Source of the DNA: Verrucomicrobiaceae bacterium
Lineage (GTDB): Bacteria; Verrucomicrobiota; Verrucomicrobiia; Opitutales; Intestinicryptomonadaceae
Assembly (NCBI GenBank): GCA_015061955.1
Contig: SUVO01000007.1
Location: forward strand, 62,001 to 126,000
DNA: 64,000 nt
Direction: 5' to 3'
Shown here piece after piece: positions 1 to 64,000 of this stretch. A program made the translations under genes and the position numbers. Under the pieces are notes generated by a model. It was not told where the DNA came from. It made no database searches and worked only from the letters and a program-made list of their open reading frames with translations. How positions within the stretch are numbered: position 1 is the first letter of the stretch; every line of letters starts with the position of its first letter.

Positions 1-1
1 T

Positions 2-844
2 GCAATTATCAACCCAGGCGACAAGGTTATGTATCACGAACCTTGCTTTGTGTCGTATGCACCAAGTATAAAGTTGGCACATGGTATTCCTGTACAGGTG
101 AAAACTCGTCCAGAAGACCATTTTGCTTTTAATATCGACGAAGTTAAAAAATCTTGGCAACCTGGTTGTAAGGCTATTTTGTTGAACTTTCCAACAAATC
201 CAACTGGTGGTGTGGCAGAGGCTCAGCAGTTGAAAGAGTTGGCTAAGTTTGCGCAAGAAAAAGATATGCTTGTTATCAGCGATGAAATTTATTCAGAGCT
301 AACTTACGATGGTAAGCATGTGTCGATTGCGTCTTTCGATGGTATGAAAGAGCGTACTGTATTTTTGCATGGTTTTTCAAAAGCATTCGCTATGACAGGC
401 TTTAGAATTGGTTATGCTTGTGCGCCAAAAGAAATTATAGAAGGTGCTATGAAGGCTCATCAATATGCTATAATGTGTGCGCCAATAGTATCGCAAGAAG
501 CCGCAATTGAAGCGTTGCGCAATGGTAAAAAATCAATGTTGCAAATGCGCGAGCAATATCAAAACCGTCGTGATTTTATAGTTGGTAAGTTTAATGAAAT
601 GGGTATGGATTGCCACTTGCCAAAGGGTACTTTTTATGCGTTCCCATCAATAAAAAGATTTGGAATGACTTCGATGGAATTTGCAAAATATATTCTAAAC
701 GAAGCTAAAGTTGCAGTTGTTCCTGGTTCGGCATTCGGTGAAGATGGCGAAGGTTTTGTGCGTGCAAGCTTCTCAACAAGTTATGATAATTTAGTTGAAG
801 CTTCTGAAAGAATGAAAAAAGCAATAGATAAATTACATGTCTAA
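2..844 (+). CDS. PLP-dependent class I/II aminotransferase (5' partial)
   Basis: Fold-type I, aspartate-aminotransferase-like enzyme that transfers amino groups using pyridoxal phosphate; substrate not determinable. The reading frame is open from base 2, upstream of the first in-window ATG at 29, so the N-terminal part lies outside the window and 280 residues remain. Visible family marks are NFPTNPTGG (cofactor-binding Asn), SDEIYSELTYDG (Asp and Tyr contacts) and the Schiff-base lysine in FSKAFAMTGFRIGY. The C-terminus has PGSAFGEDGEGFVRASFS, with the Arg that usually binds the substrate carboxylate. Its last 8 bases overlap the der start, so the two genes are probably cotranscribed. Family assignment is firm; the substrate is open. 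Confidence 0.93.
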   Translation, partial: AIINPGDKVMYHEPCFVSYAPSIKLAHGIPVQVKTRPEDHFAFNIDEVKKSWQPGCKAILLNFPTNPTGGVAEAQQLKELAKFAQEKDMLVISDEIYSELTYDGKHVSIASFDGMKERTVFLHGFSKAFAMTGFRIGYACAPKEIIEGAMKAHQYAIMCAPIVSQEAAIEALRNGKKSMLQMREQYQNRRDFIVGKFNEMGMDCHLPKGTFYAFPSIKRFGMTSMEFAKYILNEAKVAVVPGSAFGEDGEGFVRASFSTSYDNLVEASERMKKAIDKLHV

Positions 845-2249
845 TATTTCTAAAAGTATAGCGTTGGTAGGGCGTCCTAATGTTGGTAAAAGTCGATTGT
901 TCAACAGATTAATTGGCAGACGCGTTTCGATTGTACACGATAAACCTGGTGTTACACGAGATATTGTTGTTGAAAAGCTTTCCGATTCGCTCATTTTAAT
1001 GGATACAGGTGGTATGGGGGCAACGCCAGATATGACCGAAAAAGTTATTGCCGATGCTACTAATGAGCAAGCTAATTTTGCAATTACTACTGCCGATACC
1101 ATTGTGTTTGTTGTAGATTTACAAGCTGGCTTAACTGGTTTAGATATGGAAATAGCATCGTTGTTGCGTTCTTCGGGTAAAGATGTTATTGTTGCTATAA
1201 ATAAAGTTGATGCACCACAGCATAGTCAGTTGGCGTCTGATTTCTACTCGTTAGGCTTTAAAAATACAGTTGAAGTTTCGGCAGAACATGGCAATGGTGT
1301 TGATTCTTTAGTTTCTATGTTAGAAGCAAAATACGGAGCTTTTGATACCGAAGCTAAAAATGATGGCGAAGACAGAATAAAAATCTGTGTGGCTGGGCGT
1401 CCAAATGTTGGCAAAAGTTCAATTTTAAATCGCTTGTTAGGTGAAAAACGTTTGATAGTAAGCGATGTTGCTGGTACTACTAGGGATAGTGTAAAATGCG
1501 ATATTGATGTGCCTGTAAAAGACGGTGATACTATGAAATTCCGTATGTACGATACTGCGGGATTGCGTGTAAAACGTAAAACAAATACATCGTTAGATTA
1601 TTTATCATCGTTGCGTACACACAAAGTTATAACAGCGTGCGATGTTGTGTTTTTGGTGATAGATGCTATGGAAGGCGTTTCCGAGTTAGATAAACGTTTG
1701 GCAGGCGAGATTGCTGAAGCTGGGGCATCTATAATTGTTGTTGTAAATAAGTGGGATTACGCAGTTGAAATGTTCTCGCGCTCTACTTTGGGCAACTACA
1801 AAAATATTCAAGAGTTCGGTAAAGATTTTGAAACAGCAGTGCGTCATGAATTGCCTTTGATTGGTGATTCTCGTATATATTTTGTATCGGCAAAAAATGA
1901 TACAGGTATTGATAAACTTCCTGAGGCTGCAATGCGAATTTATAAAAAGATGAATTCTGCCGTTTCAACAGGTAAGTTGAATACTGTTATTCAAAAGTTG
2001 CTTGAGCAAAATCCACCACGTTATATTTCTGGTAAACGATTTAAAGTTTATTATTCAGTTAAGGTATCTTCTCGACCATATACAGTGCGTATGTATTGTA
2101 ATAGTACGCTGTCGTTGTCGCATATGTACCGACGTTATCTTACAAATGGTATACGCGATGCTCTAAATTTAGGTGGCGTTGCTATAAATTTGGAGCTTGT
2201 TGGTAAAGTTTCGCAAACAATACAGGAGCGTTTAAGTTCAAAAAAATGA
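837..2249 (+). CDS. der: Ribosome-associated GTPase Der (EngA)
   Basis: Essential double GTPase that acts in late assembly of the 50S ribosomal subunit. Two consecutive G domains are visible: the first with GRPNVGKS near residue 12, DTGG near 57 and NKVD near 122; the second with GRPNVGKS near 187, DTAG and NKWD. A KH-like C-terminal domain follows. Length of 470 residues is typical of the family. The start overlaps the aminotransferase by 8 bases, and the stop overlaps the fmt start as ATGA, so the three genes look like one operon joining ribosome biogenesis with translation initiation. Confidence 0.97.
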   Translation: MSNISKSIALVGRPNVGKSRLFNRLIGRRVSIVHDKPGVTRDIVVEKLSDSLILMDTGGMGATPDMTEKVIADATNEQANFAITTADTIVFVVDLQAGLTGLDMEIASLLRSSGKDVIVAINKVDAPQHSQLASDFYSLGFKNTVEVSAEHGNGVDSLVSMLEAKYGAFDTEAKNDGEDRIKICVAGRPNVGKSSILNRLLGEKRLIVSDVAGTTRDSVKCDIDVPVKDGDTMKFRMYDTAGLRVKRKTNTSLDYLSSLRTHKVITACDVVFLVIDAMEGVSELDKRLAGEIAEAGASIIVVVNKWDYAVEMFSRSTLGNYKNIQEFGKDFETAVRHELPLIGDSRIYFVSAKNDTGIDKLPEAAMRIYKKMNSAVSTGKLNTVIQKLLEQNPPRYISGKRFKVYYSVKVSSRPYTVRMYCNSTLSLSHMYRRYLTNGIRDALNLGGVAINLELVGKVSQTIQERLSSKK

Positions 2250-3199
2250 AAATAGCATTTATGGCATCTGACCCAATCGCACTTAAACCGATTGAGTTTG
2301 TGCGTAATAATCACGATTTATTATGTGTGATTAGCAACCCCGATAAACCAAAAGGTCGTGGCAAAAAGTTGTCGCCTAATGAAGTTTCGCAGTGGGCTTT
2401 GGATAATGGTGTCGAGTTGCTTCGTCCAGTTGGTAAACCCGATGATTTTGTTGTTGCACGTTTGCGAGAACTTGGTGTTGAACTCATTATAGTAATGGCG
2501 TATGGCTGTATCTTAAAAGATAATATTTTGAAGTATGGTAAGTATCCTTGTTTAAATTTACACGCTTCTATATTGCCAGAATTGCGTGGTGCATCGCCAA
2601 TCGAAACTGCTATTGCTTTGGGTAAAGATAAAACAGGGGTATCCTTAATGGCTATATCGCCAGCAATGGACGAGGGCGATGTTGCAGATGTTTGCGAAGT
2701 TGAAATATCGTATTCCGATACTTCTAAAACTTTGCGCGAAAAAATATCAGAAGCATCAGCTAAAGTTCTTGAAAAAAATCTTCCATTACTCGAAAACGGC
2801 GAATTAAAATTTTTACCACAAGATTCTTCAAAGGCAACGTATGCACGAAAACTTTCTAAACAAGATATGTATTTAGATTTTCGTAAAAGTGCCGAAGAAT
2901 TACGAAATAGAATACGTGCCTTTGGTGCGGGAATTTTTATTTACGAAAATGAAGCAATAAAAATTTTTGATGTAGATGTTGTAAGAAATGAAGAAATGTT
3001 TTCCGATTGTGGAAAAATTTTAGAAGCGTCGTCTAACGGTTTAGTTATTGCATGTTCGCATGGAGCAATACTTGCAAAAAAATTGCAACGTCCTTGTTGC
3101 AAGGTTATGAATGATAAAGATTTTTTTGCAGGTTTTAAAATGAATAAAGATTTTATTATAACTTCAGAAAATAATGTTTCATTATTGCGTAATACATAA
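2246..3199 (+). CDS. fmt: Methionyl-tRNA formyltransferase
   Basis: Formylates the amino group of Met-tRNA(fMet) from 10-formyltetrahydrofolate, the step that prepares the bacterial initiator tRNA. The catalytic block NLHASILPELRGASP supplies the Asn and His, and the downstream MDEGDV supplies the Asp. The N-terminus (MASDPIALKPIEF) matches the formyltransferase fold and the last third is the usual OB-like tRNA-binding domain. At 317 residues it is full length. The ATG overlaps the der TGA, suggesting translational coupling. def, the usual partner, is not adjacent. Confidence 0.96.
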   Translation: MKIAFMASDPIALKPIEFVRNNHDLLCVISNPDKPKGRGKKLSPNEVSQWALDNGVELLRPVGKPDDFVVARLRELGVELIIVMAYGCILKDNILKYGKYPCLNLHASILPELRGASPIETAIALGKDKTGVSLMAISPAMDEGDVADVCEVEISYSDTSKTLREKISEASAKVLEKNLPLLENGELKFLPQDSSKATYARKLSKQDMYLDFRKSAEELRNRIRAFGAGIFIYENEAIKIFDVDVVRNEEMFSDCGKILEASSNGLVIACSHGAILAKKLQRPCCKVMNDKDFFAGFKMNKDFIITSENNVSLLRNT

Positions 3200-3507
3200 A
3201 TTGAAAAAATATAAATAAAAAATAATTTTTGTGTTGCAAAAATTTTAAAAACATTGATAACTTGTAGTTATACAAACCAAAACAAATCACTACAAGTACA
3301 GCAGAGATGATTGTTAAGAATATTTTTAAAGTAGGGTCGGCATTTATTTTTGATAATGCCTCGTGTGTTTATCTCTGTAATTGTAATAATATAAGCCCTA
3401 TTGTTGATTCCTTTTTTATTTGCAGACTTCATTGTAAAAATCCTTCCATTATCGAAAAAATAGATAGTGGGGGCAATGTTAACAAATAACCAAAAGATAA
3501 AAATAAT
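3200..3507. other. Intergenic stretch upstream of the histone-like gene
   Basis: 308 bases with no convincing gene. It holds a perfect 9-bp inverted repeat (3260-3268 ACTTGTAGT, 3289-3297 ACTACAAGT, 20-base loop). A weak promoter-like pair, TTGCAA near 3235 and GATAAC near 3256, lies just before the repeat. A 60-codon ORF at 3307-3489 lacks a ribosome-binding site and a recognisable product, so I do not call it. The likely role is promoter and 5' leader for the downstream H1-like gene. Confidence 0.5.
3260..3297. repeat. Perfect 9-bp inverted repeat, possible operator or leader hairpin
   Basis: ACTTGTAGT and ACTACAAGT are exact reverse complements separated by 20 bases. There is no T-run after the second arm, so it is not a standard terminator for fmt. 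Its position about 210 bases before the histone-like ATG fits a regulator site or an mRNA leader stem; function is inference. Confidence 0.4.
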
Positions 3508-3891
3508 ATGGCAACAAAAAAAGTAGCAAAGAAAGCAGCATCAGCTAAGAAGGCTGCTCCAGCAAAAAAAGCACCAGCTAAGAAGGCTGCTCCAGCAAAG
3601 AAAGCTCCTGCTAAGAAAGTTGTAGCAAAGTCTCCAGCTAAGGCACCAGCTAAGAAGGCTGCACCAGCAAAAAAAGCTGTAGCAAAGGCACCAGCTAAGA
3701 AGGCTTGCGCAAAGAAATGTGCATGTGCAGCAAAGAAAGCAGCACCAGCAAAGAAACCTTGTGCAAAGAAATGTGAATGTGCCGCAAAAAAAGCAGCACC
3801 AGCTAAGAAGGCTTGCGCAAAGAAATGTGCATGTGCAGCAAAGAAAGCAGCACCAGCAAAGAAACCTTGTGCAAAAAAAGCTAAGAAATAA
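3508..3891 (+). CDS. Histone H1-like Lys/Ala-rich protein with Cys repeats
   Basis: A 127-residue protein made almost entirely of Lys, Ala and Pro in AAPAKKAPAKK-type repeats, like eukaryotic H1 tails and chlamydial Hc2. Such proteins bind and compact DNA nonspecifically by charge. The first half is ordinary. The second half carries regular cysteines in KKCACAAKK, PCAKKCECAAKK and ACAKKCACAAKK, repeated every 36 residues per full unit. An exact 80-bp DNA repeat underlies this, so copy number could change by recombination. It sits alone between fmt and the convergent pot operon and ends at a strong terminator. The DNA-binding role is family knowledge; a role for the cysteines (metal or disulfide) is inference. 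Confidence 0.85.
   Translation: MATKKVAKKAASAKKAAPAKKAPAKKAAPAKKAPAKKVVAKSPAKAPAKKAAPAKKAVAKAPAKKACAKKCACAAKKAAPAKKPCAKKCECAAKKAAPAKKACAKKCACAAKKAAPAKKPCAKKAKK
3688..3875 (+). repeat. 80-bp exact direct repeat inside the histone-like gene
   Basis: Bases 3688-3767 and 3796-3875 are identical. The offset is 108 bases, or 36 codons, so gain or loss of a unit keeps the frame. Each unit encodes one Cys-rich segment with KKCACAAKK. Exact identity at the DNA level points to recent duplication or ongoing homogenisation. Confidence 0.85.
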
Positions 3892-3910
3892 TTTAAAAAT
3901 AAATAAAATA

Positions 3911-3939
3911 AGCGGAGTAAATTTTACTCCGCTTTTTTT
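3911..3939. terminator. Terminator between histone-like gene and pot operon, probably bidirectional
   Basis: AGCGGAGTA pairs with TACTCCGCT (about 9 bp plus AT pairs) and is followed by seven T on the plus strand. On the minus strand it is followed by an AT-rich, T-containing run, so it may also end the convergent potABCD transcript. Confidence 0.85.
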
Positions 3940-3993
3940 ATGTTAAATTTTGAACAATTCAGAACTTTTTATTCTGTTTTTTTTTTGTGGAAA

Positions 3994-5031
3994 TTATTTT
4001 GTCATTTTAATTTCGTCCCATATATTTTGGAACTTCTTATTATCTTTTCCCATATCCATAATCAATTGACCTGTTGTATATAGAACATCTGGGAAGATTC
4101 TATCTAAGTCGATATCTTTAGCCAATGACTTGGCTTCTGGAATTGGTGCAAAAAAGCATGTAAAAGCCATATTCTTTGCTGCATTTTTTGGTTCCATAAA
4201 GAAGTTTATGAATTTGTATGCAAGGTCTTTATTTGGTGCTGTTGTTGGTATTACCATATCGTCGCAGCTAATAGATACACCTTCGCGTGGAATCATAATA
4301 TCTAAATGTTTTGCTTCTGATACAACTTGTAGTAAGTCGCCACTATAACCTTGTACTACGAGGAATTCGCCCGATGTTATACCAATCTTGTAAACTTCGT
4401 TATCGAATTTAGCCAAGTTTTTCTTCCATGCAATAATTTGGTTCTTTGCCTTTTCGAGAGCTTTGTCATCGGTATTGTTTATTTTAGAACCTGTATAGAA
4501 TAGACCAACACCAATAGTTTCGCGCATATCATCGAGGAGTGTCATGCGTCCTTTGAGATCTTCGCGCGCAAAAACATTCCACGAATTATCTAATGTTCCG
4601 AGTTTTTGTTTATTGTATGCAATGCAAGTATAACCAAGCATATATGGAATACTATATTGCATTGTTTTATCGAATGCCAAATTGGTTAGATAACGTTTGT
4701 CAATAAACTTTGAGTTTGGAATTTTCGACAAATCTAATTTTTCAATCATGTTTTGTTCAAACATGAGTTTTGCCATATAACTTGTAGGAATTATAATATC
4801 GTAGCCTGTTGCACCTGCTTTTAGTTTTGAGTACATAGCTTCGTTAGAATCGAATGTATCGACTATAACGTTACAGTTGTACGTCTTCTCGAACTCAGCA
4901 ATAAGCGTATCATCGATATAATCCGACCAAGTGTATACGTTTAAGGTAGGTTTGGAAGGTCCACACCCTACAATTAATGTGGAGAGCAACAAAGCGATGC
5001 TCGTTAATGTTTTTGTTATTATGTTTTTCAT
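3994..5031 (-). CDS. potD: Polyamine ABC transporter substrate-binding lipoprotein (PotD-like)
   Basis: Periplasmic receptor for spermidine or putrescine that delivers substrate to the PotBC permease. Residues 1-22 form a lipoprotein signal ending in IVG before Cys23, so the mature protein should be membrane-anchored. It then has the typical PotD/PotF opening LNVYTWSDYIDDTLIAEFE and the TGYDIIIPTSYM motif. Length (345 residues) fits the family. It is the last gene of a four-gene minus-strand operon, 45 bases after potC. Preference between spermidine and putrescine cannot be read from sequence alone. Confidence 0.93.
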   Translation of the reverse strand: MKNIITKTLTSIALLLSTLIVGCGPSKPTLNVYTWSDYIDDTLIAEFEKTYNCNVIVDTFDSNEAMYSKLKAGATGYDIIIPTSYMAKLMFEQNMIEKLDLSKIPNSKFIDKRYLTNLAFDKTMQYSIPYMLGYTCIAYNKQKLGTLDNSWNVFAREDLKGRMTLLDDMRETIGVGLFYTGSKINNTDDKALEKAKNQIIAWKKNLAKFDNEVYKIGITSGEFLVVQGYSGDLLQVVSEAKHLDIMIPREGVSISCDDMVIPTTAPNKDLAYKFINFFMEPKNAAKNMAFTCFFAPIPEAKSLAKDIDLDRIFPDVLYTTGQLIMDMGKDNKKFQNIWDEIKMTK

Positions 5032-5076
5032 TTTCCTTACAAGAAAAAACTATAAATTGTTTCTTATAATAAAAGT

Positions 5077-5877
5077 TTAGCTTATTATTAACGTAGATTT
5101 TTTCTTACGGGCTAGTAAGTTTCCAATTATAGCTACCGAGAATGTAACAGCCATAAATACTACCGATAACGCATTTATTATAGCTGGTGGACCATGCTTC
5201 ATCATACTATATACTTTAACGGGTAGTGTTGTACTTCCTGGCCCTCCTACAAAGAATGTAACCACAAAGTCGTCCATCGACAACGTAAACGCCATCATTG
5301 CACCTGCAACTATACCAGGCAATAACAATGGTAATATTATCTTTACAAAAATTCGTGTAGAGCTTGCCCCCAAATCTTGAGCAGCTTGTATCAGGTTGAA
5401 ATCGAAGTCTTGTAGACGTGCAAGAACGGTAAATGCTACAAAGCTTACGCTAAATGTTATATGTGCCATAATTACAGTTGCCAAGCCAAGCTCTATTTTA
5501 AGGCTCACAAACATAAGCAACAAGCTAATACCCATCAATACATCGGGCACTACCAATGGTGCATAAATTAGAGCATAGTGCAACTTTTGAGAATTACTAC
5601 GTTTGTACGCATTTAAAACCCACGCTGCAATAGTACCAATTATAGTTGAAAAGAATGTCGATGCCAAGGCAACTACAAGTGTATTCATTGTTGCATTTAT
5701 CACCGAGTGGTCTTTAAAAAGGGCAACGTACCACTTCAGCGAAAAGCCTGTCCAAGCGCCACCATATCGCGATGCGTTAAACGACATAGAAATCAACATA
5801 ACTATGGGCAAGTACATAAATATAATTACAAATATTGTAATTATCAGCGATGTAAATCTAGAGTTTGCTTTTATCAT
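5077..5877 (-). CDS. potC: Polyamine ABC transporter permease PotC
   Basis: Inner-membrane permease subunit of the polyamine importer, with about six hydrophobic segments over 266 residues. The EAA loop that contacts the ATPase is visible in QAAQDLGASSTRIFVKIILP. The start ATG overlaps the potB stop as ATGA, indicating coupled translation. Order A-B-C-D matches the classic operon. Confidence 0.94.
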   Translation of the reverse strand: MIKANSRFTSLIITIFVIIFMYLPIVMLISMSFNASRYGGAWTGFSLKWYVALFKDHSVINATMNTLVVALASTFFSTIIGTIAAWVLNAYKRSNSQKLHYALIYAPLVVPDVLMGISLLLMFVSLKIELGLATVIMAHITFSVSFVAFTVLARLQDFDFNLIQAAQDLGASSTRIFVKIILPLLLPGIVAGAMMAFTLSMDDFVVTFFVGGPGSTTLPVKVYSMMKHGPPAIINALSVVFMAVTFSVAIIGNLLARKKKSTLIIS

Positions 5878-6791
5878 TTTGAAACTCCTCTAGCTGAATT
5901 TTTATTACCCAATGTACTTTTTGTTAAACCACGTTGTTTTACCAACGCCAAAATTATAGGTATTGTTATTATTATAGACAACAATGCTGCCAACGCTGCT
6001 GCCTCGGGGAGATTTCTATATGCCGATGCTCTAATTGCTATTTTATTGCCGAGCATTTCTCCATTTACGCCACCTACTAAATCTGGAATTGCATATGCAC
6101 CCATAGCAGGTATAAGCACCACTAATATGGCTGTAAAAATACCACGTTTAATTCCTGGTATAAATACAGAATAAAATGCCTTAAAACGCGATGCGCCCAA
6201 GTCTTGGGCAGCTTCTAACAATGAATAATTGAATTTTTCGGCAGCAGCATAAATTGGTAAAATTGCAAATGGTAAACTTGTGTAAACCGAAACAATTATT
6301 ACAGCGCCAATATTGTTTAACAAGAATACATCATCGGGCAACAAACCTATTGCGATTAAACTTTTACGCAATATGCCTTCTGGATTTAACAATATACGCC
6401 ACGCAAAAATTCTGATAAGGAAGTTTGTCCACAACGGAACTATAACTGCCAATAGATACCAATATCTATATTTGGGATTTTGACGCGATATCCAATAAGC
6501 TACGGGTATCGACAACATCAAACATATTATTGTTACTACAACGCTGACCCAAATTGTACGCCAAATTACCGACACATATTCTGTACGGAGTACATTTTTT
6601 ATTGTTTGAAGTGTCCAAGTATCGTCGATGCCTCCCGATGGATCTGCTGTTTTAAAAGCGATTGCAAACACCAAAAACGAAGGTATCAAAAAAAACAAAA
6701 CCAACCACAACGTTGAAGGCATACTCAAAAGAAGCTCTGGTAAACTGAGCTTACTTTTCAACAACGGTTTGGAATATTTTTTATTATTCAT
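5874..6791 (-). CDS. potB: Polyamine ABC transporter permease PotB
   Basis: Partner permease of PotC; about six membrane segments, with the EAA loop in EAAQDLGASRFKAFYSVFIP. An in-frame TTG at 6821 inside potA would add ten residues, but the ATG at 6791 lies just after the potA stop and gives a better N-terminus (MNNKKYSKPLL), so I chose it (305 residues). No clear Shine-Dalgarno is seen at either start. The gene ends by overlapping potC. Confidence 0.93.
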   Translation of the reverse strand: MNNKKYSKPLLKSKLSLPELLLSMPSTLWLVLFFLIPSFLVFAIAFKTADPSGGIDDTWTLQTIKNVLRTEYVSVIWRTIWVSVVVTIICLMLSIPVAYWISRQNPKYRYWYLLAVIVPLWTNFLIRIFAWRILLNPEGILRKSLIAIGLLPDDVFLLNNIGAVIIVSVYTSLPFAILPIYAAAEKFNYSLLEAAQDLGASRFKAFYSVFIPGIKRGIFTAILVVLIPAMGAYAIPDLVGGVNGEMLGNKIAIRASAYRNLPEAAALAALLSIIITIPIILALVKQRGLTKSTLGNKNSARGVSK

Positions 6792-6798
6792 AGTCGGG

Positions 6799-7896
6799 CT
6801 AATCTGGCGAGTTAGATTCAAGCACAGTTACGTCGTCACGATGCCACGCAATCCAAACTTTATCACCCCAAGTTGGTTGTTTAAAGTCGAGTGCGCAACG
6901 ATTATGTTGCATTACTATATTTATACGATGTTCTTTTACACGAACCCAATATCTTGTTTGCGAGCCTTGATAAACAATATCTTCAACTTCGCCTTCGCAC
7001 ATATTTAGATTATCGTATGGTTGTTTTGCAAAAATTTCAAATTTTTCTGGACGAATACTTACAGTTACTTTTGCACCAGCATCGAGCTTTTTATCGCAAT
7101 AAGCAGGGAATTCGCCCAAGCCATTCATATCTATTTTATAATATTCCGAATCTATGCAACTACTTACTTTACCTTCAAAGAAGTTTGTATCGCCGATAAA
7201 CGACGCAACGAACTTTGTTTTTGGATTTTCATAGATTTCTGCAGGCGTACCTATTTGCTCGATTTTACCATTATTCATAACGGCAATTCTATCGCTCAAA
7301 CTCATAGCTTCGCCTTGGTCGTGCGTTACATAAATAAAAGTAGTGCCAACTTCGTCATGAATTCTATCTAACTCAAGAAGCATATACTGACGCAACTTTA
7401 AATCGAGTGCAGCCAAAGGTTCGTCGAGCAACAATAATTTAGGCTTATTTATAAGCGCTCTGGCTATTGCTATACGTTGTTTTTGCCCACCACTGATGTT
7501 ATCGGGCATACGATCGGCAAGGTCGCGCAATCTAATTATATCGAGCATATTTTCTACCATGCTCTGAACTTCTTTTTCTGGAACACCTGCTGTTCGTGGT
7601 CCAAACGCGATATTATCGCTTACCGACATATGAGGAAACAACGCGTAATTTTGAAAAACTGTATTAATTTTACGCTTATTAGGTGGCAGATTTGTTATTT
7701 CTTCGCCATCTAAGAAAATCTTTCCTACATTGGGTTCTTCAAACCCCCCAATCATTCTTAAAATAGTAGTTTTTCCGCAACCACTGGGTCCCAACAAAGA
7801 GAAGACCTCGCCGCGTCGGACATCGAAGCTGACGCCCTTTACAACGTGGTTTTCTCCAAAACTTTTTTGTACGTTCCCTAACTCAAAGAAATCCAT
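6799..7896 (-). CDS. potA: Polyamine ABC transporter ATPase PotA
   Basis: ATP-binding subunit that powers polyamine uptake. Walker A is GPSGCGKTT near residue 38, the ABC signature is ISGGQKQRIAIARAL, and Walker B is LLLLDEPLAALD. The H-loop histidine is in VTHDQGEAMSLSDR. The C-terminal ~120 residues form a TOBE-type regulatory domain (SIRPEKF). Length 365 matches E. coli PotA. First gene of the operon; the promoter should lie in the AT-rich 160 bases before it, where I see no confident -35/-10 pair. Confidence 0.95.
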   Translation of the reverse strand: MDFFELGNVQKSFGENHVVKGVSFDVRRGEVFSLLGPSGCGKTTILRMIGGFEEPNVGKIFLDGEEITNLPPNKRKINTVFQNYALFPHMSVSDNIAFGPRTAGVPEKEVQSMVENMLDIIRLRDLADRMPDNISGGQKQRIAIARALINKPKLLLLDEPLAALDLKLRQYMLLELDRIHDEVGTTFIYVTHDQGEAMSLSDRIAVMNNGKIEQIGTPAEIYENPKTKFVASFIGDTNFFEGKVSSCIDSEYYKIDMNGLGEFPAYCDKKLDAGAKVTVSIRPEKFEIFAKQPYDNLNMCEGEVEDIVYQGSQTRYWVRVKEHRINIVMQHNRCALDFKQPTWGDKVWIAWHRDDVTVLESNSPD

Positions 7897-8012
7897 TTCT
7901 ATTTACTGAAAAAATTACTATCTAGAAAATACGATTTTTCACAAAATTTAAAGCTTTTTTTTATATTTTTTTTACATTATTTACGATTATCTTTTTTTAC
8001 ATCACAAAAAAT

Positions 8013-8042
8013 AAAAGAGATGTTTTTTTAACATCTCTTTTA
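8013..8042 (-). terminator. Terminator after the giant-protein transcription unit
   Basis: AAAAGAGATGTT pairs with AACATCTCTTTT (about 12 bp) around a T-rich loop. It lies just past the end of the minus-strand gene at 8059 and separates it from potA. On the minus strand the stem runs into T-rich sequence. Confidence 0.75.
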
Positions 8043-8058
8043 TTGTAAATTTTACAGC

Positions 8059-8760
8059 TTAAAATTGAACAACGTTTACGTTCAGATTTGGTATTTCTTT
8101 ATTTGATGGATCGTATATCAACATAATACAACGTTCATCTTGTGGATAATGAACACGGCTTTTATAGGCAATTTCCCATTTACCTTTTACCTTAGCGGCA
8201 ATCAAAACAGGCGAGGCTCCTTGTTTTTTACTATCTGAAAATATTGCATTACCATTAGGGCGCAAGGCTTTCTTTTCTTCACCAAACATAAGTGCCAAAA
8301 CTCGTTTTGTCATATTCATAACAGCAACTTTACCTTTAGGAAGTTTATCGGGCGAGACATTTACTGGATAAAACGATGCTGTTCTATTCATCTTTATCAT
8401 CAAAACAAACACGTCTTGAGAGTTTGTTGGCAACTGAATTTCCGAAACAGGCGAGAACGATTTATCGGTATTATCATTACCAGTTTTTTTATACAGGGTC
8501 ATTCTACTTGGCCCCGAATAATTTATTGTAATTCTATCGTTTTCGCTATCTGAAAAATAGCTCCATGTTGCACCATTTTTGTACCAATATCTTACTTCGT
8601 TATCTGCTCTTTTAGTACTCATATTCGGACTAAAAGTACTTTTGTAAGAAAATCTACAAATCTTTATTGTAGTTGATACACTCTGTGCGTATGTCGTTAT
8701 ACAAAACGCCATAAACGCCGTTATTGCCATTATTGTTTTTATAATTGCTGAAATTTTCAT
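8059..8760 (-). CDS. Exported protein of unknown function, partner of the giant gene
   Basis: A 233-residue protein with a clear Sec signal peptide ending TTYAQS near residue 27. I do not recognise a domain. The mature part looks beta-rich, with YWYKNG, WSYFSDSENDR and a C-terminal MLIYDPSNK segment. I start at ATG 8760 rather than the in-frame TTG two codons earlier. It begins 8 bases after the giant gene and precedes a terminator, so the two form a bicistronic unit. Co-function in the periplasm or envelope is inferred from position only. Confidence 0.7.
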   Translation of the reverse strand: MKISAIIKTIMAITAFMAFCITTYAQSVSTTIKICRFSYKSTFSPNMSTKRADNEVRYWYKNGATWSYFSDSENDRITINYSGPSRMTLYKKTGNDNTDKSFSPVSEIQLPTNSQDVFVLMIKMNRTASFYPVNVSPDKLPKGKVAVMNMTKRVLALMFGEEKKALRPNGNAIFSDSKKQGASPVLIAAKVKGKWEIAYKSRVHYPQDERCIMLIYDPSNKEIPNLNVNVVQF

Positions 8761-8768
8761 TATCAATA

Positions 8769-11700
8769 TTAGATTTCGTTATCGTTGAGCCATCTAAACG
8801 ACACTATCTTGAAGCGACGGCCAAGCGACTGATTTAACTTTGTTAAGCCACCATTTGTTTCATTATAAACCAAGTTATATTCATCCAAATTAGGCTGATA
8901 ACCAAGTTCCTTTTCACGACCACTTACATCAGATGCTTTATTACCATACTCCGAATTATCGATGTATTCTGGAGTTCTTTGTACAACCATTTCGCACCAT
9001 GCTTTCGATTCTACAACACCAGATATTGGGTTGCGAATTTCACCATAAGCACGAATCTTGAATGTATCGGAACGCACTGTCAAGAACGAGCCTAAACGCG
9101 ACAATATATCTTGTTGCATTAGGTATGTAGGTGCACCTGTTGCTGCAGGCCCAACTACTGCACGCCAGTTTTCCCATACTTCTTTTTCGTTTTTGAAGTA
9201 TTGGTAAACTTTATCTTCCGACCAGCTTGAATTTAGCGATTCAATGTCGTTACCAATTACATAACGTTTATGATATTCGTTATTGATTGATGTTGCATCG
9301 ATTGCAGCTTGTAGAACACCTTTTTGTGTATGACCTACACGATAAGTTTCGCCACCCGACTTCATCAATTCGGCTATATCGGTTTCTTTAATGCGCTCTT
9401 GTTGATTTGCAAGTGTGAGCAATTCTTCTTCTTGAGCATTCTTATAAGCAAACTTTTCTTCAGCCGAATAGTTAGCTGCAAGACGGTTTACAAAGTCTGC
9501 CATCGAATAGAATGGACCACGGTCTTTAATATGTTCAACTATCGAAACAGCCAACTCTTCAATTTCGGCATCCGACAACGCTCTATAACCTGTAAAAATT
9601 GTTTCTTCTTGAGTTATATTTGTATTGCTTGTTGCTTTTTTAGATGCGTCTAATGGAGCTTGCCATCTATGGAATGGAGCCGAAGCTCTGTTATCGCTAG
9701 TTCCACCCACATAACCTTCAATCGATTGTCCGTAGTAGGTCGACAATATAGCTTTCCATGCGTCAACACTTGTTGAATTTACGTTGAACGGACCATTTAT
9801 CCAAAGTTTTGATGCGTTTTCATCAAACTGTTTATCGCTTTCTTCTTTTGAATATTTAAGTTGCGACAACTTCAATGTATCTTCTTCATGATCTGAACAT
9901 ACATATTGAATACGTGGATTTTGTGGAGTTGCTATATCTTTACCCATCGAGTAATTATTGCTTTCTTCTTTTACACGATAGGGCAGGGTTGAGAAGAAGT
10001 ATTCGTCCCAAAGGGCATCGTTGAAGTGCCATGAAAGGTCGTAAACTACGCTCTTTTCATCGGCTTCTTCGCGCTTACCAACAACTCTACCACGGTCTTC
10101 GCACTGTGTATTCGAGTAATTGTTTGCTGTTGATGATTGGTCGAGCCAGAGTACTTGATATGTATATTCTGGGCAAACACGACTTGGGCAGAGCGAATTA
10201 CCAATTGGCATACCAGCCATCAATGCTTCGGGAGAGAACAAACCATACGAGTATGTCCATGGACGTTGCGAGTTCAATTCTTGAGCAAACGATGCTGTAC
10301 CACCTTCCCAGTTTGAAGTAGCGTCCCATTTACCGGCACCAAAGTTGAGGTTTGCCGACGACAAGTTTGCTATATTATGTACAACTTCTTCTTCACGCAA
10401 AATGTGATTCATTGCGTTTACATCGGTACCTGTTTTATGCGAGAGACCTACATATGTTGTTGAGTCGCTCGATGATGGAATTTTATAACCCATTTGCGAC
10501 AATCCATATCCAGGCGAACGATTGCTTGCGTCTTCGGTATGGTTAAGCACAATACTTGTTGCAATTACAGACTTGATTGACAAGCCCCAAGTTCTATTAC
10601 GCAACGAGCGTTCATCATCGCCAACTTCTTGTGCATTATAGTCTGAGTTATAGTATGTTGTTAGCAACGAACCATTCACGAACAAACGACGATTATGAAT
10701 TGGCTTTGCACCACTTTCAGAAATAGAGTCGTCGTCGGCATATGGAATACCAAAGATATACCCGTATGGAATATATTTACTATCCGACTGAATATAACTA
10801 TTTAACTTTGATGCATACGAGTTGCTTTGAACTTCACCTTGCGAGAGTTTGATTGGTTCCAAAGCTCTTGCAACTGGTATCATATCACCAATTTGGTCTT
10901 TTAGATTTGTTGGTGTAAATGGCCATGCATTTGCAGAGTGACGACGTGGATTGATTGGCAACCAATTCAAGAAACCACGTGTATTAAAGTAAACACGATC
11001 TGTTCTTGAAAGGTTCTTCCATTCATTCTTTGCGTCCGACGAACTTGCTTTTGCTTTCTTTATAATTTCAGTATATTTCTTATTATATGTACTGAGATTT
11101 GAATTTAAGTATTCGTCGATTTCTCTGAACTGGTTTGTTGGTGGTGTGAGCGATGCCAAGTTACCACGGTTTGTACCACCGCCACCACTACGATTTTTAC
11201 TTACGTATCCTGGGGTAGACCAGTTATTATAACGCCATTGCGAGTCGTTTGCGGCATCAGCATATACCATGGCTGGATTTGGGAAACTTGGGAATGTTGT
11301 ACCTAAGAAGTTTCTACGACCTTTAAAGAATGCCAAAAGTGGTACATAGTCAGGATAGTCGCCAGCCCATTTGCTTGCACCATCAGTTTTATTACGAGCG
11401 CGCATTTTTTCAAATGTCATACCTTCTCTCTTGTAAATCCAAATAGAAACTTGCAATTCGTGGTATGTGTCGGCTGCATTACTTTCAACTGTATTATAAC
11501 CTGTACCCCAACGCGATGTACCATAACCTAATGGTGTAGAGCCTACATTCATCTTATATGGTGTAATACGACCACCATTAAGATCTAAGTTAGGGAATAT
11601 TGAAGTATCTTCCATATCAACGAGAATGTTTGATATGTTCAAGCCTGCTGTACTTCTACCATTTATATCAACGTGTTTTACATTACGAATTTCATTGAGG

Positions 11701-14700
11701 TCGAAGAGTATATATGGATTATCTAAAGTTTCAACAGTTGTACTATCTTGCATGTAATTACCACCTCTTACAACTTGTGGTTTATTACTTGTTTCGTACT
11801 TGGCATAGTGTTCCAATTCTGGATGTGGTACATCCACATAGAAGCAACCACCCAAATTACCACCATTAGCTTCACCGATAGGCATCATCATTGCGTCTAA
11901 GTATTCGTATGGAGATTGTGCTTCTGACTGGTCTTCAACAATACCATTAGGACCATTTTTACCATTATTCGACGACTTCGATTTATGATTACCAAAGTAA
12001 TTGATAGGTTTTTTCATTGCAAAAACCTTAGTTGCTCCTGGTTCGAGACCTTTAGCATCGTAAGCCAATAAGTGCAAGTCGGCACTTTGCATTATAGAAG
12101 TACCTTGACTTTCTACATTGCTAAAGTTCTTTTCATCGGTATAAATAGCATCGATAGAGCGTTGTGCAAAGAAGAGAACGTCGTTACCATATGTAACTCT
12201 ACTTGCATGGCTACCATGACAGAGGTTTGCGTACAAGTTATTCAAGAACAATGGTATTCTGGCTACACGTCCAAATGTTTTCATTGCATCTTCATTTGTA
12301 TTACGCGAGCTTATTTTCCAATCTTTCATCTTATCGGCAGTTGGGTACATTATATCTGGATAACTTGTGTTATCAAGATTATCTTCGGCAACAATAGCTA
12401 CCCAATTGCGTGAGTCGCCCACATCATAACCAGAATGACCTATATCCTTAGGGAAGATTGTGCTACGTACTTTATAGTTTACATCGTTTACAATCGAAAT
12501 TTTTTCATCGATTTGTTTGATTGGTATAAAGTGAGGTGCTGTACTACCATAGCCCAATGGCATCCACGAAGCTTTTTTACCGTTTACATGGCTCAAATAT
12601 GTTGGGCTAAGCATCGACATACGCCAGTCATCACTTTGATTACGAGTTCCACCAATTCCACTATTTTTATTATGGTATGGGTCGTAACGATATGTGAAGT
12701 CGCCAGCATAACCTGAGTTATATGGGCTAACTGCATTTTTGAACAAGCCAAGATCTGAAATAGTATAGCAATTTTGCATAAATGCTTTTCTATCGGCTGC
12801 TCTGAACTGATTTGAGCCTGATGGCGAAACTGCAGGGAATTTCATTCTTTCGGTATACAAGTCGCGCAAAGACTGGAAGTAATTATTACCCGACAAATAT
12901 CCAATTGCAAAACGGAACGAACCAACTGGATTGTGGAATTCCTTAAAGTCGCGAGCTGAAACACGGATTGCGTAGTATGTATCTTCACCAATTTTAGTAT
13001 CGTATGGATTCCACAACGCAAGCATTGGAATAATGTGCAAACGCAAACCATAACGCTGATTACCATAGTCTACAAGCGCTGGAACATAGTGAACTTGGAA
13101 ACGTTTTACAACTGGTTTCGCACCAAAACGGTCGTCGGTTTGTACACGAGCACTGAGTACTGATTCACCTGGATCATCTGGCGAACGCAAATTGTAGTAC
13201 GAACGCAACTGGTCCCAAAGTGCGCCACCTGGGTCTTTCCAAAGCATTTTGTCGGTAAAGATAATATTCCAGTCTTCGATAGATGTTTCTGAACCGAACG
13301 ACTGTTTTCTATGTTTTTCAAGTTCTGATGTTTCTTCACGACCAAACATTTGTGGTCCAAAAATATGACCAGCAAACTCTCTATCGCCTATGAATTTTTT
13401 GTCATCAAGCTCTGGTTTTTTCTCTCTACGCTTATTACGCCAATCGCTATGGTCTGCCAAGAATCGTATTGGATAAGCTGTTGTTTTGGTATAGAATCCC
13501 GAAACCCCATATGGACGTGGGAAATAATCTGGGATTGTATCAATTGCTTCGTTTGTTGTTTGTGCGTGTTGGTCGTCTTTACCATCTAATTGAATCAAGC
13601 CCAACGACAAGTCTTTTTTCAAACCTCCATCGCGGACATTTACCAACAAGCCTTTACTATCGCAAGTAGCTGCGTGGAAAAGCATTTTTGATGGAATTGC
13701 ACCATCTTGCATTGTCAAAACGTCGAGTTGATCAATAGAAGTTGCATTACGCGCAATCATAACCCCCGAATCGTTTCTACCATCGTCATCAAGATCAATA
13801 TTGAACATCTTTCCACCACTTTCACCGAATGTCAACCCCTGAACACCCGAATAGAATGGCAAGCTTTGTACACGATATTTTATAGAATCGGCATGTTTTT
13901 TGAATTCGTAATTAGCAATAGCATTCAACGATGCTTTCTGACCTTCGTCTGATACCCACCATGCAATACGTGTTTGTGTTGCAGTACTGCGTTCAACCCC
14001 TGTTATTGTATCTTCGTCTTGTTCAAGTTCTACGATTGGTACTGAAACGTCATCTGAATTATTTGCTATACCTGTGCTATTTACATATGAATTTTTTGTT
14101 ACAACCTTAATTGAATTATCTTCGGTTAATGGAGAATCTGGGCGATAAACAACTTTTTCTGTATTTGAACCTTTTCTAACATCGTCATTCGAAGCAAAGC
14201 CATTACCCGATACCAACCATGTAACAGCTTTATCCATTACATTCTGAGTAAAGTTTGCACGGCTTTCGTTTCGAAGTTGTTTTTCTGGATGATAACCATG
14301 TTTAGAGTTCCATACACCAACCCAATATTTGTTTGTAGATATAGCACCAGTTATTTCTTCGGCATCGCTACGACGAATTTGCATTGGTGTCGACCACCAA
14401 TTGAACGATGCGTCGGTATCTAATGCAGTAATACCCGAGTGTACCGATTGTGTTAGAATACCAGCATTTGCTGTTATTCTTTGGTCGGGACCAAGAGTTG
14501 ACTGTATTTGTCCTAAAGCCTGATATGCCGAAAATCTAGCGGCTTGTTTTGCCTTGAACGAATTCATGGCTTGTTTGCTGAGTTTTAACTGCATGCCAAC
14601 CATTGCGGCTAACGATACAATCAGCAATACCATGAAGCCCATTAATGCGAGTGCCATAACTAACGCAAACGCTTTCTTCTGCTTTTTTTGAGAGGTTGTT

Positions 14701-14705
14701 TTCAT
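8769..14705 (-). CDS. Giant prepilin-like envelope protein (Verru_Chthon cassette A-like)
   Basis: About 1,978 residues. The N-terminus is basic (KKQKK) and then has a long hydrophobic helix starting AFALVMALALMGFMVLL and continuing into KAKQAARFSAYQALGQIQ, the pattern of PilX/prepilin-like proteins. It resembles the very long Verru_Chthon cassette protein A family of Verrucomicrobia; this is from memory and needs a profile search. The rest shows no catalytic motif; it is polar and rich in Asn, Ser, Tyr and Asp, as in extracellular proteins. In-frame alternatives are ATG 14729 and TTG 14756; 14705 gives the most natural short n-region, but none has a clear ribosome-binding site. The cassette B, C and D genes are not adjacent. 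A 36-base terminator separates it from the sigma/anti-sigma pair upstream. Confidence 0.75.
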   Translation of the reverse strand: MKTTSQKKQKKAFALVMALALMGFMVLLIVSLAAMVGMQLKLSKQAMNSFKAKQAARFSAYQALGQIQSTLGPDQRITANAGILTQSVHSGITALDTDASFNWWSTPMQIRRSDAEEITGAISTNKYWVGVWNSKHGYHPEKQLRNESRANFTQNVMDKAVTWLVSGNGFASNDDVRKGSNTEKVVYRPDSPLTEDNSIKVVTKNSYVNSTGIANNSDDVSVPIVELEQDEDTITGVERSTATQTRIAWWVSDEGQKASLNAIANYEFKKHADSIKYRVQSLPFYSGVQGLTFGESGGKMFNIDLDDDGRNDSGVMIARNATSIDQLDVLTMQDGAIPSKMLFHAATCDSKGLLVNVRDGGLKKDLSLGLIQLDGKDDQHAQTTNEAIDTIPDYFPRPYGVSGFYTKTTAYPIRFLADHSDWRNKRREKKPELDDKKFIGDREFAGHIFGPQMFGREETSELEKHRKQSFGSETSIEDWNIIFTDKMLWKDPGGALWDQLRSYYNLRSPDDPGESVLSARVQTDDRFGAKPVVKRFQVHYVPALVDYGNQRYGLRLHIIPMLALWNPYDTKIGEDTYYAIRVSARDFKEFHNPVGSFRFAIGYLSGNNYFQSLRDLYTERMKFPAVSPSGSNQFRAADRKAFMQNCYTISDLGLFKNAVSPYNSGYAGDFTYRYDPYHNKNSGIGGTRNQSDDWRMSMLSPTYLSHVNGKKASWMPLGYGSTAPHFIPIKQIDEKISIVNDVNYKVRSTIFPKDIGHSGYDVGDSRNWVAIVAEDNLDNTSYPDIMYPTADKMKDWKISSRNTNEDAMKTFGRVARIPLFLNNLYANLCHGSHASRVTYGNDVLFFAQRSIDAIYTDEKNFSNVESQGTSIMQSADLHLLAYDAKGLEPGATKVFAMKKPINYFGNHKSKSSNNGKNGPNGIVEDQSEAQSPYEYLDAMMMPIGEANGGNLGGCFYVDVPHPELEHYAKYETSNKPQVVRGGNYMQDSTTVETLDNPYILFDLNEIRNVKHVDINGRSTAGLNISNILVDMEDTSIFPNLDLNGGRITPYKMNVGSTPLGYGTSRWGTGYNTVESNAADTYHELQVSIWIYKREGMTFEKMRARNKTDGASKWAGDYPDYVPLLAFFKGRRNFLGTTFPSFPNPAMVYADAANDSQWRYNNWSTPGYVSKNRSGGGGTNRGNLASLTPPTNQFREIDEYLNSNLSTYNKKYTEIIKKAKASSSDAKNEWKNLSRTDRVYFNTRGFLNWLPINPRRHSANAWPFTPTNLKDQIGDMIPVARALEPIKLSQGEVQSNSYASKLNSYIQSDSKYIPYGYIFGIPYADDDSISESGAKPIHNRRLFVNGSLLTTYYNSDYNAQEVGDDERSLRNRTWGLSIKSVIATSIVLNHTEDASNRSPGYGLSQMGYKIPSSSDSTTYVGLSHKTGTDVNAMNHILREEEVVHNIANLSSANLNFGAGKWDATSNWEGGTASFAQELNSQRPWTYSYGLFSPEALMAGMPIGNSLCPSRVCPEYTYQVLWLDQSSTANNYSNTQCEDRGRVVGKREEADEKSVVYDLSWHFNDALWDEYFFSTLPYRVKEESNNYSMGKDIATPQNPRIQYVCSDHEEDTLKLSQLKYSKEESDKQFDENASKLWINGPFNVNSTSVDAWKAILSTYYGQSIEGYVGGTSDNRASAPFHRWQAPLDASKKATSNTNITQEETIFTGYRALSDAEIEELAVSIVEHIKDRGPFYSMADFVNRLAANYSAEEKFAYKNAQEEELLTLANQQERIKETDIAELMKSGGETYRVGHTQKGVLQAAIDATSINNEYHKRYVIGNDIESLNSSWSEDKVYQYFKNEKEVWENWRAVVGPAATGAPTYLMQQDILSRLGSFLTVRSDTFKIRAYGEIRNPISGVVESKAWCEMVVQRTPEYIDNSEYGNKASDVSGREKELGYQPNLDEYNLVYNETNGGLTKLNQSLGRRFKIVSFRWLNDNEI

Positions 14706-14788
14706 TTTTAGACGAAGTAGAAAATTCATATGATAAAACGCTATAAAACTGCCCAAATTAACGCAAGCATTTTTTTCTACATTTATAC

Positions 14789-14824
14789 AAAAAAAGAGGG
14801 GTAAAGTTGTTCTTTTATCCCCTC
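14789..14824 (-). terminator. Terminator between anti-sigma gene and giant gene
   Basis: On the minus strand, GAGGGGATAAAAG pairs with CTTTACCCCTC (one or two bulged bases, 5-base loop) and is followed by seven T. It sits 89 bases after the anti-sigma stop and before the giant gene, so the sigma pair and the giant gene are probably separate transcripts, or the latter is reached only by read-through. Confidence 0.7.
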
Positions 14825-14912
14825 CCGAAAGGCAGTTTTACGTTAATTTTCTGAAAAATTATCAAGTTTAGTTCATTACTTGTTTTTTTACCTCATACGA
14901 TGATTTTTAATG

Positions 14913-15335
14913 CTACAATTTTAGAAAAGCATCAAAAAATTCTTGTTCGTAAATTAAGTTTGAAAGGTTAGATATTTCAGAATCTAAATCCGACATTTGT
15001 GCAAAGTCGCTTTCCGACACTGTATATTGATTTGGAAAGCCGTATTGCCATGCTACAATCATTACGCAAGCACTCATTGCAACGAAAGCAAAATAGCGTG
15101 CAATTTTTTCCATTGTAGAGTAATGCTTTTGTTTTGAAATCTGTGTAATAATTTTGTCGGTGAAGTTTGCACGAGCTTGTACTTTTGTTTGTTTGAACAA
15201 TCTATCACAGAGTGTATCGAGCTTTTCTTCTTGCTCTTTGGCTATACTTATATTCGCCATAACTTTATCAACAAACTCAGCCGAGGCTTGTACTTTGGCT
15301 TCCTTAAAGAGTTTATTTATTTGTTGGTTTGTCAT
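14913..15335 (-). CDS. Putative membrane anti-sigma factor
   Basis: A 140-residue protein with one membrane helix (YFAFVAMSACVMIVAWQYGF, about residues 85-104), a soluble N-terminal half and a short acidic C-terminal tail. It lies 40 bases after an ECF sigma gene on the same strand, the usual place of an anti-sigma factor. The N-terminal half contains a tandem repeat: LFKEAKVQASAEFVDKVMANI and LFKQTKVQARANFTDKIITQI (residues 9-29 and 46-66). No zinc-binding HxxxCxxC is present. The role is inferred from context and topology; no family profile was checked. Confidence 0.65.
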   Translation of the reverse strand: MTNQQINKLFKEAKVQASAEFVDKVMANISIAKEQEEKLDTLCDRLFKQTKVQARANFTDKIITQISKQKHYSTMEKIARYFAFVAMSACVMIVAWQYGFPNQYTVSESDFAQMSDLDSEISNLSNLIYEQEFFDAFLKL

Positions 15336-15375
15336 TTTTTCTTAAATTGTGTATTGGTTTTTGTTAGTGGTTTAG

Positions 15376-15972
15376 TTATGCGTATTCTTTTAAAGCGTCG
15401 CGCATATATGCTCGAGCGCGATTTATAAGGGTTTTTACAGCTTGAACTGTTTCGCCCATAATATCTGCAATTTCAGCATAAGAAAGTTCTTCTTGAACCA
15501 AAAGCGACATTGCCATACGTTGCTTTTGTGGTAAATTTTCTAATGCGTTTTCAAAAGCTTCGGTAATATCGCTACATTTTTTAGAACTATCTTCTGGTGC
15601 AGATATTGCCATTCCCGACATATCGGTAGGATCGGCAGGTCGGACTTGGTTTTTTCGAAACTCATTTATTGTTTCATTATGTGCTATCCTGAAAAGGAAA
15701 GTTGAAAACTTTGCAGTAGGTTTATACGATGCTTTTGCATTGTATAGTTTTTGGAATGTTGTTAGAGCAATGTCTTCGGCTAATTGAAAATCACGAGTAG
15801 AAGAATACACAAAGTTTACAAGTGGATTTTTCCATTTTTCAATCAGCATACGCAACGCATGCTCAGACCCACTGGCAACTTCAAGCATCAGACGTTCGTC
15901 TACGTCTATCTGTTTTTCTTGTTGGTTCTGAGGTATTGTTTTATCGGCTGATATATTTGAGTTTTGTGCCAT
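15376..15972 (-). CDS. ECF-type RNA polymerase sigma factor
   Basis: A 198-residue sigma-70 family protein. Region 2 is visible in LVNFVYSSTRDFQLAEDIALTTF and FSTFLFRIAHNETINEFRK (core and -10 binding). Region 4 is a helix-turn-helix in LPQKQRMAMSLLVQEELSYAEIADI with TVQAVKTLINRARAYMRD (-35 binding). The first 30 residues are a low-complexity extension. The adjacent membrane protein is the likely anti-sigma factor. The giant envelope protein downstream is a plausible target, but no matching promoter could be established. Confidence 0.9.
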   Translation of the reverse strand: MAQNSNISADKTIPQNQQEKQIDVDERLMLEVASGSEHALRMLIEKWKNPLVNFVYSSTRDFQLAEDIALTTFQKLYNAKASYKPTAKFSTFLFRIAHNETINEFRKNQVRPADPTDMSGMAISAPEDSSKKCSDITEAFENALENLPQKQRMAMSLLVQEELSYAEIADIMGETVQAVKTLINRARAYMRDALKEYA

Positions 15973-16039
15973 GACTTTCTGTATATACTAACGTTTATTT
16001 TTTTAAAAAGTTTCTATTTTGAAAAAAAATAAAAAAAAA

Positions 16040-16053
16040 GCTGGAAAGCCAGC
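16040..16053 (-). terminator. Short GC hairpin flanked by A-tracts before the sigma gene
   Basis: GCTGG-aaag-CCAGC, with seven A after it and nine A before it on the plus strand, reads on the minus strand as a small hairpin followed by T9. It could stop antisense transcription from the right before it enters the sigma gene. The stem is only 5 bp. Confidence 0.35.
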
Positions 16054-16139
16054 AAAAAAATGCTAATCTGCTCATTTTACTTTTATAAAAATTTCACATA
16101 TTATATAAATAACAATTAACAAAATAAGAAAGAACAATC

Positions 16140-16319
16140 ATGAGTGGACTCGTACAATGGTCTTCATGCGCAAAGCGCAAGTCTTCAAAAAAAGCATCTG
16201 GCTCGAAGCCTAATGCTCAAAGACAGAGAATGTTAGCAGCTCGCAAGCGTAAGGCTCGCGCAAGTGCATATAAGGCATCTAGAAAAGTTGCACAATTGCA
16301 AGTTAAAGCTGCTGAATAA
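16140..16319 (+). CDS. Small basic protein of 59 residues, unknown function
   Basis: Short ORF beginning MSGLVQWSSCAKRKSSKK and ending VAQLQVKAAE, very rich in Lys, Arg, Ala and Ser (about one third Lys plus Arg). The start is preceded by AGAAAGAA, a purine-rich possible ribosome-binding site. Composition suggests RNA or DNA binding, like ribosomal or nucleoid small proteins, and the next gene is rpmB. I do not recognise a family. Codon use (AAG, CGC, GCA) looks like that of the neighbouring ribosomal gene, which supports translation. Confidence 0.72.
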   Translation: MSGLVQWSSCAKRKSSKKASGSKPNAQRQRMLAARKRKARASAYKASRKVAQLQVKAAE

Positions 16320-16324
16320 TTATT

Positions 16325-16381
16325 TTTTTGAAAAATTTCAGTTGCTAAAGCTATTATGTTTTCAACTGATTTTTTCAAAAA
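16325..16381 (+). repeat. Long imperfect inverted repeat after the small basic gene
   Basis: About 19-20 bases (16325-16344, ...TTTCAGTTG) pair almost perfectly with 16363-16381 (CAACTGATTTTTTC...), around an 18-base loop. It begins 6 bases after the stop at 16319. It may be a transcript-end structure, although no T-run follows the second arm, or an RNA processing site between this gene and rpmB. Confidence 0.55.
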
Positions 16382-16462
16382 TAATAAAAAAAGGCTTGAA
16401 AACTTGTTAGGTATTCGCAAAATATCCAACTTTAATTTAAAAAAGACGAAAGATTTTTTATT

Positions 16463-16693
16463 ATGGCAAGAGTATGTTCAGTAACTGGAAAGCGTCCTGT
16501 AAGTGGTCGCAAAATTATCCACAAAGGTCAGAGCAAGAAAAGTGGCGGTATCGGTTTGCAACTCGTTAAGCAAACAAAACGCACTTTTAAGCCAAATGTT
16601 CAGCGCGTAAAAGTTCGCACAGAAACTGGTGCGGTAAAACGCGTATGGGTGAGCGTAAAGGCTATCAAGGCTGGTCTCGTAGAAAAGGCTTAA
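16463..16693 (+). CDS. rpmB: 50S ribosomal protein L28
   Basis: 76-residue component of the large ribosomal subunit. The family start ARVCSVTGKRPVSGRKI and the RTFKPNVQRVKVRT segment identify it clearly. It lies 143 bases after the small basic protein gene and is followed at once by a terminator. Confidence 0.96.
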   Translation: MARVCSVTGKRPVSGRKIIHKGQSKKSGGIGLQLVKQTKRTFKPNVQRVKVRTETGAVKRVWVSVKAIKAGLVEKA

Positions 16694-16714
16694 TTGCTTT
16701 TTTATATCTTTAAG

Positions 16715-16748
16715 AACTCCGTTTATTTTTTTGTAATCGGAGTTTTTT
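16715..16748 (+). terminator. Terminator of rpmB
   Basis: AACTCCG pairs with CGGAGTT around a 16-base AT-rich loop, followed by a run of six T. It lies 22 bases after the rpmB stop. Confidence 0.8.
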
Positions 16749-16800
16749 GTGTTTATATACGTTTATAAAAAATGCGAACAAATATAGATATGGAGCTGTT

Positions 16801-17124
16801 ATGGAAATATTTGTAGGCAATTTATCGTTCGATTTAACTAAAGATGAACTTCTGAATGCGTTTTCAGAGTATGGTGAAATTACAAATGTGAGAATGCTTT
16901 TCGACGCAGAAGGGCGTTTTAGAGGTATTGCATATTTAGATTTTACTGATGATACCAAAGCCAAAGAGGCTATCTCGAAAATGAGTGGCGTTGATTTAAA
17001 GGGGCGACCAATGAAGGTTGATTATTCGCGTCCGGCACGTCCACGTTTTAATGGTTTTGGTGCAGGATTTAAAAATCGTAGAAAAAAGTTTTTTTCGAGA
17101 AACAAGACAGATTTGAAATCTTAA
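16801..17124 (+). CDS. RRM-domain RNA-binding protein
   Basis: 107 residues: one RNA recognition motif plus a short basic tail. RNP2 is IFVGNLSF at residues 3-10 and RNP1 is RFRGIAYLDF near 39-48. The tail (ARPRFNGFGAGFKNRRKKFF) is Arg/Gly/Phe-rich, as in the small cyanobacterial and proteobacterial RRM proteins, which bind single-stranded RNA. I chose ATG 16801, preceded by GGAG at a good distance, over an in-frame GTG at 16747. The stop codon overlaps the stop of the convergent coiled-coil gene within the four bases TTAA. Confidence 0.92.
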   Translation: MEIFVGNLSFDLTKDELLNAFSEYGEITNVRMLFDAEGRFRGIAYLDFTDDTKAKEAISKMSGVDLKGRPMKVDYSRPARPRFNGFGAGFKNRRKKFFSRNKTDLKS

Positions 17125-18620
17125 TTTTTCTTTAGAAACAATATGGCTGATTGTTTTGAATAGACGTTGCCTACGGGCATCGTCTTTTTCATTTTCATAT
17201 CTCGTGGTATGAATAAATCGGTTGATGATGTAAGAATACCAATAGCTTCGCCACTTCGAGTTAATGCAATATCGTTGGCTGATGGCGAGAATGTTTTGAA
17301 TATAGATTCAACCAAGCCAACATCTAATTTTGCAAATTCTCTACGCGTAAAGTTTGCCATAAATGGAGTTTGTCCGTAGTATTTTTTTTGAGGGTCAACA
17401 ACTATACAATCTGTGAATTTGTACTGATTTTGTGAATTTACCAAGTTTAAAACTTCGTTTTTTGGCAGGAAATCGTTTGGTAATTCTACTACTAATGTAT
17501 GTTGAGTTCCTTGTAGCAAAGATATTATTTGGGGGGTAAATATTTTTGAGTTTGCTATTATTGAAATTTCAAATTTCTCAGGTGCATCTACATCTTTTGA
17601 GAATGTCAAGGGCGTTATAGATGCATCGAAGAGTAAATACACGCGTCCGTTTATAGATATAGGCAGGGTTTCTATGTTTCGTTGTGCGTTTTTTTTGCCG
17701 AGCAATCCACCTTCTGAATATTTGAAATTTATCTTAACAAAATACGAACGGATTTTATCAAAAATTTCAGATGCAGTTTGTGGGCGTAAATTGTCTATGT
17801 TTTTAGAAATTTGTTTTTGTGCTGTTGCCAAGTTAGAAATATTTGTTGATAGATTTTGAGCGTGTGTAATAATCTTTTGCTTTTCGGCTTTTTCTATATC
17901 TATCAATACTTGAGCACGTTTTAGATTTTCTTCATAAATTTTTGTTTTTGTTGCTGCTACTTCTAAACGCGTTGAAAGAGCACGTTTTTCAGCTTCGATA
18001 GCTTTGTTTTCAAGCTTTAGTTTATTGCTCTCTTTTTGAAGACGTGCTAGATTTTCTTTGTTTTGACGAAGCTGTTCTTGAACAGATTGCAACTGGTTTT
18101 TTATAGTGGTGTCGTGCTGTTGCATTTGCCCGAGTTTCTGCTCTAAACGTATGCGTTCTTCGGTAGATTTTTCAAGCTTATTGGCTGCCGATATAATTTC
18201 AGATTGTAATGCTTCGTTGCGTTTATCTGCCGAGGCAACTTTTTGTTCAAGTTCTTTACTTTTTTGCAGAATTTTTGAACGTTCTTGTTCAAGCTCAACT
18301 TTAGCAGATTGCATTTGTTCGAGTTGTCGTTCACGTTCGCGAATTATTTTTTTATGCGTTTGAGCCTGACGCAGATTTGCTTCGGCTGTCTTTGTGAGTT
18401 TATCTACATTTTGCGACAATTCAAAATGACGCTGTTGTTCGGCATCGAGTGCTGTTTTTAGTGTTTCAAGCATTTGAGTCTGCACAAAAGTTTCGTTTTT
18501 TAATGCAGTATTGGCTTCTTGTTTTTGAGCTTTATTGAGGTCGGGCTTATCGAAGTTAGCTATGCTCAAAAGACTAAGAAGAAGAAAGTCGCAGATAACA
18601 ATTAGCAAAGATTTGTTCAT
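17121..18620 (-). CDS. Membrane-anchored coiled-coil protein, unknown function
   Basis: 499 residues. A single N-terminal hydrophobic segment (LLIVICDFLLLSLLSIA, residues 4-20) acts as anchor or uncleaved signal. About residues 25-275 are a long Glu/Lys/Gln-rich coiled coil, and about 220 globular residues follow. The C-terminal part contains LTRSGEAIGILTSS, faintly like the region around the nucleophile of trypsin-like folds, but no catalytic Ser is evident. An in-frame TTG at 18638 is less likely than ATG 18620. The N-terminal LLIVICDFLLLSLLS style recurs in Verrucomicrobia and Planctomycetes from memory. Function unknown; an envelope role is inferred. Confidence 0.75.
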   Translation of the reverse strand: MNKSLLIVICDFLLLSLLSIANFDKPDLNKAQKQEANTALKNETFVQTQMLETLKTALDAEQQRHFELSQNVDKLTKTAEANLRQAQTHKKIIRERERQLEQMQSAKVELEQERSKILQKSKELEQKVASADKRNEALQSEIISAANKLEKSTEERIRLEQKLGQMQQHDTTIKNQLQSVQEQLRQNKENLARLQKESNKLKLENKAIEAEKRALSTRLEVAATKTKIYEENLKRAQVLIDIEKAEKQKIITHAQNLSTNISNLATAQKQISKNIDNLRPQTASEIFDKIRSYFVKINFKYSEGGLLGKKNAQRNIETLPISINGRVYLLFDASITPLTFSKDVDAPEKFEISIIANSKIFTPQIISLLQGTQHTLVVELPNDFLPKNEVLNLVNSQNQYKFTDCIVVDPQKKYYGQTPFMANFTRREFAKLDVGLVESIFKTFSPSANDIALTRSGEAIGILTSSTDLFIPRDMKMKKTMPVGNVYSKQSAILFLKKN

Positions 18621-18682
18621 TTGTTTTTTATTCTTCAAATATTCAATAAAAGTGCAAGATTTTTGTTTTATGCAAAAAATGG

Positions 18683-18711
18683 TTGAGTATTTTTTTTATA
18701 AATTGTATAAA
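18683..18711 (+). promoter_or_regulatory. Sigma-70-type promoter of rnhC-rnhB
   Basis: TTGAGT (18683-18688) and TATAAA (18706-18711) with a 17-base spacer, 47 bases before the rnhC ATG. Good match to the primary-sigma consensus in both boxes and spacing. Confidence 0.65.
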
Positions 18712-18758
18712 CTAATCGATAACACGTTTTTTTAAGTACATTTGTATCATTTTTTATT

Positions 18759-19703
18759 ATGGCAAAAAAACAAAATTCCGATTTACCTAAACAGAAAACT
18801 CTTTACACAAAAAAGTTGACTCCAGAACAAGCCGACAAACTTGAAGATTGGCTCGATAAACATTTGTGGATTCCTTACGAAGTAGCTTACGCAAAGTTTG
18901 CATTTAAAGATAAGTTTACAAACGTTGTTTATTACAATTCTGGTAAACTTGTTATTCAAGGTAAAGGCACCGAAACTTTTGTGCAATTTGTACTTGAAGC
19001 TCAGATTACAGGTGTGGCAGAAATGGGTTACGAAGCTGTACATCATCCAGAGTGGTTTGAGGCTCATGCAGGTATAGACGAAAGTGGTAAGGGTGATTTA
19101 TTTGGACCATTAGTTTCGGCTTGTGTTATAGCCGATGGTAAAGCTGTTCAATATTGGATAGATGAGGGTTTGAAAGAATCGAAGCGTGTAACTAGCGACA
19201 ACGCTGTTCTTGCAATGGCAAAGAAAATTAAGCAAACTAAAGGTGTTGAGATTGCTGTTTCGTATGCGTCGATGGAAAAGTACAACGCTCTCTATATAAA
19301 ATTTGGACGCAATTTAAATAAACTTTTGGCGTGGTTTCATGCTACTGCAATTCGTTCAGCTCTTGAAAAACGTCATGTTCCATGGGGTATGCTCGACCAA
19401 TTTACAAAGCAACCTTTGGTGCAAAATCAGTTGAAAGATGTTAAAAATTTCAATTTGAAAATGCAAACTAAAGCTGAAGAAGATCCTGTTGTTGCGGCTG
19501 CGTCTATTGTGGCAAGGGCTACTTATATCTATGCAATGCGTAAATTGAATGATGAGTCGGGGCTCGAGCTTAAAAAAGGAGCATCGGCAAGTGTTCGCGA
19601 ACAAGCCAAAGAAATTGTTGCAAAATTTGGTGCATCGGAATTGAAACGTTTTGCAAAACTTCACTTTAAAACTGCTTCTGAAGCAATAGCCGAGGCTAAA
19701 TAA
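18759..19703 (+). CDS. rnhC: Ribonuclease HIII
   Basis: Cleaves the RNA strand of RNA-DNA hybrids. The N-terminal ~90 residues form the TBP-like substrate-binding domain typical of HIII (ends near VVYYNSGKLVIQGKG). The catalytic domain opens with GIDESGKGDLFGPLVSACV, supplying the DE pair, and continues with LDQF and EDPVVAAASIVAR. Length 314 fits HIII and not HII. Two bases separate it from rnhB, so both type 2 RNases H are made from one transcript. Confidence 0.94.
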   Translation: MAKKQNSDLPKQKTLYTKKLTPEQADKLEDWLDKHLWIPYEVAYAKFAFKDKFTNVVYYNSGKLVIQGKGTETFVQFVLEAQITGVAEMGYEAVHHPEWFEAHAGIDESGKGDLFGPLVSACVIADGKAVQYWIDEGLKESKRVTSDNAVLAMAKKIKQTKGVEIAVSYASMEKYNALYIKFGRNLNKLLAWFHATAIRSALEKRHVPWGMLDQFTKQPLVQNQLKDVKNFNLKMQTKAEEDPVVAAASIVARATYIYAMRKLNDESGLELKKGASASVREQAKEIVAKFGASELKRFAKLHFKTASEAIAEAK

Positions 19704-19705
19704 AT

Positions 19706-20458
19706 ATGGCTAAGTCTGATATAAAAAACCTGACTGATTTCGATTCCGACTATATGTTGGGACGTTCATGGTTGGTGGGTATTGACGAAGCTGGCAGAGG
19801 TGCTTTGGCAGGCCCTGTATGTGCAGGTGCTGTGGCTGTTTCGGCAAATTTTTATAAAAATCCAAAATATGTTGAGTATTTATCGGGCTTGAACGATTCA
19901 AAAAAACTATCTGAATCGGCGCGCGAGGGGCTTTTCAAAAAGCTTGAAGAATTGAAGGTGTTGGGCGTTATCGATTTTGAAGCAGGTTTTGCATCGGTCG
20001 AAGAAATTGAAACTCACAATATTTTAGTTGCTACACAAATGGCTATGGCGAGGGCTTGCGAGGCTTTGAACGAACGTAAAAATTTACGTTTGCGTTCAAC
20101 GGGTAGTGTTGCAACGCTATTTGGTGAAACATCTTTAGATGTGTCGCTTGCCGACGTTTTAATAGATGGTAAACCAATGAAAAAATTTCCTTATGTTCAT
20201 CATGCAATAGTTAAGGGCGATGCCTCGAGCTTGGCGATTGCTGCGGCATCGATTGTTGCAAAAGTTACCAGAGATAGATTTATGGTACAGTTGGCTTTGG
20301 AGTATCCGAGATATAACTTTGAAGTTCATAAAGGTTATGGAACAGCTTCGCATTCGCAGTCGCTTATGTTGTATGGTGTAAGTAAGGTTCATCGTCCAAG
20401 TTTTCTGAAAAAAATGCGAGCCGAAACTATCGAAGATTCGCAAACTTCGCTTTTTTAA
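19706..20458 (+). CDS. rnhB: Ribonuclease HII
   Basis: Removes single ribonucleotides and RNA primers from DNA. Motif VGIDEAGRGALAGPVCAGAV gives the first catalytic Asp and Glu; LIDGK gives the third Asp and VHKGYGTASH is the family C-terminal motif. An acidic C-terminal tail ends in QTSLF, which resembles a clamp-binding (PIP-like) QxxLF motif. It follows rnhC by 2 bases. Confidence 0.95.
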   Translation: MAKSDIKNLTDFDSDYMLGRSWLVGIDEAGRGALAGPVCAGAVAVSANFYKNPKYVEYLSGLNDSKKLSESAREGLFKKLEELKVLGVIDFEAGFASVEEIETHNILVATQMAMARACEALNERKNLRLRSTGSVATLFGETSLDVSLADVLIDGKPMKKFPYVHHAIVKGDASSLAIAAASIVAKVTRDRFMVQLALEYPRYNFEVHKGYGTASHSQSLMLYGVSKVHRPSFLKKMRAETIEDSQTSLF

Positions 20459-20506
20459 GACAATAAAATCTTGACTTGAGTTTTTTTGCTAAAGATAATT
20501 TTTGTA

Positions 20507-21427
20507 ATGAAAACAGCATTCGCAATTTTAATTGGAGTTGCATGCGTTCTTAATGTATCGTATGCGTATAATTTTTTGTTCACTGCTCACAGCAATAATG
20601 GGGTAGTAGGCGTTGCTAATGATAAAGGTGAAATTCGCTGGAGTATGAAGGCTGATCATCCTCAAGAAGCGTGTGTTTCTCCTGATGGGAAAAAGATTTT
20701 TGTAAGTTATTCTAATGGGGCAACAATGTACTCGTTCCCAGAAAAGAAAGAGCTTTGGCAATATAAATGCCCAACTGTACTTTGGAGTGGCGTAGAGTCT
20801 GATAAACTCAAAAAAGGCGATTTAGTAACTCTTGAAAACCCAGTAGCGCAAATCTTAGGCGACGATTTATTCTTAGTGGGCAACGAGGGCAGAAGTATGC
20901 TTATGGAAATAAATTCGCAAGGGGTTGTGTTGAAAAGTATAAAGACAGAATCACTCAACGTTGTTAAACATGGCGAATTTAGATTGGCATCGAAAACAAA
21001 AAATGGTTTGTATATGTTCCCATTGTTGAGTTCATCGTTGTTAACTATATACAATTCAGATCTTCAGCAAGTGCGCCGTATAAAAACTGAAAGTGGAGTT
21101 GTAAGTGCAAAGATGTTAGATGATGGTTCGTTAATTTTGGGTGGATTATTTGGCATTGCTTTCTATGACAAAAACGATGTAAAAACTGGTGGTATTTCTG
21201 GCGAACAATTGCAGAAACAATTGGGTGCAAAGTCGCCAATAATTATTTGCGATGTTCATGTTTTACCAAATAAAAATTTGCTTTGCACAACGTATGGTGG
21301 CAAGGAAATTCCAGATGTTTTAGAGGTGTCGCAAGATGGTAAAATTGTAAAGGTTATAGATTTTCCGGAACATTATTTCTTTTCGGCATTGCAGTTGCTC
21401 GACGATAATTTGAAACCATTAGAGTAA
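20507..21427 (+). CDS. Exported beta-propeller-like protein
   Basis: 306 residues with a Sec signal peptide ending VSYA near residue 20. The mature part is a series of short beta-type repeats such as GEIRWSMKADHPQEACVSPDGKKIFVSY, DDLFLVGNEGRS and DGSLILGGLFG, typical of PQQ/YVTN-like propeller proteins. No catalytic motif is visible. I used ATG 20507, not the in-frame TTG at 20486. It follows rnhB by 48 bases; a functional link to RNase H is doubtful. Fold assignment is by pattern, not by profile. Confidence 0.6.
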   Translation: MKTAFAILIGVACVLNVSYAYNFLFTAHSNNGVVGVANDKGEIRWSMKADHPQEACVSPDGKKIFVSYSNGATMYSFPEKKELWQYKCPTVLWSGVESDKLKKGDLVTLENPVAQILGDDLFLVGNEGRSMLMEINSQGVVLKSIKTESLNVVKHGEFRLASKTKNGLYMFPLLSSSLLTIYNSDLQQVRRIKTESGVVSAKMLDDGSLILGGLFGIAFYDKNDVKTGGISGEQLQKQLGAKSPIIICDVHVLPNKNLLCTTYGGKEIPDVLEVSQDGKIVKVIDFPEHYFFSALQLLDDNLKPLE

Positions 21428-21454
21428 TTGTAATTTACAGTTTAAATTTGCGTA

Positions 21455-22780
21455 TTATCGGGCGTTTTTTTGAAACAGACGCCCGATATATTTTATGTAG
21501 ATTAAATCTAAAATTATAAGTAGTATCCAGTACCACGCATCGAGTGTCCAAGTGGCTGGAAAACTTCTGAAAACATACACTGTTAAATACAATGCACCAA
21601 TGTAAAAAAATAGTGATATAAATTCAACAATGAACGTTGCGTATGTTTTGCCAAAACCTAAAATTACATTACACAATGTATAGCTTGGTAAGCCTAATAT
21701 AACCGACATTAACGCACAGAAAAATGCAGGTTTTATTCCGTGTAGAATTGTTAAATTGTCTGTATAGATACTTAAAATTTCAATTGGAAAAGCACTCAAT
21801 ATTATTATAAAAGGAATTGTAAGTGCGTATTCTAACACGAGTATTTTTTTGCACACTTGTGGAATTTGTGAAATGTTATTTTCGCCTATCAAATTTCCGG
21901 TGATAGTGTTCATTGTTGCGCCAAATGCATACATAGGCATATATACAAACATCAATACGCTTTTTATTATGTTAGATTGTGCCAACTCGTGTTGTCCGAA
22001 GCGTTCAATGAATGAAAATAAAAGCATCCACATTACAACATATACAAATTGTTGCGCCATTGTCCATGTGGATAATTTCAACACTTCTACAATTTCGGAA
22101 ATATTTATTTTCTTGAAACTCAATCCGTATTGTTTGCGATTTAACTTTATAAAAGTGTAAACTACTAAGATTAATAGAGCTGTATATTCTGATATTGTCG
22201 AAGCTAATGCGGCACCTTCAATTTCCATTTTAGGCATTCCACATTTACCGAAAATTAAAGCGTAATTCAGTAAGAAATTTATACCTCCCATTGCCCAAGA
22301 CGAGTATGCTAAAACCTTTGTTTTAGTTATACCTACATACAATGAGCGAAACGAAATAACGCCAAATATAGCAAAAAATCCCCACTGACGCCATTTTATG
22401 TATCTGAGAACTTCGTGTAATACATCGGGAGATTTTACCATTATTCCGAATAAATATTCGCCACAAAATGCTGTAAACAGTAAGCTTGCACCTGCTATTA
22501 TCAACATAAAATAAAGCGAGCTTGAAAATAAAGTGCCAATCTTCTGAAAATTACCCTCGCCATTTCTGTGCGAAATTAAAATTTGACTACCTACCGAAAA
22601 TCCAAATCCGATAATAAACACGCACACATAATACAAGCCACCAATAGATGCCGCAGCAAGCTGAGTTTCGTTTACTCTGCCCAAAAATGCTGTATCCATA
22701 AACGATATTATATTTTCAATCAACAAGAATGAAAATATAGGCAAAGTTATCTTCCAAAGATTAGAGTAAGTGCAGTTCAT
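21455..22780 (-). CDS. MATE-family efflux transporter
   Basis: 441 residues with about twelve hydrophobic segments. The N-terminal half has the MATE pattern PIFSFLLIENIISFMDTAF and QLAAASIGG, and the two halves are related, as expected. MATE proteins export drugs or metabolites using Na+ or H+. Its start lies 86 bases downstream of the AraC regulator stop on the same strand, so cotranscription with that regulator is possible. Substrate cannot be inferred. Confidence 0.88.
   Translation of the reverse strand: MNCTYSNLWKITLPIFSFLLIENIISFMDTAFLGRVNETQLAAASIGGLYYVCVFIIGFGFSVGSQILISHRNGEGNFQKIGTLFSSSLYFMLIIAGASLLFTAFCGEYLFGIMVKSPDVLHEVLRYIKWRQWGFFAIFGVISFRSLYVGITKTKVLAYSSWAMGGINFLLNYALIFGKCGMPKMEIEGAALASTISEYTALLILVVYTFIKLNRKQYGLSFKKINISEIVEVLKLSTWTMAQQFVYVVMWMLLFSFIERFGQHELAQSNIIKSVLMFVYMPMYAFGATMNTITGNLIGENNISQIPQVCKKILVLEYALTIPFIIILSAFPIEILSIYTDNLTILHGIKPAFFCALMSVILGLPSYTLCNVILGFGKTYATFIVEFISLFFYIGALYLTVYVFRSFPATWTLDAWYWILLIILDLIYIKYIGRLFQKNAR
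21457..21487. terminator. Hairpin inside the 3' end of the MATE gene
   Basis: ATCGGGCGT (21457-21465) and ACGCCCGAT (21479-21487) pair perfectly around a 13-base loop. It lies 29 bases after the plus-strand propeller gene and overlaps the last codons of the convergent MATE gene, so it may end either transcript. The downstream T content is modest. Confidence 0.5.
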
Positions 22781-22866
22781 ATAAAAAATAAACTGGTAGT
22801 TGTAGTAAAATTGGGGAGAGTGTCAATTTATATCGGTGTAAATCAATGGCTACATAGAAATGTTTT

Positions 22867-23796
22867 TTATTTTGTATTGTTGTTTTTGAAATCCTTTGGT
22901 GATATACCATGATATTTTTTGAATGCCTTTGAAAATGAAAACGACGTTGCAAAGCCTGTTTGTTGAGCAATTGCTGTCAAATTTAAAGACGAATTGCACA
23001 ATAATTTACGGGCAAGTTTCATTTGTAAATCGGTTCGCAGTTGTGCAAATGGTTTTGAGAATTTATTTTTGCAGTAGTTGTCGAGTTCTTGTTTCTTTTT
23101 ACCACATAGTGTCGATGCTTGTTGCGTGGTTATACTTTTTATAGAACCCGTTTTTATTTTCAATAAAAGTGTTTCTATTGATTCTTGTGCAGATGGCATA
23201 TTTTGAGGCATAAATTCTTCACGCACATAGAAAGCTAAAAGCTCTGATAAAATCTCGAGAAGTCGCATATTTCGATAAGGTTTGTAGGCTTCGTCGCGAT
23301 ATTTCATTGCAGTGTATTCTATATCGCTTGCAAATCGACTTTCTCCCGATGTTGTATATGGGCCAAATACGTTTTTCCAACGTTTTGAGTTTTCGATATG
23401 AAACCAAATACACTTCCAATATTTTTGAGCTTTCAATTCATACGAAGTTCCAGCAGGTGAGACAAAAAACGTATTTTTACATAGTTTTATATTTTCTTTA
23501 TTTATCTTCAACGAACATTCGCCATCGAGCGTAAATATTACAAAATGGAAATCTTCGTTATCACGACTCTGGTAATATTTGCCTTTATGCTCAGTTATTG
23601 CTGTGTTTAAAATGCCTTCGGTACGCAACATATCGAAAGGTAATGATTCAGGTGCTGTTATCTTTTCACTGAGCTTTTTTGATACTAAATGTTTTGGCAG
23701 TGTAGAAGCCGACAGATAATGTTCGCTACTGGTCTTTGGCCATAGCTTTAGTTCGTTGTTGGTTTTTGTTTCCCAAAGGTATTTAGATTTTGCCAT
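22867..23796 (-). CDS. AraC-family transcriptional regulator
   Basis: 309 residues. The N-terminal half is a cupin-like effector domain (HFVIFTLDGECSLKINKENIKL, FFVSPAGTSYELKA), and the C-terminal 95 residues contain the double helix-turn-helix, with the second helix in TAIAQQTGFATSFSFSKAFKKYHGISPKDF. It is divergently transcribed from the Gfo/Idh-isomerase-ROK operon with a 155-base shared region, so it likely controls that operon in response to a sugar. Confidence 0.9.
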   Translation of the reverse strand: MAKSKYLWETKTNNELKLWPKTSSEHYLSASTLPKHLVSKKLSEKITAPESLPFDMLRTEGILNTAITEHKGKYYQSRDNEDFHFVIFTLDGECSLKINKENIKLCKNTFFVSPAGTSYELKAQKYWKCIWFHIENSKRWKNVFGPYTTSGESRFASDIEYTAMKYRDEAYKPYRNMRLLEILSELLAFYVREEFMPQNMPSAQESIETLLLKIKTGSIKSITTQQASTLCGKKKQELDNYCKNKFSKPFAQLRTDLQMKLARKLLCNSSLNLTAIAQQTGFATSFSFSKAFKKYHGISPKDFKNNNTK

Positions 23797-23817
23797 ATTT
23801 TTATGATGTGATATTGC

Positions 23818-23838
23818 TTTTTAGTGGTCAACTAAAAA
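23818..23838. promoter_or_regulatory. Inverted repeat in the AraC/sugar operon divergent region
   Basis: TTTTTAGT-ggtca-ACTAAAAA forms 8-bp inverted arms with a 5-base gap, about 20 bases from the regulator start. It is a candidate operator for autoregulation. AraC proteins more often bind direct repeats, so this is tentative. Confidence 0.3.
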
Positions 23839-23951
23839 ATGTCCATTTGTAAAAACATATCCAAAATATTGTTTGCATTTTTTTATAAAATAGGCATACT
23901 AATATATGATTTTAACAAGTTGTTATTTTTACAAACAAGAAAGGAAATATT

Positions 23952-25262
23952 ATGGATAGAAGAAACTTCGTTAAAGGTGCAGCAGTAGTATCGGCTGCAA
24001 GTGTATTGCCAAAGTTTTCGTTTGGTAATGTAAAAGGGTCTGGAAAGATAAAAGTAGGTTTGTGTGGCTGTGGTGGTAGAGGCGTAGGCGCATCTATCAA
24101 TATGTTGGAAGCCGCACCAAACGATGTCGAATTTGTAGCAGTTTGCGACCTCTTTGAAGAAAAGCTCGATAGAGCTGCAAACAGAATTGCAAGCTTTGCA
24201 AAAAAACAAGGCAATGCAAGTGCATCGGCAGATAAGATTAAGAAATTCCATGGTTGGAATGCAATCGATGAAATGTTGAAAGAAGATATCGATGTAGTTA
24301 TTGAAGCAACACCACCTGTATTCCGTACTCCTCACTACGAAAAAATCGTTGCAGCAGGTAAGCACGCATTCTTAGAAAAGCCAGCTTGTGTTGACGTTGT
24401 TCAAGCTAAGAAAATGCTCGAATTAGCAGACATTGCCGATAAGAAAGGCTTGAGCGTTGTTTGTGGTACACAGCGTCGTTATCACGAAGGTTATCAGGAA
24501 TTGGCAAAGCGCGTTCAAGACGGTATGATTGGCGATGTTCTCAATATTCGTGCTGTGTGGAACGATGGTGGTTATGTTGGTCATAAGCAACACGATCCAA
24601 AATCAGATGTTTATGCTTTCGATACAATGGAATATCAAATTCGCAATTGGTCGGGCTTTATTTGGCCATCAGGTGACCACATCGTAGAACAGCACGTTCA
24701 TAATCTCGACGTTGCTATGTGGTTCTTGGGCGACACTCGTAAGTGCGAAACTGTTCGTGGTATGGGTGGTCGTAGCACAGATTTGCCTTATCCAAAGTAT
24801 GGCGATAGATTCAGCCACTTTGCTGTTGACTTTGATATGGGTGAAGGTTTGCGTATTGCAAGCTATTGCCATCAAGACGATCAAACAGCTCGTGAAATTG
24901 GTGAAACATTCTATGGTACAAAGGGTATTGCAATGCCATCGTACTTTGGTGGTGGTTGCGTAATTACTGATAGAAAAGGTAAAGTATTGTACGAAGCTCC
25001 AACTCCAAAGGTACAGGCTATTGTTGCAGAACACAAATTCTTGATTGCATCAATCAAAAGTGGCAAGCCAGTAAATCGTTTGCGTCCGTTGGTAAATTCA
25101 ACAATGCTTGCTATTGCTGGTCGTGAAAGTGCATATTCGGGTAAAAAGTTTAAGTATGATTGGTTCTTTGCAAAGTCGAAGGGTACACTCTATTGCGAAG
25201 AAAAATTTGGTAAACTTCCATTGCGCAGTATCCCAGTTCCTGGAAAAACTCCAATATTATAA
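23952..25262 (+). CDS. Tat-exported Gfo/Idh/MocA oxidoreductase
   Basis: 436 residues. MDRRNFVKGAAVVSAASVLP is a twin-arginine signal, so the enzyme is exported with its NAD(P) cofactor bound. The Rossmann motif is VGLCGCGGRGVGAS (residues ~36-49), and EKPACVDVVQAKKM carries the catalytic Lys of the EKP motif. Further family marks are YHEGYQE and WPSGDHIVEQHVHNLD, with the His residues expected in the active site. Such dehydrogenases oxidise sugar hydroxyls, often at C3 of glycosides. AAGGAA precedes the start. It is the first gene of a five-gene operon. Confidence 0.92.
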   Translation: MDRRNFVKGAAVVSAASVLPKFSFGNVKGSGKIKVGLCGCGGRGVGASINMLEAAPNDVEFVAVCDLFEEKLDRAANRIASFAKKQGNASASADKIKKFHGWNAIDEMLKEDIDVVIEATPPVFRTPHYEKIVAAGKHAFLEKPACVDVVQAKKMLELADIADKKGLSVVCGTQRRYHEGYQELAKRVQDGMIGDVLNIRAVWNDGGYVGHKQHDPKSDVYAFDTMEYQIRNWSGFIWPSGDHIVEQHVHNLDVAMWFLGDTRKCETVRGMGGRSTDLPYPKYGDRFSHFAVDFDMGEGLRIASYCHQDDQTAREIGETFYGTKGIAMPSYFGGGCVITDRKGKVLYEAPTPKVQAIVAEHKFLIASIKSGKPVNRLRPLVNSTMLAIAGRESAYSGKKFKYDWFFAKSKGTLYCEEKFGKLPLRSIPVPGKTPIL

Positions 25263-25265
25263 GAT

Positions 25266-26102
25266 ATGAAAAAGTTATTGGTACTTTTTTTGGTTAGTGT
25301 TATCAGCTTTGCACAATTCGGATGCCAAAGTGCTGAAGTAAAGTCGCAAAAGGGTAAACGCAACATAGCTGTTCAGATTTATTCTTTCAGAAAATCTTCA
25401 ATGGAAGAAGCTATGAAAGCTATTAAGGCTATGGGCGTAAACTTGATAGAAGCGTCGCCAGAAGTTTATATTGGTGGTAAGTTCCCAAAGACAAAAATGA
25501 ACTTGAAAATGAGCGACGAAGCTAAGGCTTATCTTAAAAAGTTGCTTGCCGATAATGGTATGAAATTCACAGGCTTTGGTGTAATCAATACAAAAACCGA
25601 AGCCGAAGTTGAAGCATATTGCAAGTTGGCAAAGGAATTTGATATCAAGTACATCTTGACCGAAGACCCTGTACGTCAGTTCCGTTATTGGCAAAAGTAT
25701 GGTCAGCAGTACGGTGTAACAATGGTAGTACATCACCACGCAAATAATTCGGTAAACCAGTATTGGAATCCGTTTGTTATGCGTATGTTTGTATCGCAGT
25801 ATAGCAATGTGATGTCGAACCCAGATATTGGTCATTGGGCTCGTAGTGGAATTAAACCAGAAGAGGCTTTGAGAATTCTCAATGGTGAAATTGGTTCGAT
25901 GCACGTTAAAGATGAACGTATCTTTGATTCTGTTGAACGTAATCCAGTGCCAATGGGCGAAGGTGCAATCAATTTGAAAGCAGTTCTTGCCGAACTCGAC
26001 AGACAAGGTTATAACGGGTACTTGGTAATTGAACATGAAACTGATTGGGACAATCCTGCTCCATCAATCGCAAAGTCGGTAAAATTCTTACAAAACAATT
26101 AA
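25266..26102 (+). CDS. Exported TIM-barrel sugar isomerase/epimerase-like protein
   Basis: 278 residues of the AP-endonuclease-2/xylose-isomerase-like barrel family. Residues 1-19 are a signal peptide ending QFGC at Cys20, a weak lipobox, so it may be a lipoprotein or simply secreted. The barrel begins AVQIYSFRKSSMEEAMKAI; probable metal ligands are in MVVHHHANN, SNPDIGHW, MHVKDER and IEHETDWD. Related exported proteins act as 3-keto-glycoside lyases or isomerases in sugar-degradation operons. It starts 3 bases after the dehydrogenase, which supports sequential action in the periplasm. Confidence 0.85.
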   Translation: MKKLLVLFLVSVISFAQFGCQSAEVKSQKGKRNIAVQIYSFRKSSMEEAMKAIKAMGVNLIEASPEVYIGGKFPKTKMNLKMSDEAKAYLKKLLADNGMKFTGFGVINTKTEAEVEAYCKLAKEFDIKYILTEDPVRQFRYWQKYGQQYGVTMVVHHHANNSVNQYWNPFVMRMFVSQYSNVMSNPDIGHWARSGIKPEEALRILNGEIGSMHVKDERIFDSVERNPVPMGEGAINLKAVLAELDRQGYNGYLVIEHETDWDNPAPSIAKSVKFLQNN

Positions 26103-26106
26103 AATT

Positions 26107-27057
26107 ATGGATAGAAGAAATTTTGTAAAAAATTCACTCATGGCAGGTGGTGCAGTTATGGCATCGGCTAGTACTACTTTTGCTTCAGACGATAAAAAAT
26201 CATTTAAAGGCGAAGCATTTAAGGCAAAGTTTGCTGCTAACTTCTACTTGATTATGAAAACATCAACAAAAGGAATGTCGTTTGTAGATAAACTTCGTTT
26301 CTTTTATGATTGTGGTTTCAGAGCTTTGGAAGATAACGATATGGCTCGTCGTTCGGTGGAAGATCAAAAGATTATCGCCAAGGAAATGGAACGCTTGGGT
26401 ATGGAAATGGGCGTATATACATCGTATGCACCATTCAATGATTTGTGGATGACTGGCAACAGAGCTAATTATAAGCAAAAGGTGCCAGATAAGAAAGAAG
26501 CAATCGAACGTATCAAAAAGCAAATGCTTGCTAATGTAGAAGTGGGTAAGCGTGTAAATGCAAAGTTTACAACTGTTGTTCCAGGTATGTACGACGAACA
26601 ATTAGACTTCGGTTTCCAGTTTGCAAATGTTTTAGAACACTTGAAATATGCAACTGAAATTTGCGAAAAAGCAGGTCTTACAATTGTTCTCGAACCTCTT
26701 TGTGTACGTCATCCTGGAATGTGGTTGCGCAGAAGTGCCGATGCATATGCACTCTGTAAAGCAGTAGGCAGTCCACATTGCAAAATTCTTTACGACGTAT
26801 ATCACCAACAGGTTACTGAAGGTAATTTGATGCGCAGTATGGAATTGGCTTGGGACGAAATTGGTTATTTCCATTTTGGCGATGTTCCAATGCGTACAGA
26901 ACCAGAAAGTGGCGAAATAAACTATCGCAACATAACACAGTACATTTGGGATAAAGGTTATAGAGGTTGCATTGGTACTGAACACTTCTTGTCAGATGTT
27001 TCAGTAGAAGGCGAAAAAAAGTTCCTTGATGCATATCGTTTAATCGATGTAAAATAA
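26107..27057 (+). CDS. Tat-exported TIM-barrel isomerase (hydroxypyruvate isomerase-like)
   Basis: 316 residues with a second twin-arginine signal (MDRRNFVKNSLMAGGAVMA, ending near TTFASDD). The mature part is a hydroxypyruvate-isomerase-like barrel: FFYDCGFRALEDNDM, VLEPLCVRHPGMWL (metal-binding Glu), KILYDVYHQQV (Asp and His), YFHFGDVP and GCIGTEHF. It shares its first seven residues with the Gfo/Idh protein, suggesting a copied export signal. Third gene of the operon, 4 bases after the previous one. Actual substrate unknown. Confidence 0.86.
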   Translation: MDRRNFVKNSLMAGGAVMASASTTFASDDKKSFKGEAFKAKFAANFYLIMKTSTKGMSFVDKLRFFYDCGFRALEDNDMARRSVEDQKIIAKEMERLGMEMGVYTSYAPFNDLWMTGNRANYKQKVPDKKEAIERIKKQMLANVEVGKRVNAKFTTVVPGMYDEQLDFGFQFANVLEHLKYATEICEKAGLTIVLEPLCVRHPGMWLRRSADAYALCKAVGSPHCKILYDVYHQQVTEGNLMRSMELAWDEIGYFHFGDVPMRTEPESGEINYRNITQYIWDKGYRGCIGTEHFLSDVSVEGEKKFLDAYRLIDVK

Positions 27058-27069
27058 TAAAGGCTTTCA

Positions 27070-28047
27070 ATGAAAACTATTTTAGGCGTAGATATCGGTG
27101 GTACTAAGTGTATGGTATGCTTGGGAGAAGCATCGGATAACGGAGAAATTGCAATTCTAAATAAGGTGCGTTTCGAAACCGATTCAGATAATCCCGAACA
27201 AAGTATGGAGCGTATTGCCGATGAACTCGCAAAAATGCTTGAAGGCTATAAAGGTGGTAATCCTGTTGCGATAGGCGTTAGTGTAGGTGGATATGTAGAT
27301 TCAAAAAATGGTATAATTGTTTCTACGCCTGTCATACCTATGCTAAAAAATTATCCAATTGGCGAAATTCTTTCAAAACGTTTCGGCGCACCTGCTTTTG
27401 TTCAAAACGATGCAAACGCTTGTGCTCTTGCTGAATGGCTTTATGGAGCTGGTAAGGGAAGTCAGAATATGATTTTCCTCACTTGTGGCACTGGTCTTGG
27501 TGGAGGCTTGATTTTAGGTGGAAGACTTCACGAAGGCGCATGCTCGAATGCTGGCGAAGTTGGGCATATTAGGCTCGATAGAGTTGGTCCGGTAGGTTGT
27601 GGCAAAGCTGGCTCGTTTGAAGGCTTTTGTTCGGGAGCAGGTATTGCGCAGTTTGCAAAAATGCGTGCTCTTGAGGCGTTGCAAGGTTCAAAGGGTTTTG
27701 CGTTTGCTCCAAACTTGAAGAGTATTGAAACGCTCAATGCAAAAGTTCTTGCCGATGCAGCTAATACTGGCGATGCTGATGCGTTGAAAATCTTCGATGA
27801 AATTGGTACAAATTTGGGTAATGGTTTGGCTATTTTGGTCGATATTTTAAACCCAGATTCAATTGTTATAGGTAGTGTTTTTGTTCGTTGCGAAAATCTT
27901 TTACGCGAACCAATGCAAAAAGCTTTGAATGCCGAAGCTCAGTCTGTTTCAGCAAAGGCATGTAAAGTTCTGCCAGCTAAATTGGGCGATGATATCGGTT
28001 TATATGCAGCTTTTGCAACAGCTTTAAACGGTTTAAATTCTAAATAA
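27070..28047 (+). CDS. ROK-family sugar kinase
   Basis: 325 residues, cytoplasmic. The N-terminal phosphate-binding motif is GVDIGGTKCMVCLG, and FVQNDANACALAEW supplies the catalytic Asp. The family zinc-motif region is present as GHIRLDRVGPVGCGKAGSFEG, which keeps only part of the usual Cys set; another Cys follows in FCSG. Such kinases phosphorylate glucose, allose, N-acetylmannosamine and others. Placed after exported dehydrogenase and isomerase genes, it likely phosphorylates the sugar brought into the cell. No repressor-type DNA-binding domain, so it is a kinase and not a NagC-type regulator. Confidence 0.9.
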   Translation: MKTILGVDIGGTKCMVCLGEASDNGEIAILNKVRFETDSDNPEQSMERIADELAKMLEGYKGGNPVAIGVSVGGYVDSKNGIIVSTPVIPMLKNYPIGEILSKRFGAPAFVQNDANACALAEWLYGAGKGSQNMIFLTCGTGLGGGLILGGRLHEGACSNAGEVGHIRLDRVGPVGCGKAGSFEGFCSGAGIAQFAKMRALEALQGSKGFAFAPNLKSIETLNAKVLADAANTGDADALKIFDEIGTNLGNGLAILVDILNPDSIVIGSVFVRCENLLREPMQKALNAEAQSVSAKACKVLPAKLGDDIGLYAAFATALNGLNSK

Positions 28048-28048
28048 A

Positions 28049-28627
28049 ATGAGAGATTATACAAATCAAATTACTAATTATATTCAAGATCTTACTGATG
28101 CTCTCAATAAGCTCGATAAGAACGAAATTAACGCTTTTATAAATACGCTTGAAGATGCTCGATTGGCGCAGAAGCAAATATTTATAATGGGTAATGGTGG
28201 CAGTGCATCAACAGCATCGCACTTCGTTTGTGATTTCAACAAAGGTGCAAGCTTTGGCATGGAAAATCCACGCTATAAGTTTATATGCTTAAACGACAGC
28301 GTTTCAACTCTCACAGCATACTCGAACGATGTAGCTTACGAAGATGCTTTTGTTGAATTGCTTAAAAATTACTTCCAAGAAGGTGATGTAGTTATAGGTA
28401 TTTCTGGTAGTGGAAATTCTAAAAATGTTTTGAAAGCCATTGAATATGCAAATAACAATGGTGGTAAAACAGTTGGTATAACTGGTTACAATGGTGGTAA
28501 ACTAAAACAGATTGCTCATCAAAGCGTAAATGCAAATGTTGATGATATGCAAATTAGTGAAGACATACATATGATTTTAGATCACTTGTGTATGAAAACT
28601 ATTTGCAATAGTCGAAAGAACGGATAA
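28049..28627 (+). CDS. gmhA: SIS-domain sugar isomerase, phosphoheptose isomerase-like
   Basis: 192 residues with one SIS domain in the GmhA arrangement: MGNGGSASTASHFVCDF, LNDSVSTLTAYSND, GISGSGNSKNVLKAIEYA and a C-terminal EDIHMILDHLCM. GmhA converts sedoheptulose 7-phosphate to glycero-manno-heptose 7-phosphate for LPS or S-layer glycans. Here it starts 1 base after a ROK kinase inside a sugar operon, so it may instead isomerise another sugar phosphate. The gene symbol is tentative. A terminator follows. Confidence 0.8.
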   Translation: MRDYTNQITNYIQDLTDALNKLDKNEINAFINTLEDARLAQKQIFIMGNGGSASTASHFVCDFNKGASFGMENPRYKFICLNDSVSTLTAYSNDVAYEDAFVELLKNYFQEGDVVIGISGSGNSKNVLKAIEYANNNGGKTVGITGYNGGKLKQIAHQSVNANVDDMQISEDIHMILDHLCMKTICNSRKNG

Positions 28628-28648
28628 AGCAATATTTTTATACAATTT

Positions 28649-28680
28649 AAGGCGTCTCATTGTTGAGATGCCTTTTTTTG
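28649..28680 (+). terminator. Terminator of the sugar operon
   Basis: AAGGCGTCTCA and TGAGATGCCTT form a stem of about 11 bp with one G-T pair and a 4-base loop, followed by seven T. It lies 21 bases after the SIS gene. Confidence 0.88.
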
Positions 28681-28692
28681 TAAATAGATAAC

Positions 28693-28721
28693 AAAAAAGC
28701 CATTCAGTTGATGAATGGCTT
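28693..28721 (-). terminator. Terminator of rpmG
   Basis: AAGCCATTCA pairs perfectly with TGAATGGCTT around a 5-base loop. On the minus strand it is followed by six T. It lies 52 bases past the rpmG stop and faces the operon terminator just to its left. Confidence 0.82.
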
Positions 28722-28772
28722 AGTAGAAATTATAAAAAAGAAATTTAATTCTTTGAATCTTCGCAATTGCGA

Positions 28773-28943
28773 TTATTTCTTGATTTCGCGGTGCAATGTT
28801 CTGCGTTTAAGCGAAGGATTGTACTTGAGCTTTTCAACCTTATCCGCTTGCTTCTTGAAGTTGCGGGTAGTCATATAGCGCGAAGGTGATTTACCTTCTT
28901 TGCGAGCTTCTGTACATTCAATTATAACTATTTCGCGTGGCAT
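28773..28943 (-). CDS. rpmG: 50S ribosomal protein L33
   Basis: 56-residue large-subunit protein. MPREIVIIECTEARKEG, MTTRNFKKQADKVEKLKYNP and the C-terminal RRTLHREIK match L33. It keeps one Cys (residue 10) and lacks the other three of the zinc-binding form, so it is a zinc-independent (C-minus) L33. AAAGGA stands at the proper distance before the ATG. Transcribed alone on the minus strand. Confidence 0.93.
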   Translation of the reverse strand: MPREIVIIECTEARKEGKSPSRYMTTRNFKKQADKVEKLKYNPSLKRRTLHREIKK

Positions 28944-29033
28944 AAATGTTGTCCTTTCAGTTATTCTTAAAAAATATCCTAAGCATAATGACTGAAATGT
29001 TTTTAGGTTTCAAGCTTATTTTTTAATAAAGTT

Positions 29034-29597
29034 TTAATTATTTAGAATATTTTTTTTAAGATTTATGTTGTATAATAATTTTGATGTATCGAACCCTCGC
29101 ATTTTTGCAGTAGTTAGAATATGCATTAGCGATATATCATCTAAATTGTCGGTGCGCGATAAAATCCATAAATATTTTTTATCTGGAGTACCTACTAATG
29201 CCCATTTATAGTTTGGTTCAACTTCTAAAATCCAATAGTCTGAATAGAATGGACGAAAGAACGATACTCTTAGTTTAGAATGGTCTTTGAGATCGGGAAT
29301 ATACGCAACTGCAGTTGCTGTTGTGCGTTTACCATTGGCTGAAGTTGCAGAATTTTTTATAGATACAGTGTTGTCGGCATTTAAATTGTATTCTGCTATT
29401 GAATCGAATTTACCTTTTTGAAAAGGTGTTTCAATTCTGGCAATTTCAATCCATTTACCCATATATTTGTTAATATCTATATTTTTGGCTGTGGGCATAT
29501 CGTAGGTAGTTGTACACTCGGTTAAAATAAGTAAAAAAAATATACTTATTGATATTTTTAGCAAAAATTTTAGAGTTTTAAATAGAGGTGATTTCAT
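29034..29597 (-). CDS. Lipocalin family lipoprotein (Blc-like)
   Basis: 187 residues. An extended hydrophobic signal ends in LTEC, with Cys28 as lipid-attachment site. The lipocalin opening YMGKWIEIARIETPFQKG and later WILEVEPNYKWALVGTPDKKYLWILSR match bacterial Blc, an envelope lipoprotein thought to carry or store lipids. Its start is about 130 bases from the divergent HAD gene. Outer-membrane location is inferred from family behaviour. Confidence 0.92.
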   Translation of the reverse strand: MKSPLFKTLKFLLKISISIFFLLILTECTTTYDMPTAKNIDINKYMGKWIEIARIETPFQKGKFDSIAEYNLNADNTVSIKNSATSANGKRTTATAVAYIPDLKDHSKLRVSFFRPFYSDYWILEVEPNYKWALVGTPDKKYLWILSRTDNLDDISLMHILTTAKMRGFDTSKLLYNINLKKNILNN

Positions 29598-29725
29598 TTT
29601 TTATTTCAAGTTCAGTTATTTATCGGAGCTTTTTTATAATTAGAAAAATATATTGTGGTTTTTGTAAAAAAAGTTTGTAAAAAGATGTTTGTAATGCAGA
29701 ATTATGCACAATTTTTTAGGTGCTT

Positions 29726-30397
29726 ATGAACAATTATAAAGGCGTACTTTTTGACCTCGATGGAACTCTTGCCGATAATTATATAGCAATTCACAAGTGT
29801 ACATGTGCTGTGTTTGCAGAGTATGGTGTGCCATTACCAAGTTACGAAAAAGTTTTCAAAACAGTTGGTGGTTCAATTCTAATTACAATGAAACGCTTGT
29901 TGGCAGATTCTGAGTTTGAAAATCTATACGAAAAAATTGCCGACGATTATCTAAAAGTGTATCCTAAATACGTCTATTGCGGATTAAAAGCAATGCCGTA
30001 TGCCGAGAATTTGTTAGTTGCGTTGAAATCGCAAGGTGTAAAATTAGCATGTTTTACCAACAAGCAGAGCGAGGGTGCCGAGCAAGTTTTGGCATATTTA
30101 GGTTTAGATAAATACTTAGATTGTACTATTGCAACAACTTTGCATTCGCCTCGAAAACCCGAAAAAGCTTTTACGGAAATGGCATTGAAAGCGTTAGCTT
30201 TAGATAGTTGCAATGTTATTGGTATTGGCGATTCGCCTTTCGATTATCAGGCGGCACAATGTTGCAATATTGATTCAGCTTTGGTTGCAACAGGTGGCGA
30301 TAGCAAAGATTTTTTGATTGAAAAATGTCGGAATGCAATTGGAATTTTCGACAATTTAAAATGCTTGGCAAAAAAAGTTTTTGATTTAGAAATTTAA
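29726..30397 (+). CDS. HAD-superfamily phosphatase (phosphoglycolate phosphatase-like)
   Basis: 223 residues. Motif I is LFDLDGTLADN (nucleophile Asp and acid/base Asp), motif II is in LACFTNKQSEG, the motif III Lys is in SPRKPEKAF and motif IV is GIGDSPFDY. A helical cap lies between motifs I and II, as in Gph. I prefer ATG 29726 over a GTG two codons upstream. The stop is immediately followed by the recD2 start, so the genes are cotranscribed. A repair-linked role (clearing 3'-phosphoglycolate products) is possible but unproven. Confidence 0.88.
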   Translation: MNNYKGVLFDLDGTLADNYIAIHKCTCAVFAEYGVPLPSYEKVFKTVGGSILITMKRLLADSEFENLYEKIADDYLKVYPKYVYCGLKAMPYAENLLVALKSQGVKLACFTNKQSEGAEQVLAYLGLDKYLDCTIATTLHSPRKPEKAFTEMALKALALDSCNVIGIGDSPFDYQAAQCCNIDSALVATGGDSKDFLIEKCRNAIGIFDNLKCLAKKVFDLEI

Positions 30398-32581
30398 ATG
30401 GCTGAACCCTCCAACAGTGTAAAAATTACTGGCGTAGTTGAACGTATTGTTTTCTTTAACGAAGAAAATTTCTATTGTATTGCATCGTTGAAAGTTCGTT
30501 CAAAAAATGGAACATCGGAAAGTATTACAATTACGGGAATAATGCCATCGTTGCAATGTGGTGAAACTATTGATGTTGTGGGCGAATGGTCGCGACATTC
30601 ATCTTATGGGCGACAAATAAAAGTTAAGGCGTTTGAATCGCGTTTGCCATCTGGGGTATATGGTATAGAAAAATATTTGGGTTCGGGGCTTATAGACGGA
30701 ATTGGTCCAACGTATGCAAAGCGAATTGTCGATGCTTTTGGCGAAAAAACTTTAGATATTATCGACCACTCAAGTGCGCGTTTGCTTGAAGTAAAGGGTA
30801 TTGGTAAAGAGCGATTAGCTCGAATTAAGGCATCGTGGCAAGAGCAGAAAGGCTTGCGTGAAGTTGTTATTGCATTGCGTATTTACGGAATTGGTATGGC
30901 AATGTGTGTGCGCATTATGAAACGTTTTGGTGCCGATGCTCCACGAATTGTACGCGAAGAACCTTACAAGTTGTCGAGAGAAATAGAGGGCATTGGTTTT
31001 AAAACAGCCGATATGATTGCTCTTAACAGTGGCATTTCAAACGAGAGCAAAGAACGCATTTGTGCTGGTGTGTGGCACGTTTTGGGCGAAGCTGAAGCCG
31101 AGGGGCATACATGTGCGATTGTCGGCGAATTGGTGTCGAAGGCATCGTCATTGCTTGATGTAGATGTGCAGAAGTGCTTAGATGCAATTTCAAGTTTAGC
31201 CGAAGAAGGCGCGTTAAAGTACATTGATGATGGCGTTGTTCAGCGCGATAGTTTAGATTATGCAGAACGTAGGATTGTAAATAATCTAAAGCGTATTCAA
31301 CAAGCTCCATCGGTTTTGCCTCCAATAATTGTCGATAAAGCAGTGCAATGGGCTGTTGCTCGAGCAGGTTTTGCATTTGCTCCCGAACAAGAATGTGCAG
31401 TAGCTACTGCTTTAAAAAATAAAATAACAATAATTACAGGAGGTCCTGGTACTGGTAAAACTACAATTTTAAAAGCAGTTTGCGACATTTTAAAGGCGAA
31501 GAAAATTACCCCGGTTTTGGCAGCACCTACTGGCAAGGCTGCGCAACGAATGAGCGAAAGTACTGGAGTTGAGGCAAAGACAATTCACAGATTATTGGGG
31601 TTTGAAGATGGTAAATTTGTGTATAATGAATATCGAACAATACCTGCAAAATTTGTGATTATAGACGAGGCTTCTATGCTCGATACAAAGCTTGCATCGT
31701 CAGTAATTGCAGCTATTGCAAGTTCTGCTCATTTGGTTTTAGTTGGTGATATAGACCAGTTGCCAAGTGTTGGAGCTGGTAATGTTCTCAGGGATATTAT
31801 CGATTCAAATAAGTTTTCAGTTGTTCGCTTAAGTAGAATATTTCGTCAAGGCGAACGTAGTCAGATTGTGTCGGCAGCTCACGGAATTTTAGCTGGCGAT
31901 ACTTCTATGACTGGCGTTTCGAGTGCTCCATTAGACTTAATCGACCCATCTGATGATATTACATTTATTCATTCTGAAACACCTGAAGAGTGTGTCGAAA
32001 CTTGTGTGAAACTTGTAAAAGATAAAATTCCACATTGGTATGGTTTAGATTCTGTTCGCGATGTTCAAATTTTAGCACCAATGCACAAAGGTACTGGTGG
32101 TATTGTTACGTTCAATTACGAGTTGAAAAAATCTTTAAATGGTTCTTCCGATACCCTGAGTTATGGCGGTACTACTTTTGCTGTTGGTGACAAAATTATG
32201 CAAACTCGCAATAATTATGATTTAGATATATTCAATGGCGATATGGGTATTGTGGTGTCGGTAGCACGCGATAATTCTATGCTTGTTGCCGATTTTGATG
32301 GTAAGCGTGTTGCATTGGGAAAATCTGATTTAATCGATTTTCAACAGGCGTATGCTATAAGTATTCATAAGTCGCAAGGCAGTGAATTTCCAATAGTGGT
32401 AATTCCGTTGTTGCGTCAGCATTTTGTAATGTTGCAACGAAATCTTTTGTATACAGCAATTACTCGTGGCAGAAAGAAAGTTTTTGTTGTTGGTAATCAG
32501 AGTGCGTGGTATGGAGCTGTAAAAAATGCACGTTCTGCATCTCGAAAAACATTTTTAAAAAATAGATTGGAAAAATTATGA
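30398..32581 (+). CDS. recD2: SF1B DNA helicase RecD2
   Basis: 727-residue 5'-3' helicase of the RecD2 type, found without RecBC. An N-terminal OB-like domain (VKITGVVERIVFFNEENFYCI) is followed by helix-hairpin-helix segments (GLIDGIGPTYAKRIVDAFG, LLEVKGIGKERLARI), then the motor: Walker A GGPGTGKTTIL, Walker B VIIDEASMLD and motif VI-like AISIHKSQGSEFP. Length and order match the family. Its last four bases are ATGA shared with psd. Confidence 0.95.
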   Translation: MAEPSNSVKITGVVERIVFFNEENFYCIASLKVRSKNGTSESITITGIMPSLQCGETIDVVGEWSRHSSYGRQIKVKAFESRLPSGVYGIEKYLGSGLIDGIGPTYAKRIVDAFGEKTLDIIDHSSARLLEVKGIGKERLARIKASWQEQKGLREVVIALRIYGIGMAMCVRIMKRFGADAPRIVREEPYKLSREIEGIGFKTADMIALNSGISNESKERICAGVWHVLGEAEAEGHTCAIVGELVSKASSLLDVDVQKCLDAISSLAEEGALKYIDDGVVQRDSLDYAERRIVNNLKRIQQAPSVLPPIIVDKAVQWAVARAGFAFAPEQECAVATALKNKITIITGGPGTGKTTILKAVCDILKAKKITPVLAAPTGKAAQRMSESTGVEAKTIHRLLGFEDGKFVYNEYRTIPAKFVIIDEASMLDTKLASSVIAAIASSAHLVLVGDIDQLPSVGAGNVLRDIIDSNKFSVVRLSRIFRQGERSQIVSAAHGILAGDTSMTGVSSAPLDLIDPSDDITFIHSETPEECVETCVKLVKDKIPHWYGLDSVRDVQILAPMHKGTGGIVTFNYELKKSLNGSSDTLSYGGTTFAVGDKIMQTRNNYDLDIFNGDMGIVVSVARDNSMLVADFDGKRVALGKSDLIDFQQAYAISIHKSQGSEFPIVVIPLLRQHFVMLQRNLLYTAITRGRKKVFVVGNQSAWYGAVKNARSASRKTFLKNRLEKL

Positions 32582-33468
32582 GCATTAAATTATTTGATTT
32601 AGAAAAAAAAGAATTCTTCTACGAAAAAGTTCCAGCCGAAGCTTTTATGCAGTTTATGTATAATAGCATGCTTGGTAGATTATCGGTATGGGCTTTATTT
32701 AAACGTGCGTTTTTTTCAAAGCTTGGTGGTTTATGGTCGCATTCAAAATTCAGTAAATGTACAATTGCTGGGTTTATAAAAAACAACAATATTAACGTAG
32801 ATGAAATGTTGTATGCCCCTGAAAATTTTAAGTGCTTTAACGACTTTTTTACAAGAGCTTTAAAAGATGGGGCAAGAACTCCGGAAGGCGTAAATTCGCC
32901 CGATATGGTGTCGTTCCCCAGCGATGGCAGACATCTGCTAATTCGCAATGTAAGTCAGGCTACTTCTTTCTATGTAAAAGGACAGAAGTTTAATATGGCA
33001 GAATTTTTCAAAGATAAAAAATTGGCTGAAGCTTTTGAAGGTTGTGATATGTTAATTTCGCGTTTAGCTCCAGTTGATTATCACAGATTTCATTTCCCAA
33101 TTTCTGGAACAATTGTAGCAAGAAAAGAAATTAAAGGAGCGTTGTTTTCGGTAAGTCCTATTGCGCTTGTAAAGCGTTTGAGCATTTTGTGGGAAAATAA
33201 ACGCGTGTTAAATTTCATAGAAAATCAATACTTCGGTATGTGTGCATTTGTAGAAATAGGTGCAACAAATGTTGGTAGCATTGTAAATTTGCGTAGCGTA
33301 GGTGAGTCAGTTGAACGTGGCGATGTTGCAGGATATTTCAATTTTGCTGGCTCGTGCGTAATTACTCTAATTCCAAAAGACAAATTTCAGTGGAACGAAA
33401 CTTTAATTGAAATGAGTTCGCAAAATGTAGAATGCTACACAAAGGCTGGAAAATTTGCAGGAAAATAA
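32578..33468 (+). CDS. psd: Phosphatidylserine decarboxylase
   Basis: 296-residue membrane-associated enzyme that makes phosphatidylethanolamine. The family makes its pyruvoyl cofactor by self-cleavage at the Gly-Ser of an LGST motif. Here the site reads AGSC (G258-S259), so the cleaved bond is kept but the flanking Leu and Thr differ. RLAPVDYHRFHFPISG carries the conserved Asp-His pair. FNDFFTRALKDGARTP is the usual N-terminal block. It overlaps recD2 by four bases. The psd partner pssA is not in the window. Confidence 0.93.
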   Translation: MSIKLFDLEKKEFFYEKVPAEAFMQFMYNSMLGRLSVWALFKRAFFSKLGGLWSHSKFSKCTIAGFIKNNNINVDEMLYAPENFKCFNDFFTRALKDGARTPEGVNSPDMVSFPSDGRHLLIRNVSQATSFYVKGQKFNMAEFFKDKKLAEAFEGCDMLISRLAPVDYHRFHFPISGTIVARKEIKGALFSVSPIALVKRLSILWENKRVLNFIENQYFGMCAFVEIGATNVGSIVNLRSVGESVERGDVAGYFNFAGSCVITLIPKDKFQWNETLIEMSSQNVECYTKAGKFAGK

Positions 33469-33480
33469 AGGAATAGGCAG

Positions 33481-35304
33481 ATGAAAAACATATATAGCTT
33501 TATTGTTTTATTTATTTGTTGTGCGTGTTTTAGTGTAAATGCTCAAAATGTTCAGCTTATTATAAAAAATATAGATGGTTCATCAGAAATTAAAGATGTT
33601 GTATTGGCAAAACAGTCTGATGGGGCAATGCGTTTAGTAATTCCTGCAAAAGACATAACAAAAGGCGTAAAGTATATAGATATTCAACATCCAAACTTTA
33701 TAGCAAATGTTGGTGATAATGGTTATTGGTTAGGCAATAGAGGTCAGTTAGGATATTTCAAATACAATAAGGGTATTTGGACTACAAATATATATAACAA
33801 TTATCATTTAATTCCTATTCAGGCATTTAAAACTGATAAAGGTATGTTTTTGGCTTGGATAAAAGGTTTGCGTTTCGAGGCTGAAAGTAGAGTTGTTTCT
33901 CGTGAAAATAGGTATTATATGACTTTTCGTATTAGGGTCGAAGAAATGGGTTTTGATGCTTATGAAGATGCCGTTATAGATTATTACAATTTAGGTAAAA
34001 ACGCTCAGTACAGTGAAGTAGGTAGATTTTTCCGAAACAAGCGTTTGTCGATGGGCGAAATTATTCCATTGACTGAAAAAATGAAAAAGTTGCCAAATGT
34101 AAAATATCAGGCAGATACCTTTGTAACACGTTTACACGTGTTTGCATCAAAGCCTCGCGTCCCAGGTGATCAAACTCCAGAGACTGAACCAGATGTTAAA
34201 GTTTTTATGACTACGAAGCAGGCAGAAGATATCATGCAAGCTTTCAAAAATGCAGGAATAGATAAAATGGAATTTTGCTGTGCTGGTTGGACAACAGGTG
34301 GTTATGATGGACGTTTCCCATCTTTGTTTCCTGTTGAAGAATTAATTGGTGGAGAAGCTGGTTTTAAAAAAATGATAGAAAAGGCAAAATCGCTTGGTTA
34401 TACAATAGCGTGTCATACTGCCAATACAGGAGCGTACAAAATATCTCCTATGTGGAGTGAGGACTATATTTGTAAAAAACCTAATGGTTCTCTTTTGCGT
34501 GGAGAAACATATTGGGCTGGAGGAAATACTTATAGAGTGTGTCTCGAACGTGCGTGGCAATTGTTCGTTCCTAAAGAATTGAAACAAGTGAAAGATTTGG
34601 GTGTAAATGGTTCACACTATATTGATGTATTTACTGCAATTTCTCCATATCCATGTTTTGATAAAAATCATGCAACAAATCGTAAACAATCGGCAGAGGC
34701 TCAACGCAAAATTGCACAATTCTGCATTGATAATTTACACGGGTTTTCTTCGGAGTGTGGTGAAGATCATCTTATAAATGAATTAACGTATATAAATTAT
34801 GTAAGTGCTGATATTAAGCGTTGGCAAGGATACAATTTTATAGATAAAAAATTAAAAAATTTTGATACTATATTACCTTTGAAACGTCCTAAAAATTCAA
34901 AAACTTTAATAGATAATATTGTACCACTTTGGGAGATTGTGTATCATGGTTTTGTTTATCATAACGCTGACAGAATAACTCAACGACATACAACTGCATG
35001 GAACAAGCGTATAAGTAAGAAATTACCATTGGTGCTTGTTGAATTTGGGGCTCGTCCAATCTTTTACACAAATTCATTAAAGAATGTAAATCAAATAGCT
35101 AAAGCTTATAGAGAATACAAACCTCTTGCTTACTTATCGACAGTCTTTATGGATTTTCATAAAATTATAAATGAAAATGTACGATTAATAGGTTATGCTG
35201 ATGGTTCTCGCATCGTTATAAATTATGGAAATCAACCATTTTATTTTGAAGGTGTAGATATTCCACCTATTTCGTATAAATTATTAAGAGCATCTGCAAA
35301 ATAA
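33481..35304 (+). CDS. Secreted putative glycoside hydrolase (DUF5696-like), paralogue 1
   Basis: 607 residues with a Sec signal peptide ending SVNAQ near residue 22. The body resembles a TIM-barrel glycoside hydrolase of the DUF5696 type, by recall: GRFPSLFPVEELIGGEAGFKKM, HYIDVFTA, HGFSSECGEDH, PLWEIVYHGFVYHNAD and VEFGARPIFY. The Asp in HYID and the Glu in FSSE are possible catalytic residues because they are conserved in the paralogue at 59039. It stands 12 bases after psd and before a bidirectional terminator. Substrate unknown. An N-terminal ~190-residue beta domain precedes the barrel. Confidence 0.7.
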   Translation: MKNIYSFIVLFICCACFSVNAQNVQLIIKNIDGSSEIKDVVLAKQSDGAMRLVIPAKDITKGVKYIDIQHPNFIANVGDNGYWLGNRGQLGYFKYNKGIWTTNIYNNYHLIPIQAFKTDKGMFLAWIKGLRFEAESRVVSRENRYYMTFRIRVEEMGFDAYEDAVIDYYNLGKNAQYSEVGRFFRNKRLSMGEIIPLTEKMKKLPNVKYQADTFVTRLHVFASKPRVPGDQTPETEPDVKVFMTTKQAEDIMQAFKNAGIDKMEFCCAGWTTGGYDGRFPSLFPVEELIGGEAGFKKMIEKAKSLGYTIACHTANTGAYKISPMWSEDYICKKPNGSLLRGETYWAGGNTYRVCLERAWQLFVPKELKQVKDLGVNGSHYIDVFTAISPYPCFDKNHATNRKQSAEAQRKIAQFCIDNLHGFSSECGEDHLINELTYINYVSADIKRWQGYNFIDKKLKNFDTILPLKRPKNSKTLIDNIVPLWEIVYHGFVYHNADRITQRHTTAWNKRISKKLPLVLVEFGARPIFYTNSLKNVNQIAKAYREYKPLAYLSTVFMDFHKIINENVRLIGYADGSRIVINYGNQPFYFEGVDIPPISYKLLRASAK

Positions 35305-35306
35305 AT

Positions 35307-35338
35307 AATAAAGGCTGATTTATCAATCTGCCTTTATT
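35307..35338. terminator. Convergent terminator between the hydrolase and recO
   Basis: AATAAAGGC and GCCTTTATT pair perfectly, and the inner TGAT/ATC adds partial pairing. It lies immediately after the hydrolase stop and overlaps the recO stop, so it may serve both directions. Confidence 0.7.
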
Positions 35339-35951
35339 CTACAATAATATCTGTATTTGTTTGTATCCAGCGTTTTAGTTTTATATAGATATTTTCAGCT
35401 TGTTGTATATAGTCGTGTAGATTTTGTGCAGGGTTTTTCAATATATAGGTAAAGGTTGTTTTATCATCGCTTGAAAGCGATTGAAAAAAATCTTCTTTTA
35501 TTGCGTAGCCTTGTTCTTTTGTTAACAAGTATAAAAATTTTATCTGAACAGCTTTTAGATTTTGAGTACTTTCAATAGCATCAAATGTTTTTGTTAATAA
35601 ATTGAACAGCGATTGCTTTTCATCGATATTTTCACCATTTATTTTTATAATTTTGGCAATTTCTGCCGAAACACAAAGCTTTTCGTACGAAGTTGCAATT
35701 CCTGTTCTATGTTTAAGAACGTCGAAATTTTGCAAGAAATGTATAGGTGTATTTTTTGACGACTCAGGTGGTTTTGTTTGGCAGACAATTTCATCAAACA
35801 AATCTGGAACTATTGATGTTTTTTTTGCCGACATTCTTTTGAACAGGAATACCAAACCTTCTTCGGCAGAAAATGCAGTGAGCATAATCGAGGCTTCGCC
35901 ACGATTTTCTTTATCTATAATTATTGCAGATATATCGTTTTGGTTTTGCAA
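35334..35951 (-). CDS. recO: DNA repair protein RecO-like
   Basis: About 205 residues. The N-terminal OB-type region (ISAIIIDKENRGEASIMLTAFSAEEGLVFLF) and FKRMSAKKTSIVPDLFDEIVC match RecO, which loads RecA with RecR during gap repair. No zinc-finger cysteines are seen, and the C-terminal part is shorter than in E. coli. I chose TTG 35951 because AGGG stands about 6 bases upstream and the preceding gene ends at 35953; a GTG at 35993 would add 14 residues overlapping that gene. recR lies at the far end of the same operon. Moderately sure. Confidence 0.78.
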   Translation of the reverse strand: MQNQNDISAIIIDKENRGEASIMLTAFSAEEGLVFLFKRMSAKKTSIVPDLFDEIVCQTKPPESSKNTPIHFLQNFDVLKHRTGIATSYEKLCVSAEIAKIIKINGENIDEKQSLFNLLTKTFDAIESTQNLKAVQIKFLYLLTKEQGYAIKEDFFQSLSSDDKTTFTYILKNPAQNLHDYIQQAENIYIKLKRWIQTNTDIIVE

Positions 35952-35952
35952 T

Positions 35953-36597
35953 CTATCCCTGTTTTTTTTTCCATTCTGGAGCAACAGCACCACCCGAAAT
36001 TATAAGTTTCATAGCATCGCCAACACTCATATCTAAAATTTTCACTTCTTTTTCTTCTACAATAATTAGAAAACCACTTGTTGGATTTGGTGTTGTTGGC
36101 ACAAACACGTTTAATAACTTTTCTTGGCTAACAGTAGAAATTTCGCCAACAGTATCGCTAGTTAGAAAACCTATTGAGTATGCGCCTTTTCGTGGAAATT
36201 CTACCAGTACAGCTTTTTGGAAAACAGCTTTATTTTGTTTAGAGAATGTGTCTACAATTTGTTTTACTGTTCTGTAAACTAAACCTACGAACGGAATTTT
36301 ATTTATAGCTTTTTCCGACAATGAAAGCATCATTCGTGCTACAATGAATTTAGACAACAATCCCAACAACGCTATAATTATAATTACAACAATCATCGAG
36401 AAAAAGTCTACAGCTATTCCACGAATACCTTCGGTTGGTACTGTTTTATCGAAATATTCCAATATTGGAATTAGTGCAAATTCCGAAACGGGCGCACCTA
36501 TATTCCTGATTAAAAACAGCATCAAAAATACTGTTACAGCTAAGGGAAGGGCTATAAATAACCCAGTTAAAAAGTAGTTGCCGAGTTTTTTAAACAT
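35953..36597 (-). CDS. DUF502 family membrane protein
   Basis: 214 residues with two strongly hydrophobic stretches (residues ~9-28 and ~65-92) and a soluble C-terminal domain. The family marks are IPFVGLVYRTVKQIVDTF, VLVEFPRKGAYSIGFLTS and VFVPTTPNPTSGFLI, all standard for DUF502. Function of the family is not established. It overlaps the ybeY stop by 8 bases and is followed by recO. Confidence 0.9.
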   Translation of the reverse strand: MFKKLGNYFLTGLFIALPLAVTVFLMLFLIRNIGAPVSEFALIPILEYFDKTVPTEGIRGIAVDFFSMIVVIIIIALLGLLSKFIVARMMLSLSEKAINKIPFVGLVYRTVKQIVDTFSKQNKAVFQKAVLVEFPRKGAYSIGFLTSDTVGEISTVSQEKLLNVFVPTTPNPTSGFLIIVEEKEVKILDMSVGDAMKLIISGGAVAPEWKKKQG

Positions 36598-37060
36598 TGA
36601 ATTTGAATATCTGAGTTTTAAAGTGTTTATCGAGTATTTCTAATGCGAGTGCTTCTGCCTGACGCATAATTTTTGCATCTTCTTCGGCTATGTCGTCGAC
36701 TCCTGCTAAATGCAAGTATCCATGTGCCACATAAAGCGACAATTCGCGTGATGGTGTATTATTGAATTTTTTTGCACATTTCACTGCCATATCAGCAGAT
36801 GCGCATATTTCGCCTGCATCATCGGAATCGAATTCATCTCCTTCAAATGTAATGACATCAGTTGGGGCAGGATTGTTCATAAAATCTGCATGTATTTTTG
36901 CCAATCCATCGTCATTGAAGAATGCTATTGATAATGTACCTTGTGGTGCTTTGAATTTATCGGGCAATTCAGCATCGAGCAACGTTATAAAACGGCGTAG
37001 TTTACGTTTATCTACAACGAGATTTTCGCAAAAATTTATGATATCAGTTGTGCGTTTCAT
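36590..37060 (-). CDS. ybeY: Endoribonuclease YbeY
   Basis: 156-residue metal-dependent RNase that matures 16S rRNA and takes part in rRNA quality control. The core is PTDVITFEGDE and the metal site HGYLHLAGVDD (His113, His117). The third ligand, normally His, is Asp123 here; family length and the rest of the fold are normal. The start overlaps the preceding stop as TAATG, so translation is coupled. Confidence 0.92.
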   Translation of the reverse strand: MKRTTDIINFCENLVVDKRKLRRFITLLDAELPDKFKAPQGTLSIAFFNDDGLAKIHADFMNNPAPTDVITFEGDEFDSDDAGEICASADMAVKCAKKFNNTPSRELSLYVAHGYLHLAGVDDIAEEDAKIMRQAEALALEILDKHFKTQIFKFNV

Positions 37061-38016
37061 TATGCTAATAAATCTTGTACACGCTTGAGCGAATCGGAGG
37101 CTTTTACACTTCTTACCTTACTATTTAATTCAAGCGTAAATATGTGTTTTTGTGGATTGAAATATTCTTTTAATGATTTGAAGTCTATACAACCATCGCC
37201 CAAGCCCAAATGGTCTTGACCTTCTTGAGTACAATCGTGGATATGCCAACCTGCTATTTTATCGATTGTTTGTTCAATTAGTTGACGTTGCGTATATAGA
37301 TGTTTTAGTTCTTTTATTTTTGAATGTCCTAAATCATGCCAAACTTTAATTGATTTACGCTCGCCAATAATTTCAAACAATTCATTGAATGTCCAATCTA
37401 ATGGAAGTTCTGCAATACCTTCGCGATTTTCTATTCCGATAAATACGTCAGCTTGTTCAAGATTAGTTTCTATTGCGTTTAAGTTTTCAAGTAAGTATTT
37501 GTAATCTTTTGTTAAGGCTCGTGCAGAAGTTTTTTTCAAAAAAGTATCGCGAGCTTTTACAAATGTGTCAGTTTCCTGTAATTCAGACAATTTTTGTTCG
37601 TCTATAATTTTTGAAATTTTTGCATCTGGACGAAAGAAAAAATATGATACTGCTCCACTATGCGATACTATTGCTTTTGCACCTGTTTGTACTGCAAAAT
37701 CTAATGTATTTAGGGTATGCCTACGCCACTGTTGCGATTCGTTTTTATTACTTGTTGATGGCGAAAATAAGTTTGGAACTGCTCCCGAAGCAAACGGTGG
37801 AACAGGGCAGAAGTTGTGCAACGACGACACCTTTACAACACCTTCTTTTACTGCTTTTAAAATTCCTTCAATAGATGTAATTGGAGTTGAATGTCCGAGT
37901 TCTACATACTCAAAGCCCAATTCGGCAGCTCGGCACATCATAGCGTAGCCATCGTTTGGAAACCTACTTTGCAGAAAACTTGTTGAAAGCGATATTACAG
38001 GTTTTAACGTGTCCAT
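37060..38016 (-). CDS. Cytoplasmic sugar phosphate isomerase/epimerase-like TIM barrel
   Basis: 318 residues of the AP-endonuclease-2-like barrel family, without a signal peptide. Likely metal ligands are in AAELGFEYVELGHS, IGIENREGI, VWHDLGHSK and WHIHDCTQEGQDHLGLGDG. Unlike the two barrel proteins at 25-27 kb it is cytoplasmic. It overlaps holB by 13 bases and ybeY by 1 base within a mixed housekeeping operon. Substrate unknown. Confidence 0.85.
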   Translation of the reverse strand: MDTLKPVISLSTSFLQSRFPNDGYAMMCRAAELGFEYVELGHSTPITSIEGILKAVKEGVVKVSSLHNFCPVPPFASGAVPNLFSPSTSNKNESQQWRRHTLNTLDFAVQTGAKAIVSHSGAVSYFFFRPDAKISKIIDEQKLSELQETDTFVKARDTFLKKTSARALTKDYKYLLENLNAIETNLEQADVFIGIENREGIAELPLDWTFNELFEIIGERKSIKVWHDLGHSKIKELKHLYTQRQLIEQTIDKIAGWHIHDCTQEGQDHLGLGDGCIDFKSLKEYFNPQKHIFTLELNSKVRSVKASDSLKRVQDLLA

Positions 38017-38918
38017 ATTCTAAGCGACGACAACATAAAGTATTCAAGTGCTATTGTATCGGGCATATTTAATTCGGTTAATCCCGAGGCCTTTTCCAAA
38101 GCTTCTACTACGCGCGAAATTTTTACAGAAGGAACTCCATTTCCACCAAGAGCACACGCTACGCAAGCTTTTTCAATATCAGCAAAAAGTCTTTTTCTAA
38201 TAGCTTTGCGTTCGCCAGTTTTTATAGCTTCAATCATTTCTTCTTCTAAATTTTCTTCTTTTGTGGAATCTACCGACGTATTTTCTTCAAGAATTTCTTC
38301 AATTATGCATTCAAATCTGGCTAACAATCCGTAGCAGTTCATCATTGCATCTTGTAATTTTATTTCTTTGCCAATTCCACCCATCAGAGCTTTTTGCCAA
38401 GCTTTATAATCGTCAATCCATGTTTGCCACAATGGATTTTCTATTTCTTCTTCAGGGCAATCTACACGCAATGCTATACATCTACTCTTTATAGTATCGA
38501 GCAAATCGTAAGGACGTGTAGTTAACATAAAGATTGTAGTTTTATCGGTAGGTTCTTCTAAGGTTTTTAGGAAGGCATTTGCTGTATGAATATTCATTCT
38601 ATCGGCTTCATATATTATTGCCACTTTATGTTCGCCCAATGCTGATGTCTTCCGTAAATCTATAAGCAACTTTCGCATTGTATTTTGTTCGGGTTCGCCT
38701 TCTATTTTCCCAATTTTTATCTGACGCATTTTGCCTTCGGGGCGAAGCTCAAACAAATCGGGATGATTATGGCAACTCTTTTTTAGAAGCTTAGATGCCA
38801 TTTCTCGTGCTACATTTTCAAGAGGTATAGTCGACTTCCCGTAGAGCAAAATAGCGTGATGCAAATGATTTGCATTCAACGCTTTTTCTAAAATATTTAT
38901 TGCATTTATTTCAGACAT
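38004..38918 (-). CDS. holB: DNA polymerase III delta' subunit-like protein
   Basis: 304-residue clamp-loader AAA+ protein. The P-loop region is degenerate (LLYGKSTIPLENV), as usual in delta', while EADRMNIHTANAFLKTLEEP and TIKSRCIALRVDCP are the family motifs; SRC is the sensor/arginine-finger SRC motif. The middle contains an unusually Glu-rich stretch (CIIEEILEENTSVDSTKEEN). It overlaps tmk by 8 bases; tmk-holB pairing is common in bacteria and supports the call. Confidence 0.92.
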   Translation of the reverse strand: MSEINAINILEKALNANHLHHAILLYGKSTIPLENVAREMASKLLKKSCHNHPDLFELRPEGKMRQIKIGKIEGEPEQNTMRKLLIDLRKTSALGEHKVAIIYEADRMNIHTANAFLKTLEEPTDKTTIFMLTTRPYDLLDTIKSRCIALRVDCPEEEIENPLWQTWIDDYKAWQKALMGGIGKEIKLQDAMMNCYGLLARFECIIEEILEENTSVDSTKEENLEEEMIEAIKTGERKAIRKRLFADIEKACVACALGGNGVPSVKISRVVEALEKASGLTELNMPDTIALEYFMLSSLRIWTR

Positions 38919-39552
38919 TTTTTTGGAGCTTTGCGTTTACGCACTCTTTTATTTTTGCGAAGGTTTCTTCTTTTGTTCCCAATGCTGATACTACTGCAAA
39001 GCGATTCGGATTAGTTTTTGCCAATTCTAAAAACGCATTACGCACATTTTCGTAGAATATGTTTGATTGCGATCCCATTCTATCGGCTTTATTACTATCA
39101 CGTTTATTAGCACGTTTTAAACCTTCTTCTACTGGGAGATCTAAGACTATTGTCAAATCTGGTTGAAGTCCGTTAGTAGCAAAGTTATTTAGCCAATTTA
39201 CGCTATTATCGTCTATATTGCGAGCTGCTCCTTGATATGCTGTAGTAGAATCGAAAAACCTATCGCACAAAACTGCTTTGCCTTCGTTGAGTGCAGGCAG
39301 AATTGTTTGGCTTACATGCTGACTACGTGCAGCTTCAAAAAGCAAGATTTCTGTGCGCGAGTCCATTGAGTAGCCTTCTTTGGCGAACAAGAGAAGTTCT
39401 CTTATCTTTTCCGACAATGGTGAACCTCCTGGTTCTCGTGTACATATACAATCAAAACCAAGTGTTGTTAAGTATTCTTTTAGCAAGTTTATATGTGTGC
39501 TTTTCCCACACCCCTCGCTACCTTCAAATGTTATAAATATACCTTTTGACAT
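38911..39552 (-). CDS. tmk: Thymidylate kinase
   Basis: 213 residues; phosphorylates dTMP to dTDP. P-loop GSEGCGKSTHINLLKEYL near residue 11, the DR motif region CDRFFDSTTAYQGAA, and TREPGGSPLSEKIRELLL identify it. It lies 1 base after the SGNH hydrolase stop and overlaps holB. Confidence 0.96.
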   Translation of the reverse strand: MSKGIFITFEGSEGCGKSTHINLLKEYLTTLGFDCICTREPGGSPLSEKIRELLLFAKEGYSMDSRTEILLFEAARSQHVSQTILPALNEGKAVLCDRFFDSTTAYQGAARNIDDNSVNWLNNFATNGLQPDLTIVLDLPVEEGLKRANKRDSNKADRMGSQSNIFYENVRNAFLELAKTNPNRFAVVSALGTKEETFAKIKECVNAKLQKNV

Positions 39553-39553
39553 C

Positions 39554-41053
39554 TTATTTCGACATCGTTGGGATAAGTTTTTGCAATATTGTTTGTGCGT
39601 AAATGCGAATCAAGAAATCGTTTGGATGATTTACATTGTTGCCTGTCATATCGATAAAACGCTTTTGTTTTAGCAAGCGTTTGTGTACTGCTCGTACATC
39701 GGCAACTGCTACGCCTTTTGTTTGCAAGCTTGCACAAACTTTTGCGTACTCATCGTGTACTGGAAAATTGTGCCAAAGAGGGTTTGCAAACATTGATGTT
39801 ACTAAAATTATTTCTGCTGATGGATTTACCTTACGGATTTTTGAAATCATACTCTGTATGTTTTCTTTAAATTTTTCGGCTGGTAATCTATCGTTCATAC
39901 CGAAGGCTAATATTACTAAATCTGGCTTGTCTGGACACACCAATTCTTCTATTTGTGCATTGCCCCATGTTGAATTGGTTCCACCTAATGCTCTATTGAA
40001 ATAAACAACTGGAGCTCTATAATAACGTTTCAATTCTTGTGCAACATAATCGCCCCAACTTGGTGCAAAAGGTATTGTAAGACTATGTCCACTGGCGTTA
40101 GCACCTTGCGATATACTATCGCCATACAAAGCGATGCGCAACGGACGTTTTTCTTTCAAGAAAGTGATTGTATTTGGCAATATAGTGTCGTCGTATTTTT
40201 CTCCAACTTTTTCGTTGGTTGCCATATGTTTATACGAAATATACACCATATGCGAATGAAACCAATTGCCTTCACGGAATTTTGCGTATTTTTTTATAAC
40301 CGAAAAATGAAAGTTTGCACCCAAGTTTTTAGCTTGTTCTTTTGTATCGGCATACATTTCAGAATATGGGATAATTTTTACATTAGAATTTGGCAAAAAT
40401 TCTATTGTATCGCCATTTATTTTATAGTCTTTATCTTTTTGCAATTCTACTTTTTTACCAGAACTTAACGTGTAAGCTTCTAGAATTTCAGTAGGTTTAA
40501 AAAGTAATTTTGCAGTAACAGGTTTTTTAGCATCGGCATCGCCCAAGGGGAATATTGATTCTGCAATAGTTTCATCGCCCGAGAACACAGGACGCATATA
40601 TATAGATGTACGGAAATGTTTTTCGTTTATCAGAACTTTTAACGATGCACTTTTTATTTCACATGCAGTTTGATTTTTACCCGACATAGAAATTTTAACA
40701 TCTATAGACTCTTTATTTTCGCGAATTGCATCACGAATTTCGCGTGTTACTACAAACAATGCACCAAATTTTCCTTTTTTGTTTAATATTGTTCTTGAAG
40801 CAACTGGGTTATCACCCACAGATATTAGAAGTGATGGATATATTTGTTTTGTATCTTTTATTTCACCTTCTACTGTAATTGCTGCAAATGGTATACGTTT
40901 TACTTTGGGGAGTTTAAAAGTGGCCTCAACAACATCTTTTTCTTGGCTATTTACAACGGCATTGTTGTCTATCTTTGCCGAATCCACATACAATTCTGCA
41001 AATGTTGAGGTTATTGCGATAAGTAAAATTGATATGATTTTTAAAATCTTCAT
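39554..41053 (-). CDS. Secreted SGNH/GDSL hydrolase
   Basis: 499 residues with a Sec signal (MKILKIISILLIAITSTFA). An N-terminal beta-rich domain of ~270 residues precedes the SGNH domain: block I is YGDSISQGANASG (nucleophile Ser), block II has Gly in ALGGTNSTWGN, block III is FGMNDR and block V is NHPNDFLIRIYAQ (His). The Asp of the usual DxxH is not in its standard place; DMTG lies a few residues earlier. Such enzymes deacetylate glycans or cleave esters. Its start overlaps the amidohydrolase stop as ATGA. Confidence 0.87.
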   Translation of the reverse strand: MKILKIISILLIAITSTFAELYVDSAKIDNNAVVNSQEKDVVEATFKLPKVKRIPFAAITVEGEIKDTKQIYPSLLISVGDNPVASRTILNKKGKFGALFVVTREIRDAIRENKESIDVKISMSGKNQTACEIKSASLKVLINEKHFRTSIYMRPVFSGDETIAESIFPLGDADAKKPVTAKLLFKPTEILEAYTLSSGKKVELQKDKDYKINGDTIEFLPNSNVKIIPYSEMYADTKEQAKNLGANFHFSVIKKYAKFREGNWFHSHMVYISYKHMATNEKVGEKYDDTILPNTITFLKEKRPLRIALYGDSISQGANASGHSLTIPFAPSWGDYVAQELKRYYRAPVVYFNRALGGTNSTWGNAQIEELVCPDKPDLVILAFGMNDRLPAEKFKENIQSMISKIRKVNPSAEIILVTSMFANPLWHNFPVHDEYAKVCASLQTKGVAVADVRAVHKRLLKQKRFIDMTGNNVNHPNDFLIRIYAQTILQKLIPTMSK

Positions 41054-41925
41054 ACTGACTTTATAATGTTTGTATAGTTATTTGTAAACAGAATTTTAGC
41101 AAAATTTTTTGAAACCGAGTTTTTTGCAAAGGTTAGGGCTGTTAACATTTCTTCTTCTTTAAACATACGTGGATACAGGCGCAATGGATAATCGGTTCCG
41201 TATATTATTTTTTTAGATAATATTGCGTTCTTTTCGGCAAGTTCAAACGCATTTTTTGGGGCAGTGAATTGTGTTGCTGCTGAATCGAAGTATATATTTT
41301 TAGCATCTAACTCAGGCAGATTTTCAAAGGCTCTATTCCCACACCAATGAGCAAATATAAAAATTACATCTTTATGGATATTAGCTACTTCTATGGCGTC
41401 GTTTGTTGCAGTGTCGGTTTTACCCAGATATGTTCGCTGAGTTTGTTCGGTTATATGAATATTAACAGCAAGTTTTTGGTCTGAAGCAACATTCATTAAC
41501 TTTTCGAAGATTAGGCTTTTATACGAAAAGTTTTGTACGCCATCGTGAAGTTCTCCCAAGCCACAAAATCCCATATCGCGTGCCGATTTTGCAATATCTA
41601 CTGACTGTGGGAAAGCTGGGGATATTGAGGCAAAGGCACTGAGACGATCGGGGTAGCGCTTTATTAGGGCAGATATTCTATTGTTTTCTTCTACGCAAGT
41701 TTCGTGATTTTGCCAATACCAACCTTGTATTACTGCGTGTTCTACGCCAGCCTTATCCATATCGGATAAAAATTTTTCTTCACTTGGGAAGCCTTGCAAC
41801 GATAACTTTCCATCGGGTCGTTTCCCAACTAACATATCCCAATATGTTTCACCACGTTTTTGAGCCCACGCTTGTGTATCGATAGCTGCTTCTTCTGAAA
41901 AAAAATGTGTATGGGCGTCAATCAT
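41050..41925 (-). CDS. Amidohydrolase family 2 metal-dependent hydrolase
   Basis: 291-residue TIM-barrel hydrolase. The N-terminal metal site is DAHTHFF, further ligands are in FAHWCGN and YGTDYPLR, and the N-terminal VEHAVIQGWYWQNH is family-typical. Members decarboxylate or hydrolyse cyclic and aromatic substrates; the substrate here is unknown. It is tightly placed between uppP and the SGNH gene, with 3 bases to the former and a 4-base overlap with the latter. Confidence 0.88.
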   Translation of the reverse strand: MIDAHTHFFSEEAAIDTQAWAQKRGETYWDMLVGKRPDGKLSLQGFPSEEKFLSDMDKAGVEHAVIQGWYWQNHETCVEENNRISALIKRYPDRLSAFASISPAFPQSVDIAKSARDMGFCGLGELHDGVQNFSYKSLIFEKLMNVASDQKLAVNIHITEQTQRTYLGKTDTATNDAIEVANIHKDVIFIFAHWCGNRAFENLPELDAKNIYFDSAATQFTAPKNAFELAEKNAILSKKIIYGTDYPLRLYPRMFKEEEMLTALTFAKNSVSKNFAKILFTNNYTNIIKSV

Positions 41926-41928
41926 AAT

Positions 41929-42897
41929 TTAGATTAAGTTTAGGTAAATCATTACTCCCAAAACTATAGCTATGAACAAACGATAGATAGCGAACGGAAT
42001 TAACCCATGTTTTGTTAGAAAACCAACAAGCCATTTTACTGCTATTGCAGAGCTTATAAAAGCAACAATTCCTCCTACAAACATAGGTGCAGGCGATAAC
42101 ACTTCAACCATAGCAGAACCATCTGTATATATCTTATACAACGATGCTGCCGACAATGTTATAAGCCCTAGTAAGAAACTAAACATTGCCGAGCTTTTTG
42201 CATCCATACCAGCTATGTATCCACCTAAGATTGTCATCATAGATCTACTAGTCCCTGGAATCAAAGCAACACACTGTAATATACCTATTAACAACGATTG
42301 TTTTATGCTAAGATTATACATTTGTGTTTTACTTTTCACATTTGATTTATTGTATATTTTTTGTACAACAATCATTACTAATGCACCAATTGCCAACGCT
42401 ATAATAACAGGGAATATACCAAACAGAAAATTTTCTATTACTTTATGTAATAAAAAGCCTACTACTGCAGCAGGCAGAAATGCCACACACAAGTTTATAA
42501 GCAATTTTAAGCCTTGTGGATTTCTTCCCAAAAGCCCTAACAACATTATACACAATGTACGCCAATAAATTATGCTTACCGACGCAATTGCACCTATTTG
42601 AATAACAATAGCATAACTATCGGCAAGCGATTTTACTGTGTAAATTTCGTTTCCCGATTTCATCATATTTAAACCGTTTTTATCTAACACTGGAGCATTT
42701 GAATTTAAGCCCAAAAATGCGTTTGTTATCAATAAATGTCCGGTAGAGGAAACTGGTAGATACTCAGTAATACCTTCTACCACTCCCAGAACAATTGTAT
42801 CGGTATACGACAAATTCTGCTTTTGCTTTTCTTGGGCAAAAATAGAGGTCGATAATGTTAGTACAACTGCGACAATTACTTGAGTAAGTTTTTGCAT
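41929..42897 (-). CDS. uppP: Undecaprenyl-diphosphatase UppP (BacA)
   Basis: 322-residue membrane enzyme that recycles the lipid carrier of peptidoglycan and O-antigen synthesis by removing a phosphate. The signatures are GVVEGITEYLPVSSTGHLLI and the second motif PGTSRSMMTILGGY. It carries an N-terminal extension of about 28 residues that looks like a signal peptide (LTLSTSIFAQE), unusual for the family. The stop of recR lies 1 base upstream of the start. Confidence 0.95.
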   Translation of the reverse strand: MQKLTQVIVAVVLTLSTSIFAQEKQKQNLSYTDTIVLGVVEGITEYLPVSSTGHLLITNAFLGLNSNAPVLDKNGLNMMKSGNEIYTVKSLADSYAIVIQIGAIASVSIIYWRTLCIMLLGLLGRNPQGLKLLINLCVAFLPAAVVGFLLHKVIENFLFGIFPVIIALAIGALVMIVVQKIYNKSNVKSKTQMYNLSIKQSLLIGILQCVALIPGTSRSMMTILGGYIAGMDAKSSAMFSFLLGLITLSAASLYKIYTDGSAMVEVLSPAPMFVGGIVAFISSAIAVKWLVGFLTKHGLIPFAIYRLFIAIVLGVMIYLNLI

Positions 42898-42898
42898 T

Positions 42899-43492
42899 TT
42901 AGAAATTCTTTCTGGAGTTCATTGCACTTTTTATTGTGTTTGAATCGGCAAAAGCAAGCTGGCTTCCACTTGGCAAGCCGAACCCTATTCGCGTTAGTGA
43001 AATATCGAACAAAGCAAGTTTATCTTGTATATAATGACACGTTGCTTCGCCTTCTATATCGTTTGAAAGAGCCAACATTATTTCGGCAACATTGCCATTT
43101 TCTACCTTATTTATCAACGAATTTATATTGAGCTTATCAGGTGTTATTTTTCGCATGGGCGACAATTTTCCACCAATTACATGGTATTTACCTCTCCACG
43201 CTCCAGATTTTTCAATGGCATTTATATCGCTTGATTTTTCAACAACACATATTGCAGATGAATTGCGCGAGCTATCTACACATATATCACACAACTTATC
43301 ATCTTCCGATAATCCTCCACATTCTGGACACGGACTGATATGTTCTATGGCACCTTTTATAGCTTCTATTAACTCGATTGCGCCATCTTTGTTTTCTAAA
43401 GACAGATACAATGCTGTTGATTCTGCACTTTTTAAGCCGAATCCAGGCAATTTTTTGAGGGCATTTTTTAATTTGTCGAACGATTCACTCAT
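42899..43492 (-). CDS. recR: Recombination protein RecR
   Basis: 197 residues. Zinc finger CPECGGLSEDDKLCDIC (residues ~54-70), helix-hairpin-helix LKKLPGFGLKSAESTALYL at the N-terminus, and a Toprim domain (CVVEKSSDINAIEKSG). Acts with RecO and RecF to load RecA at gaps. recO is the last gene of the same operon. First gene of the run that ends at 35334. Confidence 0.96.
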   Translation of the reverse strand: MSESFDKLKNALKKLPGFGLKSAESTALYLSLENKDGAIELIEAIKGAIEHISPCPECGGLSEDDKLCDICVDSSRNSSAICVVEKSSDINAIEKSGAWRGKYHVIGGKLSPMRKITPDKLNINSLINKVENGNVAEIMLALSNDIEGEATCHYIQDKLALFDISLTRIGFGLPSGSQLAFADSNTIKSAMNSRKNF

Positions 43493-43635
43493 ATAAAAAG
43501 GTTAACCATATATTGAACAAAAACTATTAAAAGGCAACGGAAATAATAAGGATTTTTACATTATTAGATATTTATATATGTTTTTAAGTATCTTATTTTT
43601 TATAAAATAAATATCGAATTTACTTTGCTATATTT

Positions 43636-43668
43636 AAAAGAAAAGAGAAGACCATATGCCTTCTCTTT
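43636..43668 (-). terminator. Terminator of the ybaB operon
   Basis: AAAGAGAAG (43642-43650) and CTTCTCTTT (43660-43668) pair perfectly around a 9-base loop, with T-rich sequence after it on the minus strand. It lies about 30 bases past ybaB and separates the two minus-strand gene runs. Confidence 0.65.
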
Positions 43669-43698
43669 CAGATATTAAATAAATATGTTTTATTTTTA

Positions 43699-44007
43699 TT
43701 AGAACAAGCCTGGTATTGAGAATCCACCAGTAACTTTATTCATTTCTTCCTGACTTTGTGCTTTTGCTTTTACAACAGCATTTTCTACTGCTGCAAGAAT
43801 AGATGTTTCAATACTTTCTACATCTTCTTTCAAAAATTCAGGATCGATTTTAATACCCTTGAGTGTACCTTGCCCATTTACAGTAGCTGTTACTGCTCCA
43901 CCTGCTGCGGTACCTTCAATTGTGAGGTTTTCGAGTTCGGCTTGGACTGCTTCCATAGCCTTCTGCATTTTTTGTGCTTGTTTAAGTAGTTTACCTACGC
44001 CTGCCAT
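43699..44007 (-). CDS. YbaB/EbfC nucleoid-associated protein
   Basis: 102 residues. Family opening MAGVGKLLKQAQKMQKAMEA and the core VTATVNGQGTLKGIKIDPE and AVENAVVKAKAQSQEEMNKV are clear. Dimeric DNA-binding protein, usually encoded just before recR, as here. In this genome a terminator and 206 bases separate them, and it is instead cotranscribed with the phosphatase upstream (28 bases apart). Confidence 0.94.
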   Translation of the reverse strand: MAGVGKLLKQAQKMQKAMEAVQAELENLTIEGTAAGGAVTATVNGQGTLKGIKIDPEFLKEDVESIETSILAAVENAVVKAKAQSQEEMNKVTGGFSIPGLF

Positions 44008-44035
44008 ATTTTTTCTTTTGTTGATGTTATATTTT

Positions 44036-45451
44036 TTAGTTTTTCTTTATAGAAAGTAATGTTAAATCATCGCTTAGACTATTATTATGTGCAAAGTTTT
44101 TTACTGCATTAAATATGCTTTCGTTTATTTCTTTTACTGTTGATGTAGCATTTATTTCGATTTCTGTTATCAAGCGTGCAGTTGTGAATTCTTCTCCTTT
44201 TGAATTGGTTGCTTCTGTTGCACCATCGGTATACAATATAAAGACATCATTTTTTTCAAAAGGTATCGTTATATCTTCCAACATCTCGTCGAAAATTTCA
44301 GATTCTACCATTCCCACAGCCATTCCAGAGCTTTTTACTTCTATGCACTTTCCTTCTTTAGCTTTATAAATGATTGGTAATTCATGACCTGCGCGAGCTA
44401 TTGTTATAGTGTTTGCATCGCTATCAATAATGGCAAAAGTTATTGTTATAAACATATCGCTACTCATTGAACGTACAAGTTCGGCATTTAATTTCATTAG
44501 CGTTTGAGCTGGCGACATCCCCATTTTTGCAATGTAGTGTAATTTTGATTGTGCTACAGCCATCAACATTGCCGCTGGAACACCATTACCTGAAGCATCG
44601 GCAATAACTACACCAGTTTTACCTTCTTCCAATTTTATTGTATCGTAGAAGTCTCCACCTATAAGCAGTTGTGGCTTATAGGTAACTGTTGTTGAAAATT
44701 TTTCGTTTATTGGTAATTTTCGGGGTAAAAGGTAATGTTGTACGCTACTTGCCAAACGCAAATCGTTATCCATTTGCGAGCGAACAACTCGAGCTGCTAT
44801 ACCATCTAAATTGTACAATGCCAACCCTCCTTGTTCGCCCAAGGTTTTAGCAAGTGAAAATATTGTAGATGTAAATGATTTATTAGATATTGGATTTGTA
44901 AGTACCAAAACACCGTATTTTTCGCCAGCAAATGTTACGGGAACAGCTATGAAACTTTTTATTTTTATTGAATCATCTTCGTGTTGGATAATTCGAGAAT
45001 CATACATTGCCTTCTTTATGAAAACAGCTTCTGATGTTTTATATACATCGGCTATTATTCCGCTATCCATTGGCATTGGTTTATGAGCTATTACGTTTTC
45101 TAAGAACTGGCTACGCGTTTTAAATTTAGGTATTTTCCTTTGTAATGGAGGAAACAGACCTTCAACGGCAACTGGAACAAGCTTATTATTTATACATTCA
45201 TAGAAACATGCACTCATTGCTCCACAACTAAGTGCCGTAGCTCTGACAAGGCGTCGGTAAATTGCATCTTTATTGGCACCTTTGGCTACATCTTCTGTAA
45301 TGATATGTAAAAAATCTAATAATACTTCTTTTTCTTCGGTAGTATTTTCTAATTTCTCTTGAATTGCATAAAGTCTTTGCATATCTATATACAAGCGTAT
45401 AGATAGCGTTATTATACAAATACTTGAAACTAAAATTACTAACGATTCCAT
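44036..45451 (-). CDS. GAF and SpoIIE-type serine phosphatase (RsbU-like)
   Basis: 471 residues. An N-terminal membrane helix (LVILVSSICIITLSIRLYI), a short coiled coil, a GAF-like sensor domain around residues 50-220 (IKSFIAVPVTFAGEKYGVLVLTNP), and a PP2C-like phosphatase with GGDFYD, VIADASGNGVPAAMLMA, LYTDGATEATN and SDDLTLLSI for the metal-binding Asp residues. Such phosphatases dephosphorylate STAS anti-anti-sigma proteins; a STAS gene lies 7 bases upstream, a natural substrate. The signal sensed is unknown. Confidence 0.93.
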   Translation of the reverse strand: MESLVILVSSICIITLSIRLYIDMQRLYAIQEKLENTTEEKEVLLDFLHIITEDVAKGANKDAIYRRLVRATALSCGAMSACFYECINNKLVPVAVEGLFPPLQRKIPKFKTRSQFLENVIAHKPMPMDSGIIADVYKTSEAVFIKKAMYDSRIIQHEDDSIKIKSFIAVPVTFAGEKYGVLVLTNPISNKSFTSTIFSLAKTLGEQGGLALYNLDGIAARVVRSQMDNDLRLASSVQHYLLPRKLPINEKFSTTVTYKPQLLIGGDFYDTIKLEEGKTGVVIADASGNGVPAAMLMAVAQSKLHYIAKMGMSPAQTLMKLNAELVRSMSSDMFITITFAIIDSDANTITIARAGHELPIIYKAKEGKCIEVKSSGMAVGMVESEIFDEMLEDITIPFEKNDVFILYTDGATEATNSKGEEFTTARLITEIEINATSTVKEINESIFNAVKNFAHNNSLSDDLTLLSIKKN

Positions 45452-45458
45452 TTAGATA

Positions 45459-45938
45459 TTATTTTTGTTCTACTTCTTTTTTTAGGAACGATATTACATC
45501 TTCAAACTTTGCCAAATTCGAGCTATCTGTTTCAACCAAATTTTCATGAGCTTCAAGCATTGATTGTCCCGATGCGCTCGATACATCAAGAATACTTTCT
45601 GGATCAGTACAATTGTTACAATCTTCAAGTCTTGTCAATTTATTTATGCCTAAATTTTCTATTAGTTGAAGATTTCTATCTTTCAGATTTTGTAATGTAA
45701 CAAAAGCTTGTTTTTTACGCAAACGCAAAGCTATGCCTGCTATCATACCCATAAAAGTGCTATCCATTCCTGTGCATTGGGCAAAGTCGATAAACAAATG
45801 TTTGCAATTTTTTTCTACCACATTAGCGAAAAATTCGCCCACATTTCTACAATTGAGGTAACTTGCCTTTCCGATTACTTTCAGAAAGACATTGTCGCCT
45901 TCAATTTTTACAAGATATTTTATATCACCTTGTGTCAT
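45459..45938 (-). CDS. STAS-domain anti-sigma factor antagonist-like protein
   Basis: 159 residues. The STAS core is VKIEGDNVFLKVIGKASY and LFIDFAQCTGMDSTFMGMIAG; the DST serine is at the position phosphorylated in SpoIIAA/RsbV. An extra ~55-residue C-terminal tail with a CNNC motif (LEDCNNCTDPES) is not part of the basic domain. ATG 45938 sits 4 bases after the acnA stop; an in-frame GTG at 45986 is inside acnA and less likely. With the phosphatase it forms half of a partner-switching system; no kinase/anti-sigma is nearby. Confidence 0.86.
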   Translation of the reverse strand: MTQGDIKYLVKIEGDNVFLKVIGKASYLNCRNVGEFFANVVEKNCKHLFIDFAQCTGMDSTFMGMIAGIALRLRKKQAFVTLQNLKDRNLQLIENLGINKLTRLEDCNNCTDPESILDVSSASGQSMLEAHENLVETDSSNLAKFEDVISFLKKEVEQK

Positions 45939-45942
45939 CTTT

Positions 45943-48603
45943 TTATTTTGCCAATATTTTCTTGAGTACGAATGGCAATATACCACGTTCTTTATAGTAT
46001 TCTACTTCAATAGGGGTATCGATACGCAACAACAATGGGATATTTTTAGTATTGCCATTTTTAGCAATCACTTTCAAGTTTGCCTTCATTGCTGGTACTA
46101 TACCATTTTCAAGACCTTCAATAGTAAATGTTTCAGTTCCGTCTAAGCCGATAGTTTGAGCATCGGTACCTTCTTCAAACTCAAATGGCAAAACTCCCAT
46201 ACCGATGAGGTTGCTACGGTGGATACGTTCATACGACTTTGCAACTACAGCACGAACACCTAACAATGCAGTGCCTTTTGCAGCCCAGTCTCGCGAAGAA
46301 CCCATACCATAGTCTCTACCACCGAATACAATCAAACCTTCGCCATTATTACGATAGTACTGACATGCGTCGAAAATAGCAACGTTATCGCCTTCGCCAT
46401 TGATTTTGGTATAACCTCCTTCAGCACCTGAAGCCATCAAATTCTTGATACGGACATTTGCAAAAGTACCGCGAGTCATAATTTTATCGTTGCCTCTGCG
46501 CGAACCATACGAGTTGAAGTCTTTTACTTCTACGCCATTTTCTTTTAAGAATTTTCCAGCTGGACCATCTGGTAAAATTGAACCTGCTGGCGATATGTGG
46601 TCGGTAGTTACCGAGTCGCCCAGAATTGCCAACGGACGCAACTTTTCGAGAGATGGTAGAGCAGGGGTATCCATTGAAAATCCGTCGAAGAATGGTGGAT
46701 TTTGGATATATGTGCTTTTTTCGTCCCACTTATAAACGCTACCTGTTGAACTTTGGATTTGTTGCCAACGCTCTGGACCCGACATATCTGCATATCGGCT
46801 CTTGAACATTTCGCTTTTTACACACATTGCAACTGTTTCGGTAACTTCTTTTGATGTTGGCCAAATTTCGTGCAAGTAAACATCTTTACCATCTGCAGTT
46901 TTTGCCAAAGGCTCTCTGTCGAAGTCGATATCAACTCTACCTGCAATTGCGAATGCCACTACGAGTGGTGGGCTCATCAAATAATTTGCTTTCAACAATG
47001 GGTGAACACGAGCTTCAAAGTTTCTATTGCCCGACAACACACTTGCACAGAATAAGTCTTTGCTTTTAACAGCCTCTGTAATTTCTGCATCTATCGGACC
47101 AGAATTACCGATACATGTAGCACAACCGTACCCAGCCAAGTTAAAGCCAATTTTATCGAGATACTGTTGCAAGTCGGCACATTCTAGATAATCGCTAACA
47201 ACTCTTGAGCCCGGAGCTATTGTTGTTTTTACGTATGCAGGTGGACGGATACCGAGTTGTGCAGCTTTTTTAGCTACCAAACCAGCTGCAACCATTACAG
47301 ATGGATTTGATGTATTTGTGCAACTAGTGATTGCAGCAATAAGCACACTACCATTTTTAATTTCACCTTTTGAAGTTTCTACAACATCTTCTTTATTTTT
47401 ATTGTTTTCTTCAAGCAATGTTGCAAATGCCGACTTTGCGTTTTCCAAGTCTATTTTATCTTGTGGACGCTTTGGCCCAGCAATACAAGGCTTAATTTCC
47501 GACAAATCAAGTTCGAGCGTTTTTGTATAATCGCATTCACCCTTGAGAGGAATACCAAATATACCTTGTTCTGTGTAATAATCTTTTGCAAGTGCAATTT
47601 GTTTTTCGTCTCGACCTGTTAAACGCAAATATTCAAGAGTTGTTTCGTCGACAGGGAAGTATCCCATAGTTGCACCATATTCAGGTGCCATATTTGCAAT
47701 TGTTGTTCTATCGGCAAGCGACAATTTTCTTGCGCCTTCGCCGAAGAATTCAACAAACTTACCAACAACCTTTTCCTGACGCAACATTTTTGTTACATGC
47801 AATGCAATATCGGTTGCTGTTACGCCTTCGTTGAGTTGCCCAGAAATATGTACGCCAACAACTTCTGGAACTTTGAAATAAACAGGTTGCCCCAACATAC
47901 CAGCTTCGGCTTCAATACCACCAACGCCCCAGCCAACAACACCCAAGCCGTTAATCATAGTTGTGTGCGAGTCTGTACCAACCAAGCTATCTGGATAGAA
48001 TAGGGTATCGCCATTTTCAGTTTTACCTTCAAAAACTACTCGAGCTAAATATTCCATATTTACTTGGTGGATAATACCAGTTGATGGTGGTACTACCGAG
48101 AATGTTTTGAATGCTTGTTGCCCCCACTTCAAGAATTCATAACGCTCTTTATTGCGATCAAATTCTTTATCTAAGTTCTTTTGGAAAGCATCTGCTGTAC
48201 CAGCGTAGTCCATTTGCACAGAGTGGTCAACAACCAAGTCTACTGGAACAAGTGGTTCTACTGAATCAGGATTTTTACCTTGTGCTTTAGCTGCATCACG
48301 CATTGCAGCCAGATCTACCAAAAGTGGCACACCAGTGAAGTCTTGCAAAACGATACGCGATACAACAAATGGTACTTCGTAATCTTCGGGTGTTGTTGCA
48401 CTCCACGAAGCCAAGCGTTTTACGTCGGTATCAGTAGCACGTTGTCCATCGCTATTTCTGAGTACGCTTTCGAGAACTATTTTTATGCTAACTGGAAGTC
48501 TTTTTACATCTAATCCGAATTCCTTTAACGCATTAAGGCTGTATATATAACCTTCTTTTTCGCTATTTTTTGATGTGAATTTTTTTAATGTAGATTTATT
48601 CAT
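45943..48603 (-). CDS. acnA: Aconitate hydratase A
   Basis: 886 residues. TCA-cycle enzyme converting citrate to isocitrate with a [4Fe-4S] cluster; ligand cysteines are in [10 protein letters not shown] and [10 protein letters not shown]. Other marks are [21 protein letters not shown] and the C-terminal swivel domain [21 protein letters not shown] 48603 is the natural start; an in-frame extension to 48657 would run into the preceding gene. Followed after 4 bases by the STAS gene. AcnA forms can act as iron-sensing mRNA-binding proteins when the cluster is lost. Confidence 0.97.
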
Positions 48604-48617
48604 AATATTACTAAGTT

Positions 48618-49937
48618 TTATTCTGTTTCTTCGTTTTCTTCTATTAAAACTGTACATTCTTTCACTGCGCGTTCATCGACTTTGTCGATTTTTATTCGCA
48701 ATCTTTCTTTCTTTAAGTGAATTTGTTCGCCCTCTTCAGGAAAACGTCCAAGACGATAGGTTATCAAACCTCCAAATGTACTTGATACATCATCGGCATC
48801 AAAGTCTACGTCTAAGAAATCTTCTACTCTATGCAAACTTGCCAACCCCATTATTTTATATTTATTCTTCGACATACGGCGAACTAACTCTTGTGGGGCA
48901 GATGAAAACTCGTTCTTTATTTGCCCCACCAATTCCGACAAAGCTGCATCGAGCGTAAGTACACCAATTACACCACCAAATTCATCTTCAACTATTGCCA
49001 TTTGAAGTTTGTACTTAAGTAATTTAAGCAGTGCAGATTCTAATTTTTCATTTTCTCTAATGCGAATAGTCTCTTTACGCAGACGCATAAAGTCTATTTC
49101 ATCGGCACTCAAATTTCGTGTAAAAATATCTTTTATATGAATTATACCATAGCAATCATCGAGGTTTCCTTTACAAAGTGGAAATCTCGTATGTTGCGAT
49201 GTTCTTGCTAATTCTAAATTTTCGGCATTAGTATTTTCTATATCGATATATTTTACCTTACTGCGTGGTAACATAACATCGCTAACATCGAGCTCTTGAA
49301 GCTTTATTGCGTTTTTTACAATTTTACTTGTGTACTGCGATATTGAACCACTATCCGATTCTCTTGCCGTTAGCATTAACTCTACGTCGATATTTTCAAA
49401 ATCTTTTTCGCTCTTTATTTTGAATAGCTTAGTTATCTTCTTATTTATCGACATTGTCAAAAAATAGAAGGGCATCATCAAAATGTAGATAAAGTAAAAT
49501 AGTCTGGAATACTTAATGAGTATTTCTTCTGGTTTGCTTTTACCTATTTTTATTGCTGTTAAATCGAACACAGAATGTTGAAACCACATAGCCAACATTG
49601 CTATTGGCAAAAAACATGCGAGCTTTTTTATTTCTGCAATATTTTGCAAATTAGCAATACTGCAACATAGTTCAAACATACAATACATTGCCAATACTAC
49701 TATTATTAGGGCAAAGCGTTTTGCCAAATAAACTATTGATGATATTTTATTCGACGAATACAACAAGCGTTTTGCAGTAGCATCGATAACTTCTTTTTTC
49801 TTGAAATCAGACAATGAAGAACACTTATACGAAGCCACTGCAAACGAGAACATCGATAAAAATGCACTCGTCATAAACATGAGCAATATTGCTATGCCAC
49901 AAATTGCAATGTGTATATATTCTATGTGTTCTTGCAT
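48618..49937 (-). CDS. DUF21/CBS/CorC-HlyC membrane protein
   Basis: 439 residues. Three to four hydrophobic segments in the first 180 residues (DUF21/CNNM-like), then a CBS pair ([43 protein letters not shown]) and a CorC/HlyC domain at the C-terminus ([21 protein letters not shown]). The family is linked to Mg2+ or Co2+ transport. The first transmembrane part is less conserved than usual. It lies between hisC and acnA with gaps of 5 and 14 bases. Confidence 0.9.
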
Positions 49938-49942
49938 TTCTA

Positions 49943-51025
49943 TTATAGCGTTTTCTTCAATTCTTCAATACAACGCTGATTTTGTTCTGGTTTTCCAATT
50001 GTAATTCTGAGCCAATCTGGCAAGCCATAACCAACATTAGGGCGAACAATCACGCCTTGTTTTTGCATTTGTACAAAGGCTTCGAGTGCTTTATTATGTT
50101 TTACCATTACAAAGTTGCCACCTTCCGAGAAATATTCTAAGCCCAGATCAGCAAAAGCTTTTTCAAATTGTTTTCTGCCTTCGTTATTGATTTTTCGGCT
50201 TTGTTCAACAAATTCAACATCATCTATCGCTGCTAATGCACCAACTTGCGCTAATGTATTTACGTTGAATGGTTCTCTTGCTCTGTTTATATAGCCTGCA
50301 ATTTGCTCGTTAGTGTAGGCATATCCTATGCGCAATCCTGCCAAACCATAAATTTTTGAGAATGTACGCAAGCAGATAACATTTCTACCTTCGGCAATCA
50401 GTGGGCGCAAATCTACCTGATTTTCTTCATATTCAGCGTATGCTTCGTCGTAGCAGAATATTACATTTTCGGGCAACGATTTTACAAAGTTAACAACTTC
50501 GTCTTGCTTCAACACGCAACCAGTTGGATTGTTTGGGTTTGTCATGAAAACAATCTTTGTTTTTTCGCTGACAGCATCGCGTAGCATATCTAAGTCGTAC
50601 TTGAGGTTAGGCATTGGTACGCTTACGCATTTACCACCCATAAAGATTGTTGCTAATTTGTAAACAATGAACGACTGTGCGCCAAACACGGTTTCGTCGT
50701 CTTTATCCACATAGCACTGTGCAACAAATTCCAAAAGCTCATTCGAGCCATTGCCGAAAGCAAATTGATTTGGTTGTAAGTTCCAGAATTTAGCAAGTTT
50801 CTGACGCAACTCGTAGCATCCACCATCAGGATAATAATTTAGTGTGCTTATATGTTTTCTTACAGCTTCTAAAGCTTTTGGAGATGCTCCTAATGGATTT
50901 TCATTCGATGCCATTTTTAAGATTCCATCGGGATCGAGACCGAACTCTCTGGCAACGTATTCAATTGGTTTGCCTGTTTCATAAACGGGCAAGTTTTTGA
51001 TTTGTTCTTTTACAATATCTTTCAT
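49943..51025 (-). CDS. hisC: Histidinol-phosphate aminotransferase
   Basis: 360 residues, PLP-dependent. Class-II aminotransferase motifs are MASNENPLGASPKALEAV, NPNNPTGCVL, CYDEAYAEY and the Schiff-base Lys in RTFSKIYGLAGLRIGYAY. Catalyses the transamination of imidazole-acetol phosphate in histidine synthesis; HisC-like proteins can also act on aromatic amino acids. No other his genes are nearby. First gene of the minus-strand run to ybaB. Confidence 0.92.
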   Translation of the reverse strand: MKDIVKEQIKNLPVYETGKPIEYVAREFGLDPDGILKMASNENPLGASPKALEAVRKHISTLNYYPDGGCYELRQKLAKFWNLQPNQFAFGNGSNELLEFVAQCYVDKDDETVFGAQSFIVYKLATIFMGGKCVSVPMPNLKYDLDMLRDAVSEKTKIVFMTNPNNPTGCVLKQDEVVNFVKSLPENVIFCYDEAYAEYEENQVDLRPLIAEGRNVICLRTFSKIYGLAGLRIGYAYTNEQIAGYINRAREPFNVNTLAQVGALAAIDDVEFVEQSRKINNEGRKQFEKAFADLGLEYFSEGGNFVMVKHNKALEAFVQMQKQGVIVRPNVGYGLPDWLRITIGKPEQNQRCIEELKKTL

Positions 51026-51181
51026 TTTAAAATAAATTAAATATACTCACTTAAAACGCTACGATTTTTCGGTTTTATTGCAAGCATTATTTGTTGTAGA
51101 ATCGACACTATCATAGATATTGTTAGACTGTAAAATATAAGGGTATGCAAAAGTTAAAAATATTGAAATATCTTTAAATAG

Positions 51182-51209
51182 TTGACTTTTAGATCTGCTC
51201 AAATACAAA
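51182..51209 (+). promoter_or_regulatory. Possible promoter of the rhamnosidase gene
   Basis: TTGACT (51182-51187), a 16-base spacer and TACAAA (51204-51209). The -10 element is only 8 bases before the ATG, so transcription would start at or near the start codon (leaderless). Weak prediction. Confidence 0.3.
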
Positions 51210-51217
51210 ACTAAGCT

Positions 51218-54001
51218 ATGAAACTAAATATATTATTGAGCTTGTTAACTTTTGTATTATGTGCGTGTGTAAATTCAGTAGATAAAACACAAACTTTTAA
51301 ACCAACAAATCTTACTATAGGGGCAGGATTTACAAATCCAGTTGGCATTAGTTTAGAAGATACATCGTTATCTTGGGAACTTCCACTTTTGCGTAATGGA
51401 ATGCGTCAAACAGCATACAAGGTTCAGGTTGCACGCGATTTTAATTTTAAGGATATTATTTGGGATTCTGAAAAAGTCTTAGATGGTACATCGGTTCGTG
51501 TTGAAAACGAATCTCCTATTGCAAATTCGCGTGAACGTTTGTATTGGCGTGTAAAAGTTTGGGACGATAAAGGCAATGAATCGTTATGGAGCGACACTGC
51601 ATTTTACGAAGCCGGTTTGAAATCTAATTCTGATTGGAAGGGTAAATGGCTTACAACCCCAGTAAATCCACAGGGTTTGTATACTTATAAGTTTCGTCAG
51701 TGGAAAGAAGTAAATGGCGAAAGAATTCCGTACTTTACTGGTGCAAAAAAATTAGGTGTTGCACCAATATATATGCGTAAGAAATTTGAAAGTGCCTCAA
51801 AGCCTGTATCGGCACGTTTGTATGTGGCGAGCAAGGGTATTTTTAAGGTGATGTTAAATGGTAAAAAGGTTGGTAACGATTTATGGGGCACTGGTTGGAC
51901 TGAATACGCAAAGCGCATTCAGACAAATACTTACGATGTTACATCTCAGATTGCTAATGGCGACAACGTAATTTCGGCTATAGTTGCAGATGGTTGGTAT
52001 GCCGGAAGAATATTTTTTAGAGACGCTTCTAACAAGAATTATCGTAAGCCAGAATTCTTACTTCAGCTTGAAATTAAGTATGCCGACGGCTCTACAAAGA
52101 CTGTATATACCGACAAATCTTGGAAAGTATCGCAAGGTGGTATAACATTTGCAGATATTTATGATGGACAGGGCTTTGATGCAAATCTCGAGCCTAAGAA
52201 TTGGACTTTATCATCGTTTGATGATTCGTCTTGGAAAACACCTATTGCCACAAATGTAAGTGCAACAAAGCCATTGCTCGAGCCACGTCGCAATCAACCT
52301 ATTGTTATAAAGAAAGTGTTAAAGCCTATTTCGGTAAACAAGATTGCCGAAGGCACTTTCATTTTCGATTTTGGGCAGAATATGACAGCTATTCCACAGA
52401 TGAAATTCAAGGGCAAAAAAGGTCAGAAAATAACGTTGCGTGTAGCTGAAATGCTCAACAAAGATGGTACTATGTATACCGAAAATTATCGTTCGGCTAT
52501 GACTACCGACTATTATACGTTTGCATCAGACGGTGTTGCTGAATTTTATCCAGAATTTACTTTCCATGGGTATCGTTATATAGAGCTTTCTGGATTTGAT
52601 TCATCTATAAAAGAAAGCGATATTCAAATTCAATCGAATGTAATTTACAACGATATGAAACCTACTGGTGAATTTTCTTGCAATGTAGAAATGCTCAATA
52701 AACTTCAGAGCAACATTACTTGGGGACAGCGTTCAAACTATGTATCGGTTCCTACCGATTGTCCACAGCGCGATGAACGCATGGGCTGGCTTGGCGATGC
52801 TCAGGTGTTTGTTCCTACTGCAACATTTAATTACAATGTAAACGGATTTTTTGCAAAGTGGTGCTTTGATATGCTTGATGATCAGAATGAGCAAGGTGCA
52901 TATTCGCATGTAGCCCCTATGAGTTGGGGAAATGGGTCGCCAGCATGGAGCGATGCAGGTGTAATTTGTCCGTATGTAATCTATTTAGCTTACGGAAATA
53001 AAACTGTATTAGAGCAGAATTACGAAGGTATGAAAAAATGGATAGCTTTCCAAAAAAATACTTCAAAAAATCTGATACGCCCCGATATGGGATTTGGCGA
53101 CTGGCTTCAACCATCATCGACAAAAGGTGCTACATCGAAACTTTGGAAAGGTCAGACTCCTCGTCAACTCATTGGCACAGCTTATTTCTACAAAACAACA
53201 CGCATTATGCAACGTGTTGCAAATGTACTCGGAAAAACTGCCGACGAAAAATACTATGCCGATTTAGCTGAAAAAATATCGGTTGCATTCGTAAAAGAAT
53301 TTGTAAAGCCCGATGGCACAATAGCTACAAATACTCAAACGGGTTATTTGTTGGCTTTAGATTTTGATGTTTTGCCCGAAAATTTAAGAGCATCGGTTTT
53401 CGATAAACTTCTCAAAAAGTTAGAAGCAGATAATTGGTACTTAGATACAGGTTTTGTTGGAACTCCGTTGATTGCACCAGTTTTAACAAAGTTTGGCCGA
53501 CACGATATTGCCGAACGCATTGTATTAAATGAAGGTTATCCATCTTGGATTTATTCAATCAAACAAGGCGCAACTACAATGTGGGAGCGTTGGAACAGCT
53601 ATTCGCACGACAAGGGGTTTGGTATGGCTACAATGAACTCGTTTAATCACTATGCCTATGGAGCAATCGGCGAATGGCTTTACAGAAGTATAGGTGGTAT
53701 TTGGTATGATGAAAATACACCAGCTTATAAAAATATAATTTTTGCTCCTCAACCAACAAAACGTATAAATAGTGCAAAAGTTAGCTACAATACTCCATAT
53801 GGTACTGCGAAATCGGAATGGATTGTAGTTGATGGTAAAATGCAATGGAATATAACAATTCCAGCAAATTCAACTGGTACTATTGTTTTACCAACTACCG
53901 ATATTTCTTCGGTAAAGGTTGACGGAAAGTCGGTTTCGGCACTATCGCTGAAGAATGTTCCAAGTGGATATCATAAAATTGAAATATCAAAAGTAAAATA
54001 A
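51218..54001 (+). CDS. Alpha-L-rhamnosidase (GH78-type lipoprotein)
   Basis: 927 residues. Signal peptide with lipobox LCAC and Cys17, so likely membrane-anchored. Domain order is the bacterial rhamnosidase N-terminal beta domains (KGIFKVMLNGKKVGND, NVISAIVADGWYAG), then a catalytic (alpha/alpha)6 barrel with DCPQRDERMGWLGDAQ, where the Glu and Asp are expected catalytic residues, and a C-terminal beta domain. Cleaves terminal rhamnose from plant glycans, flavonoid glycosides or bacterial polysaccharides. Followed by an RmlD-like gene after 4 bases. Confidence 0.95.
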   Translation: MKLNILLSLLTFVLCACVNSVDKTQTFKPTNLTIGAGFTNPVGISLEDTSLSWELPLLRNGMRQTAYKVQVARDFNFKDIIWDSEKVLDGTSVRVENESPIANSRERLYWRVKVWDDKGNESLWSDTAFYEAGLKSNSDWKGKWLTTPVNPQGLYTYKFRQWKEVNGERIPYFTGAKKLGVAPIYMRKKFESASKPVSARLYVASKGIFKVMLNGKKVGNDLWGTGWTEYAKRIQTNTYDVTSQIANGDNVISAIVADGWYAGRIFFRDASNKNYRKPEFLLQLEIKYADGSTKTVYTDKSWKVSQGGITFADIYDGQGFDANLEPKNWTLSSFDDSSWKTPIATNVSATKPLLEPRRNQPIVIKKVLKPISVNKIAEGTFIFDFGQNMTAIPQMKFKGKKGQKITLRVAEMLNKDGTMYTENYRSAMTTDYYTFASDGVAEFYPEFTFHGYRYIELSGFDSSIKESDIQIQSNVIYNDMKPTGEFSCNVEMLNKLQSNITWGQRSNYVSVPTDCPQRDERMGWLGDAQVFVPTATFNYNVNGFFAKWCFDMLDDQNEQGAYSHVAPMSWGNGSPAWSDAGVICPYVIYLAYGNKTVLEQNYEGMKKWIAFQKNTSKNLIRPDMGFGDWLQPSSTKGATSKLWKGQTPRQLIGTAYFYKTTRIMQRVANVLGKTADEKYYADLAEKISVAFVKEFVKPDGTIATNTQTGYLLALDFDVLPENLRASVFDKLLKKLEADNWYLDTGFVGTPLIAPVLTKFGRHDIAERIVLNEGYPSWIYSIKQGATTMWERWNSYSHDKGFGMATMNSFNHYAYGAIGEWLYRSIGGIWYDENTPAYKNIIFAPQPTKRINSAKVSYNTPYGTAKSEWIVVDGKMQWNITIPANSTGTIVLPTTDISSVKVDGKSVSALSLKNVPSGYHKIEISKVK

Positions 54002-54005
54002 GATT

Positions 54006-54938
54006 ATGAAAATTGTTTGCACAGGTGCAACTGGGTTAATTGGATTTAATTTTGTAAAAGCAGCAGCAGAAGCAGGGCATTCTGTGGTGGCTGTATGTGG
54101 AAAAAATAAGTTGGAACCAATTAAGAATGTAGAGTGTCATTCTATTGATTTATCTAAACCAGACGGTATTCAACGTTTGGTTTTAGACGTTTTTCCAGAT
54201 ATGATTGTAAACTGTGCAGCAGTGGCAAGTCCGGTAGATGTTGATGCAAATCCAGAATTGGCAAATCGCTTAAATACTGAACTTGCCGAAGAGCTTGCTC
54301 AACTTGCTTACCACGTTGGAGCTAGATTTATTCATCTTTCTACCGATATGGTTTTCGATGGAACAGCGGCTCCGTATGTAAATACCGATATGCCAATGCC
54401 ATGTACTTTGTATGGAACAACAAAGCTTTTGGCTGAGAAAAAAGTTCTCAAAATTTCAGCACCAACAACTGTTGTTTTGCGTTTGAGCCATGTTAGTGGA
54501 AATAGTTTAACTACGCGTCGTTCTTTGCACGAAAAATTGTTGCGTGCGTGGGCATCGGGCGAAAAGGTAAAGTGTAAAACAAACGAGATAAAATGTCCTC
54601 TTTCGGCTTCAATATTGGCTGATTTGTTGGTAGAAATTTGTTTGCGTCCAAAGTTGAGTGGCATTTATCACTATGCTGGAGCAGAGGCGTTGAGTCGTTA
54701 TGAAATGGCTCGCAGAATAGCTGTTCATTTCGGCTTAAATCCCGATGAATATATTGAAGCTATCGAAGGCGAACGCGAGATGAATTTGCAATTAGATTGT
54801 GGGGCATTGCTAACCAGAGTTAAAACGCCATCGCCAACATTCTCCGAGTTGCTTGAGGAAATGAAAGTTCCAGCAGATATCGAAGATTGGTTGAAAGAAA
54901 AAACCGGACGTTTGCCCATCAAACGATTTAAACTTTAG
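54006..54938 (+). CDS. NAD-dependent reductase, RmlD-like
   Basis: 310-residue short-chain dehydrogenase. The Rossmann motif is TGATGLIGFNF, the active site is LSTDMVFDG with YGTTK (Tyr-Lys pair). Similar proteins reduce dTDP-4-keto-rhamnose to dTDP-L-rhamnose. Placement directly behind a rhamnosidase gene may hint at a role in rhamnose metabolism, but RmlA, B and C are absent nearby and the exact substrate is unknown. Confidence 0.87.
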   Translation: MKIVCTGATGLIGFNFVKAAAEAGHSVVAVCGKNKLEPIKNVECHSIDLSKPDGIQRLVLDVFPDMIVNCAAVASPVDVDANPELANRLNTELAEELAQLAYHVGARFIHLSTDMVFDGTAAPYVNTDMPMPCTLYGTTKLLAEKKVLKISAPTTVVLRLSHVSGNSLTTRRSLHEKLLRAWASGEKVKCKTNEIKCPLSASILADLLVEICLRPKLSGIYHYAGAEALSRYEMARRIAVHFGLNPDEYIEAIEGEREMNLQLDCGALLTRVKTPSPTFSELLEEMKVPADIEDWLKEKTGRLPIKRFKL

Positions 54939-54939
54939 T

Positions 54940-55968
54940 ATGCGTAGGCTTTTTAGATTGTCGATTTTATTGTTGGTGTTGTTTGATTTTGCATATTCTG
55001 CATTATCGCAACACAAAAATGTTTTCGACAATTTTATAAAAGTCGAAAATATACAGAAAATTCTACCGTCTATAAATGCAGAAATAAAAAAATGTGGTGT
55101 TGATGTTGCATTGTTTTTGGTGTACAAAAATGGCGAATGTAAATACGGCAGAGTTATAACCGATAAAAATTTAGATATAAATAAAACAACTTTTCCATTG
55201 GGAAAAACATCGGTTGCGTTGGTGTCGTTAATGGCAGAAAATATGCAACACAATGGTGTTATAAATACATCGAGTGATGTGTCGAAAATTTTTTCTAAGT
55301 TTAGAACAACCAAAGGCAACATAAAAGGTGCAACTATTGAAAATTTGCTTTCACAAACAGCAGGTGTTCCATATTTAGCCGATAAAATTCCACCAGAAAG
55401 CTCGGTAGATGAGTTTTTTGATACTCTTGCACAAATGGATTTTTCGGTGTCGGGTAGCTCTTATTATCCGTCGGTTGCATCTCAAGCAATAGTTGGTTAT
55501 GTGTTGGCGTATTCTAACGAAACAAATTCTAAAGATTTAAAAAAATCGTTTGTGCGTTCTTGCAGAAAATATTTGTTTAATCCGTTGAAGATTGATGTTG
55601 TTAAGTTTCGTAATTTCGATAAGTGGTCGTTTACAACAAGAGCGTTTGCTTTAAATTTGCAAGGAATACAAAGTTGGTTAGCTTGCGAAACATCGGATAA
55701 TCCACCAATAGCAACTGCATCGGCAATAGCACTCCGACGCAATAATTTTCTTTCTAATTCTGCTTGTAGCAATGGATGGCAAAAATTTGCAAAGGCACCT
55801 TTTAATGCAGTTTATACAGCAGATTCTAACAATATGACTGTTATCTATAAAGTTGGGCAAGATACTTTGGCAGTGTCGTTTTTCATAAAGAAGGACAAGG
55901 GCGATTATGATTTCTCGTTTGCAAATATTTTAAAAAATGTAAATTTACTTCTTACCGAAAAATTTTAA
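54940..55968 (+). CDS. Exported serine beta-lactamase-like protein lacking catalytic motif
   Basis: 342 residues with a Sec signal peptide ending near ALSQ. The body resembles class C beta-lactamase or esterase folds: ENLLSQTAGVPYLAD matches the HLLSHTSGLP block and the preceding NGVINTSSDVSKIF matches the 'LxLDDPVxKYLP' stretch. The nucleophile SxxK motif should fall in FPLGKTSVAL, where Ser and Lys are replaced. The later Tyr motif is also altered (YYPSVASQ instead of YSNxG). A binding or pseudoenzyme role is likely; function unknown. Confidence 0.65.
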   Translation: MRRLFRLSILLLVLFDFAYSALSQHKNVFDNFIKVENIQKILPSINAEIKKCGVDVALFLVYKNGECKYGRVITDKNLDINKTTFPLGKTSVALVSLMAENMQHNGVINTSSDVSKIFSKFRTTKGNIKGATIENLLSQTAGVPYLADKIPPESSVDEFFDTLAQMDFSVSGSSYYPSVASQAIVGYVLAYSNETNSKDLKKSFVRSCRKYLFNPLKIDVVKFRNFDKWSFTTRAFALNLQGIQSWLACETSDNPPIATASAIALRRNNFLSNSACSNGWQKFAKAPFNAVYTADSNNMTVIYKVGQDTLAVSFFIKKDKGDYDFSFANILKNVNLLLTEKF

Positions 55969-55974
55969 TTAGTT

Positions 55975-56922
55975 ATGAAAAATATAATTTTTTTTATTCT
56001 CTTTTGTACTTGTTCGTGTTGGGCTAATTTGAAGATAGCCTTTATTAGCGACTCGTCGTTAATGCAGGTAAATTCGGCAATTTTCAATGGTATTAAAAAC
56101 ACTGCAAAAGAGTTGTCGGCAACAAGTGGAAAACAAATTAAGGTTGAGCTTTTTTTGGCATCTAATGCAGTAGAAGAAGCTGATTTGCTTTCAAAGGCTC
56201 TAATAAATGGTTATTCGGGAGCAGTGGTGTATCCAATAGATAGTGCAAATATTTCACCAAAGATTTCTGAATTAAAAAAATCAGGTTTCCCTGTTGTAGT
56301 AGTTGGCAGAAATATAAAAAGTTCCGATGCGTTGTCGTTTGTTGGTACAAATTGCGATAAATACGAAGCGTTAATTCAGTATGTTTTAGAAAAACGCAGT
56401 GAAGTTAATACAAAAATTGCTTGTTATTTCAAGGGAAATTCGTTGCAAAATGTAGATATAGAAGATACTGCAAAAATCGACGAGTTATTTGCATCGTTAA
56501 TGGAGTTATCTAAAATAAAAGAGTGCTTGAAAAATAAGGTTATGTCGGTAGATGTTATAGACTTTTACAGCGTTTATGCCGAAAAAAATAAAATAGATAT
56601 AATGCGTAGAGATAGTTATGGCGAGATATTCTTTTCGCCTCAAATACTTTCAAATATGCAACCAATTCAGCCCGATACAGATCGTGTTTTTGCTCTGTGT
56701 ATAGGTGCTTTACCAATGCTTGAATTCTATTTTGCTACTAATTCAATCACCGATTGTATTTACGACGACTATTATGGATGGGGTGTGTTTGCTTTAAGAG
56801 CAATTGTATTTAACAAAACTTTCAAAAATACAGTAAAGAAAGAATATTTGTTGAATCCAATACATGTAAAAAAAGAAAACTACAAAGTGTTTGTTGCCGA
56901 TTGGCAAAAGTGGTTGCGTTAG
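55975..56922 (+). CDS. Orphan periplasmic sugar-binding protein-like
   Basis: 315 residues with a signal peptide ending SCWAN near residue 18. Resembles the LacI-type periplasmic binding fold: IAFISDSSLMQVNSAIFNGIKNTAKEL, GAVVYPIDSANISPKISELKKSGFPVVVVGR and SFVGTN. ATPase and permease genes are absent, so it may act as a sensor or signalling protein rather than in transport. It follows the serine-hydrolase-like gene by 6 bases. Confidence 0.78.
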   Translation: MKNIIFFILFCTCSCWANLKIAFISDSSLMQVNSAIFNGIKNTAKELSATSGKQIKVELFLASNAVEEADLLSKALINGYSGAVVYPIDSANISPKISELKKSGFPVVVVGRNIKSSDALSFVGTNCDKYEALIQYVLEKRSEVNTKIACYFKGNSLQNVDIEDTAKIDELFASLMELSKIKECLKNKVMSVDVIDFYSVYAEKNKIDIMRRDSYGEIFFSPQILSNMQPIQPDTDRVFALCIGALPMLEFYFATNSITDCIYDDYYGWGVFALRAIVFNKTFKNTVKKEYLLNPIHVKKENYKVFVADWQKWLR

Positions 56923-56928
56923 GTTAAT

Positions 56929-57741
56929 TTATTTACATCTGCTTCGGCGTACTTCGTACAGACAAATTGCTGCAGCAACATTTACATTCATACTGTCTGA
57001 TAACCCGTCCGACATCGGTATAATAACAAGTTCGTCAAGAATATTGTTCCAATCGTCGCCCAAGCCATCTTTTTCGCTACCCATAACAATGGCAGTTGGC
57101 TCCGAGAAATCGGCGTCCCACAAATTTTTAGTTGCTTTTAGATGCGCTCCAAAAGTTTTTATGTTGTGTTCTTTTAGCCAAGAAACACATTCATCAACGC
57201 TTGCAACTGCAATTTGGCTCGAGAACACTCCACCTTGCGAGGCACGAATTACCGATGGATTAAATATATCGCAAACTGCGTTTGTAACAATTACAGCATC
57301 GGCACCTAAACTATCGGCAGTACGTATTAACGCACCTAAGTTTCCCGATTTTTCAATAGAGTCAACTATCAATATAAGAGGTGCTTTTTCTGTTGGAAGT
57401 TTTATATTTGCAAGCGAGCAATCCCACTGTTTTGCAATGCCAATTAATCCATCGCAACCTTGGCGATTTGATATTTTTTCAAACGCACCTTCCGACAATC
57501 TGCACAGAGGAATTTGTTTTTGTTGGCGAATGTTTTCTATAAATTTTGAATGTTCAGGGCTTTTGAAAAATTCTGGGCAAAAATAGATTTCTTCGGCACC
57601 TATTTTTTCAATACATCTGGAAAGTTCACGCAAGCCTTCTGCCACAAAAAGACCAAGCTTTTTGCGTGCTGAACGTTCTTGAAGCTTTATTAAATTTTTA
57701 ACTCTTGGGTTTTGTCGGCTCTGTATAAATTCTTCTGTCAT
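56929..57741 (-). CDS. TrmH/SpoU family RNA methyltransferase
   Basis: About 270 residues. N-terminal substrate-binding region (NPRVKNLIKLQERSARKKLGLFVAEG) followed by a SPOUT trefoil-knot domain: EKSGNLGALIRTADSLGAD, VMGSEKDGLG and the knot motif IPMSDGLSDSMNVNVAAAICLYE. Methylates a 2'-O ribose in tRNA or 23S rRNA; the exact target is not determinable. ATG 57741 is preferred over GTG 57756. Convergent with the periplasmic protein gene, 6 bases apart. Confidence 0.93.
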   Translation of the reverse strand: MTEEFIQSRQNPRVKNLIKLQERSARKKLGLFVAEGLRELSRCIEKIGAEEIYFCPEFFKSPEHSKFIENIRQQKQIPLCRLSEGAFEKISNRQGCDGLIGIAKQWDCSLANIKLPTEKAPLILIVDSIEKSGNLGALIRTADSLGADAVIVTNAVCDIFNPSVIRASQGGVFSSQIAVASVDECVSWLKEHNIKTFGAHLKATKNLWDADFSEPTAIVMGSEKDGLGDDWNNILDELVIIPMSDGLSDSMNVNVAAAICLYEVRRSRCK

Positions 57742-57813
57742 ATTTTTTTCTTGCACCTATACAAAAATATAATGATAAATATTACAACTTTAATTTTTGC
57801 AGAAGTTTTTTAT

Positions 57814-59037
57814 ATGAGTAATATTTTAGTTCCTAAGAATTTTGTCCCAACGCCATTTTCGTATAGAGAAATTGTCGAGCTTGATATCGACGATCTCAAT
57901 AATTTGGGCGTCGGAGTAGGGCGTATTGACGGCTGGGTAGTTATGGTTCCGTACGCACTTGCTGGCGAACGAGTAAAAGCCAGTGTTTATAAAAACCATA
58001 AAAATTTTTCAGAGGCAGATTTGGTTGAAGTTTTGAAACCATCGCCTGATAGAGTCGAAGCAAAGTGTAAACTTTTCGGGAAGTGTGGTGGGTGTCAGTA
58101 TCAACATTTGTCGTACGAAGCCCAGTTGAAGTGGAAACAAAAACAAGTACAAGATTTAATGCAACGCATCGGAGGTATTAACTTTCCCGTATCGCCAACG
58201 CATCGTTCACCAGCTGAGTATGGGTATCGTTCAAAGCTTACGCCACACTACGAGCGTCCACGAGGTAGTGAAATGCCTATTGGTTTTATTATGCAGGGCA
58301 GACGAAATACTCTTGTTGATGTTCCATATTGTCCAATTGCATCGAAGTCAATAAACGAGGCTTTGCCTCAGGCTCGTGCCGATTTGCTTTCGCGTTCTGC
58401 TAAATTTAAACGTGGTGGTACTATTTTGTTGCGCGATTGTCTTGAGGGCGTTTGTCAGGATAACAAAGCTATTGTAACTGAGCGTGTGGGTGGTATAACG
58501 TATCAGTTTTGTGCTGGCGAGTTTTTCCAGAACAATCCCTTTATTTTGCCAGAGCTTGTTGAATTTGCAATAGATCACGCATCTGGATGCAAAAATTTAG
58601 TTGACGCTTATTGTGGCGTTGGCGTTTTTGCGTTGGCTGGGGCAAAGAAATTTGAAAATGTTGCAGGTGTCGAAATTAGTGCTAAGGCAATAGAATGTGC
58701 TAATATAAATGCTCGCATAAATAACATTACTAATTGCGAGTTCTTAATTGGTAAGGCTGAAACTATTTTTGAAGATGTAGCAAAACGCTTTAATGGCTCT
58801 GAAACATCTATGATTATTGACCCACCAAGAGCAGGGTGCGATACTAAGTTTTTGGAACAACTAATTGCATTTGCACCTAAAAAGTTGGTTTATGTTTCGT
58901 GTGGTCCAGATACACAAGCAAGAGACTTGGCATATCTGACACAACATGGTTATCAAATCGAGCTTTTGCAACCGTTCGATTTATTCCCACAAACTCGTCA
59001 CATAGAAAATGTTGCAGTTTTAAAATTAAAATCCTAA
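57814..59037 (+). CDS. RumA/RlmD-type RNA uracil-5 methyltransferase
   Basis: About 407 residues. An N-terminal TRAM domain (VELDIDDLNNLGVGVGRIDGWVVMVPYALAGE), a [4Fe-4S] motif CKLFGKCGGCQYQHL, the SAM-binding region AYCGVGVFALAGAKKF and catalytic Cys in VYVSCGPDTQARDLAYL. Methylates C5 of uracil in 23S rRNA (or tRNA, as in TrmA). I chose ATG 57814 (MSNILVPKNF); the longer in-frame openings at 57712 and 57772 are unlike the family. It starts divergently from the TrmH-type gene. Confidence 0.93.
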   Translation: MSNILVPKNFVPTPFSYREIVELDIDDLNNLGVGVGRIDGWVVMVPYALAGERVKASVYKNHKNFSEADLVEVLKPSPDRVEAKCKLFGKCGGCQYQHLSYEAQLKWKQKQVQDLMQRIGGINFPVSPTHRSPAEYGYRSKLTPHYERPRGSEMPIGFIMQGRRNTLVDVPYCPIASKSINEALPQARADLLSRSAKFKRGGTILLRDCLEGVCQDNKAIVTERVGGITYQFCAGEFFQNNPFILPELVEFAIDHASGCKNLVDAYCGVGVFALAGAKKFENVAGVEISAKAIECANINARINNITNCEFLIGKAETIFEDVAKRFNGSETSMIIDPPRAGCDTKFLEQLIAFAPKKLVYVSCGPDTQARDLAYLTQHGYQIELLQPFDLFPQTRHIENVAVLKLKS

Positions 59038-59038
59038 T

Positions 59039-60832
59039 ATGTGTACTATGAGAACTTTAATATTTGTGTTTTTGTTTGTTGCTGTATCGGTATTTGCTGA
59101 TTCGGTTTTTGAACGTGTAAATTTGATTGAAACCAAAATAAACGGAAGCGTAAGTGAGCATTCGTATAACTTAAAAAAGCAACCTGATGGTGCGTATCGA
59201 GTTCACGTTCCAATCGCCCAACTTACTGCAGATATCGACTATATCGACATTGTTGGCGATTTTGGAAAAGCCAAAAAGGGCGAAGATGGTTATTTTGTTT
59301 TGCCACCTAATTCGATTGGTTCTTTTACAAAAGATAATGGTAAAGCCGAGCAACGCAATATGAGTTTGCCAATTTTTGGTATGAAAAATCCTCGTAATTG
59401 TTTTGTTGCAATCGTAAAAGGGTTGCGTTTTGAATTTTCGACTATTGTAAATGTTGAAAATGGTAATTATTTGATGTTCCCACGCTTTCACATAAAGGGC
59501 ATAGAGTTTGCACCATACGAAGATTTGATTATAGATTTTTACGAGTTGAAAGGCGATAATGCAAATTACAGTGGTATGGGCAGAACGTATCGTAAATATC
59601 AGTTAGATAGGGGCGAAGTTAAGCCAATTAAAGAGCGTATAAAAACAAGTCCAAGCCTTAAGTACACAACCGAATCTATTTTTGTGCGTCTTACACAGGG
59701 TACAAAAGATCGCGATACACGTTATCCATTGCAAACTGCCGAAAATGCATCTGAGGTAAAAGTAGTTGTAAGTTTCGACGAAGTTATGGAAAAAATGCGC
59801 CAGTTCTACAAACTTGGTATGCGTAAGATTGAAGTTTGTTTTGTTGCTTGGAATATTGAAGGCTTTGAAGGGCGATTGCCCGACTTGTTTCCACCCGATC
59901 CAGCCTTTGGTGGTGAAGCTAAAATGAAAGAGGCTATTGCGCTTGGTAAAAGCTTGGGCTACCAGATGACCAATCACGTTTGCAACTGGATTGCATCTCG
60001 CAATGCTAAGCGATATTCCGACGATATTGTTGCTAAAACGCAAACTGGCGACTTAATGCATTATCCAATTATTCGTATTCCAAGTGGCTTGTCTTATGTA
60101 CCTTGCTTTCAGGTTGTTTACGACAAATTTATCGACGAAGATTATAAAGGTATGCAAGATTTAGGTTTTACTTGCGGAACACATCATATCGATGTAACTA
60201 GTGCGCGTCCACCATTTGTATGTCATGATCCTCGCCATCCGTGTACTCGCAAAGATACAGCCGAGTATCAAAATAAGATAGGCGAAAAGTGTAAACAATA
60301 CTTTGGTGGTTTTTCGTCGGAAGCTGGTTTTGACCACGTTGCTCGCACTATGGATTTTGCATTGTATACAAACGCATTCTTTCGTACAAAAATCCGAGCT
60401 AAACATTTAAAAAGAAAATACGACTTAGGTCTTTTGGATAATAGAACTATACCACTTTGGCAAATAGTTTATCATGGTATAATCTTGAGCAATTCAGATT
60501 GGGAAACTATCGACTTGTACAATGATAGAGGTTGTCCAGAATTAGCAACATGGCGACGCCTTCAGTTTTGGGAGTATGGTGGCAGACCTGTATTCTACTG
60601 GAAAAAAGCTGAACCAGTTGAAGAAGTCTTGAAAATCTACAAAGAGTATCAACCTATGGTTTATTTGCAGTACGAGTTTATGGATTTTCACGGCGAAATT
60701 GCTCCAAAAGTATTTATAACTCGTTATTCTGACGGCAGTGAAGTTATAACAAATCATAGTAAAAATCCATTTGAGTATAAAGGGCAATCTGTTCCTGCCG
60801 AAGATTATAAGTTATTTAAAGCAAGCAGATAA
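59039..60832 (+). CDS. Secreted putative glycoside hydrolase (DUF5696-like), paralogue 2
   Basis: 597 residues with a signal peptide ending VFADS near residue 22. It is homologous over its length to the protein at 33481: GRLPDLFPPDPAFGGEAKMKEA, HHIDVTSA, FGGFSSEAGFDH, PLWQIVYHGI and WEYGGRPVFYWK. The conserved HHID Asp and FSSE Glu are catalytic candidates. It follows the methyltransferase by 1 base and ends just before the first copy of the repeated terminator that begins the surface-protein array. Substrate unknown; the DUF5696 relation is from memory. Confidence 0.7.
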   Translation: MCTMRTLIFVFLFVAVSVFADSVFERVNLIETKINGSVSEHSYNLKKQPDGAYRVHVPIAQLTADIDYIDIVGDFGKAKKGEDGYFVLPPNSIGSFTKDNGKAEQRNMSLPIFGMKNPRNCFVAIVKGLRFEFSTIVNVENGNYLMFPRFHIKGIEFAPYEDLIIDFYELKGDNANYSGMGRTYRKYQLDRGEVKPIKERIKTSPSLKYTTESIFVRLTQGTKDRDTRYPLQTAENASEVKVVVSFDEVMEKMRQFYKLGMRKIEVCFVAWNIEGFEGRLPDLFPPDPAFGGEAKMKEAIALGKSLGYQMTNHVCNWIASRNAKRYSDDIVAKTQTGDLMHYPIIRIPSGLSYVPCFQVVYDKFIDEDYKGMQDLGFTCGTHHIDVTSARPPFVCHDPRHPCTRKDTAEYQNKIGEKCKQYFGGFSSEAGFDHVARTMDFALYTNAFFRTKIRAKHLKRKYDLGLLDNRTIPLWQIVYHGIILSNSDWETIDLYNDRGCPELATWRRLQFWEYGGRPVFYWKKAEPVEEVLKIYKEYQPMVYLQYEFMDFHGEIAPKVFITRYSDGSEVITNHSKNPFEYKGQSVPAEDYKLFKASR

Positions 60833-60857
60833 TTAGAATAAAATATTTTTTTTAGAG

Positions 60858-60887
60858 TGCGTATTGAAAAAATACGCATTTTTTTTT
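60858..60887 (+). terminator. Repeated terminator hairpin, copy 1
   Basis: TGCGTATT-gaaaa-AATACGCA with a run of nine T. It lies 25 bases after the putative hydrolase and immediately before the first G-tract promoter. The same stem recurs at 62187 and 63840. Confidence 0.9.
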
Positions 60888-60896
60888 ATTTTTTAC

Positions 60897-60926
60897 TTGA
60901 CAAACATTGTTGGGGGGGGGTAGCAT
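60897..60926 (+). promoter_or_regulatory. Promoter with G9 spacer tract, copy 1 (likely phase-variable)
   Basis: TTGACA (60897-60902) and TAGCAT (60921-60926) are separated by 18 bases, of which 60912-60920 are nine consecutive G. The -35 box is a perfect consensus and the -10 matches at four positions. Loss or gain of a G changes the spacer from 18 to the optimal 17 or to 19, which would alter transcription. Confidence 0.75.
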
Positions 60927-60956
60927 TTGCTAAGTAAATTTAAAAAAGGAAACATT

Positions 60957-62162
60957 ATGAAAAAAAGTTTAATTCCAATAATGCTTGCATTTGCTTCTAT
61001 GGCTTATGCAACAGATATAAATGTTACATCAGTTGATTCTGCAAATCCAACACAATTAACAAAGGTAAGTACTCTTGCTTTCGACTTCAAAAATGGTTCG
61101 GAATCTGGATTAGATAATGTGTACGGTACTTATACTGCTAGAATAAATGCAGATAAATCGATAGTTACTATTGCCGAGAATGTACATCTTGATTTTACAT
61201 ACAACGATAGCCAGATTTGGTCGGGTTTGACTATGGCTGCTGGGTCTTCTATTAACTTAACTGAAGCTAAAGGTGGCTTGCGTTTGCAAAAAAACGCTGC
61301 AACTATCCGTGGCGATATTACTATAAATGGTTTTAAGCACACCAGTGATTATTATTTTGGTGGAGATAATTATGCTCTTCATATAAAAGGTATAACTGCA
61401 AACTTTAGAGGCAATTCTAGTTTAACACAGTTAGGCGTATATGGGGCATATAATGATTTCTCTCGTTCAATGAATAGAATTTCGGGTACGTTCGATGTTA
61501 ACACTACTGGAAAATTAAAGTTCGACGATTATGTTTATTTCCATTCTTCTACAATTATATTGAAGAGTTCAAATTCTCTTATTTCCGGTGCAGGCGTAGA
61601 AAAAAATGCAACAAATGTTGATGCAGGTTTGAAAAACGCTACAAGCCAAGCCGACTCAACATTCTATTTTATAAATGGCAATGGAGATAAGAGTTATGAA
61701 TTGAAAGAATGCGAGGTTGTTATAAACGCTTCCGCAGCAAACGAATTCGGTACTTTTAATGTGTACAGCGGTTCTACTTTAAAGTTGATTTCTGAAACTC
61801 TTAAAGACGGCACTTCGGCTTTCAAAGTTAATGAGCTTAACATCTTTACTGAAAATGCAACAACCGAAGGTGCTACTGCTATGAACAACGATTTGTCACT
61901 CACTCTTCAGTTGAATTTTTATGAAGGCAATAGCGATAATATGTTCATCGGCAATTTGGAAGAACTTATCGATTTGGCAGATGTAAAATTTCAAGTATAC
62001 AATCATTCTCTCTCTAAGTATGAAGATGGTGTTTTAGGTGAAAACTTCTTCATAAATGATGGCTGGATTTCAAGAACTCCTGAAGTTCCAGAGCCAGCCG
62101 AATGGGCAATGATTTTCGGAGCAATTGCGTTGGGCTTTGTGGCGTATCGCAGAAGAAAATAA
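60957..62162 (+). CDS. Secreted PEP-CTERM-type surface protein 1
   Basis: 401 residues. Signal peptide MKKSLIPIMLAFASMAYATD, then a beta-rich repetitive region with no cysteines or catalytic motif (IWSGLTMAAGSSINL, GGLRLQKNAATIRGDITI), which resembles autotransporter or adhesin-type beta-helices. The C-terminus is VPEPAEWAMIFGAIALGF then VAYRRRK: a PEP motif, a membrane helix and a basic end, the signal that exosortase-type systems use for surface sorting. AAGGA precedes the start. Transcription is expected from the G9 promoter. Terminator follows 24 bases after the stop. No exosortase gene is in the window. Confidence 0.82.
   Translation: MKKSLIPIMLAFASMAYATDINVTSVDSANPTQLTKVSTLAFDFKNGSESGLDNVYGTYTARINADKSIVTIAENVHLDFTYNDSQIWSGLTMAAGSSINLTEAKGGLRLQKNAATIRGDITINGFKHTSDYYFGGDNYALHIKGITANFRGNSSLTQLGVYGAYNDFSRSMNRISGTFDVNTTGKLKFDDYVYFHSSTIILKSSNSLISGAGVEKNATNVDAGLKNATSQADSTFYFINGNGDKSYELKECEVVINASAANEFGTFNVYSGSTLKLISETLKDGTSAFKVNELNIFTENATTEGATAMNNDLSLTLQLNFYEGNSDNMFIGNLEELIDLADVKFQVYNHSLSKYEDGVLGENFFINDGWISRTPEVPEPAEWAMIFGAIALGFVAYRRRK
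62085..62162 (+). repeat. PEP-CTERM anchor repeat, copy 1
   Basis: 78 bases encoding VPEPAEW...YRRRK and the stop. Copy 2 at 63740-63817 differs at only 3 positions (one changes Gly to Ser, two are silent). The upstream parts of the two genes are quite different, so the 3' ends have been homogenised or recently copied. Confidence 0.9.
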
Positions 62163-62186
62163 TGAAAGATAAATAGTTTAGAAAAA

Positions 62187-62215
62187 TGCGTATTGAAAAA
62201 AATACGCATTTTTTT
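62187..62215 (+). terminator. Repeated terminator hairpin, copy 2
   Basis: TGCGTATT-gaaaaa-AATACGCA followed by seven T, 24 bases after the first PEP-CTERM gene. Confidence 0.9.
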
Positions 62216-62226
62216 GTTTTTTTTGC

Positions 62227-62257
62227 TTGACAAAGGTTGCTAGGGGGGGGGTAGCAT
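62227..62257 (+). promoter_or_regulatory. Promoter with G9 spacer tract, copy 2 (likely phase-variable)
   Basis: TTGACA (62227-62232), TAGCAT (62252-62257), spacer 19 bases ending in nine G (62243-62251). The -10 to ATG distance (30 bases) equals that of copy 1, so the module is conserved as a unit. The longer spacer predicts a weaker state than copy 1 at these tract lengths. Confidence 0.75.
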
Positions 62258-62287
62258 TTGCTAGTAAAAATTAATTATACCCTTATT

Positions 62288-63817
62288 ATGAAAAAATTAT
62301 TTATCTTATCTACATTATCTACAATGCTTGCAGTTGGCTCGTTTGGGGCAGAAACTGGCACTGTTATAAATAAAAACGGTTCAAAGGGTTGGACAAAAGC
62401 TGATACTTGGCTCGATGGCGATATTCCAACTTATAACGATTCTTCTATAGATGAGTTTGTTATAACTTTTAGCAGAGAAGAAGGTTCTACTTCGACCGAA
62501 GCTTATTTGGATATTGCCAAAGGTTCTATTAACAGTGGAATTTTGAATTATGGTAATGGTGTTTCTTACATTTTAACACCTGTTTTGGCAGATGGTATTG
62601 AAACTGTTACTATCAATGGTGGAAGTACAAGCAATAATTCTAAATGTCAGGTGAAGATTGATAGCCTTACGTCTGGTAAGCTTATTTTTACTGGGAATAA
62701 AGATAAGTTCTATTTAAATGGTAATAGTATGGCGACTGATGTAACTGTCGAGTTTCAAGCGAAAATGAATAATAGTGGATGGAATTGTAGTGGTTTTAAA
62801 GGACACCTCATTATAAATGAGTCGCAAAGTACTGCTTCTGATTCTAACAAAATTGGAAGACTGTCTGGGACTGGTAGTATTTCAATATTAAAGGGACATC
62901 TAACAACTACTAAAGCATCATCTTCAGGATCTGGGTCATCGGTAAATTTGCAAGGGTCTTCTATGTTGAAGATTAACGCAGGTTCATCGTTTACTACTTC
63001 ATCGGGTTTGAAAGTTATGAATGGCGATATTGCTGGTGCTATAAACGTTGATGGTTGGCAAACAGGCTTCTCTAAAAATGTCGATAATATCCAGTTTACC
63101 ATGGGTAGCAAAATTATATTTAGAGATACCGCAACCTTAAATGTGGCTGCGGGCGATACTACGAAATCGCGTACTTATATAAATGATGGTGCAGTTGTTG
63201 TTTCAGAAGCAGGAGCAGGAGCTTTGAAATTTAATCAAGCCTTGCAGTTAGATAGTGGTGCAACTTTGATAATGAACACTTCAAACGCCATAGTAAACGA
63301 TGAATCGGGCAACACAAAGTTGTTGGTTTCAAATTATCAAACAAGTTCTTTTGATGGCGTAGCAAATGCAAATTTGAAGTTCGGTTATGATATCGATGAC
63401 AACAAACTTGAAACTCCTGTTGATACTAATGGCGATGCTATTGTAAATGATATTGCAAATCTTGATATGTATGATGCTTCAACTTTGAATTTGTGGTTGA
63501 ATGGTACTACATTGAATATTGGTGCTGTTTCGCAAACAGGTTCAGATTCTTCAAGCATATTCACTCTTATGCTTCAAGATGATGTAGAAAGAGGCTCGTT
63601 GTTTGTTCAAGACTTCAATGGTTTGACTACATTAGAAGATGTTGAAACATACATTAGCAATGTATCGGGCGAAGATTTCTTTGTTGAATTTGCAAATGGA
63701 ATATCGGCTGATGGTGGTTATTATATCTATAACGTAGCAGTTCCAGAGCCAGCCGAATGGGCAATGATTTTCGGAGCAATTGCATTGAGCTTTGTAGCGT
63801 ATCGCAGAAGAAAATAA
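62288..63817 (+). CDS. Secreted PEP-CTERM-type surface protein 2
   Basis: 509 residues. Signal peptide MKKLFILSTLSTMLAVGSFGAE, then a Ser/Thr/Asn/Gly-rich, beta-type region (GSTSNNSKCQVKIDSLTSGKLIFTGNK, SGSGSSVNLQGSSMLKINAGSSFTTSSG) and the same VPEPAEW...YRRRK anchor as the upstream gene. The N-terminal and middle parts have little similarity to protein 1, so one anchor is shared by different passengers. Only two Cys codons are present in the passenger (SKCQ, WNCS). No clear ribosome-binding site before the ATG. Expected to depend on the second G9 promoter. Confidence 0.82.
   Translation: MKKLFILSTLSTMLAVGSFGAETGTVINKNGSKGWTKADTWLDGDIPTYNDSSIDEFVITFSREEGSTSTEAYLDIAKGSINSGILNYGNGVSYILTPVLADGIETVTINGGSTSNNSKCQVKIDSLTSGKLIFTGNKDKFYLNGNSMATDVTVEFQAKMNNSGWNCSGFKGHLIINESQSTASDSNKIGRLSGTGSISILKGHLTTTKASSSGSGSSVNLQGSSMLKINAGSSFTTSSGLKVMNGDIAGAINVDGWQTGFSKNVDNIQFTMGSKIIFRDTATLNVAAGDTTKSRTYINDGAVVVSEAGAGALKFNQALQLDSGATLIMNTSNAIVNDESGNTKLLVSNYQTSSFDGVANANLKFGYDIDDNKLETPVDTNGDAIVNDIANLDMYDASTLNLWLNGTTLNIGAVSQTGSDSSSIFTLMLQDDVERGSLFVQDFNGLTTLEDVETYISNVSGEDFFVEFANGISADGGYYIYNVAVPEPAEWAMIFGAIALSFVAYRRRK
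63740..63817 (+). repeat. PEP-CTERM anchor repeat, copy 2
   Basis: Second copy of the 78-base anchor-coding sequence, 75 of 78 bases identical to 62085-62162. Similarity continues, in broken form, through ATAAATAGTTT and the terminator. Confidence 0.9.
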
Positions 63818-63839
63818 GAGGTATAAATAGTTTGAAAAA

Positions 63840-63867
63840 TGCGTATTGAAAAATACGCATTTTTTTT
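63840..63867 (+). terminator. Repeated terminator hairpin, copy 3
   Basis: TGCGTATT-gaaa-AATACGCA followed by eight T, 22 bases after the second PEP-CTERM gene. Confidence 0.9.
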
Positions 63868-63904
63868 GCAAATAGAAGTTCTGTTTTCCTCTGCCTTTTA
63901 AGGC

Positions 63905-63933
63905 TTGACAATTTTATAGCTGAGGGGGATAAC
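63905..63933 (+). promoter_or_regulatory. Promoter with short G tract, copy 3
   Basis: TTGACA (63905-63910), then a 17-base spacer and GATAAC (63928-63933), with five G (63924-63928) at the spacer/-10 border. The arrangement resembles copies 1 and 2 but the tract is shorter and the -10 differs, so it may be fixed rather than switching. Confidence 0.5.
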
Positions 63934-63960
63934 TTACTTGCTGATTATCAAGGGATTTTT

Positions 63961-64000
63961 ATGAAAAAATTGTTAGTATTTTTAAGCTTTTTGTTGACAA
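63961..64000 (+). CDS. Third array gene, 3' truncated by the window
   Basis: ATG followed by KKLLVFLSFLLT, the start of a Sec signal peptide, cut by the window edge after 13 codons. Its position after a G-tract promoter and terminator copy 3 makes another PEP-CTERM-type surface protein likely, but the anchor cannot be seen. Confidence 0.6.
   Translation, partial: MKKLLVFLSFLLT

Follow-up and report, generated by a model that had tools for sequence, protein, structure and literature searches.

Background

The closest described systems are promoters of Neisseria meningitidis and Treponema pallidum in which a run of G residues lies between the two hexamers. According to the available part of one source (PMC7864442), a poly-G homopolymer alters the -35/-10 distance of the meningococcal porA promoter, and the T. 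pallidum tp0126 promoter carries poly-G between its -35 and -10 elements, with an optimum of 17 nt. The same text reports tprL tracts of 7–11 G that vary within isolates, the reporter signal in E. coli being higher with G8 than with G10. In the excerpted text of a further source homopolymers appear as a general device (PMC2831843). For Akkermansia muciniphila, also a member of the Verrucomicrobia, phase variation via mononucleotide slippage has been suggested, with long tracts in 17 genes, two of them capsule genes, and PEP-CTERM proteins were noted; the accessible portion of that report (PMC3048395) describes neither a promoter-spacer array nor a link to PEP-CTERM. Finally, invertons (invertible promoters) occur near PEP-CTERM genes in gut bacteria, as given in the part of PMC11892184 at hand.

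The locus described here resembles tp0126 and tprE/G/J/L in that poly-G lies in surface-protein promoters (PMC7864442, available part). In T. pallidum, however, several porin-like genes are concerned and the tract positions differ, whereas here one module with spacers of 17–19 stands before some 25 genes of one sorting class. The meningococcal genes porA (poly-G spacer) and opc (poly-C) are single genes in an unrelated organism and protein class, in contrast to the present array. The invertons share with it phase variation near PEP-CTERM genes, but act by DNA inversion and not by the slippage proposed here (PMC11892184, available part). The most likely reading is one of regulon-wide slippage-tuned promoters of the Neisseria porA/Treponema tp0126 type. 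As far as the open-literature search reaches, the mechanism is known while the scale, the tie to one sorting class and the host are new. That search, mostly judged from listings, returned no account of promoters with a poly-G spacer, either for PEP-CTERM genes or for the Verrucomicrobia. The author of the original prediction was likewise unaware of a description for verrucomicrobial PEP-CTERM proteins.

Promoter and gene organization

The window, that is the whole 64-kb stretch of DNA that was analyzed, has a G+C content of 35 to 39% in 8-kb steps, so that the surroundings are AT-rich, as had been said. The features discussed below are as follows.

60889–60896, + strand, T6 plus AC, directly 5' of the -35 hexamer
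60897–60902, + strand, -35 hexamer TTGACA
60903–60920, + strand, 18-nt spacer, consisting of AACATTGTT and G9
60912–60920, + strand, G9 tract, abutting the -10 hexamer
60921–60926, + strand, -10 hexamer TAGCAT, then TTTG(C), which is kept among the copies
60957–62162, + strand, PEP-CTERM protein, 401 amino acids from an MKK start (ATG at 60957)
62227–62257, + strand, second promoter copy: TTGACA (62227–62232), 19-nt spacer, G9 (62243–62251), TAGCAT (62252–62257)
62288–63817, + strand, second PEP-CTERM protein, 509 amino acids, tail VPEPAEWAMIFGAIALSFVAYRRRK
63905–63935, + strand, degenerate third relative: TTGACA, a G5-bearing spacer and ATAACTT, preceding an ORF that starts at 63961 and leaves the window
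about 60857–60888, 62186–62216 and 63839–63868, terminator-like hairpins (by eye)

The original prediction rested on a TTGACA, a TAGCAT and nine G between them in an 18-nt spacer ahead of a PEP-CTERM gene, and all of these are present. A 30-nt leader separates the -10 element from the ATG at 60957, and the 401-amino-acid product matches TIGR02595 with 17.6 bits (cut-off 16); PF07589 gives 11.8 bits, which is under its cut-off of 20.7. The second copy, at 62227, does not figure in the original prediction; its 509-amino-acid protein scores 15.2 bits with TIGR02595, slightly below the cut-off of 16.

Apart from the G9 tracts at 60912 and 62243, the window has no run of eight or more G or C. A search of both its strands for TTGACA-N15..20-TANNAT returned exactly two pairs, each with G9 (at 60897 with spacer 18 and at 62227 with spacer 19). 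The four overlapping G8 matches observed compare with a mean of 0.06 in shuffled sequences, none of 100 shuffles reaching four.

Two side observations concern the neighbourhood. The hairpins listed above are near-identical (TGCGTATTGAAAAATACGCAT plus a T run) and lie 3' of three consecutive genes. Nucleotides 59039–60832 specify a DUF5696-like protein. Stretches that match it number 53 in the present genome, 29 in the relative G004 and 35 in the relative G009; from these sequence matches it appears to be a member of a very large paralogue family.

Genome-wide distribution of the promoter

The genome is a 2.43-Mb draft assembly of 35 contigs (93% complete; G+C about 37%) and contains, on both strands together, 37 G tracts of at least 8 nt. 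Of these, 29 (G8 to G10) lie in a spacer behind TTGACA and are followed immediately by TA, corresponding to 28 loci if the copies on contigs C15 and C26 are one. Two of the 29 adjoin a contig end and have no readable gene, that on C26 being probably the same locus as the one on C15. Among the 27 readable genes behind spacer tracts, 25 end in a PEP-CTERM tail; the others specify a protein of 1228 amino acids, which has immunoglobulin-like and choice-of-anchor Q domains, and a Sel1-repeat protein of 1135 amino acids, both with signal-peptide-like starts as judged by eye.

The whole genome was also searched in a way that does not depend on G, using TTGACA-N15..20-TAGYATTTG. This pattern occurs at 19 sites, every one of which carries G8 to G10, against a single match for the reversed pattern. 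GC stands directly 5' of the -35 hexamer in 21 of the 26 copies with a readable flank, nearly always after an A or T run; we infer that this upstream stretch is UP-element-like. The shared module thus reads: A/T run, mostly GC, TTGACA, 9 nt, A or G, G8 or G9, TAGYATTTG, a leader of about 30 nt, and ATG. As a genome-wide promoter module it is real. Like the porA/tp0126-type promoters it has a pure G tract between a recognizable -35 and -10, and through the PEP-CTERM tails it is tied to the control of what would be surface proteins.

One further promoter class was considered. The sigma-54 consensus is GG-N10-GC at -24/-12; it was rejected, GC being at the needed place in only 15 of 27 copies.

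The eight tracts outside spacers were inspected as well, and six of them lie at PEP-CTERM genes, three within the first 18 codons. Two genes on contig C9 have G8 from codon 16, inside their signal-peptide-like starts, and one on contig C31 has eight C in codons 6–8. Eight C are found 108 nt before a PEP-CTERM start on contig C8, nine C 112 nt before another on contig C22, and a further G8 lies 141 nt upstream of one of the two starts on contig C9. The starts of these genes are all in frame with the PF07589 match. Of the last two tracts, one falls within a gene on contig C24 and the other lies on contig C13, upstream of a gene that resembles a recombinase gene. The former (C24:18193–18203) is a run of eleven C close to the 3' end of a gene with, by eye, a TetR-type-regulator-like start, and slippage there would change the C-terminus of the protein. 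The latter (C13:4055–4063) is a G9 tract some 380 nt upstream of what looks like a serine-recombinase gene.

Seen from the side of the genes, PF07589 has 42 places in the genome at an E-value up to 1, 19 of them above the cut-off. A tract is found near the start in 27 of the 42 (including C4:22887) and in none of the other 15, one of which is a 36-amino-acid fragment; three more PEP-CTERM tails behind tracts fall outside this list. PEP-CTERM genes that have no G tract share, by eye, another upstream motif, approximately ATGGGTATTTGTAATACTATAT with variations, at loci on contigs C29, C22 and C18 (two on C18) and in genome G002. It may belong to a second regulon whose operator is an inverted repeat.

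Spacer length

Counting both contig-end copies, the spacer is 18 or 19 nt in 27 of the 29 promoters and 17 nt in two, so that all have 17–19 nt, near the sigma-70 optimum as in porA and tp0126, where one G more or less would be expected to matter. The 19 sites found with TAGYATTTG comprise nine spacers of 18 nt, ten of 19 nt and none of 17 nt. Two layouts can be distinguished. In layout A (n=15) 9 nt precede the tract, which has a mean of 9.5 G; in layout B (n=12) 10 nt do, the tenth being A, and the mean is 8.5 G. The number of G differs between them (Mann-Whitney p 0.0007) but the total spacer is 18.5 nt in both (p 0.76), and it therefore looks as if the distance, rather than the G count, is held, as in a promoter. 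This trade-off between G number and preceding segment is largely a matter of A replacing G at the first base of the tract. The 18/19 spacing is narrower than unconstrained slippage would leave, which counts against free switching.

Differences in tract length were sought within the assembly. Over 153 nt, contig C26 at its end and contig C15 at its start are alike except for one gap, which sets G10 in the former against G9 in the latter; PCR or sequencing stutter could have produced this difference. Four promoter pairs have identical first 9 spacer bases, and two of these differ in length (18/19) while two are equal. By hand count, four of the 37 tracts lie less than 150 nt from where a contig ends, against 0.16 expected. 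The length differences and the contig-end tracts fit a mixed population, though trouble in sequencing G runs could also account for them. The ends of contigs C21 and C7 were considered as one locus and rejected: they share 35 nt and the same G10, a base mismatch follows, and adjacency was not established.

Comparative genomics

The strict pattern is absent from the 13 same-genus and five other same-family genomes searched, and a looser one gave two chance-like matches, in one of these 18 genomes. A general poly-G richness of the genus was examined in same-genus genome G004, which has 140 overlapping G9 matches, and was rejected as an explanation, none of the 19 tract loci examined there being a TTGACA spacer. 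G004 also has, at C1:78754, a run of sixteen C that either directly precedes a PEP-CTERM gene or lies in its first codons.

In a sample of the order the pattern was present in three of 371 other genomes, with no match for the reversed-pattern control. One of them, G172, which belongs to another family, has its own set of nine sites, eight found by the pattern and one among 20 further PEP-CTERM upstream regions. Eight of the nine are on PEP-CTERM genes, the spacer letters differ from those of the present genome, and the spacer lengths are 13, 14, 14, 15, 15, 15, 17, 17 and 18/19. Some other PEP-CTERM genes of G172 have, by eye, TTGACA promoters with mixed spacers of about 16–18 nt. No such promoter was found at the 20 PEP-CTERM places, out of 50, inspected in G115, which is of the same genus as G172. 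The arrangement appears to be gained and lost from one related species to the next, in the manner of contingency loci. The upstream regions inspected were 20 of 41 in G002, 9 of 10 in G004, 7 of 9 in G009, 20 of 50 in G115 and 20 further of 46 in G172, the 17 places of G008 being left out; for five of the 76 no start was obtained, and a few of the starts that the script chose look wrong.

In a sample of the phylum, 14 of 386 other genomes had the pattern, with 19 matches in all, and the reversed pattern had none. Seven of the 19 loci have closed genes, in ten the gene runs off the locus and in two no gene was found. A PEP-CTERM link that is general across the phylum was rejected, since only one of the seven closed genes has the tail. 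A wider scan of the genome_contigs collection with TTGACAA-N7..10-G8-TANNAT returned at least 117 stretches; the 80 loci listed are, by record title, largely from Clostridia, Bacilli, Treponema and others including Streptobacillus, many from animal guts. Many of the matches listed precede proteins with signal-peptide-like starts (by eye), and there is no second strain of the species among them. IMG/VR yielded no same-species DNA with the specific promoter pattern.

Discussion

What is observed comprises the array, its association with genes, the spacing and, at a single locus of the assembly, a difference between G9 and G10. We consider it likely that a shared promoter module drives about 25 PEP-CTERM proteins and that its G tract serves as a simple-sequence contingency element, the surface repertoire being mixed by slippage. 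In living cells, slipped-strand mispairing would add or remove one G, and such steps would shift the -35/-10 spacing among 17, 18 and 19. The housekeeping sigma factor prefers a spacing of about 17, and for this reason each step would change promoter strength, given a sigma-70-type reading of the promoter. Strength would change gene by gene and independently, and a clonal population would come to display a mixed, reversible surface repertoire. As far as can be judged from the DNA, random switching or tuning of the surface coat in single cells probably takes place.

The original prediction of poly-G slippage in a PEP-CTERM promoter spacer fits these data in part. In its favour are the genome-wide array, the G8 and C8 tracts that three other PEP-CTERM genes have within their first 18 codons, the G9/G10 difference and the separate set in another family. 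It does not stand as a single-gene feature, and the narrow 18/19 spacing speaks against a free-running change of length, the one length difference being at another locus and taken from the assembly, not from reads. Free slippage by itself would not make lengths beyond 17–19 as rare as they are, and either selection for a certain range of promoter strength or weak slippage has to be assumed in addition.

The tightness of the spacing, at 18 or 19, is also what would be expected if the G tract were a fixed element, recognized by a dedicated regulator or acting as stiff, differently twisted DNA, which marks one PEP-CTERM regulon at constant length and involves no switching. The A/T run, the mostly present GC and the TTTG are kept around the hexamers as a common regulator would demand, and the tract is in all 19 TAGYATTTG sites. 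Tract length nevertheless ranges from 8 to 10, with two lengths at one locus, and in the G172 set the flanks are different and the spacers run from 13 up to about 19. Tracts of PEP-CTERM genes are, moreover, also on the other strand, where an operator would work differently, and within codons, which suits slippage and is unsuited to an operator. We therefore regard a fixed element as unlikely.

Less probable still is that the promoter was simply copied along with a multiplying PEP-CTERM family, the G run being an inherited, neutral spacer. The promoters are alike, most of the genes are of one class, and the neighbouring copies at C21:82055 and C21:83582 are near-identical. Yet several spacer positions ahead of the tract (among 2–7) have diverged while the pure G run was kept in 19 of 19 TAGYATTTG sites, and a neutral G8–10 should decay in DNA of about 37% G+C; tracts also precede two genes that belong to different families, and with different flanks they reappear in a second family of bacteria. 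An assembly or sequencing artefact, for which the draft state (35 contigs) and the excess of tracts at contig ends might speak, is very improbable in view of 29 copies with differing flanks and orderly promoter positions, and of the same architecture in unrelated assemblies.

Returning to slippage-tuned promoters, a bolder proposition is put forward tentatively, and we stop a little short of leaning towards it. Most of the sortable surface coat would be governed through one slippage-tuned module, with about 25 PEP-CTERM genes flickering independently among spacers of 17, 18 and 19, backed by first-codon tracts in other members. The arrangement would have had a separate origin in another family of the order, and the recurrence of similar spacers in gut Clostridia and Bacilli, Treponema and Streptobacillus would make promoter-spacer slippage a common, largely unrecorded means of diversifying commensal surfaces.

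The best-known cases of poly-G spacer switching concern a small number of pathogen genes. If the reading given here is true, an array of some 28 promoters in a verrucomicrobial genome, almost all of them before genes of one sorting class, would provide combinatorial surface variation outside the classic pathogens, the tight 18/19 spacing being a puzzle within it. It would also supply a regulatory logic for the little-understood PEP-CTERM proteins, one that could be tested from existing metagenome reads.
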